A stretch of 29,570 nt of DNA, from positions 1-29,570 of IMG/VR virus record IMGVR_UViG_3300037827_000181. The stretch is one strand, 5' to 3'. The notes beneath the pieces are model-generated. The model had not been told where the DNA came from. It did not search any database and saw only the letters and a program-made list of their open reading frames with translations. Source of the stretch: a virus. Below, piece after piece: positions 1 to 29,570 of this stretch. Every line of letters starts with the position of its first letter. The stretch's first letter is position 1. A program made the translations under genes and the position numbers.

Positions 1-1
1 A

Positions 2-1501
2 TACCCCGGCGCACCGTCGGAGCTCGGGAAAGACAACCTCGCCGTCGGGATGCCCGGTGCTCCCGGTGCCGCGCCAGCGGAGCCCGTCGCAGACACGGAC
101 CTGAACGCCCCGCCCGCTGTTGAGGGTGGCGAGAACCTCGGCCCCGAGTTCTCCGGTGTCCTCGTCATTGAGGGGCAGCCGACCGGCGACAAACGCAAAA
201 TCAACGCGGACGCCCTGACGTGGCGCGACCCGCCACTGCCGTTGATGCTGCTCGCCACCGAGACGCATGATCCAGAGGGGTTCGACATGAACGACCCCGC
301 CGTCATGGCTGGCCGAATCGAGGTGATCGGCCGAAGCGCCGGCGAGGGCGGCACGCAGCTCATCCCGTTCAGCGGCCACTTCCTCGCCACCGAGGACGGT
401 ATGTACGCCGCAGAACTCACCGAGCAAATGGGCCGCATGGGTGTCAGCGCAGACATCTCCACGCAGGACCGTGAGGTCACAATCACCGACGTCGATGACT
501 ACGGCATGCCGATCGACGGCGAAGAAACGATCACAGAGGGGATCATCCTTGGCGCTACCGCCTGCCCGTACCCGGCGTTCGCTGGCTGCTACATCGTGCT
601 CGGCGACGGCACCGACCTACCGGACGCGAAAGCGATCCCGCAAGCCGCCGAGGCACCCGCGGTTCCCGGCAAGCCCCCCACCGTCGTGGCTGCCGGCGGA
701 CAGTTGATCCACTGGATGACGTACGAGGAGTGCGCCGCGTGCGATGAGGGCATGGAGGTCATCGTCGCCTCCGGTGCCGGGCCCACGAGGCCCCCGAAGT
801 CATGGTTCGAGGACCCCTGCTTCACCGAGGGCGACGACCGGCTAGTCGAGATCCTTGGCCTCAACGGCCGCCGGGAAGACAAGTACGCCTGCCCGATCAC
901 CGTCACCGCCGACGGGCGGCTGTACGGCCACCTGGCGCCGTGGGGTGTCTGCCACTCCGGGAAACCCGGTTGTGTCACCGCGCCACCATCCGCAGCGGGG
1001 TACGCGCACTTCCACCACGGGCACCTGCTGACCGCGGAGGGCGAAAAGGTCCGCGTCGGTGCGCTGACCGCTGACGCCGCGCACGCGGCGCTCAAGCTCC
1101 ATGCTGCCGCTGCGATGGCGCACTACGACAACACCTCGACCGTCCTCGCCGACGTGGTAGCGGGAGACGACGAGTACGGCATCTGGCTAGCTGGCGCTGT
1201 GCGACCCGACGCGACCGAGGAGCAGATCCGCACCGCGACCTCGCGGCCACCATCCGGGGACTGGCGGGAGATCGGCGGCCAGCTCGAGCTCGTCGCCGCG
1301 CTGTGCGTTCCGGTCCCGGGGTTCCCTCTCGCCGTGGTCGCTCACGGCCATCAGCGGTCGCTCGTGGCGTACGGCGCGCAGGTCATGGACAGGCTCCGGC
1401 CCACGGAGACACAGCCCGTGGACTTGCTGGAGATCGCTCGTCCTGTGTTGACACGACTTGTTCACAGGGACGCGCGCGAGCGCATCGCCGCACTTGGCTA
1501 A
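2..1501 (+). CDS. capsid maturation (prohead) protease, 5' end outside window
   Basis: Likely prohead protease that cleaves capsid and scaffold during head maturation. The reading frame is open to the left edge. The first ATG (base 50) has no convincing ribosome binding site and opens a Pro/Ala-rich linker, so the true start is probably upstream and the entry is treated as partial. Counting from that ATG, residues 35-185 form the protease domain (GVLVIEGQPTGD, then DPPLPLML). Candidate catalytic residues are His73 in ETHDP and Ser133 in GVSADI, the usual His/Ser pattern of the HK97-type family. Residues about 280-440 form the extra C-terminal domain common in actinophage versions (CHSGKPGC, GYAHFHHG, AHYDNT, GIWLAGAVRP, GDWREIGGQLELVAAL). 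It sits directly upstream of the major capsid gene, as expected. Family assignment is by recall of motifs, not by search. Confidence 0.87.
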   Translation, partial: YPGAPSELGKDNLAVGMPGAPGAAPAEPVADTDLNAPPAVEGGENLGPEFSGVLVIEGQPTGDKRKINADALTWRDPPLPLMLLATETHDPEGFDMNDPAVMAGRIEVIGRSAGEGGTQLIPFSGHFLATEDGMYAAELTEQMGRMGVSADISTQDREVTITDVDDYGMPIDGEETITEGIILGATACPYPAFAGCYIVLGDGTDLPDAKAIPQAAEAPAVPGKPPTVVAAGGQLIHWMTYEECAACDEGMEVIVASGAGPTRPPKSWFEDPCFTEGDDRLVEILGLNGRREDKYACPITVTADGRLYGHLAPWGVCHSGKPGCVTAPPSAAGYAHFHHGHLLTAEGEKVRVGALTADAAHAALKLHAAAAMAHYDNTSTVLADVVAGDDEYGIWLAGAVRPDATEEQIRTATSRPPSGDWREIGGQLELVAALCVPVPGFPLAVVAHGHQRSLVAYGAQVMDRLRPTETQPVDLLEIARPVLTRLVHRDARERIAALG

Positions 1502-1521
1502 CACTCACCGTCTACCTGACC

Positions 1522-1551
1522 TTGAAGTTATGTCGGTAGACGCGCTACACT
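1522..1551 (+). promoter_or_regulatory. sigma70-like promoter for the major capsid gene
   Basis: TTGAAG at 1522-1527 and TACACT at 1546-1551 are separated by 18 bases in the 145-base gap after the protease gene. The start of transcription would fall near 1558, giving a leader of about 90 bases. A separate strong promoter for the major capsid protein fits its need for high expression. Inferred from hexamers only. Confidence 0.5.
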
Positions 1552-1561
1552 GCGACTAGCT

Positions 1562-1602
1562 GCGACCACGGGTCGCTCCTAGACGCTGGGTCACGGACCC
1601 GG
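1562..1602 (+). promoter_or_regulatory. twin hairpins in the capsid mRNA leader
   Basis: Two perfect inverted repeats follow the predicted transcript start. GCGACC/GGTCGC (1562-1576) and GGGTC/GACCC (1588-1600) each enclose the same three-base loop ACG. The second stem can be extended by a G-T and a C-G pair. No T-run follows, so they are unlikely to be terminators. They may stabilise the capsid mRNA or modulate its translation; the ribosome binding site AGGAG at 1634-1638 lies further down. Confidence 0.4.
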
Positions 1603-1646
1603 CTTCGCTCTCGACAACAACCCTTCGAGCACTAGGAGCAGGCGCC

Positions 1647-3386
1647 GTGGATGAGATTCGTGAGCTGATAGGCAGGCTCGGACAGCTAACCGACGAGGAG
1701 TTCACGCACCTCACCGACCTCGTCCGTGCACAGGCAGGCGAGGTCAAGGACGACGACGTCTCCGACGAGGCGACCTCGCTCCTGAGCGAGCTAGCGGATA
1801 TCACCGACCAGATCGTCGCGGAGAAGACCGCCCGCGAGACGAAGGCACAGGAAGGTATCGAGGCGCGCCAGTCTGCCCGCGAGCGGATCAGGGCCATCGA
1901 AGCGCAGGAGGAGCCGGAGGGCGAGCCCGCACCGGAGGAGACCCCGGAGGAGGCTGAGGAGGAGAAACCGGACCCCGAGGCCGAGGAAACCGAGGAGACC
2001 CCCGAGGGCGCCCCGGCACCCGAGCCCGTCACCGCAACAGGCGCCGTGCAGCGCCTGGCACGCCGCGGGAAAGCCAAACCCTCCCCCGAGGCGGCACCGG
2101 AGCAGCCCAGGGGTGTCCTGACCGCCGCCGCCGGCTACCAGGCAGGCCGGCCGATCACCGACCGCGAGGATCTCGCGCAGGAGATGATCCGCCACCTGAA
2201 CCTCCTGGACAAGCGTGGGCCCGCCGGGAAGGTGATCGTCGCGAGCGCCCAGCTCGAGTACCCCGAGGACCGGAAGGTCTACGATGGCCCGAGGGACATC
2301 GAGATCGTGGAGCGGATCTGCGGCCCGAACGCCGAGGCATACGACCCCCGCACAGGCCAGGGTCTCGGGAAATCACTCACCGCGACGGGCGGGATCTGCC
2401 AGCCCGTAAACGTGGACTACGCGGTGCCGACGTGGGCGACTGCGGACACGCCGATCGTCAACGCGCTCCCGTCGTTCGAGGCGACCCGCGGCGGAATCAG
2501 GTTCGTCCAGCCCCCCGACATCGCGGAATGGGAAGGCGCGACAGGCATTTGGACGGAGGCCACCGACGCTGAACCCGCCGGGGCGACGAAGCCCGTGAAG
2601 GTGCTCGCGTGCGGCAACGAAGAATCCGCCTATGTCGAGGCCGTCTCGACGCGCATCGGGTTCGGCAACATGCAGTCCCGGTTCGCACCCGAGCAGGTCG
2701 CGGCCAACACGGACCTCGCGCTGGCCGCGGCGGCACGTGTCCGGGAGGAAAACCTCTTGAACCTCATCGAAGGGCTCTGCGTCAAGAAACTCGAAACGGC
2801 ACAGCACCTCAGCTACGCCCGCGACCTGATCGCCGCCGTGGACTACGCCCTCGCGGCGTACAGGAACCTCCACCGCATCCCGCGGAGCCAGGCGTTCACC
2901 GCGATCTTCCCCGAATGGGTCAAGGACCTCATCCGCACAGACATGGCCCGCGAGCAGGCGCACGACAATGGCGGCTCGTTCAACGTGTGGGAGATCACCG
3001 ACGAGCAGATCGAGAGCCTCTTCTCGATGCGTCACGTCAACGTGATCTGGCACCTTGACGGACAGAAGGAACCCACCTCCAAAAACTACAAAACACAGTA
3101 CTGGGCGGCCCCGGCTGAAGGCAAAAAGCTCGATGAACTCCTCCCGAACGAAGTGCTCCCGTGGTACTTCTTCCCCGAGGGTACCGTCCAGCGCCTCGAC
3201 GCCGGACGCCTCGACCTCGGCGTCGTCAGGGACTCCACCTTGGATGCCACGAATGATTACGAGACGTTTGTAGAGGTGTTCGAAACCGTGGTGAAACGCT
3301 CGTTTGCGAACGGTGTCTGGCAGATCCTCAGCTCGCTGAAGGCAACCGGCGGCTCCGCCGCCACCGTCACAGCGGTCGCACCGTAA
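1647..3386 (+). CDS. major capsid protein, HK97 fold, with N-terminal scaffold-like domain
   Basis: Main shell protein of the head. The GTG start is set by AGGAG at 1634-1638, eight bases upstream. The product has 579 residues. Residues 1-90 are a predicted coiled coil, residues about 85-125 are a very acidic Glu/Pro stretch, and the shell domain runs from about 155 to the end. The first part resembles the delta or scaffold domain that the prohead protease removes in this class. Shell-domain landmarks include CQPVNVDYAVPTWATADTPI, the Cys-bearing LNLIEGLCVKK, and the C-terminal FFPEGTVQRLDAGRLDLGVV and FVEVFETVVKRS, which match the actinophage capsid pattern I recall. The neighbouring protease supports the call. 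The cleavage site is not resolvable by eye. Confidence 0.88.
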   Translation: MDEIRELIGRLGQLTDEEFTHLTDLVRAQAGEVKDDDVSDEATSLLSELADITDQIVAEKTARETKAQEGIEARQSARERIRAIEAQEEPEGEPAPEETPEEAEEEKPDPEAEETEETPEGAPAPEPVTATGAVQRLARRGKAKPSPEAAPEQPRGVLTAAAGYQAGRPITDREDLAQEMIRHLNLLDKRGPAGKVIVASAQLEYPEDRKVYDGPRDIEIVERICGPNAEAYDPRTGQGLGKSLTATGGICQPVNVDYAVPTWATADTPIVNALPSFEATRGGIRFVQPPDIAEWEGATGIWTEATDAEPAGATKPVKVLACGNEESAYVEAVSTRIGFGNMQSRFAPEQVAANTDLALAAAARVREENLLNLIEGLCVKKLETAQHLSYARDLIAAVDYALAAYRNLHRIPRSQAFTAIFPEWVKDLIRTDMAREQAHDNGGSFNVWEITDEQIESLFSMRHVNVIWHLDGQKEPTSKNYKTQYWAAPAEGKKLDELLPNEVLPWYFFPEGTVQRLDAGRLDLGVVRDSTLDATNDYETFVEVFETVVKRSFANGVWQILSSLKATGGSAATVTAVAP

Positions 3387-3422
3387 AGAGAAGGCCGAGC
3401 GGACTAAGGGAGGGATCACGGG

Positions 3423-4781
3423 ATGACTGCGACCAATCGCCTGGCGGTCGTCGTACCCGCGATCCCCCCCCTGCCGCCCACCCTCAGCCTGCTCAACAGC
3501 GCACTCAGACCCGACAACACGAGCGACCCCGACATCGGCGGGTCGCTCAAGGCGATCACCGCGGAGCAGTTGGCCGCGCTCCCCGCGGGCCTGCGCCAGG
3601 AGCTGGAGGCCCGCGAGGGCGACGCCTGGGTCAGGGGCATTACCTACGCGCCCGAGAACCACTGGGCGGTCGAGCTACGCGACGGGTGCGACACGACCTC
3701 CGTGGATGCCCCGTCGATCCCGGCGCCGAAGAAACTCGAAGGCACCGCGAAAGCCGGCGGCGGCACCGTCCCCGCCGAAGCCCTCGAATACGCCGTGACC
3801 GCGGTCAACGCGAACGGCGAGACGACCGGCTCGACCATCCTCAAAATCACGCCACTACTCGAAGGCATCGTCGTTCTCACATGGGAGAAGTCGAACGACA
3901 CCGCCGAATACCGCGTGTACCGCTGCAAAGGCGGCGTCAAAAAACCGCTGCGGATCAAAGGCGCGAAAGTCGCCGCGCCAACCGAGGAGACTACGCTCAC
4001 CGTTACCTACACGGACACGGGCGAAGCAACAGAAGCGGGGAAAGAACTCCCGACGTCGAACACGACGGGTGGCAAAGGGACATACACGAACCTGGCGATC
4101 GTCACGGCGATCCCGTATGTGCTGGAGGCGATCGACCGCTGCACCACATTCGGTTTCGAGGAGCGCGATTTCAAGGGCCGCGCTGAACGGCTGCTGGAGA
4201 ACGGCCAGCACCAGGGTTTGGAGAAGGAGTGGTGGTCCGGGGCGCTAGCTCAGGCGAAGGAACTCCCCAACATGTATCTGACGAAGAAAGCGGAAACGGG
4301 CTGGACCCCGGAAAACCTCACACCATCCGGCGGCGCAGCATCGGTTGTCCGTGGCTTGCAGATCCTCCAGGACGCCCTCGCCGAATGCGGGTTCGGCGGT
4401 ATCGGCATGATCCACGTGCAGCGCCAGACGGCCACAAATGCCTTGACCGTCGCCGACAGCGACCCGCATTTCACCGTCAAGGACAACAAGATGTACGACC
4501 TGTTCGGGAACCTCATCGTGCCCGGTGTCGGCTACAACGGCAAGGTCGGATTCGAAGGCAAAGAAGCCAAAGAAGGCAACGCCTGGATATGCGCCACCGA
4601 TCTCGTCGCGGCCCGAGTCGAGGACAAGCCGACGATCTTCACTCCGACGTTCGCTGAAATGACGGACTGGGGGCAGGCCGGGGAACCAAACACTGTCACG
4701 ACGCGCGCAGAGAAGTTCGGCATCGCCTACTCGGACGGTGCCTGCGGCCCGTTCTGGGTTGAAGTGGAACTCCAAAAATGA
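3423..4781 (+). CDS. head structural protein with inserted Ig/FN3-like domain
   Basis: Probable virion head component, possibly a minor capsid or decoration protein. The start at 3423 follows an AGGGAGG ribosome binding site. The 452 residues divide into an N-terminal part (1-95), an inserted domain (about 98-215) and a C-terminal part (about 218-452). The inserted part has the look of a fibronectin type III or Ig-like beta sandwich: ALEYAVTAVNANGETTGS, VVLTWEKSNDTAEYRVYR. The flanking parts contain RGITYAPENHW, DRCTTFGFEERDF and ALAECGFGGIGMIHVQ, which I associate with a conserved actinophage protein encoded just after the capsid gene. Its exact role is not known to me. Two cysteines (near 89 and 240) flank the insertion in the linear sequence. 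Confidence 0.6.
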   Translation: MTATNRLAVVVPAIPPLPPTLSLLNSALRPDNTSDPDIGGSLKAITAEQLAALPAGLRQELEAREGDAWVRGITYAPENHWAVELRDGCDTTSVDAPSIPAPKKLEGTAKAGGGTVPAEALEYAVTAVNANGETTGSTILKITPLLEGIVVLTWEKSNDTAEYRVYRCKGGVKKPLRIKGAKVAAPTEETTLTVTYTDTGEATEAGKELPTSNTTGGKGTYTNLAIVTAIPYVLEAIDRCTTFGFEERDFKGRAERLLENGQHQGLEKEWWSGALAQAKELPNMYLTKKAETGWTPENLTPSGGAASVVRGLQILQDALAECGFGGIGMIHVQRQTATNALTVADSDPHFTVKDNKMYDLFGNLIVPGVGYNGKVGFEGKEAKEGNAWICATDLVAARVEDKPTIFTPTFAEMTDWGQAGEPNTVTTRAEKFGIAYSDGACGPFWVEVELQK

Positions 4782-4800
4782 CGACACGAGGAGCAATCGC

Positions 4801-6036
4801 ATGTCCGTACTAACACCAGGCGCGAGCATCTTCGTGAAGGCGTTCCGCGTCGCTAAGCTCACCGAAGAAGGCAACATCGTCGCTGGCGCCGAAACGATCG
4901 CTACGAAAGACGGCATGAAGCTCACGCTGACGCCCGTCATGGAGACCGGCGCGGATATCGTCAACAAGAACGCGAACGACGATATCGCGGCGATGGGAAA
5001 GGCCGGCGACAAAATCAAGTATTTCACCGTCGCGCTGGAACTCGCGAAGCCCGACCCCGCGCTGGAAGCGATGTGCTGCGGCGGCACGCTCGTCGGCTCC
5101 ACGGCAGCGGCGCTCGGCGAACCGTCAGGGTTGAAAGTCGTGCCGCAGGAAACGCTCGGGTCGCTCGCGAAAGGTACCTACGGGTACCGCGCGACCCTTT
5201 TCAATGCCTTCGGTGAGACGCCGGCCGAGGCGGACGTGTCAGCGACAGCGGCAGCGACGAGCCCGGAAAACATGATCGTGCTGTCCGGGGTCACGATGCC
5301 CTCGGGCGCCCTCGGCGTGAACATCTATGGGCGCACGATCGGCCAGGAGCAGTTCATCGGCTCGATTCTCAACATCGGCAGCCAGACCGCAGGGACGATC
5401 CTCGCAAAAGCGGTGAAAGCGAACACCCCGACAAAAATCAAAGTGACGGCCCTCACGGAATCCATCCAGAAGGGCACAACCTTCCAGATCACGGGGGACA
5501 CAAACACCCCGAAGGTAACTTTCAAGGTGCTGGCGTTCGCCGCGAAGGGCACCGTCGAACTCGAAGTCGAAGCGAACGCCGAAGTCCTGACCGAAATCAA
5601 AACGGCGGTCATCATCCCCGTCCTCGTAGACGCCGGTACTGTCACACCGAACGGGGCGTTCCCGACAACGGATAGCACGGCGGGTCCGGGTGAAAACGTT
5701 GGCTACCAGGCACCGGAACTCGGGCCAGTCGCGAACCCGGCCGGCGTGTCGATCGAGGCATTCTCCTACAGCTACCTGGAGGGCAACCCCTCCCCGACGC
5801 AGCCGTTCTGGTGGTGGGCGATCCCGCGCGTGCGGTACATGCACATCCAGCCGAGGGATCTGACGAACGCGAACACCGCGACGATCATGGAGGGCCAGGC
5901 ATTCCAGAACCCGAACTGGGAAAAAGGACCCTCCGGCTACTACCCGGCGGATACCACGAAGGCGTGGCAGCGGATCAGGTGCGGCAAGCAGATGGTGCCT
6001 GCCACATCCTACGAACCGACCCTCGCCGTCGCGTAA
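4801..6036 (+). CDS. structural protein with two inserted beta domains, candidate major tail (tube) protein
   Basis: The start at 4801 is chosen because GAGGAG lies at the right distance upstream. An in-frame ATG at 4738 overlaps the previous gene and has no such site. The 411-residue product has a body in two pieces (1-105 and about 300-411; SVLTPGASIFVKAFRVAKL, then WWWAIPRVRYMHIQPRDL and FQNPNWEKGP). An Ig/FN3-like domain fills about 108-205 (GTYGYRATLFNAFGETPAEA), and a second beta-rich module fills about 208-275 (GTTFQITGDTNTPKVTFK). That second module recurs in the beta-helix spike encoded at 7710-9662. No other tail-tube candidate is encoded before the tape measure, so major tail protein is the best guess. 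A head decoration protein is the main alternative. Confidence 0.5.
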   Translation: MSVLTPGASIFVKAFRVAKLTEEGNIVAGAETIATKDGMKLTLTPVMETGADIVNKNANDDIAAMGKAGDKIKYFTVALELAKPDPALEAMCCGGTLVGSTAAALGEPSGLKVVPQETLGSLAKGTYGYRATLFNAFGETPAEADVSATAAATSPENMIVLSGVTMPSGALGVNIYGRTIGQEQFIGSILNIGSQTAGTILAKAVKANTPTKIKVTALTESIQKGTTFQITGDTNTPKVTFKVLAFAAKGTVELEVEANAEVLTEIKTAVIIPVLVDAGTVTPNGAFPTTDSTAGPGENVGYQAPELGPVANPAGVSIEAFSYSYLEGNPSPTQPFWWWAIPRVRYMHIQPRDLTNANTATIMEGQAFQNPNWEKGPSGYYPADTTKAWQRIRCGKQMVPATSYEPTLAVA

Positions 6037-6042
6037 GGTCCA

Positions 6043-6930
6043 ATGCCGACACCCCGGACAGGCGCGTGCGCCCCCTGGGTGTCGGCCCCCACCCTCGAAG
6101 CCCTCCCGACCATCAAGGCGAAGATCGAAGCTCTCCTTGAGAAGGGGACAACGCGGGAGGAAGTAGAAGCACTGTGCGCGAAATGCGCCACAGCAGCGAG
6201 TGACGCGCTGTACGAGAAATCGGGGAAAATCTTCCCCGGCCAGTGCGGCCCTGTGACCGTCAGGCCAGTCAGCCGGCCGACGGATATCGACACGCGGGCG
6301 TGGGGCGCGACGCTCTCCACCGTGGGGTGGGTCGCATCGCAGGGGTTCGCGTCCGCGTACGGGTCATTCAACCCCGCCGTGTTGGCGCACTACGGGACAC
6401 TGGAGCCACCGCAGATCGAGCTGCCGTACCCCGTCACCGAGATCATCCAAGTGAAGATCGACGGAACGGTCATCCCCGCCGATGAATACGAGCTGCGGGA
6501 CTTCAAGACCCTCGTCCGCCTCCGGCCATCCGCGAGCGCGATCCCTACCGCCCGCTGGGGATGGCCCACGAGCCAGATCATGGACCTGCCGGACACCGAA
6601 CCCGGCACGTTCAGCGTCACATACATGTATGGCAACCCGCCACCAGCCGGGGGGCTGCTCGCCGCGGAAAAGCTCGCCGAAGTCGTGCTCCTCCCGAAGC
6701 TCGGGGACACCACGCACTACCCCAAGCGCGTCACGAACGTCCAGCGGCAGGGCGTCAGTGCGATGGTCACAGACGTGCTGGACTTGGTGATGAAGGGCGG
6801 CACAGGGATCTACGAGGTAGAGCTGTTCATCACCACCTACAACCCGAACAAACTCAAGCGGCAAGCCGCTGTCTGGTCGCCGGACCTCGGACGCCCCGGC
6901 CGGCGGACCGAACAACCCTCCCTCCCCTAA
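6043..6930 (+). CDS. head-to-tail adaptor (connector) protein
   Basis: Likely forms the ring below the portal that joins head and tail. The product has 295 residues. Motifs match the actinophage adaptor family I recall: CGPVTVRPVSRPTD, PVTEIIQVKIDGTVIPADEYELRDFKTLVRL, a Trp-rich turn ARWGWP, FSVTYMYGNPPPAGG, AAEKLAEVVLLP, YPKRVTNVQRQGVS and GTGIYEVELFITTYNP. It begins seven bases after the previous stop with only a weak AAGG site, suggesting coupling to upstream translation. The N-terminal 65 residues are helical and Cys-containing (ALCAKCATAAS). The basic C-terminal tail (GRPGRRTEQ) is probably flexible. Confidence 0.75.
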   Translation: MPTPRTGACAPWVSAPTLEALPTIKAKIEALLEKGTTREEVEALCAKCATAASDALYEKSGKIFPGQCGPVTVRPVSRPTDIDTRAWGATLSTVGWVASQGFASAYGSFNPAVLAHYGTLEPPQIELPYPVTEIIQVKIDGTVIPADEYELRDFKTLVRLRPSASAIPTARWGWPTSQIMDLPDTEPGTFSVTYMYGNPPPAGGLLAAEKLAEVVLLPKLGDTTHYPKRVTNVQRQGVSAMVTDVLDLVMKGGTGIYEVELFITTYNPNKLKRQAAVWSPDLGRPGRRTEQPSLP

Positions 6931-6946
6931 GCACAAGGAGCTCGTC

Positions 6947-7207
6947 ATGTCACTACCCATAGGTCGCCTGGTCCGTGCGGGCGCCACAGACCCCGAGATC
7001 GCCCAGCTCCAAGCCGAGCATGAGGAAGCCACCCCGGCGGAGCGCACGAGCCTCCTCACGCGCCTGGAGGGCATCGTGGACCAGGACATCCACGAGTGGC
7101 TCCAGAAGCTCCGCGCGGATGGCCACTTCGGCAAGCCAGCCCAGGCGGAGACCGAGGAGGAGACCCCGGAGCTCGAGACCGAGAAGCCTGCGGCGAAAAC
7201 TAAGTGA
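6947..7207 (+). CDS. small conserved helical protein of the head-tail region
   Basis: 86-residue protein with a good ribosome binding site (AAGGAG) before ATG 6947. It is helical, then ends in an acidic and Lys-rich tail (EETPELETEKPAAKTK). I do not know its function. Its first 62 residues align with the N-terminus of the tail fibre encoded at 10011-11315. Both start with LP and RL, share a Gly-containing turn, an LQ pair, and the pattern QD-x-x-EWL-x-x-x-RA-x-x-HF. This suggests a virion docking or oligomerisation module that exists both alone and fused to a fibre. The stop overlaps the next start (GTGA), so the two are translationally coupled. Confidence 0.6.
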   Translation: MSLPIGRLVRAGATDPEIAQLQAEHEEATPAERTSLLTRLEGIVDQDIHEWLQKLRADGHFGKPAQAETEEETPELETEKPAAKTK

Positions 7208-7692
7208 GCGTCCTCGAACTCGGCCGCAAAACACTCACACTGTTCGAGGCCCAGCTAGAAGCCCAAGGCGTCGAACTACCCAAGGACCGTCGGTACATAG
7301 GCCCCGGGGTCCTCCCGGCGTGGGATGGTGAACAGCTCACCGTCAACCTTCAGCAGCTCACGCAGGGCAGGCCGGGCGCCCCGTTCGTCGGGACGTACAT
7401 CTCGGGTGCGGAGACGTTGCAGGCGCAGTTCGCTGTCAGCCTCGTCCGGGTGGTCCCGGCCCTGGAGGCCGAGGGGCAGCTTGAGGCGATGATCCCCGAA
7501 GCCGGCGAACTAAGCGCGTCGGGTGAACAGACCATCACCGACGCGGAAGCCCTCATGGATGCCGCGGTCGCGATCCATGCCGCGAACACCCTTGTCGAAC
7601 AGGGGAAGGGGTTCGCGATCGACGGCGTATCACCGATGGGACCCGAGGGTGCCCTGGCGTGCAACCGGCTGCTGTTCACCGTCTCGCTATAG
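7204..7692 (+). CDS. tail terminator / head-tail connector-like protein
   Basis: The 162-residue product begins at GTG 7204, overlapping the upstream stop as GTGA. Motifs VLELGRKTLTLFEAQLEAQGVELPKDRRYIGPGVLPAWDGEQLTVNLQQL are split here by position: helical N-terminus to about residue 20, then RYIGPG and AWDGEQLTV near 35-50, and QGRPGAP near 57-63. This order is what I recall for actinophage proteins encoded just after the head-tail adaptor and often labelled tail terminator or neck protein. The C-terminal half has TISDAEALMDAA-type helical residues and ends in LFTVSL. Role inferred from position and motif recall. Confidence 0.5.
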   Translation: MSVLELGRKTLTLFEAQLEAQGVELPKDRRYIGPGVLPAWDGEQLTVNLQQLTQGRPGAPFVGTYISGAETLQAQFAVSLVRVVPALEAEGQLEAMIPEAGELSASGEQTITDAEALMDAAVAIHAANTLVEQGKGFAIDGVSPMGPEGALACNRLLFTVSL

Positions 7693-7709
7693 GAGAAAGG
7701 GGGGGTGCG

Positions 7710-9662
7710 ATGGGAGGGCTAGAGGGAGGCTCAAGCGGTGGAGGAGGAAGCGGGCTGACCAAAGCCGAAGTCGAAGCCATCGCGGCCACCGCGAAGGGCG
7801 AAGCCGAAGCGAACGGCACCCCCGCGATCACAGCGACCGGCGTCGTGTATGTGACGCCAGCGGGGAATGATTCCCATAGCGGTAAGGGCTGGTCCACTGC
7901 GAAGCTGACGATCCCTGCGGCGATCAGCGCGCTGCCGTTCGGCGCGGACGGCGTGACGCGCAACGGCATCGTCGAAGTGGGCTACGGGACGTGGGAAGTC
8001 GCAAGCAGCGCCCGCAAGGACAAATGCAAACTAAAAGCCGCGTCGGCGGTCATCGAAGACGCGAGTATCAAAACCTCAGACCTTGGATCGTTCATCGTCA
8101 ACTCGGCGCACATCCAGGAATTCGCTGAAATTATCGAAGTGACCGAAGGCGTCTCATTCAAGGTCAACCACACCACGGCGTTTACCGGCGAAGAAGAACT
8201 GACCATCGCGAAGCCGGCGATCCTGCTGCCGGAGGGTGTCAGCCTTCGTGGCCGGGGCCGTATGAATGGCCTGGAATCCGGGGAATCCAAAAACTACCCT
8301 ACGCTCATCAAGGACACCGGGACCGGGGTCACGATCATCGGTAAGAGCGGGACCGGGGCAGGGAAAGAACTCCCCGAAAACGCCTCTGCGGCACGATCGG
8401 TTCTCGAAGACATGACGGTGCTCGGCAGCTCCAGTAATCTCGTCGGGTACGGCATAGCGAACTGCTGGGGCGTGCGCATCAAAGGCGTGATGTGCCGCGA
8501 ACACGGGCAATGGGGTATGTGGCTCGGAGAAAACGCGGGGGTGTTCGGGGAAATCACGGATGTCGAGTGTCGCAAGAACGGGTTCGCGGGGCAGACCCTG
8601 GAAAGCGGTGGCCTGTATATGGCCTCTCAGCCCAATGTCTTCACCGTATCGAACGTGCGTTGTATCGCTAACTACGGGTACGGCGCCAAGGTCTGCGGGG
8701 TGGTGCTGACGGGGTGCATCCTGTCCGGCACCGAAGCCTCAAGCCACAGCGAAACCGGCGTTGGGCTCTTTACCTCCGGTGCCGAAGGCAACGGGACCGT
8801 CACGTTGAATGGGTGCTGGCTGGAGGGTAGCTCTAAGTCGCATATCAAATGTGGTGCGGAGCAGGTCAACATCACAGGCACAATGTTCCAGGGTCTCCAT
8901 GAAGGCGTCACAACACCATACGCCATCGAATCTGGCTCCGGTGGCCTGTCCCTTGAGGGATGCTATTTCCAGAACCAAGGGGAAGGCTCAATCAAGGAGG
9001 GCTCCTCGGAAGGCCCCGTCTCGTGGAGCAACTGCGCGTGCACCGATGCTCTGTGGATGAGCCGACATACCTACGCCAACATCCCGGGTCCTGGGGCGAC
9101 GACGATCAAAACGTCAGAAGCGACCGGGACCGGGACCGTGACGAAAATCAAAACGACCCCGGAACTCAAAGTAGCCCTCCCCATCGGCACAACATTCCAG
9201 ATCGAAGGCGACACGAACAAACCTAGGATCACGTTTAAGCTCACGAAAGAAGCGAAAGTCAAAGCGAAAGAACTCGAATTTGAAACGCTCGGGGTGAGCA
9301 TCGGCACGACGATAGCTTCGGGTGCGATCGTCCTTGCCAACGGCGCACCTATGACGGGCAGCACGCAGAAGGGCGTCATCACATCTCCTGGTGTCCTGAC
9401 TTCAGTCGCGTTGTCGAGCGGCGTGGCGTGGCAGAACACGACGGGCGGTGACGTGCGGATCGTCCTTCAGATCACCAACGAAATCCTGGGGACCGCCCTC
9501 ATCAAGCGCGGGAGAACGTCCTCCCCGGAAACGTTGGGGACCATCGAAATGGGCGCAGCAGGCAAGGATGTCCGCGAGTTCTACCTGCCCGCTGGCTGGT
9601 ACATCGAAGTCACGCTGACCAAAGCGACGTTTACCAGCCCCGCCGCTATACAGCCCGCCTAG
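7710..9662 (+). CDS. tail spike with right-handed beta-helix fold, possible glycan depolymerase
   Basis: The start at 7710 follows AGGAGAAAGG. The 650 residues begin with a Gly/Ser-rich linker and a short helix (LTKAEVEAIAATAKGEAEA). The opening VYVTPAGNDSHSGKGWSTAK, around residues 47-66, is the classic entry to a pectate-lyase-like beta-helix. Repeating short beta coils (about 70-440) include GVRIKGVMCREHGQWGMWLG and VRCIANYGYGAKVCGVVLTG. Beta-helix spikes bind and sometimes cleave surface polysaccharide. I cannot point to catalytic residues. A module at about 470-535 (GTTFQIEGDTNKPRITFK) repeats the one in the protein encoded at 4801-6036. The C-terminal 100 residues (SGVAWQNTTGGDVRIVLQI, YLPAGWYIEVTLT) look like a beta sandwich. 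Spikes are rarely encoded this far upstream of the tape measure. Confidence 0.7.
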   Translation: MGGLEGGSSGGGGSGLTKAEVEAIAATAKGEAEANGTPAITATGVVYVTPAGNDSHSGKGWSTAKLTIPAAISALPFGADGVTRNGIVEVGYGTWEVASSARKDKCKLKAASAVIEDASIKTSDLGSFIVNSAHIQEFAEIIEVTEGVSFKVNHTTAFTGEEELTIAKPAILLPEGVSLRGRGRMNGLESGESKNYPTLIKDTGTGVTIIGKSGTGAGKELPENASAARSVLEDMTVLGSSSNLVGYGIANCWGVRIKGVMCREHGQWGMWLGENAGVFGEITDVECRKNGFAGQTLESGGLYMASQPNVFTVSNVRCIANYGYGAKVCGVVLTGCILSGTEASSHSETGVGLFTSGAEGNGTVTLNGCWLEGSSKSHIKCGAEQVNITGTMFQGLHEGVTTPYAIESGSGGLSLEGCYFQNQGEGSIKEGSSEGPVSWSNCACTDALWMSRHTYANIPGPGATTIKTSEATGTGTVTKIKTTPELKVALPIGTTFQIEGDTNKPRITFKLTKEAKVKAKELEFETLGVSIGTTIASGAIVLANGAPMTGSTQKGVITSPGVLTSVALSSGVAWQNTTGGDVRIVLQITNEILGTALIKRGRTSSPETLGTIEMGAAGKDVREFYLPAGWYIEVTLTKATFTSPAAIQPA

Positions 9663-9679
9663 GACAAAGGAGTCCCACA

Positions 9680-9985
9680 ATGATTGTCACCGATCTTAGC
9701 CCGAACCCGGCGAAAGCAAGCCAGCAGATCACGACAACCGCGGCAAATCTCGGGGGATTCGCTTTCCGTGAGGTTACGGGCAAAGCCTCAGCGGTGGTAA
9801 TCATCCGGGATGGCACGTCGAGCGCCGGGAAAGAGATAGAGCCAATCTCGCTGAACCCGAGCGAATCGACACGGGAACTTTACTGGTTCGGTAGCGAAGG
9901 CCCGCGTGGTATCCCGATCACAACCGGCGGGATCTACCTGGAAGTGGTATCTGGCGAAATCGAAGGCATGGTGATCTGGGAGTAA
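9680..9985 (+). CDS. small beta-rich virion protein, likely spike or fibre accessory
   Basis: 101 residues, with AAAGGAG before ATG 9680. It is predicted all-beta: GGFAFREVTGKASAVVIIRD, EIEPISLNPSESTRELYW, GGIYLEVVSGEIEGMVIW. The arrangement resembles the C-terminal beta sandwich of the spike encoded immediately upstream (DVRIVLQI, TIEMGAAGKDVREFYLPAGW, YIEVTL). It could be a free-standing copy of that domain. It may cap or decorate the spike. I recognise no named family. Confidence 0.5.
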   Translation: MIVTDLSPNPAKASQQITTTAANLGGFAFREVTGKASAVVIIRDGTSSAGKEIEPISLNPSESTRELYWFGSEGPRGIPITTGGIYLEVVSGEIEGMVIWE

Positions 9986-10010
9986 ACCCCTGGGTCGGAA
10001 AGGTCACGGC

Positions 10011-11315
10011 ATGGAACTCCCCCTTCAGCGCCTTGAGCAGATCGGCATGGAACCCGCCGAGGTGACAGTGCTTCAGCGGCTCTACTCGCTTGGTAGCGAG
10101 GTAGAGAAAGTCTCGATGCGCCAGTTCTTCGCCACGAAGGTCGAACAGGATCTCGCGGAATGGCTGGAAGGGCAGCGCGCCGTCAACCACTTTTCGATAC
10201 CGCCAACTGCGGGGCCGGTCACTGAAGACGAGCAGGCGATGCTCGACATGTTCGTGTATGCGTGGATACCGCTCTCGCAGAAGGGGGCACCGGAAGGGGT
10301 GGCGACTTTGAGCTCAGGCGGCAAGATCCTCGAATCGGAGCTGCCGGAATCGGTGGTAAGCAGCAGTGCCGAAGAAGACGCGAGCGAAGTCGAAGGGAAC
10401 CTCGAACCGGCGATACCGACTGGCAGGCGACTTGCGGGGTTCCTCTACACGATCAAGGGAGCGACGGTCTTGAAACCGCCCACGGGTGCGGCTGCGGGCT
10501 ATAACGAAGTGAGCGTCCTGATCGTCGAGAACGCGGCGGGGAAACACACGTTCTCTACATCGGGCATTAACTGGATCGGTGCTGAACCCGTCTGGAATAC
10601 CGCTGCGACAGCGGTCAACATCGTGAGGCTATTTACGATCAACGGCGGCACGACATGGTATGGCGAAGGAGTATCAACGGGACCGACTGGGGCTACGGGG
10701 GCTACCGGACCAGAAGCGGTCGGGACGAACAGGCTCCTCCTGCCTACCGATGTTGTTACCTACAAAACGCCCGAAGAAGAAGCCCACGAAGCCCGTGCTG
10801 CTCTCGCCGAGAGTATTTCTAGGATACGAGCCAACAGCAGTCTCCTTCTCACGAGCGGCACACCGCTCGTCGTCGCTATCGAAATCCCCGCGAAAACGAT
10901 CTGCACCGGCCTTGGGTTCATGGTCGAAACGACCGAGGGGACGGCGGCGGACCGCACGCACCTATGGGTCGCGCTGCTGAACGCGAGCTTTGAACCGCTC
11001 CGAAAGTCTGCCGACTACACGTCCAGCACGCACACGCCGCTGGCGAGCAACGCCTTTATACATGCTCTCAAGTTCACGGAACCCTATGAAACGGGCAGCA
11101 AACCTGAATTGCTTTACGGGGTGCTCTGCGAGGTGATGTCCTCGACCAATCCCATCACAATCAAGACGGCGAATACCACTTCCTCATCGATGGCCGAACA
11201 GCCCCCGCGTACCTGTTTCCTTGGCGAAACGGGGCGTACTACTCCCGCGTCTCTCGCATCGCCGATGGTGCCTTCGGCGACCACGGCGCAGATGGCCTAC
11301 ATGGCGATCGTCTAA
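10011..11315 (+). CDS. tail fibre protein with docking module and short collagen-like stretch
   Basis: 434 residues, starting after GGAAAGG. Residues 1-62 are the helical module shared with the 86-residue protein at 6947-7207 (EQDLAEWLEGQRAVNHF). Residues 80-108 (WIPLSQKGAPEGVATLSSGG) resemble the collagen-like or fibre 'QKG...GVATLxxxGK' linker common in phage fibres. Residues about 130-220 form a beta domain (GVSTGPTGATGATGP ends it; GPT/GAT triplets are collagen-like). Residues about 225-434 are a beta-rich tip (LLLTSGTPLVVAIEIPAKTI, HLWVALLNASFEPL, LLYGVLCEVM). The tip likely contacts the cell surface. Its stop overlaps the next start (TAATG), so it is coupled to the following gene. Confidence 0.6.
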   Translation: MELPLQRLEQIGMEPAEVTVLQRLYSLGSEVEKVSMRQFFATKVEQDLAEWLEGQRAVNHFSIPPTAGPVTEDEQAMLDMFVYAWIPLSQKGAPEGVATLSSGGKILESELPESVVSSSAEEDASEVEGNLEPAIPTGRRLAGFLYTIKGATVLKPPTGAAAGYNEVSVLIVENAAGKHTFSTSGINWIGAEPVWNTAATAVNIVRLFTINGGTTWYGEGVSTGPTGATGATGPEAVGTNRLLLPTDVVTYKTPEEEAHEARAALAESISRIRANSSLLLTSGTPLVVAIEIPAKTICTGLGFMVETTEGTAADRTHLWVALLNASFEPLRKSADYTSSTHTPLASNAFIHALKFTEPYETGSKPELLYGVLCEVMSSTNPITIKTANTTSSSMAEQPPRTCFLGETGRTTPASLASPMVPSATTAQMAYMAIV

Positions 11316-12478
11316 TGCGTGGCTCAGGCGCAACGGCCGTTCGGGGACCGCTCGGCATCTACTCCTCTGCGGGAATCTTTACGCGCAACATCTCGGCACT
11401 GCCCGCAGCCTCCAATCAGGTCCCCGCAAAAAAGGTAGCTAACCAGCTCGCTTACGGCAGCCAAACATACGCCCACTGGTATGGGTACACGGGACCCGGT
11501 TATGGTCCCGGTAGCGGGGAATCGGGTGTCCAGCCGCCCTCGACGTTCGCCCCCTCTCTCTATGTGGTTCCCGCCGCCCAGCCGACGCAGAAAGTGACGC
11601 TCCTCGAACACGTCGGTGAAGACGAAACGCTCCGGGAAGCGTGGGAACACGTACCGATGCCGACACTCTCGCAGGTACCGTCGGGGAGCCTATGGACGCC
11701 TGAAGGGACCGACAAATGGGTCGCCGTGTGGCAGCCCTCGACAGGCCGCTACGACGAGTTTTGGAACACGGGCGGCACCGAAGGGGCCTGGACCGCGAAG
11801 TATGGCGGAACGATATTCGGGGTCAGCAACTGGGATGGCATCTTCACCAACGGCTGGGGGGTCCGCGCCACGGGCCTCGCCCTGCTGGGTGGCATGATCT
11901 CGATACAGGACATCATCGAAGTGCTGCTGGGCGGCCAGATTCAGCACGCGCTCGCCGTAGGGCTCCCCGTGACGGAAGCCCCGGGAGAAGAAGGCCCGAT
12001 CGCTCCCGCTACGCGCCACGATGCGCAGGCAAACAACTCGTCGACGATCCCTAAAGGCTTCCCCGAAGAAGGCAAACCCAACCCAGCCGCAGGCACAGTC
12101 GATGGTGTTGCCGAGTCCAACTGGTTCCGGCTCCCACCCAGCGCCCAGCCAAGCGAATACGGGATCTCGGCCACCGTTGAACCACTCGCGACAGCGATTT
12201 TCATTGCGATGCGCGAATACGGCTTCTTTATAGCGGACAGCGGGAGTTCGGCCCCTCACATGAACGTGGAGTCGATGCAGTCCGCGGGGAGCCCGTACTC
12301 CTACGCCAAGATCAACCCGTTTCGTACAGGTACACCAGCCGAATGGAACCCCGGGAAATACAAATGGGCAGCCAGCCTAGTTGATCCGTCGTTGCCGCTC
12401 CTGAAAGAGGAACCGAAGAACCTCCTCAAAAAGATGCCGTGGCAGCTCATCGAACGCATTGAACCGAGGTCATCGTGA
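11315..12478 (+). CDS. WG-rich beta protein, candidate receptor-binding or surface-glycan protein
   Basis: 387 residues; ATG 11315 overlaps the upstream stop. The sequence is rich in Trp, Tyr and Gly: HWYGYTGPGYGPGSGESG near 50-70, ATLSQVPSG-like turns, then DKWVAVWQPSTGRYDEFWNTGG near 130-152, WDGIFTNGWGVRATGLALLGGMI near 170-195, IQHALAVGLPV near 208-218, a PATRHD motif near 230, and AIFIAMREYGFFIADSG near 290-310. This pattern occurs, as I recall, in large actinobacterial secreted or phage proteins of unassigned function that may have a concanavalin-like fold. No signal peptide is present, so export would be through the virion. A glycan-binding role is inferred from context (spike, fibre, then this gene). 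Confidence 0.5.
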   Translation: MRGSGATAVRGPLGIYSSAGIFTRNISALPAASNQVPAKKVANQLAYGSQTYAHWYGYTGPGYGPGSGESGVQPPSTFAPSLYVVPAAQPTQKVTLLEHVGEDETLREAWEHVPMPTLSQVPSGSLWTPEGTDKWVAVWQPSTGRYDEFWNTGGTEGAWTAKYGGTIFGVSNWDGIFTNGWGVRATGLALLGGMISIQDIIEVLLGGQIQHALAVGLPVTEAPGEEGPIAPATRHDAQANNSSTIPKGFPEEGKPNPAAGTVDGVAESNWFRLPPSAQPSEYGISATVEPLATAIFIAMREYGFFIADSGSSAPHMNVESMQSAGSPYSYAKINPFRTGTPAEWNPGKYKWAASLVDPSLPLLKEEPKNLLKKMPWQLIERIEPRSS

Positions 12479-12524
12479 CTGCCGCTATGCGTGATTTTCG
12501 GCTTTCGTAGCTACCGCCTGGGCC

Positions 12525-12935
12525 GTGGTAGATCCCGCGACGGACTGGAGGGTGCCCGACGGGTGCCGCTTGTCGCAGGCGGAGTGGGAAGTGATGCAGC
12601 AGCTCGTGAAGGGCCGCACGTACGGGGAGATCGCCGGGCTGCATGGCGTGTCGGTGTCCACGATCCGTACGCAGGCGATGGCGGCGTACCGGAAGCTCGG
12701 CGTACACAAAGGCGCGCAAGCTGTGCTGAGGATGCAGGAACTTGGGTGGATGGTCAAACCCAAGCCGCCACCCGAGGCGCTTGTTGCGTATCGGGAGACC
12801 GCGGACGAGCGCAAGGAGCTCGTCGGCTACCTGGAGCGCGCGGCGTGGCTCGCTGACAGGCTCTCGGAGCCCGCGTGGGTTCGCGTGCTGGAAGCGCTGG
12901 TGCAGCGGGCGAGGGAGGGAGCCGGACATGGGTGA
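12525..12935 (+). CDS. LuxR/GerE-type helix-turn-helix protein inside the tail operon
   Basis: 136 residues from GTG 12525. Residues 15-75 show a LuxR-type HTH: LSQAEWEVMQQLVKGRTYGEIAGLHGVSVSTIRTQAMAAYRKLGVH split across helices, with the recognition-helix signature VSVSTIRTQ and the YRKLGV end. Residues 85-136 are helical (ELVGYLERAAWLADRL). No receiver domain is present, so this is a stand-alone DNA-binding protein or a repurposed structural HTH. It overlaps the next start by eight bases. A regulator of late genes is possible. The ribosome binding site is poor, so expression may depend on the upstream genes. A short 11-codon frame (12475-12510) lies just upstream and may couple it. Confidence 0.65.
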   Translation: MVDPATDWRVPDGCRLSQAEWEVMQQLVKGRTYGEIAGLHGVSVSTIRTQAMAAYRKLGVHKGAQAVLRMQELGWMVKPKPPPEALVAYRETADERKELVGYLERAAWLADRLSEPAWVRVLEALVQRAREGAGHG

Positions 12936-13344
12936 TGTACGCATAGTTTGGGACGGGGCACGGCTTGCCGAGCTGCTGCGATCCCCCACTGGCCCCGTCA
13001 GCCGCCATGTGATTGAGCGCGGAGAGATCGTCCGGCAGGCCGCCAAAGCGAAAGCGAACCGCGACACAGGTTGCTTGCAGGACTCGATCGTAAAGCGCAT
13101 TGAGGAGGGGCCGGAGGGCATCAAGGTCAGGATCGTGGCAGACACGACTCCGTGCTCGCCGAGCCGCACCTCATATGCCCTGTTCGTACATGAGGGCACA
13201 GAGCCACATGAAATCGTCGCTAAGAACGCGCAAGCCCTGAGCTTTGACTGGCACGGGCAGCGAGTGTTCTTCGCGAGTGTCAAACATCCCGGCTACAAGG
13301 GGAACCCTTTCCTGCGCGACGCGCTGCCGTTGGCCGTCGCCTAA
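12928..13344 (+). CDS. HK97 gp10-like tail completion / neck protein
   Basis: 138 residues; ATG 12928 follows GGGAGGGAG and overlaps the upstream gene. Features of the gp10-like family are KAKANRDTGCLQDSI (residues 47-60), a beta strand pair around GIKVRIVADT, the YALFVHEGTEPHEI stretch (89-102) and the closing HPGYKGNPFLRDAL (120-134). The family completes the tail top or neck and is usually encoded before the tail chaperones, as here. A 95-base gap with a strong hairpin separates it from the chaperone gene. Confidence 0.7.
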   Translation: MGDVRIVWDGARLAELLRSPTGPVSRHVIERGEIVRQAAKAKANRDTGCLQDSIVKRIEEGPEGIKVRIVADTTPCSPSRTSYALFVHEGTEPHEIVAKNAQALSFDWHGQRVFFASVKHPGYKGNPFLRDALPLAVA

Positions 13345-13389
13345 AAACTGGTCGCCGCCTTCGTGGTGGTATCAGACCCGCGGCTCCCT

Positions 13390-13423
13390 GGGAAGGGCGG
13401 CCGCGGAGTCTTCAGCCCTTCCC
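13390..13423 (+). terminator. strong hairpin before the tail chaperone genes
   Basis: GGGAAGGGC (13390-13398) pairs perfectly with GCCCTTCCC (13415-13423) across a 16-base loop. No T-run follows, so a classical intrinsic terminator is doubtful. It stops five bases before the AAAGGAG ribosome binding site of the chaperone gene. It may instead tune transcript ends or translation of the chaperone. Confidence 0.4.
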
Positions 13424-13439
13424 AACCAAAGGAGCACCA

Positions 13440-13910
13440 ATGCCCAAGCTAGACCCCGTGGGGTTCGTAGAGAACCCCGATCAGGTAGACATCGACCCGA
13501 TCACGATCCCGATCTGCGGCCTACACTTCGAGACCCGCGAGAACGTCTGCGAGGAGTTCAATTTCACCCCCGTCGCCTCGTGGGGCAACACGCTCGCGAT
13601 GATCGAGGCCGTCGAGTCCGGCGAGGACAAGATGGCGTACAGCTTCGTGAAATGGCTCCGCAACGCACTGGTCGGCGAGAGCGAATACGAGCGGTTCGCG
13701 GCGTTCCTCTCAAGGCCGGATGTGCTGATCGAGTCGTCCACGTTGCAGGGTGCGATCACCGCACTCCGGGAGGCGTGGGCGGCGCGCCCTACGCTGCCGT
13801 CTTCCGGCTCTGCTGGTACTGGCGGCTCAACGAAGCGGACCTCAACGGCCGCCTCACGCGCCAGGGCATCACGATCGAGGAAGAGCCCGTCTGCACGGCG
13901 CTCGACCTGA
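13440..13910 (+). CDS. tail assembly chaperone G
   Basis: 156-residue product read straight through; AAAGGAG precedes ATG 13440. Tail chaperones coat the tape measure while the tail tube polymerises. The conserved part is residues 1-117 (ITIPICGLHFETRENVCEEF, MAYSFVKWLRNALVGESEYERF, ALREAWAARPT). The last 40 residues are low-complexity Ser/Arg/Thr, typical of readthrough of the G frame past the shift point. The downstream T frame overlaps in the -1 frame, the usual arrangement for G and GT made by programmed frameshifting. It lies immediately upstream of the tape measure. Confidence 0.78.
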   Translation: MPKLDPVGFVENPDQVDIDPITIPICGLHFETRENVCEEFNFTPVASWGNTLAMIEAVESGEDKMAYSFVKWLRNALVGESEYERFAAFLSRPDVLIESSTLQGAITALREAWAARPTLPSSGSAGTGGSTKRTSTAASRARASRSRKSPSARRST

Positions 13911-14119
13911 TCTACAGCCTGTGGATGGATGATCTCGTGCCGCTAGGGGAACCTCGCATCGCGGTCCGCCAGGAGCTTGACGAGCGGCTCGCCGCGCCGC
14001 TACCGACGACGAAGCCGTCCGAAGCCCAGGAGTGGGGCATGGCCCCTGAGCAGGTCGCGGAGGCCGAGCGATCGGAGGCCCTGTTGAGCCAGTGGGGTGG
14101 CCTGGAGGTGAGCGCCTGA
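13790..14119 (+). CDS. T-frame of tail assembly chaperone, made as G-T by -1 frameshift
   Basis: This frame has no start codon with a usable ribosome binding site; GTG 13775 has GGGAGG only one base upstream, which is too close. The frame becomes protein-like at YAAVFRLCWYWRLNEADLNG and continues through GITIEEEPVCTALDLIYSLW to the stop at 14117-14119. The most economical shift is a one-base slip at the Pro codon CCT (13788-13790) to CCC, giving ...EAWAARP then YAAVFRL. A canonical X-XXY-YYZ heptamer is not present here, so the exact slip site is a guess. The stop overlaps the tape measure start (TGATG). Confidence 0.62.
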   Translation, partial: YAAVFRLCWYWRLNEADLNGRLTRQGITIEEEPVCTALDLIYSLWMDDLVPLGEPRIAVRQELDERLAAPLPTTKPSEAQEWGMAPEQVAEAERSEALLSQWGGLEVSA

Positions 14120-17100
14120 TGGTGGTCGGCGAGGCAAGCATCCTCATCACACCCGACATGCTCGGGTTCGACGCCGCCCTAGAGGCAGAGTCGCAAGGCG
14201 CGTTTGGGAGCTTCAAGAAAGACGCCGAGACCGCCGGGGAGGACGCCGGCGCCGGGCTCCGCACTGGGGTGCGCGACGAGGCCGGGAGGCTCGAGGGCGA
14301 CCTCGGAGAAGCCGGCCTCGCGTCCGGGGTCGCGCTGCGGGACGGCATGAAGGACGGCACCGCGGGCCTAGCGGACGATCTCGGGGACGCAGGGGCCCTG
14401 GGGGGCGCCAACCTCCGCAAGGGCGTCAAAGACCACGCCGACGGGCTGGAGGACGATCTCGGGAAGGCCGGGGAGGACTCCGGCAGCGCGTACAGTCGCG
14501 CGCTGGACGCCGAACTGGAGGCCCGGCTCGGCGAGCTCGACGGGGAGGGCGAGAAGGCCGGCGGCCGGCTGTCGAAGGGGATCGGCAAAGGGCTCGAAAA
14601 ACTCGGTGATGTAGTCGCCAATACCGGCCTCCCGATCGGTGGCTTGGGCTCCAAGCTCGACGAGGCCGGGAAGTCAATGCAGGACGCCGAGGGGCACTCC
14701 TCCAGCCTCAACGAGAGCCTCGACCACCTCGGCGGCTACGCATTGCTCGGGGTCGCCGGAGCTGCTGCCGTGGTGGGCGCTGTCGGCGTCCACCTAGCCG
14801 AGGGGATGCAGACCGCGGACACCTCGATCGCCAACGCGGAGGGTACCTCGGCGAGCTTCGCCAAGCACGTCGGCGACGACATGCTCTCCACCGCCGGGAA
14901 GAGCGAGTTCACCGGCGAGGCGATGACCAAGGCGTTCGCTGAAGTCGCCGGGCAGATGCAGGCCACCGAGCACCACACCCTGTCCGCCGGCGAATCCCTG
15001 CATTTCATGACTGCCGCCGGGCACCTCACCGAGGCGACACAGGGCGAACTCGGCGCAACGACCAGCGCACTCGCCGGGGTCATGCAGGCGTTCTCGCTGA
15101 AGACCAACGAAGCCGGCCATGCGGCCGATGTCCTCTACTCGGCGTCAGTGAAGACGCACACCCCGATCGAAGCCCTTGCTACCCAGCTTGAGAAAGTCCG
15201 CTCCAAGCTCGGCGATACCTCTGGCTCGATAGGCCAGCTCTCGGGGCTGCTGGTGGACATGACCGAGCACGGGATCACGGGCCGCTCTGCGATGACCGGC
15301 CTCAACACCGGGCTCAACACGCTGCTGAAGACGAGCGACGGGGTAGCGACCGCCGTAAGCCAGCAGAACACGGCCTATGACTCGATGAGCCCGAGCTTGA
15401 AAGCGCTCGCCAAGTCCTACCAAGATGGCGCGCTCACGAGTGAACAGTTCAAGAAGGAGACTGAGAGCCTGCCACCCGAGCAGGCCGCACTCGCCGAAAC
15501 GTTCGCCAAGGCTTCCACTGCCGTCCAGGCTGCCCAGCTCAAGTACAAGGAAATGGGGTTGACGGTCTTCGACGCGCAGGGCAAGTTCGTCGGCATGGGA
15601 AGCATCATCGACCAGCTTCACCCCCGGTTCGAAAAGATGACCCAGCAGCAGCAGCTTGCTACTGCGGCGACATTGTTCGGTGCCGGCGCGGCGAAGCAGA
15701 TGACGGCAGTCATCACGGCACAGCCGGGCGCGTATGCCAAGGTAACGGCAGAAGTCGAAAAGAAGGGGACAGCAGAAAAGGCCGCCGCGGCACAGTCCAA
15801 AACCTTGCATGGCGAGGAGGAAACTCTCAAGAGCACGTTTATAGACGTGGCGACAACGATTGGCGAGAAGCTAATCCCCATTGTCGCCAGCATGGTCAAA
15901 GAGTTTGTCACCGCATCTATGTTCGTATTGGAACACAAAGCGGTGCTGATCGCGCTCGCCGCCGTTGTAACGGGCGTGCTCGGTACGGCTATCGCCGTAT
16001 TCACCATCAACAAGATGGCTGCGTTCGGTCAGTCTTTCATCAAAGCCGGGCAGACCATCGGCTTGTTCTCCAAGGAGGCCGTCGCGGATGTAGGCGAGGT
16101 CGAGGGCGCCCTGGTCGCCCAGGACGAGGCGGCCGCAACCGCGGCGGGGGATATGCGGGTGGCTTCCGGTCAGATGGTGCTCGACTTCGAGAGCGTCGGC
16201 ACGGCCGCTGGGGAGACCGCCGGAGAGGTTGAGGCTGGCGCCACCGGAATGGAGGGCTCTTTCGAGGGCGCGGCGGCCGCTGCCGAGACGGCGAGTGGGG
16301 GAATCATCGCGTCGCTCGCTGCGATCCTCCCCGAGATAGCCGTGGTCGCCGCCGCCATCCTCGCGTTGAAAGTCGGGTGGGAAGCGTTCGAGGGGGAAAC
16401 CCTCAGCGAATCCAAGGCGATGGACGAAAAGGCTCACAACTACAAGGGGCCACAGAAGGGGCATGGTTACTCTGAATCCCAAGCCGCCTACCTCGAAAAA
16501 GAGGGACTGTCGAAGAACGCTGCGGCGGGTGTTGTCGCTGGCTTCGGGGCGGAAGGTGGCACGCCCACCGCCGAAGACCCCAAAGAAGGCGCGTATGGGC
16601 TGGGGCAGTGGACCGCGGAACGCAAGGCGGCGCTGGCTGCCTTCGCGAAGTCCAAAGGCGAAGAAATCTCTTCCGAAAAGGCGCAGCTAGAATTTACCGC
16701 GAAGGAGATCAAGGAACGGGGGGAACTCGGGAAACTAAACTCGGCTGGGTCCCCGAAAGAAGCGGCCGATCTGTTCATCAAAAACTTTGAGCGGCCCCAG
16801 AATGACGCCGAAGTGGAAGGTCGCGTGAAAGCATCGGGCTCCTCGCTCGGCGGTTCAAAGCACGCGGCGGCGACAAGCCACAACACGGCTGCCCTCGAAA
16901 GACTGACTCACGTAATTTCCACACCCAGCTCGCCTACCGCTGGCGTGGGACACCCATCTGCCGGTAAAACCCTGAGCCCCGAAAAGGAACAGGAAAAGGC
17001 TACCAAAGCCCAGGAAAAGGCAGCGCACGAACACGAAAAAGAGGTAGCGAAGCAGGCCAAAGAAGAAGAAAAGGCGAAGAAGGCCGCGCTTGCCGCTGAG

Positions 17101-18192
17101 GTGAAGGGCCAGGAAAAGGCGCTGGGTGATTGGGTATCCAAGACGCTCGCGGAGGAGACGAAAGCCGGCGCGGTCCGCCGGGCCGGGATCGCGCAGGAAA
17201 TCACCGAACACAAGCAGTTCATCGCCTCCATGATCGCCGACGAGAAGAAGGGCGCCACGGAGAAGCAGGCCACGCAGAAAGCGCAGGCCGCACAAGAAGC
17301 CAGAGAGCAGGAAGCCGGCGAGAAGGAACGCACGAAGCTGACGGAAGCAATCACGTCCAAGAGCCTATCCACCCTGAACTCGGCGTTGACAAAGGCGCAC
17401 GAGGGCGCCCTCAAAGTGCTGGAGGACAAACTGAACGCGACACACAAGGCCGAGCTGGAGAAGCTGGACGCGGAGCTAGTGAAGACATGGAAGGAAGCGG
17501 AGGCCAGGAAAGCTAAGCTGGAATACGAAGAATCAGCGGCGGGTAAGGCGGCGGCATGGGAAAAGAGCAACATCGAACAGCGGAAGCTCACCGAAGCCGA
17601 GACCGCGACCCCGGAAGGGAAACGGCTTGCGGAGGAAAAAGCCACGGAAACCGCCGCCGCTGAACAGCTCAAGGCGCAGGAAGAATCCGAAAAGGAGCAG
17701 GTCGCCGCGATCACCAAGCAGGCCACAGTCGCCTCCGATGCCGCCGCGCTCGCTGTTACCGAGATCGGCGACTCCACGAAGGTCGCGCTCGACAAGCAGG
17801 CCGAAGTCGGGCTGTCCGGTACAGCGGAGATCAGCGCACACTTGCAGACGGTGGCTGATGAGCTCGCTGGCAACATGGACAAGGCGATCGGTGAAGCGAA
17901 GATCGCGCAGGACGAAGCCGTCGGGAAGGGCGCCGTCGCGGAAGCCGAAGCGTCCGCGCGCACATCGAAGATCGAATCTGAAGCGAAGGTGAAAGAGGCC
18001 GAAGCGCAGCGTCAGCTCGAACTCGCCAAGGCTACCGCGAGCACCAGCGCCGGGTCCACGACGGGGGTCAACATCGAGAGCCTCGTCATCAGCGCCGCCG
18101 GCATGTCCTCGGCGGACATCCTCAACGAGTTTGCCTGGTCGCTGAAGACCGGGGCGCTACCGGTCGCCGCCCCTGTCGCTGTGCCAGCGTAA
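14119..18192 (+). CDS. tape measure protein with embedded tail lysozyme
   Basis: 1357 residues; ATG 14119 is chosen for its GGAGGTG site and TGATG coupling (an ATG at 14092 would overlap the chaperone). It sets tail length and is injected with DNA. Residues 1-200 are helical with Glu/Asp/Gly repeats. Residues about 255-410 resemble the TP901-type core (AFAEVAGQMQATEHH, ALAGVMQAFSLKTNEAG, TGLNTGLNTLLKTS). Hydrophobic segments lie near 211-232, 614-640 and 728-755. Residues about 780-890 match the phage tail lysozyme domain: GLSKNAAAGVVAGFGAEGG, with a candidate catalytic Glu near 811, then GAYGLGQWTAERKAAL. It would open the cell wall during entry. Residues 930-1290 are Ala/Glu/Lys-rich coiled coil. 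At about 150 nm per 1000 residues in alpha helix, a tail of roughly 200 nm would be expected from the usual length rule. Confidence 0.9.
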   Translation: MVVGEASILITPDMLGFDAALEAESQGAFGSFKKDAETAGEDAGAGLRTGVRDEAGRLEGDLGEAGLASGVALRDGMKDGTAGLADDLGDAGALGGANLRKGVKDHADGLEDDLGKAGEDSGSAYSRALDAELEARLGELDGEGEKAGGRLSKGIGKGLEKLGDVVANTGLPIGGLGSKLDEAGKSMQDAEGHSSSLNESLDHLGGYALLGVAGAAAVVGAVGVHLAEGMQTADTSIANAEGTSASFAKHVGDDMLSTAGKSEFTGEAMTKAFAEVAGQMQATEHHTLSAGESLHFMTAAGHLTEATQGELGATTSALAGVMQAFSLKTNEAGHAADVLYSASVKTHTPIEALATQLEKVRSKLGDTSGSIGQLSGLLVDMTEHGITGRSAMTGLNTGLNTLLKTSDGVATAVSQQNTAYDSMSPSLKALAKSYQDGALTSEQFKKETESLPPEQAALAETFAKASTAVQAAQLKYKEMGLTVFDAQGKFVGMGSIIDQLHPRFEKMTQQQQLATAATLFGAGAAKQMTAVITAQPGAYAKVTAEVEKKGTAEKAAAAQSKTLHGEEETLKSTFIDVATTIGEKLIPIVASMVKEFVTASMFVLEHKAVLIALAAVVTGVLGTAIAVFTINKMAAFGQSFIKAGQTIGLFSKEAVADVGEVEGALVAQDEAAATAAGDMRVASGQMVLDFESVGTAAGETAGEVEAGATGMEGSFEGAAAAAETASGGIIASLAAILPEIAVVAAAILALKVGWEAFEGETLSESKAMDEKAHNYKGPQKGHGYSESQAAYLEKEGLSKNAAAGVVAGFGAEGGTPTAEDPKEGAYGLGQWTAERKAALAAFAKSKGEEISSEKAQLEFTAKEIKERGELGKLNSAGSPKEAADLFIKNFERPQNDAEVEGRVKASGSSLGGSKHAAATSHNTAALERLTHVISTPSSPTAGVGHPSAGKTLSPEKEQEKATKAQEKAAHEHEKEVAKQAKEEEKAKKAALAAEVKGQEKALGDWVSKTLAEETKAGAVRRAGIAQEITEHKQFIASMIADEKKGATEKQATQKAQAAQEAREQEAGEKERTKLTEAITSKSLSTLNSALTKAHEGALKVLEDKLNATHKAELEKLDAELVKTWKEAEARKAKLEYEESAAGKAAAWEKSNIEQRKLTEAETATPEGKRLAEEKATETAAAEQLKAQEESEKEQVAAITKQATVASDAAALAVTEIGDSTKVALDKQAEVGLSGTAEISAHLQTVADELAGNMDKAIGEAKIAQDEAVGKGAVAEAEASARTSKIESEAKVKEAEAQRQLELAKATASTSAGSTTGVNIESLVISAAGMSSADILNEFAWSLKTGALPVAAPVAVPA

Positions 18193-18220
18193 GCGTCAGC
18201 GTTCTTGCGCGTACCGCTCG

Positions 18221-18685
18221 TTAGGCTGCTGGTTGTGAGCCCTCCAGCCCGCTGGCGCAGGGGTTGGCTTCTTCGCCTTCTTCGGGTCTCAGGGGTGCTT
18301 CGACCCCCGGGTCGCCGGCGGGCAGCTCTTCCCATTCCCTTTCCAGCCGGTAGCGGAAGCTCCACGAGCCGACCTTGTGGACAAGCAGTTTCGCGTTGAG
18401 GCGGACGGGTTCGCCCTCTTCCGAGTAGCACAGGCCGAGAGTCATGGTGCATTCCGCCTCGTAGGGCTGCCCCCACTTGAAGCACGAGGAGGCGACTTTC
18501 TGGTCCTGTATCCGCCAGATGCGGTGCCCTTCGCGTTCCGCGTAGTCGTCGGCGAGGACCGCGGCCGTGCTGGTCGAGAGCGAGCTGAGCCGGTGTCGAT
18601 AGACGCCGTGCGCGCTGGCCGGGGCGGCGACGGTGAGGGTGAGGGTGAGGGGTAGGGCGAGGATGGGGGCTAGACGCTTGAACAT
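18221..18685 (-). CDS. secreted protein of unknown function (antisense moron gene 2)
   Basis: 154 residues, on the opposite strand to all surrounding tail genes. Residues 1-25 are a clear Sec signal peptide (MFKRLAPILALPLTLTLTVA, cleavage after APASA). The mature part has RIWRIQDQKVASSCFKW, YEAECTMTLGLCYSEEGE and SWSFRYRLEREW, with three cysteines, and an acidic Glu/Pro-rich tail. The layout is reminiscent of small secreted proteins of Thermoleophilia, but I know no function. The start lies two bases after the lipoprotein stop, so the pair is an operon. It converges with the tape measure gene, 28 bases away. A role at the host surface, for example blocking superinfection, is inference. Confidence 0.65.
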   Translation of the reverse strand: MFKRLAPILALPLTLTLTVAAPASAHGVYRHRLSSLSTSTAAVLADDYAEREGHRIWRIQDQKVASSCFKWGQPYEAECTMTLGLCYSEEGEPVRLNAKLLVHKVGSWSFRYRLEREWEELPAGDPGVEAPLRPEEGEEANPCASGLEGSQPAA

Positions 18686-18687
18686 GG

Positions 18688-18975
18688 TCAGCGCCCTTCC
18701 GCAGAGTTGGCTAGTTCTTCTGCGTGGCGGTGCTTGATGACCGCTTCAGCTTCGTGCTCTTCACCTTCGATCTGCTTGTCGTGCTGTTCGCGTTTGGCTT
18801 CCTGGATTGCGGCTGCCGATCCGCACTTTTCTTCGGCGGCGACTTCGATTGAGGGGCAGCCTTTCGACACGAGGGCTTCGTCGTGCTTCGTAGTTTCTTC
18901 GGGGGTCGCACATCCCGCGAGAGGGACGGCTAACACGGTGGTGGCGAGTAGTGCTGCTGCTAGCTTGGTGGTCAT
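18688..18975 (-). CDS. small lipoprotein, candidate superinfection-exclusion factor (moron gene 1)
   Basis: The start at 18975 is fixed by AAGGAGGG (complement of 18980-18987); a longer frame from 19020 adds 15 residues that would bury the signal. The 95-residue product begins MTTKLAAALLATTVLAVPLA followed by GC, a textbook lipobox with Cys22. The mature part is about 70 residues, highly charged and helical (EEKCGSAAAIQEAKREQHDK, EGEEHEAEAVIKHRHAEEL). Phage lipoproteins of this size include known superinfection-exclusion proteins (for example Ltp of TP-J34, which acts on tape measure protein). Location beside the tape measure gene makes that role worth testing here, but there is no sequence evidence of homology. 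Confidence 0.7.
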   Translation of the reverse strand: MTTKLAAALLATTVLAVPLAGCATPEETTKHDEALVSKGCPSIEVAAEEKCGSAAAIQEAKREQHDKQIEGEEHEAEAVIKHRHAEELANSAEGR

Positions 18976-19002
18976 CGGACCCTCCTTGTCTGGGTTCGGT
19001 CG

Positions 19003-19069
19003 GCCCCCGGCGGCGTACACCGCGCGGGGGCTCTTACATGGGCCGGGGAGCGTATCAGAGTATGGAACC
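19003..19069 (+). repeat. hairpin-plus-box leader element, copy 1
   Basis: GCCCCCGGCG (19003-19012) pairs with CGCGCGGGGGC (19021-19031) with one bulged base. A box follows: ATGGGC, any base, GGGGAGCGTATCAGAG, any base, ATGGAACC (19038-19069). The same structure occurs at 23163-23232. Here it lies between the antisense moron and the Dit-like gene. The distance from the box end to the ribosome binding site is seven bases, and to ATG 19090 it is 20 bases; copy 2 has nearly the same spacing. It probably ends read-through and restarts late transcription. Confidence 0.65.
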
Positions 19070-19089
19070 GCGACGTAGGAGGCCCCAGC

Positions 19090-20583
19090 ATGAGCGTCCC
19101 CCTAGCGTCCCTCACACCACCCTTGATGGGTGGGTTTCCGCAGGTGCCCCTGCTCGATAGCTGGCGTCGCGAAGAAGATCCCCTCTCTGGTGATGGTCGG
19201 TGGCGTCAGCTACCGTGGGCGCTAGGTTCGGGGGCTCTCGGTGAAGGAGGACTGCATGGATGGGCACCAGCCGAAGTCTTCCCCGATCTTTATGGGGCGC
19301 TCTGGGTCCCTGGCGGCGAAATCTCAACGCCGGCCGTGTCGTGCGAACTCCACGATCTCCCGCGCCTCGCCGAACGGTTCATGCGGCTGTGGCTGTGCCT
19401 GGCGCCCGCGACCCACTCGGGGTACGCTGTCGCGGTCACAGAAACTAGCGTGGAACGCGTCTTCACGCTGACGATCGAGAAGTGGGTCGATGGCGCGAAG
19501 AGCATCCTCGGCTCGACCACCGTCACGCTCGCCGAAGGAAGCGTCGTGGGCGCCACGGTCAACCTCGGCACCGTGCGTGCATGGTGCGACGGGGCAGTCG
19601 TCGGCGAAGCGTCAGACTCGACGTACACCAGTGGATATGTCGGGATGGAGGCGGAGGGGCCAGACCAGCGGTGGCAGAACTTCAGCGCAAGCTCATGGGC
19701 TGGCCCCGTGTGGGCTTTCAACTACGGTGGCCTGGCGTTCGGTGGTGTCGATCCGGGTGCAACCTACCAGCTTCAGGAACTCCCCGAAGGCATCGGGACA
19801 CCGGACTATGTGACTGGGGATGTGCAGCGCGCGATCGAGCAGGGCGAATACGCCGGGGTGGACCTGTCGCCGGGCCGGAACGTCACGGTCAAACAGATAG
19901 CGCAGGCCGCGACAGACGCTGAGCTGGACGAAGCCCGCCAGGCGTTCGGGGATGTGCTGAGCCCGAGGGGCTCGACTGAGGAACCGTTGTATATACAGCT
20001 CGCGTCGGGGTTGTGGTGCTGCATGGCGCGCCCCCGGAAACACACGCCGGTGATTGATGTAAACACGCTGGTAGGCAAAGGGACGGTGCTCGCCACACTG
20101 TTCCACGCGACCGACCCGCGGTGGTACACGACGCCTACCCAGTCCGCGACGGTGGGGTTGCCGGAACCGGGTGGGATCGAACCGCCGATCACGCCGCCGG
20201 TCACGATCCCCGGCGGCGCGGGTGGCCTGATCGAAGCGGTGAACGCCGGGGGCATGTACATGTACCCCCGGCTCACGTTCACCGGGCCGTGTTTGAACCC
20301 GAAGGCGAGCAACCTCTCGCTACCTGGCGCACCTAGCATCCAGTTCGAAGTCTCCCTAAATCCCGGCGACACGCTGACGGTGGATATGAACTGGCAAAGC
20401 GTGATCCTTGTGACCGCCGGCTCGACCAGTGGCAGCAGTCGGCGGAACACGGAAATGGCCGGCAGCGAATGGTGGAGCTTTCCCGGTAAGAGCACGAACC
20501 TCGTGGAGTTCACCTCGGAAGACTCGACGCATGTTGCTGGCACTTTGACGGTCGAATGGGCTTCGGCCCGCCTGGCGCTCTGA
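19090..20583 (+). CDS. distal tail (Dit-like) protein fused to a lectin-like domain
   Basis: 497 residues; AGGAGG at 19077-19082 sets the start. Residues about 25-205 look like a concanavalin/LamG-type beta sandwich (DSWRREEDPLSGDGRWRQL, ERFMRLWLCLAP, FTLTIEKWVDG, VGATVNLGTVRAWCDGAVVG, SGYVGMEAEG), a likely glycan-binding fold. Residues about 235-350 are the linker region (SPGRNVTVKQIAQAATDAEL). Residues about 385-497 match the C-terminal Dit-type galectin-like domain (YMYPRLTFTGPCLNPKASNL, NPGDTLTVDMNWQSVIL, WWSFPGKSTNLVEFTSED). Dit proteins form the hub at the tail end. Placement right after the moron and before the Tal-like gene supports this. Its stop overlaps the next ATG (TGATG). Confidence 0.65.
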   Translation: MSVPLASLTPPLMGGFPQVPLLDSWRREEDPLSGDGRWRQLPWALGSGALGEGGLHGWAPAEVFPDLYGALWVPGGEISTPAVSCELHDLPRLAERFMRLWLCLAPATHSGYAVAVTETSVERVFTLTIEKWVDGAKSILGSTTVTLAEGSVVGATVNLGTVRAWCDGAVVGEASDSTYTSGYVGMEAEGPDQRWQNFSASSWAGPVWAFNYGGLAFGGVDPGATYQLQELPEGIGTPDYVTGDVQRAIEQGEYAGVDLSPGRNVTVKQIAQAATDAELDEARQAFGDVLSPRGSTEEPLYIQLASGLWCCMARPRKHTPVIDVNTLVGKGTVLATLFHATDPRWYTTPTQSATVGLPEPGGIEPPITPPVTIPGGAGGLIEAVNAGGMYMYPRLTFTGPCLNPKASNLSLPGAPSIQFEVSLNPGDTLTVDMNWQSVILVTAGSTSGSSRRNTEMAGSEWWSFPGKSTNLVEFTSEDSTHVAGTLTVEWASARLAL

Positions 20584-21851
20584 TGAACCCGTTCAAATAC
20601 CTCGCGAGGGATCTCCTCACCTGGGCGCCGCTAGACCCGCTGCCCTACCAGGGAGTGACATTCGGGAAAGTCCTTGACCAGCACGGCCCGTGGTCCGGCA
20701 AGCTCCCGCTCCCACAAATGTGGGACGCGGCGACCAACACGTTCCTGTTCGACTGGAAAGACGCCACTCGTACTAGTCGCACAGCGCTGTTCGTAGACCT
20801 CCAGGGCACGCTCGTGTGGGGCGGCATCCTCTGGACCACCAACTACGAATCGGACGACCAGACACACTCCCTGGCCGTGGGGGCCACGGAGTTCGGGAGC
20901 TACTACCAGCACAGGTTGCAGGCCGACAACTATGAAGACACATGGCCAGAACCCGGCGAAGACCCCATGAAGATTATCCGGCGGGTCATCGAAGATGCCC
21001 AGGCGGCGGAAGTGGCGCCGCGGAAAGTCATCGTGGGGCCTACGACCGGTTCGCTCACCGAAGAGGAAATCCCTGGCCCCGGCTACATCACCGGCTCGAA
21101 AATCCCGATCGTGCTGCACGGCCCCGAAGGCTTCGACGTGTTCGTCCAGTACCCCGGCACGAGCCTTCAAACGATCGACTCGATAAACAGCACGCTCACA
21201 CAGATCGGGTACGGCCCCGGCTACGACTTTAGCTGGGACGTGGAATACCTTCCCGGCACGAACATACCCGCCGTCCAGCTCAACCTCTATCGGCCGCTGA
21301 AAGGGCGCACCGCAGAGGAATCCGGCATCGTGATCCTCGCCGGTGACACGGTGAAATGGACATGGCCGGAGGACGGCTCAGAACAAGCCACCGAAGTGAC
21401 CGAGACGGGCTCGGGCACGGGGGGCTTGGAGCCCGCGCATGCGACCGCGAACTACCCCGGCTACCCCCTCTCACAGAAGGCGACCGCGCGGACGCAGATC
21501 ACGACCGAGGGCCTGCTTGAGATAGTGGCTCTCGGCGACCTCGCGCTGTATGGGTATCCCGTCGTCTCCCCGGTGATCGTGCTGGCCGCGTCGCTGCCGG
21601 ACACCCCGGCGCAGGAACGCAAGACACTCGCGTTGGGCGAATACGATGTGGGGGACAGGTTCACGTTCAAGGTCACACCTATGGCGCAGGGCGGCCCACA
21701 CACCGACTATAGGTTCCCCGAAGGAATGGAGTGTGAACTCCGCATAAACGCGTGGACGTGCACGCCGGCTGACCACGGGCTGAGCACCGTGCAGTTGACG
21801 TGCGGCCCACCACCGCTCGGGTACGTGCCTCCTCCACAATTGCCGCACTGA
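20583..21851 (+). CDS. minor tail protein, tail-hub (Tal/gp37-like)
   Basis: 422 residues from ATG 20583, coupled by TGATG to the Dit-like gene (an upstream ATG at 20556 would overlap it). Motifs LARDLLTWAPLDPLPYQGVT, LPLPQMWDAATNTFLFDW, TALFVDLQGTLVWGGILWTT, LQTIDSINSTLTQIGYGPGY and QKATARTQITTEGLLEIVAL are those of the actinophage minor tail protein encoded directly after Dit. It likely forms the baseplate hub that contacts the cell surface. The C-terminal 60 residues (VGDRFTFKVTPMAQGGPHTD) are beta-rich. No protease motif was seen. Confidence 0.65.
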   Translation: MNPFKYLARDLLTWAPLDPLPYQGVTFGKVLDQHGPWSGKLPLPQMWDAATNTFLFDWKDATRTSRTALFVDLQGTLVWGGILWTTNYESDDQTHSLAVGATEFGSYYQHRLQADNYEDTWPEPGEDPMKIIRRVIEDAQAAEVAPRKVIVGPTTGSLTEEEIPGPGYITGSKIPIVLHGPEGFDVFVQYPGTSLQTIDSINSTLTQIGYGPGYDFSWDVEYLPGTNIPAVQLNLYRPLKGRTAEESGIVILAGDTVKWTWPEDGSEQATEVTETGSGTGGLEPAHATANYPGYPLSQKATARTQITTEGLLEIVALGDLALYGYPVVSPVIVLAASLPDTPAQERKTLALGEYDVGDRFTFKVTPMAQGGPHTDYRFPEGMECELRINAWTCTPADHGLSTVQLTCGPPPLGYVPPPQLPH

Positions 21852-22249
21852 TGCCCGCTCCTACTCCACCCAGCCCCGGCAAACAGCTCTTCGATGGCAT
21901 CAACCAGCAGCTCGCGCAGATCAACTCGTGGATCAGGACGTTCAGCGCAGACTCGGGATGGATCAACCCTACCCTGCTGAATGGCTGGAAACAGATCACC
22001 GCACAGCCCGTGGAGTACCGGCTTACCAGGAACGTGGTAAGGCTACGTGGTGTCGCGGAGGAAGGGACAGCAGCGAAACCGTTGTTTGTTCTTCCCGAAG
22101 GCTACCGGCCCACCATAACCGAAGGCTACGTTCTCTACAACGGAAGGGAATCCCCGGCGCGACTTGTGATCTTTTTCAACGGGGAAGTAGTTATTGAGAG
22201 TTTTGAAGGGGTGGTCGCCCTGTCGGGTGTCACCTTCACGATCGACTAG
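21851..22249 (+). CDS. small tail-tip protein, candidate receptor-binding protein
   Basis: 132 residues; ATG 21851 overlaps the upstream stop by one base (TGATG). The N-terminus is a Pro-rich linker and a helix (FDGINQQLAQINSWIRTF). Residues 50-132 carry a beta domain of the type seen at tail-fibre tips: RNVVRLRGVAEEGTAAKPLF, VLPEGYRPTITEGYVLYNG, RLVIFFNGEVVIESFEG, VVALSGVTFTID. Such tips bind host surface glycans. The receptor is unknown. Confidence 0.55.
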   Translation: MPAPTPPSPGKQLFDGINQQLAQINSWIRTFSADSGWINPTLLNGWKQITAQPVEYRLTRNVVRLRGVAEEGTAAKPLFVLPEGYRPTITEGYVLYNGRESPARLVIFFNGEVVIESFEGVVALSGVTFTID

Positions 22250-22258
22250 GAGACCTGC

Positions 22259-23119
22259 ATGGCACTAACCGGGTGGGCTGTAGACGAACTCAAATCAGAC
22301 GCTGAGGTGATCCGCCAGTCGATCGGGTCACTGATCGGCTCGGCCGGAGGGCTAGTGGCTGCTGGCGGCTTGGAATTGAAACAGAAGGGCACGCCGAACA
22401 TGAGTGTGCAGATCAAGGGCGGCACTCCAGCCGAAGGCGGCTTGTGGATTCCGGGCTACACCACCTCAACGGGGCCGTACTACTTCCAGAACAGCGCCAC
22501 CTATGAACAGGTGATCGAAGCGTCGGGGGCAGAGCCGCGGGTGGACACGATCGTGGCGCGGATGTATGACAACGCGGTGGATTCCTCGGGTAAAACCGAA
22601 CCCGTGTTTCAGGCGTTGAAAGGCGTGGAAGCGTCGGGTACGACGTTGGGGAATAAGAAAGGGATCGCGGCTGTCCCGAAAAACTGCTCTGTGCTCGGCT
22701 ATGTGCTTGTGGAAAAAGGCGCATCGTCGATCGTGACCGCCGATATTGAACAGGCTGCGACGGTGGTAGTCGGCGGCGTGGCACCTCCCGCCGAATCCGT
22801 CACGGACTCCGCAGTGGTCAAAGGCCGGGCGCTAGTCGAGACGGGAAACTCCTGGAAATCCCTAGCCTATACTAAAGGTGAAACGATCACGCCCAACGCG
22901 AGCCGGGAGACAGCGGTCAGCATTGAGGTGCTAGGGGAAGACAACGAACTGGTGGCTATTCAGGTGTCGGTCAATGGTCAGTCCGTAGGAGAAGCGGTAG
23001 GTGGCCCCATAGAAGGTAGGCACACCCAGATAGTTTTCCCGACGATCGTCCCGGCCAATCAGACGCTGAAAGTGGGCGGCTCCTACACGATCATCAACAT
23101 CAAAGCCCTTACGCGCTAG
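22259..23119 (+). CDS. minor tail / baseplate protein
   Basis: 286 residues, starting after AGGAGACCTGC. The N-terminal part is helical (VDELKSDAEVIRQSIGSL), followed by beta and Gly-rich sections (PNMSVQIKGGTPAEGGLWIP, QVIEASGAEPRVDTIVARMY, LGYVLVEKGASSIVTADIEQ). The section near 55-175 is similar to baseplate upper-protein modules encoded in this position of many siphoviruses. The C-terminal part (SIEVLGEDNELVAIQVSVNG, FPTIVPANQTLKVGG) is another beta domain. It is the last gene of the tail-tip unit; the second hairpin-plus-box element follows 44 bases after its stop. Confidence 0.55.
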   Translation: MALTGWAVDELKSDAEVIRQSIGSLIGSAGGLVAAGGLELKQKGTPNMSVQIKGGTPAEGGLWIPGYTTSTGPYYFQNSATYEQVIEASGAEPRVDTIVARMYDNAVDSSGKTEPVFQALKGVEASGTTLGNKKGIAAVPKNCSVLGYVLVEKGASSIVTADIEQAATVVVGGVAPPAESVTDSAVVKGRALVETGNSWKSLAYTKGETITPNASRETAVSIEVLGEDNELVAIQVSVNGQSVGEAVGGPIEGRHTQIVFPTIVPANQTLKVGGSYTIINIKALTR

Positions 23120-23162
23120 TCAGCGTCTGGTTTGCATCGGGGCCTCCAGGGGTTCCGGTCAT

Positions 23163-23232
23163 GCCCCCGGCGATTACAGCTCGCGCGGGGGCGCTTTGCG
23201 ATGGGCAGGGGAGCGTATCAGAGGATGGAACC
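23163..23232 (+). repeat. hairpin-plus-box leader element, copy 2
   Basis: Same design as at 19003-19069. GCCCCCGGCG (23163-23172) pairs with CGCGCGGGGGC (23182-23192). The box is identical except at the same two variable bases. Here it follows the tail-tip genes and precedes the lysis region. The ribosome binding site GGGGGG (23240-23245) and ATG 23251 sit at nearly the same distance from the box as in copy 1 (20 and 18 bases to the start codon). This spacing argues for a functional leader rather than a chance repeat. Confidence 0.65.
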
Positions 23233-23250
23233 ACAGGCAGGGGGGTCGTG

Positions 23251-23295
23251 ATGCTGACGCTGAGACTGGAGACCCATTGCAGCCTGCGACCATGA
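23251..23295 (+). CDS. 14-codon leader peptide coupled to the next gene
   Basis: ATG 23251 has a strong GGGGGG site upstream and reads MLTLRLETHCSLRP before a TGA at 23293-23295. That stop overlaps the ATG of the next gene as ATGA. The start codon sits where the conserved leader element predicts a start. It may be a minimal ORF that delivers ribosomes to the following gene. A role as an independent protein is unlikely. Confidence 0.35.
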   Translation: MLTLRLETHCSLRP

Positions 23296-23582
23296 TCCGC
23301 TGGAATGACGACAGGATGGATGACCTGAAGCGCCAAGTAGATGGCATGGCGCCCACGGTGCAGTCCGTGGCGGTTCTGCGGGCGGAGATGGCGACGCTGA
23401 CCCGGGACCTGGAAGCAAATAGCCGCGGCCAGGAGAAAATCGCGCAGCAGCTCGAGCAGGCGCAGCTAGAGCCGTTGACGCGCTCCAGGAACCTACGGTC
23501 GCAGGCGCTCATTGCGATCACGGCAGCGGTGATCGGAGGAGGTATAGCTGTTCTCGGTGCTCTGCTCGCGGGAGCGCACTGA
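23292..23582 (+). CDS. coiled-coil protein with C-terminal membrane anchor, lysis region
   Basis: 96 residues if begun at ATG 23292, the ATGA-coupled start; TTG 23277 with GGAG five bases upstream is an alternative adding five residues. Residues 5-70 are a coiled coil (RMDDLKRQVDGMAPTVQSVA, AEMATLTRDLEANS, QEKIAQQLEQAQLEPL). Residues 75-92 form one transmembrane segment (ALIAITAAVIGGGIAVLGAL). This type is commonly found beside holin and endolysin genes. It may help anchor or regulate lysis proteins. No family name is assigned. Confidence 0.6.
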   Translation: MIRWNDDRMDDLKRQVDGMAPTVQSVAVLRAEMATLTRDLEANSRGQEKIAQQLEQAQLEPLTRSRNLRSQALIAITAAVIGGGIAVLGALLAGAH

Positions 23583-23583
23583 G

Positions 23584-23970
23584 ATGAGCACCCCCCGGAT
23601 ACTGGTCGAAGGTGGCCCGGTTGATGTGCGTACCAAACACATCCTTGCGGCGCTCCTCGGGTTACTAATCGGTGCGGCCATCGCTATCGGGGGCTTGGCT
23701 GTCACCGCGTTGAAAGCGTCCCATGATGCTCACCTAGCGATCCAGGCGGTCAAGAACAGCCGGCGGGAAGCCACATTGCGGACGTGCGAGGAAGACAACG
23801 AACATCACCGCATCGCGCTGGTGGGGGTGGAACGCCTCGCGTTGAAGATCACAGCCGGCCGTACACCGGCCGAGGTTCGGGCCGCGAAACAGACTCTTGA
23901 CGAGTTCGCGGAGGCGCTCGCCCCGAGCTATGACTGCGCGGCACGCGTCCGCCTGCTGACCAAACCCTGA
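23584..23970 (+). CDS. single-pass membrane protein, possible holin or spanin-like factor
   Basis: 128 residues from ATG 23584, one base after the previous stop, with GGGAG upstream. Residues about 19-42 form a transmembrane segment (ILAALLGLLIGAAIAIGGLA). A helical, charged domain follows (AVKNSRREATLRTCEEDNEH, PAEVRAAKQTLDEFAEALAP) with Cys residues near 71 and 119. The type I or II topology cannot be settled by eye. Its end lies one base from the end of an antisense gene, so transcripts from both strands meet here. Confidence 0.55.
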   Translation: MSTPRILVEGGPVDVRTKHILAALLGLLIGAAIAIGGLAVTALKASHDAHLAIQAVKNSRREATLRTCEEDNEHHRIALVGVERLALKITAGRTPAEVRAAKQTLDEFAEALAPSYDCAARVRLLTKP

Positions 23971-23971
23971 G

Positions 23972-24253
23972 CTACACGCTGACGAACAGCGCGTCGCGGA
24001 GTTCTTGCACGAGCTGTTCACCGTCGCTGATCCCGCCGGTCCACCTCGAGACCCGCTCGCGGAGCTCGGCGGGGATCTCCAGATCCCAGCGCATCGCGCT
24101 CGCGACCAGTGTCGCCAGGTCCTGGCGGATAGTCCCGCGTAGGGCTTCCAGGGCGCGAGCGCGCGCCAAGTCGTCGCTGTTGCAAAGGATCGCCGGGCGC
24201 AGCACGCCAGGCGCGACTTCGAGCAGCAATCCGTATGTGAGCGTGGTGGACAT
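23972..24253 (-). CDS. antisense hypothetical protein inside the lysis region
   Basis: 93 residues, MSTTLTYGLLLEVAPGVLRP at the start. A far longer frame (up to 24766) runs through unlikely Ser/Arg-rich sequence that is the reverse of plus-strand genes, so the short form is preferred. The C-terminal 65 residues are helical and charged (ARALEALRGTIRQDLATLVA, EIPAELRERVSRWTGG). No family recognised. There is no ribosome binding site; instead TACAAT lies seven bases upstream of the ATG, suggesting a leaderless transcript. Being antisense to the late genes, it is probably expressed from its own promoter, perhaps at another time in infection. Confidence 0.55.
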   Translation of the reverse strand: MSTTLTYGLLLEVAPGVLRPAILCNSDDLARARALEALRGTIRQDLATLVASAMRWDLEIPAELRERVSRWTGGISDGEQLVQELRDALFVSV

Positions 24254-24260
24254 AGCACAG

Positions 24261-24266
24261 ATTGTA
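24261..24266 (-). promoter_or_regulatory. -10 box for a leaderless antisense transcript
   Basis: Read on the minus strand, TACAAT is followed by CTGTGCT and then the ATG at 24253-24251. Transcription would start at or next to the A of the start codon. A matching -35 hexamer is not seen at 17-18 bases, so this is a moderate candidate. Confidence 0.4.
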
Positions 24267-24282
24267 GACGGAGAGGGAGACG

Positions 24283-24633
24283 ATGATGCTCGCGTTCTTT
24301 TTGACTCACTGGTTTCAGTACAACTATCTCCCGCACGGTGAAGCGTGGTACCGCGCGGCGGACTGGCCGAACGCGATGATCGGTCTCGTTCTCGTCCCGC
24401 TCGGCTGGCTGTGGAGCAAGACAAAGTTCTGGCCCATTCGGCCGGTGACGAAAGGCATTGAGCACCTGCACGCCAAGCTCGACCAGCACCACAAGGAGCT
24501 GCACGCGCGTCTCGATGCGCATGAGGAGATGCACCGTGCGCACGCTGAGAAGCTTGACCGGCTCCTCGCCGCGCAGGGCATCGGTGAATCGCCCGCTGTT
24601 CACACCGAGCTACCGAAGGACGAAACGACATGA
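24283..24633 (+). CDS. membrane protein with coiled-coil tail, holin candidate
   Basis: 116 residues; GGAGAGGGAG at 24270-24279 precedes ATG 24283 (a second ATG follows directly). The hydrophobic sections are MLAFFLTHWFQYNYLP and MIGLVLVPLGWLW (residues 32-44). Residues 60-100 are a His/Glu-rich coiled coil (HLHAKLDQHHKELHARLDAH, EEMHRAHAEKLDRLL). This resembles small membrane proteins beside endolysin genes in actinophages. The stop overlaps an in-frame downstream ATG (ATGA), coupling it to the lysin reading frame. Confidence 0.55.
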   Translation: MMLAFFLTHWFQYNYLPHGEAWYRAADWPNAMIGLVLVPLGWLWSKTKFWPIRPVTKGIEHLHAKLDQHHKELHARLDAHEEMHRAHAEKLDRLLAAQGIGESPAVHTELPKDETT

Positions 24634-24725
24634 ACGTGGCCGCTGGGATGCCGCAGGGCAACCCCCTCTCCTCCCACGCGGCACCCAGCGGTCGCGACCA
24701 CCAATGCCGAAGGAAAGAAGGCGAT

Positions 24726-25214
24726 ATGACGAGAGTCGAGCGTGAACACTGGCTGACAGAGCACAACTTCCACAGTGTGGATGCGATTGTTGGCGCGGCG
24801 GAAGAGGGCGACCGGCCGACGGTTCAGCGGTGCGCTGCCCTGACGCTGAATGAGTCCTCGGGTGGCTTCAACGTCTATGGCCACGAAGGGGCTTCCCCCG
24901 AGCTTTACGGCCAGGGCGTCACCGAGGAGAACTACAAGGGCATCTATATCCCGAACCTGTGGCGGGGCCAGAATGGCATCGGCCCGTGCCAGCTCACCTC
25001 GGCCGGATACCAGCACGACGCCAACCGCCTCGGCGGTGTGTGGAATGCTTTCTGCAATTGCCGGGTGGGCTTCCGTCTGCTGCACGAACTGATCGAGCGC
25101 TACGGCGTTTGGGCGGGCGCGATGCACTACAACGGCTCGGGGCCAGCCGCCGAACGCTACGCCGACGAGTTCATCTCCCATGAACGAGCGCTGATCGCCG
25201 AGGGGCTGCGGTGA
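24726..25214 (+). CDS. endolysin, lysozyme-like (transglycosylase) domain
   Basis: 162 residues. ATG 24726 has AAGGAAAGAAGG upstream and is preferred. ATG 24630 is coupled by ATGA but would add 32 residues without domain features. Candidate catalytic Glu43 lies in LNESSGGFNVYGHEG, the actinophage transglycosylase pattern. Other landmarks are GVTEENYKGIY, GIGPCQLTSAGYQHDANRLG, GVWNAFCNCRVGFRLLHEL and HYNGSGPAAERYADEF. It cleaves glycan strands in the host wall at lysis. There is no signal peptide, so a holin is needed. It sits among several membrane protein genes. Confidence 0.82.
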   Translation: MTRVEREHWLTEHNFHSVDAIVGAAEEGDRPTVQRCAALTLNESSGGFNVYGHEGASPELYGQGVTEENYKGIYIPNLWRGQNGIGPCQLTSAGYQHDANRLGGVWNAFCNCRVGFRLLHELIERYGVWAGAMHYNGSGPAAERYADEFISHERALIAEGLR

Positions 25215-25378
25215 TGCCGTTAGTCAACGATCACTTACCCCCGGCGCCGTTAGTAAACGATAAGCCCGGGCTGTGCGCCGTACTGCCATTCCCGGTGCTC
25301 AAGCTCAACGCGAGCGAGCCGGTTGTGCCGCCGCGCGAATACGCCACCGTTCGCCGCCCGGAACCCCTGGCGGCCTAA
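25214..25378 (+). CDS. 54-residue protein after the endolysin
   Basis: ATG 25214 overlaps the endolysin stop (TGATG). The product MPLVNDHLPPAPLVNDKPGL continues with AVLPFPVLKLNASEPVVP and a basic end (VRRPEPLAA). It contains a PLVND sequence twice, nine residues apart. It is Pro-rich and has no membrane segment. No function known. Coupling and a clean reading frame between two good genes support it as real. Confidence 0.5.
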   Translation: MPLVNDHLPPAPLVNDKPGLCAVLPFPVLKLNASEPVVPPREYATVRRPEPLAA

Positions 25379-25396
25379 CCAAAGGAGAAGGAACCA

Positions 25397-25840
25397 GTGT
25401 TGAAACTGCCATCTTGGGCAACGACGATCCTCGGCCTCGCAGCCGGCTTCCTCGCCGTCCTCAACGAAGTCGCCTTCGGGTTCAACCCCACATGGCGTGG
25501 CTACCTGAGCGTCGTGTTGATCTTCCTCGCCGGCCTCGGGATCAGCCCGTTGGTGGGCTCCGCGTTCCGCGCGGCGTTGCATCTCTCGCCGGCGGCGAGC
25601 TTGGCGATCAGCTCAGGTCTTGCGGCGCTCGCGCTTGCTGTCCACACGTTCAGCCTCTCGGAAGGCTTGCGTGGGGTGTTGCAGGGTGTGTTGGCGTTCG
25701 CTACCGCGATCGGGTTCGCTCCGGCGGTCAACGTTGCCACGCTGTCGGCGAAGTCCGCGGTGCGTGTTGGGGTTGGCGCGACGCTGCTGGTGCTCGCCGT
25801 CGGCGGTTCGCTGTTCGTCGTGCTGTGGGCGGTGGTCTGA
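25397..25840 (+). CDS. holin-like protein with four membrane segments
   Basis: 147 residues from GTG 25397 with AAAGGAGAAGG upstream. Hydrophobic segments: about 8-26 (WATTILGLAAGFLAVL), 36-54 (LSVVLIFLAGLGISPLVG), 66-83 (LSPAASLAISSGLAALALAV), 92-110 (GVLQGVLAFATAIGFAP) and 122-145 (VGVGATLLVLAVGGSLFVVL). Four to five segments, small size and location between lysis genes fit a holin that permeabilises the membrane. No family motif confirms it. Confidence 0.6.
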   Translation: MLKLPSWATTILGLAAGFLAVLNEVAFGFNPTWRGYLSVVLIFLAGLGISPLVGSAFRAALHLSPAASLAISSGLAALALAVHTFSLSEGLRGVLQGVLAFATAIGFAPAVNVATLSAKSAVRVGVGATLLVLAVGGSLFVVLWAVV

Positions 25841-26152
25841 ATGAATCCCACCATCGGCCGCATCGTCCACCTGAAGCTCTCGGCGCACTGCGCGGAGGAG
25901 GTCAACCGGCGCCGCAACGACGCGAAGGGCGGCGAAGCTAGCGCCCGGAAAGACGGCACTCAGATCCACGCGGGATTCCCTGTCGCCGAGGGTGACGAGT
26001 TCCCGATGATCGTCTGCCGCGTGCGGTCGGAGACGACCGTCAACGGCCAGGTGTTCCTCGACGGCAACGACACGCTGTGGACCTCCAGCGTCGTTGAGGG
26101 CACGGAGCCCGGCACCTGGCATTGGCCGGAGCGCGAGGAGGTGACGTCGTGA
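25841..26152 (+). CDS. small conserved protein of the lysis region
   Basis: 103 residues; ATG follows the upstream stop directly. I recognise the pattern IGRIVHLKLSA near the start, FPVAEGDEFPMIVCRVRS in the middle and GTWHWPE at the end. It recurs in small actinophage proteins near lysins, where the core reads as a beta-barrel. Function unknown. Its stop overlaps the next GTG (GTGA), so it is coupled to the papain-like gene. Confidence 0.6.
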   Translation: MNPTIGRIVHLKLSAHCAEEVNRRRNDAKGGEASARKDGTQIHAGFPVAEGDEFPMIVCRVRSETTVNGQVFLDGNDTLWTSSVVEGTEPGTWHWPEREEVTS

Positions 26153-27057
26153 GCGTCCTATTCCACAGCGAGCGGCTGGGCGCCGACCTGCATGGGGGGA
26201 AGCTCCCGGCTTCACCGCTGCGCGCGGGCACGATCTGCTACACCGACATCCGTCCGGCGCTCGCCAAAGCCGGGCTCATCCCGACGATCCCGGAGCTGTT
26301 TGGCCACGGCCACGACTTCCCGCAGGGGAAGTGGCTGATGCTGGGCAACGGTCCACTCGGCGGTGAAGAAGGCACGCTGCCGCCGAACTGGAAGGCAGCA
26401 GCGGAAGGCGCCGGCAACTGCACGATCGCTGACTGCTTCCACACGCTGATGGAGGCGGAGAAGAACGCGGGCAAGCCGCTCTCACCCGTCGATGCGCGGT
26501 GCGCTATCGAAGCGTACGAGGCCCGCACGCTGGCCGCGAACGGCACGGCGTACAACCCCGAAACGGGGGAAGGCGACACTGGTCTCGAGATTCAGGCTGT
26601 CATCGAATGGCTGCTGCAGGAGGGGTGTAAGGACGCGAGCGGGGAGGCGCACAAGATCGCGTACTCGATCGCGCTGGAGCCGGGCAATGTGCAGCACTTG
26701 TGGGAGATGGTGTTCTTCACGGAGAAAGTGAAGATGGGGCTCGTGCTCTGCGAAGCGCAGATGACACAGTTCGACGCCGGACCCCAGCCGACATGGGATT
26801 ACGTGGCGGGCTCCCCGGAAATCGGTGGCCACGACACGCCCGCCGTCGGCAAGCTCGGCCTGTTGAGCTGGGCCGAGGACGTGTACTACACCCCGGCGTT
26901 CATCGAACACCAGAACGACGAGAGCTACGGCATCCTGCACCCCGAGCAGTTCGAGACAGACGGCAAGGACTACGAGGGCTACCAGGAGGGCGACATCGAG
27001 AAGCTGATGACCGAAATCGCCGCAGAGAAGCTCGGGGAGCTCCGGGCTGCCGCATGA
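26149..27057 (+). CDS. papain-like cysteine protease-fold protein
   Basis: 302 residues from GTG 26149 with GAGGAGG upstream. Candidate catalytic residues in the papain order are Cys91 (GNCTIADCF), His228 (GGHDTPAVG) and an acidic/polar residue near 240-244 (SWAEDVYYT). Intervening helices (EIQAVIEWLLQEGC) and the closing FIEHQNDESYGILH also fit the family I recall from phages. It may be a second wall-active enzyme (peptide cross-link cleavage) or a protease acting on host or virion. No signal peptide is visible. Position directly after endolysin and holin genes favours a lysis or wall role; a virion or host-takeover role is possible. Confidence 0.6.
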   Translation: MSVLFHSERLGADLHGGKLPASPLRAGTICYTDIRPALAKAGLIPTIPELFGHGHDFPQGKWLMLGNGPLGGEEGTLPPNWKAAAEGAGNCTIADCFHTLMEAEKNAGKPLSPVDARCAIEAYEARTLAANGTAYNPETGEGDTGLEIQAVIEWLLQEGCKDASGEAHKIAYSIALEPGNVQHLWEMVFFTEKVKMGLVLCEAQMTQFDAGPQPTWDYVAGSPEIGGHDTPAVGKLGLLSWAEDVYYTPAFIEHQNDESYGILHPEQFETDGKDYEGYQEGDIEKLMTEIAAEKLGELRAAA

Positions 27058-27329
27058 GGTTTTTCAAACGTTTCGCCGCACTAGAGCGGCGTGTAACCGC
27101 AATCGAAAGGGAACAAATGAACGAGAATGAACAGGTCACCGCGCTGGAAACCGCTGTCGGCAAGGTCGCCGAAGACCTCGCCACCGCAAAGACCACGTTG
27201 CAGACGGAGCTGGACGAACTCCAGACCAAGATCAACGAAGGCCAGCCCGTGGACCTCACGAAACTCACGGCAGCCGTGGACGCGCTCGACCCGGCCGTGC
27301 AGGCGCTGGGCGCCCTCAAACCCGAATAG
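27054..27329 (+). CDS. small coiled-coil protein
   Basis: 91 residues from ATG 27054, coupled by ATGA. ATG 27117 with AAAGGGA is an alternative start. The sequence is a heptad-like coiled coil (RFAALERRVTAIEREQ, QVTALETAVGKVAEDLATAK, TTLQTELDELQTKINE) with a Leu/Ala-rich end. Small coiled-coil proteins in this place are common in these genomes. Function unknown. Confidence 0.55.
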   Translation: MRFFKRFAALERRVTAIEREQMNENEQVTALETAVGKVAEDLATAKTTLQTELDELQTKINEGQPVDLTKLTAAVDALDPAVQALGALKPE

Positions 27330-27334
27330 GGCTC

Positions 27335-27508
27335 ATGAGCCGCTACCTTCAGCTCGTCGAATACGCCGACCCCAAGGAGTGGCACGGCCCCACGTACGCC
27401 ATGTTCGAGGGGGAAACCCGGCGTACTGAAGGCGGGAAACTCTGGTGTCGTGTGTGGTGCCTGTGGCACGGGTGGGGATGGTTGCCCGTGCGGGCGCCTA
27501 GCGCTTAG
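27335..27508 (+). CDS. 57-residue Trp-rich protein
   Basis: ATG 27335 follows the previous stop by five bases with no strong ribosome binding site. The product ends LWCRVWCLWHGWGWLPVRAP, with six Trp and two Cys in about 20 residues. The N-terminal part is MSRYLQLVEYADPKEWHGPT. The composition is very unusual and is not expected for a random frame, although the lack of a ribosome binding site lowers confidence. It could insert into or disturb membranes. No homolog known to me. Confidence 0.45.
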   Translation: MSRYLQLVEYADPKEWHGPTYAMFEGETRRTEGGKLWCRVWCLWHGWGWLPVRAPSA

Positions 27509-27529
27509 CGATCCATCACTGGACTGTAC

Positions 27530-27546
27530 CCCGTCGGTGCGACGGG
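27530..27546 (+). promoter_or_regulatory. 7-bp perfect hairpin
   Basis: CCCGTCG (27530-27536), loop GTG, CGACGGG (27540-27546). It lies between the Trp-rich gene and the Rpf-like gene and is followed by AAAG, not T. Possible RNA processing or pause element. Confidence 0.3.
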
Positions 27547-27616
27547 AAAGCGCCTGCGATCGGCGGGGCGTGACCGGCCCGGGCAGCGCCCGAGGCACAG
27601 CTAAGAGGAGGTATCG

Positions 27617-27712
27617 ATGTCATCGCGGCTGTACTCACATCGCTCGTACTGGCGGCGCTTTTGGCGCCGGCTACCCAACCCGGGGTACATGCCGGGGGCT
27701 GCCGCTGCGTAG
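27617..27712 (+). CDS. 31-codon frame at the start of the Rpf-like gene, likely frameshifted start
   Basis: AAGAGGAGG (27603-27611) at proper distance precedes ATG 27617. The frame reads MSSRLYSHRSYWRRFWRR and stops at 27710-27712. In the -1 frame the same bases encode a signal-peptide-like hydrophobic stretch (IAAVLTSLVLAALLAPA) that continues into the Rpf-like domain. A single base loss after the ATG, for example a G in ATGGTC, would put start and signal peptide in frame. It may therefore be a leader ORF, a phase mutation or a sequence error. The basic Arg-rich N-terminus has no clear meaning. Confidence 0.35.
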   Translation: MSSRLYSHRSYWRRFWRRLPNPGYMPGAAAA

Positions 27713-28065
27713 CACCGGTTCCGATTTTGGGCTCACGATCGTGGAGGCAAAATCGGAACCACGGGACTGAACACCCGGTCAAGCATCGCCACCGGAGCGT
27801 CTTCGACCGCTTCAACCTCTGCGTAGCCAACCACGAGGCCGGCGAACCGGGCTCAGAGTCCCCGCGCACCGTGGACTGGCACATCGTCGATCCGCCCTAC
27901 CAGGGTGGTTTCCAGTGGGACCCAAGTACATGGGCTGCTGCCGGTGGCCTCCGGTACGGCTCAGCGTCGGGCGCGAGCCCCGAAGACCAGACGCGGGTCT
28001 TCGATCACTACGAGCCGGGCGATCCCGGCGCATGGCCGATGAGCGTCCCGGCGTGCAGCGGATAA
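27661..28065 (+). CDS. Rpf-like (lysozyme-like) domain protein with out-of-frame start
   Basis: Residues after about 45 form a resuscitation-promoting-factor or transglycosylase-type domain: FDRFNLCVANHEAGEP with candidate catalytic Glu in NHEAG, DWHIVDPPYQGGFQWDPSTW, EDQTRVFDHYEPGDPGAWPM and VPACSG. Such domains cleave peptidoglycan or bind it. The frame contains no ATG; TTG 27661 would start within the signal peptide. The frame upstream to 27574 has no ATG, GTG or TTG either. The true start is probably the ATG at 27617 with a missing base. The Pro/Gly and Arg-rich linker between signal and domain encodes the 44-bp palindrome at 27717-27760. It could act in lysis or in host wall remodelling. 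Confidence 0.6.
   Translation: MAPATQPGVHAGGCRCVAPVPILGSRSWRQNRNHGTEHPVKHRHRSVFDRFNLCVANHEAGEPGSESPRTVDWHIVDPPYQGGFQWDPSTWAAAGGLRYGSASGASPEDQTRVFDHYEPGDPGAWPMSVPACSG
27717..27760 (+). repeat. 44-bp rod-like inverted repeat
   Basis: GGTTCCGATTTTG (27717-27729) and CAAAATCGGAACC (27748-27760) are exact complements, 13 bp. The 18-base loop holds a second perfect palindrome, CACGATCGTG (27734-27743). The whole can fold as a long rod in RNA or extrude as a cruciform. It lies inside the linker of the Rpf-like gene, five bases after the end of the short leader frame. Possible recombination site, att half-site or regulatory structure; it is too regular to be chance. Confidence 0.7.
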
Positions 28066-28066
28066 G

Positions 28067-28080
28067 TACCAACGTTGGTA
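28067..28080. promoter_or_regulatory. perfect 14-bp palindrome, operator candidate
   Basis: TACCAACGTTGGTA is a perfect dyad immediately after the stop of the Rpf-like gene and ten bases ahead of the AGGAGG site of the next small gene. The size suits a dimeric repressor. A winged-helix protein is encoded at 28745-29005 and a LuxR-type protein at 12525-12935. A link to either is speculative. Confidence 0.5.
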
Positions 28081-28102
28081 AAAACGAACAGGAGGATCAC
28101 CC

Positions 28103-28210
28103 ATGACTAAACTCATCGCGTGGTATCGCAAGCGTCGCATCTACCAGGCCGAGGCCATTCTCGGCCTGAGCCCTGCGGACATCGACTTCATCGTGGCGCA
28201 CCGCCGTTGA
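28103..28210 (+). CDS. 35-residue basic protein
   Basis: AGGAGG (28090-28095) precedes ATG 28103 at seven bases. Sequence MTKLIAWYRKRRIYQAEAIL, then GLSPADIDFIVAHRR. A basic amphipathic helix is followed by a short polar helix. Strong ribosome binding site and upstream palindrome support expression. No function known; small basic proteins at this position may bind DNA or regulators. Confidence 0.55.
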   Translation: MTKLIAWYRKRRIYQAEAILGLSPADIDFIVAHRR

Positions 28211-28228
28211 TCGACTTCGGCCGGCGCG

Positions 28229-28257
28229 TTGAGCGCGTCCAAGTCGTAAAGTAGACT
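28229..28257 (+). promoter_or_regulatory. promoter for a leaderless small gene
   Basis: TTGAGC (28229-28234), 17-base spacer, TAGACT (28252-28257), then six bases and the ATG at 28264. The transcript should begin at the start codon. There is no ribosome binding site upstream, consistent with leaderless translation, which is frequent in Actinomycetota. Confidence 0.6.
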
Positions 28258-28263
28258 CGGCGC

Positions 28264-28434
28264 ATGCTTGATCGGCTGTGGGAGGACTTCTTCGGGGTGA
28301 TCGATCGGTTGGTGGATCGTGCGACCGAGGCGCTCACACCCTACGTTGGCGACGTGTGGGCCGGGACGCTGGTGGTGTGCTCCCCGATGTTCGGCTGCCT
28401 GCTGCTGGTCTGTCTCGTGATCGACCTTCGTTGA
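28264..28434 (+). CDS. 56-residue single-pass membrane protein
   Basis: ATG 28264 follows the -10 box by six bases. Residues 1-30 are an amphipathic helix (MLDRLWEDFFGVIDRLVDRA). Residues 32-53 form a transmembrane segment (WAGTLVVCSPMFGCLLLVCL) with three Cys. The small size and promoter suggest an early-expressed membrane effector. No family recognised. Confidence 0.55.
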   Translation: MLDRLWEDFFGVIDRLVDRATEALTPYVGDVWAGTLVVCSPMFGCLLLVCLVIDLR

Positions 28435-28496
28435 GCGCGTCCGGTGCGGGGATGGTATCCACGGGGGGATCTCGGGTAGTGTTGGTGTTGCGAGAC

Positions 28497-28525
28497 TTGT
28501 GCGCGACCATTGGTTGCGCTAGGTT
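28497..28525 (+). promoter_or_regulatory. weak promoter ahead of a terminator, possible short RNA
   Basis: TTGTGC (28497-28502), 17-base spacer, TAGGTT (28520-28525). A transcript from about 28532 would end after 50 bases at the terminator 28541-28584. It may give a short RNA or nothing; the hexamers are weak. Confidence 0.3.
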
Positions 28526-28540
28526 ATCGCCATTGTTGCT

Positions 28541-28584
28541 GCCACCCTTCCCGTGTTCTAGCGCGGGAATGGGTGGCCTTTTTT
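28541..28584 (+). terminator. intrinsic terminator
   Basis: GCCACCCTTCCCG pairs with CGGGAATGGGTGGC with one bulged base, and six T follow (28579-28584). It probably ends the transcript of the small genes upstream and isolates the winged-helix gene. Confidence 0.85.
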
Positions 28585-28744
28585 GTTGGGTGGGAAACGC
28601 TATCGGTAGTGGGTCAGTTTGAGAATCGGCCCCATGGGGGTCGTTGAAGGGTCTACGCTGCGCGGCATCCATAGCCAACAGCGGCCCCGGCGCGGGCTGG
28701 AACCCAACGCCGGAGCCTGAGCACAAAGGAGCAGTGACTCCCCT
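28585..28744. other. spacer before the winged-helix gene
   Basis: About 160 bases without a credible gene. It contains a 10-bp palindrome CCCCATGGGG (28630-28639), which could be an operator, and the AAAGGAG site (28725-28731) of the next gene, though it lies 13 bases from the start. No promoter with good hexamers was found. With the region just before it, this makes a stretch of about 310 bases without an identified gene. Confidence 0.4.
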
Positions 28745-29005
28745 ATGCCTGACCAGAACCCTACCCCTGATCCCGTCGCCGAAGCCAACGCGATCGAGCG
28801 CGACGTGCTCTACCTGCTGACCGGGGGCGACTCCCCGCTCTGGTCCGTCTGGGACCTCGCGCGCGCGACCGAGCGCGGCAAGTGCGTCAAAGACACGATC
28901 CGGTCCCTGCGTGTTAATGGCCTCGTCAACCAGACGAGCGACGGCCACGTGTTCGCCACGCGGGCCGCGTTCCGCATGGTGCAGATCGTCGGCGTCATCA
29001 ACTGA
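28745..29005 (+). CDS. small winged-helix DNA-binding protein
   Basis: 86 residues from ATG 28745; AAAGGAG lies 13 bases upstream, which is long. Residues 16-86 match a compact winged helix: ERDVLYLLTGGDSPLWSVWD (helix 1 and 2), DTIRSLRVNGLVNQTSDGHV (recognition helix and wing), FATRAAFRMVQIVGVI. The pattern 'x-V-x-D-x-I-R-S-L-R-x-x-G-L-V' is typical of MarR/ArsR-type or replication wHTH modules. It may be a phage regulator. Converges with the HicB-like gene. Confidence 0.65.
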   Translation: MPDQNPTPDPVAEANAIERDVLYLLTGGDSPLWSVWDLARATERGKCVKDTIRSLRVNGLVNQTSDGHVFATRAAFRMVQIVGVIN

Positions 29006-29008
29006 CGA

Positions 29009-29052
29009 CGCCCCGAGCGGGGCGCCGCGCTGCCGTCCGGGCGTGGCGCCCC
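29009..29052. terminator. competing GC hairpins between convergent genes
   Basis: CGCCCC (29009-29014) pairs with GGGGCG (29019-29024) across GAGC. GGGGCGCC (29019-29026) can alternatively pair with GGCGCCCC (29045-29052). The two are mutually exclusive. No T-run, so a bidirectional pause or terminator is only likely. Confidence 0.4.
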
Positions 29053-29065
29053 ACACCTCGCCGAG

Positions 29066-29335
29066 CTATGCGGGTACGAGCAGTCTGAGCTGATCAACGC
29101 ACGCGGCGGCATGCGGTGGCGCGGCCTTCTTTGCGCCCGGGGGCACGACCTGCTCTATGTGCGTCGCTGCGACAGAATCCTCCGTGTAGAGAATCCATGC
29201 CTCGGCGAGCGCCTCCGTAAGTTCGTCCAGGGTCTCGCCGGATGCGAACAAGCCGGGATGGCTTGGGACCTCGGCCCAATACATGCCGTCTTCGCAATGG
29301 ACCTGCGCCTGGAGCGTTACTTGCTTGTCCTGCAC
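29066..29335 (-). CDS. HicB-like antitoxin-type protein without a visible HicA
   Basis: 89 residues from GTG 29335. GGAGG (complement of 29345-29349) lies nine bases upstream and a -10 box is further up, so this start is preferred to an ATG at 29515 that would add 60 unlikely residues. The body follows the HicB partial RNase H fold: KQVTLQAQVHCEDGMYWAEV, PSHPGLFASGETLDELTEAL, AEAWILYTEDSVA. No HicA-like frame was seen next to it within the window. It may be an orphan antitoxin that neutralises a host HicA or acts as a repressor. Its C-terminus is basic and Ala/Pro-rich. Confidence 0.7.
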   Translation of the reverse strand: MQDKQVTLQAQVHCEDGMYWAEVPSHPGLFASGETLDELTEALAEAWILYTEDSVAATHIEQVVPPGAKKAAPPHAAACVDQLRLLVPA

Positions 29336-29365
29336 CGTGTAGAGCCTCCGAGTTCTCGTCTTGGC

Positions 29366-29371
29366 ATCATA
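29366..29371 (-). promoter_or_regulatory. -10 box for the HicB-like gene
   Basis: TATGAT on the minus strand, giving a transcript with about a 25-30 base leader that includes the GGAGG site. The -35 region is weak. Supports the GTG start at 29335. Confidence 0.45.
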
Positions 29372-29570
29372 GACCAGCCTGCTTGCGTATCGACGCGGCA
29401 AGCCCAGGACCGTAGTCTCGGCCCTTGTGTCTCGGCAAAGTGACTCCAAATCTCGGGCTGGGGGGTACGGGCGGAGAAGCGCCCTGGCCCCAAAATGATG
29501 GGTCGGGGGTAGCACCCGCCCCGAACTCGCCCGGGAATCACAGTTAGGTTGCGGGTCGCTTTCTAGAGGC
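29372..29570. other. right edge, no gene resolved
   Basis: About 200 bases upstream of the HicB-like gene. A minus-strand frame runs on from the HicB-like protein to 29515 but looks non-coding. I see no HicA-type frame. A gene could enter from the right edge; none is visible. Confidence 0.35.

Follow-up and report, generated by a model that had tools for sequence, protein, structure and literature searches.

The window analysed here, a 29.6-kb IMG/VR phage fragment whose late region runs from head to lysis genes, contains two repeats, each of which is, on sequence evidence, a promoter followed by a folded 5' leader read on the minus strand, and not on the strand assumed in an earlier note on this DNA. 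The strand, the homology, the structure of the first hairpin and the position before genes carry this conclusion. We put at about four in five the probability that each copy is a compact, portable module in which transcription would begin at the promoter and a two-hairpin leader, possibly bound by a protein, would act on translation and so control the expression of accessory genes after transcription. The parts of the first two copies are these:

19038-19069, minus strand: conserved 32-base box, the predicted promoter region of leader copy 1, located by repeat comparison
19049-19057, minus strand: putative extended -10 TGATACGCT of copy 1, recognised by sequence within the conserved box and ending 17 nt upstream of hairpin 1
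19003-19031, minus strand: hairpin 1 of copy 1, a GC stem with a bulged C on the 5' side, supported by covariance model R1 and by covariation over 55 family members
18979-18995, minus strand: predicted hairpin 2 of copy 1, folding as ACCC-agacaagga-GGGT and containing the Shine-Dalgarno (SD) sequence
18688-18975, minus strand: lipoprotein gene headed by copy 1 (MTTKLAAALLATTVLAVPLAGC...)
18221-18685, minus strand: secreted protein, second gene of the lipoprotein operon
23201-23232, minus strand: conserved box of copy 2, carrying TGATACGCT, with the putative -10 at 23212-23217, 19 nt upstream of hairpin 1
23163-23192, minus strand: hairpin 1 of copy 2, with CTGTAA in the loop, supported by R1 and by blastn to the relative G004
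23135-23148, minus strand: SD and start codon of copy 2, opening an ORF of only five codons (MQTRR)

The two boxes are identical at 30 of 32 bases, a similarity that shuffled sequences do not predict, and the next best match within the window reaches 19/32, which bears out the earlier description of two near-identical boxes. The GC stem described for both copies is likewise present: the hairpins adjoin the boxes, have a single-base bulge in common, and differ by one compensatory pair change. The similarity between the copies spans approximately 18966-19069 and 23128-23232, continuing past the hairpins on the far side and taking in the SD and start codon of the minus-strand lipoprotein gene. 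The exact box sequence was absent from every other IMG/VR contig, the box with up to three mismatches was not found in 41 related records, and a megablast comparison of the window with phage records returned no match.

The strand was judged with R1, a covariance model built from five leaders of relatives with the window sequence left out. Its best two matches in the window are copies 1 and 2 on the minus strand, where copy 2 scores 40.1 bits (E 2.6e-9) and copy 1 scores 35.3 bits (E 5.8e-8), versus 9.4 and 11.0 bits, respectively, on the plus strand (the plus-strand E values for the two copies being 0.4 and 1.2). Cross-genome blastn gives the same strand, as hairpin 1 of copy 2 matches G004 at 81% over 48 nt (E 4e-6), and the window leader aligns with the leaders of G004 and a further relative, G011, when read on the minus strand. 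Folded as minus strand, copy 1 has a z-score of -2.55, and the plus-strand folds are no better than shuffles (z +0.28 for copy 1 and -1.36 for copy 2). Thus the earlier notion of a repeated structured leader with an adjoining SD and start codon is retained, and its strand is changed, since R1 favours minus. That the copies instead act on the plus strand, opening the tail-tip and lysis units as leaders used by a phage-specific factor, is improbable: SDs do follow the boxes on the plus strand, and the box is the best conserved part of the repeat, but the family model scores that strand far lower, its folds are those of shuffled sequence, and the ATG 18 bases past box 2 (23251, plus strand) begins a 14-codon ORF, MLTLRLETHCSLRP, and the stop of this ORF overlaps the holin-like gene's start at 23292. 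Relatives speak against such leaders as well.

Related phages were collected by a capsid alignment, which led to 80 IMG/VR loci, about 20 of which were close enough for comparison; when Dit and the minus-strand secreted protein were used directly as protein queries against IMG/VR, no relatives were found. In G002, G005, G009 and G011 the Dit gene overlaps the tape measure gene or starts within about 10 nt of it, and in G004 one small plus-strand gene separates the two. As Dit follows the tape measure directly and without a leader in relatives, nothing there matches a tail-tip leader, and the claim that the copies lead the tail-tip and lysis units finds no support, R1 and the relatives both reading them on the minus strand. 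In G002, G004 and G011 the last tail gene is separated from the lysis genes by minus-strand genes for secreted proteins or lipoproteins, and some of the minus-strand secreted genes after the relatives' tail genes carry the family leader; in G004 and G011 the minus-strand gene has in front of it, in order, sigma70 hexamers (TTGACA-18-TACCGT; TTGACT-17-GACAAT), a GC hairpin, and an SD with its ATG. The two-gene operon of copy 1 separates tape measure from Dit, which adjoin each other in relatives, and by this comparison of gene orders the operon was moved to, or gained at, that junction. Copy 2, placed between tail and lysis genes, is apparently a remnant leader at the site where relatives have such a gene; it appears to be the same leader with its gene lost, a loss that we infer from G004, where a secreted-protein gene occupies that place. 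The earlier proposal that a receptor-binding cassette is exchanged through the flanking repeats was abandoned, because relatives keep the gene order and no flanking copies around the genes between the repeats were present in the relatives examined.

A promoter within the box is suggested by the hexamer TACGCT, which lies 17-23 nt upstream of hairpin 1 in all three leaders of the window (the third is described below) and which in copies 1 and 2 falls inside the box and is extended by TG. A TANNNT element in the sense direction some 12-24 nt upstream of hairpin 1, one of the tests of family membership, is accordingly present in 3/3 window copies. No -35 consensus was found in the three leaders, and, as the earlier note had stated, no fitting sigma70 hexamers were called near copy 1 or copy 2; in the sigma70 test (-35 and -10 spaced 16-19 nt apart) the window has its -10 TACGCT without a -35, and some relatives have TTGACA-17/18-TANNNT. 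Across the family, TANNNT clusters 16-21 nt ahead of hairpin 1, and several members also have TTGACA 17-19 nt further up. The box coincides with the position of the promoter in relatives on the minus strand, and the three occurrences of the motif TGATACG[CT]T in 706 kb lie in the two boxes and upstream of a minus-strand secreted gene in G004. Two other assignments were discarded, that of a plus-strand sigma70 promoter, the hexamers being absent, and that of an ECF or sigma28-type promoter on either strand, the spacing being inconsistent by eye.

The box of copy 2 is conserved even though a minus-strand gene is missing behind it, so that the box might have a further role, perhaps for the plus-strand genes or for a DNA-binding protein. 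If the box worked both ways, as minus-strand promoter and as operator or promoter for Dit and the lysis genes on the plus strand, the retention of box 2 after the loss of its gene would be explained, and a similar motif, TGATACGTT, lies between a minus-strand secreted gene and plus-strand genes in G004; however, no plausible plus-strand -10 is present in the box and the gene loss may be recent, so that we regard a two-way box as unlikely, with perhaps one chance in several.

Among the records searched the box itself is confined to the two repeats, but the covariance models uncover a third leader in the window and a widespread leader family. The third copy reads on the plus strand and its parts are:

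28654-28659, plus strand: putative -10 TACGCT of the third leader, recognised by sequence
28677-28739, plus strand: third leader, with hairpin 1 at 28683-28717 and loop CTGGAA, supported by R1 (18.6 bits, E 0.003) and by its fold
28745-29005, plus strand: small gene headed by the third leader

All three window copies therefore match a family model built without the window. In the third leader the SD, GGAG at 28728-28731, pairs with CTCC at 28738-28741. An SD, start codon and ORF follow directly in copies 1 and 3, and copy 2 has its SD and ATG followed by only five codons.

A second model, R2, built from eight leaders, matches the Gordonia phages Asapag (before an HNH gene) and Phendrix, the Arthrobacter phage Hum25 (before gene 33) and, weakly, the Gordonia phage Sixama (before a GIY-YIG gene). 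Blastn with the consensus adds the Gordonia phages Culver and Utz, where the leader precedes an integrase, and actinobacterial plasmids, one of whose leaders precedes an antirepressor gene; of these, the plasmids of Corynebacterium and Amycolatopsis are well confirmed by R2 and Culver weakly, and Utz stays below the R2 threshold. At E<=1e-3, R2 matches 20 of 149 Actinomycetota genomes and 14 of 41 Streptomyces genomes, versus 0/149 and 0/41 for a decoy made from the same sequences written backwards, which with 9 pairs versus 11 is a close and not an exact control. Some genomic matches near the cut-off lie within coding sequence; the weak matches L225, L228-L230, L232, L257 and L258 seem to be of this kind, in GC-rich genomes, and we counted them as false. 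Among more distant phages whose capsid or tail genes are related, none yielded a convincing match. In Asapag the annotated gene begins immediately after the match; in Hum25, Culver, Utz and two plasmids it begins 8-43 nt downstream. Behind 37 of the 55 leaders come an SD, a start codon and an ORF whose length is 45 aa or more, against a background of 5.8%, and the downstream products include SWIM zinc fingers, HNH, GIY-YIG, HTH_17 and DUF6415 proteins, integrases, an antirepressor and secreted proteins. By these homologies the window leaders belong to an RNA leader family, unlisted in Rfam, of actinobacterial phages, plasmids and chromosomes, which on the evidence of the neighbouring genes occurs before accessory and mobile genes; the two repeats are accordingly assigned to small accessory genes and not to the tail or lysis genes.

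The bulged hairpin, a further test of membership, is present in the family and is accompanied by covariation. In the alignment of 55 members, 95.5% of cells pair, 108 cells are changed on both sides versus 28.5 after shuffling, and the covariation score is 0.454 versus 0.090 after shuffling and at most 0.069 with slid partners; the alignment was fitted with the family's own model and so leans towards that structure, although the margin is large. In hairpin 1 of the family the C bulge on the 5' side is nearly invariant and the apical loop often reads CKNNAA (the loop of copy 1 departs from this common hexaloop); an A-rich stretch lies ahead of the hairpin, and TGGCC often follows.

In the stretch from hairpin 1 to the start codon, the SD is often part of a second helix, whose sequences vary (CACCT/AGGTG, AACCT/AGGTT, ACGCT/AGCGT, CAGCT/AGCTG, TCAACT/AGTTGA). 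An SD helix of at least 5 bp is formed in 21 of 53 leaders versus 3.8 expected; at a fixed geometry that was not selected for pairing, a loop length of 7 gives 15 of 37 leaders with four or all of the five pairs, and other loop lengths give 0-4 leaders. In the window itself hairpin 2 has only 4 bp in copies 1 and 3, and is weak and not convincing in copy 2. These observations bear on a simpler explanation, in which hairpin 1 does no more than stabilise the mRNA at its 5' end, hairpin 2 arises by chance or from the SD context, and no specific regulator takes part. The distance of about 10-15 nt between hairpin 1 and the predicted transcript start would suit this explanation, which we consider a serious if less probable competitor; the conservation of bulge, loop and flanks and an SD helix far above expectation argue against it. 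Far less credible is that the hairpins act as intrinsic terminators separating transcription units, with the box incidental, for although they are GC-rich and copy 2 comes after the stop codon of a tail gene, neither stem is followed by a T-run or listed as a terminator, in family members one and the same gene has its promoter-like sequence before the hairpin and its start codon after it, and copy 1 lies between divergent genes.

In the module that we favour, host RNA polymerase would start about 10-15 nt before hairpin 1, at the box with its extended -10. The GC-rich hairpin 1, with its 5' bulged C and hexaloop, would thus be near the transcript 5' end, where it may protect that end, be bound by a host factor, or both. 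A short linker (approximately TGGCCA or CGACCGA) would join it to the weaker hairpin 2, which would hold the SD just before the start codon and thereby limit ribosome access. Copy 1 would serve the inserted two-gene operon for a lipoprotein and a secreted protein, and copy 3 the small gene at 28745. A regulatory RNA role, as suggested earlier, is plausible, though not as leader of tail-tip or lysis units. More tentatively, and with somewhat less than even odds in our estimation, the bulged CKNNAA-type hairpin and the SD hairpin could together be a portable module for genes that move horizontally among Actinomycetota, plasmids and phages, with a common host factor metering the translation of incoming genes. 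Accessory genes need to be expressed in each genome that they newly enter, and a leader common to nucleases, integrases, antirepressors, SWIM-domain proteins and lipoproteins would solve this problem generally; it would also mark accessory genes for discovery, and might be a target of host control. The family is directly testable in the isolated phages Hum25, Asapag, Culver and Utz.

With the cis-regulatory families of Rfam the leaders have in common a structured 5' leader with covariation upstream of genes; they differ in that no family of Rfam 15 exceeds its gathering threshold at the leader positions, scr4677 overlapping copy 3 below threshold (20.1 bits, cut-off 41). The SAS/ESAS elements of cluster K mycobacteriophages, SAS being a 13-bp sequence, GGGATAGGAGCCC (PMC3203893), are similar in that they recur just upstream of the start codon in some of the phage genes, with an inverted repeat in about half of the cases (PMC3203893). 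They differ from the leaders in sequence and structure; those inverted repeats are of 17 bp, have a subcluster-specific sequence and were described for one phage cluster (PMC3203893), and the SAS was, by reading, absent at the start codons of the leaders. Among the open-licence papers searched, the closest documented parallel appears to be the RBS hairpins of homing endonuclease genes in T4-like phages, such as I-TevI, segB and Aeh1 mobE (PMC2988022), together with seg43 of Aeromonas phage 25, where a hairpin lies directly upstream of the RBS (PMC2988022). The likeness consists in the placing of a hairpin at the RBS, or a short way upstream of it, in an accessory nuclease gene, for which translational control was shown or proposed (PMC2988022). 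In the T4-like systems, however, a promoter is placed so that late transcripts escape the sequestering hairpin (PMC2988022), whereas the leaders of the window family have two separate hairpins after the promoter, head many genes that are not nucleases, and conserve both the sequence and the structure of hairpin 1 across many phages and bacterial genomes.

The Dit-like protein, a tail protein encoded at 19090-20583 in the window, has an N-terminal start that resembles those of its relatives (MSVPLASLTPPL versus MPFPLASLTPPT), and between this start and the part common to the relatives lie about 185 additional residues, a domain inserted near the N-terminus. Elsewhere among the head and tail genes, the gene at 12525-12935 encodes a helix-turn-helix of the LuxR/GerE type that also bears a weak likeness to region 4 of sigma70.

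Within 23251-23582, the stop codon of a 14-codon ORF overlaps, as ATGA, the start of the holin-like gene at 23292, and this arrangement may permit translational coupling of the two. A near-palindrome of 44 nt at 27717-27760 (GGTTCCGATTTTGGGCTCACGATCGTGGAGGCAAAATCGGAACC) is possibly an operator or a terminator. By eye, two candidate promoters of the leaderless type were noted: at 24253 (minus strand) an ATG has TACAAT 7 nt upstream, and at 28265 (plus strand) TTGAGC-17-TAGACT immediately precedes an ATG. In the related phage locus G002 (sequence L091), three genes are each preceded by a repeated promoter and SD unit of the TTGCAT-17-TAACCT type (TGCTAACCT), at 40800, 48791 and 50787.

Outside the window, a long ORF lies downstream of the leader in two sequences (L242 and L260, from position 1501 in each); by eye it appears Cas1-like, with an N-terminal zinc motif. 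The covariance model of the leader family, R2, also matches beyond the Actinomycetota, on the 2.3-kb E. coli plasmid NZ_CP023856 (L288; 206-262, 27.5 bits), upstream of rep. Among known RNA families, the Rfam entry scr4677 matches window positions 28546-28743, overlapping the third leader, at a sub-threshold score (20.1 bits; cut-off 41).
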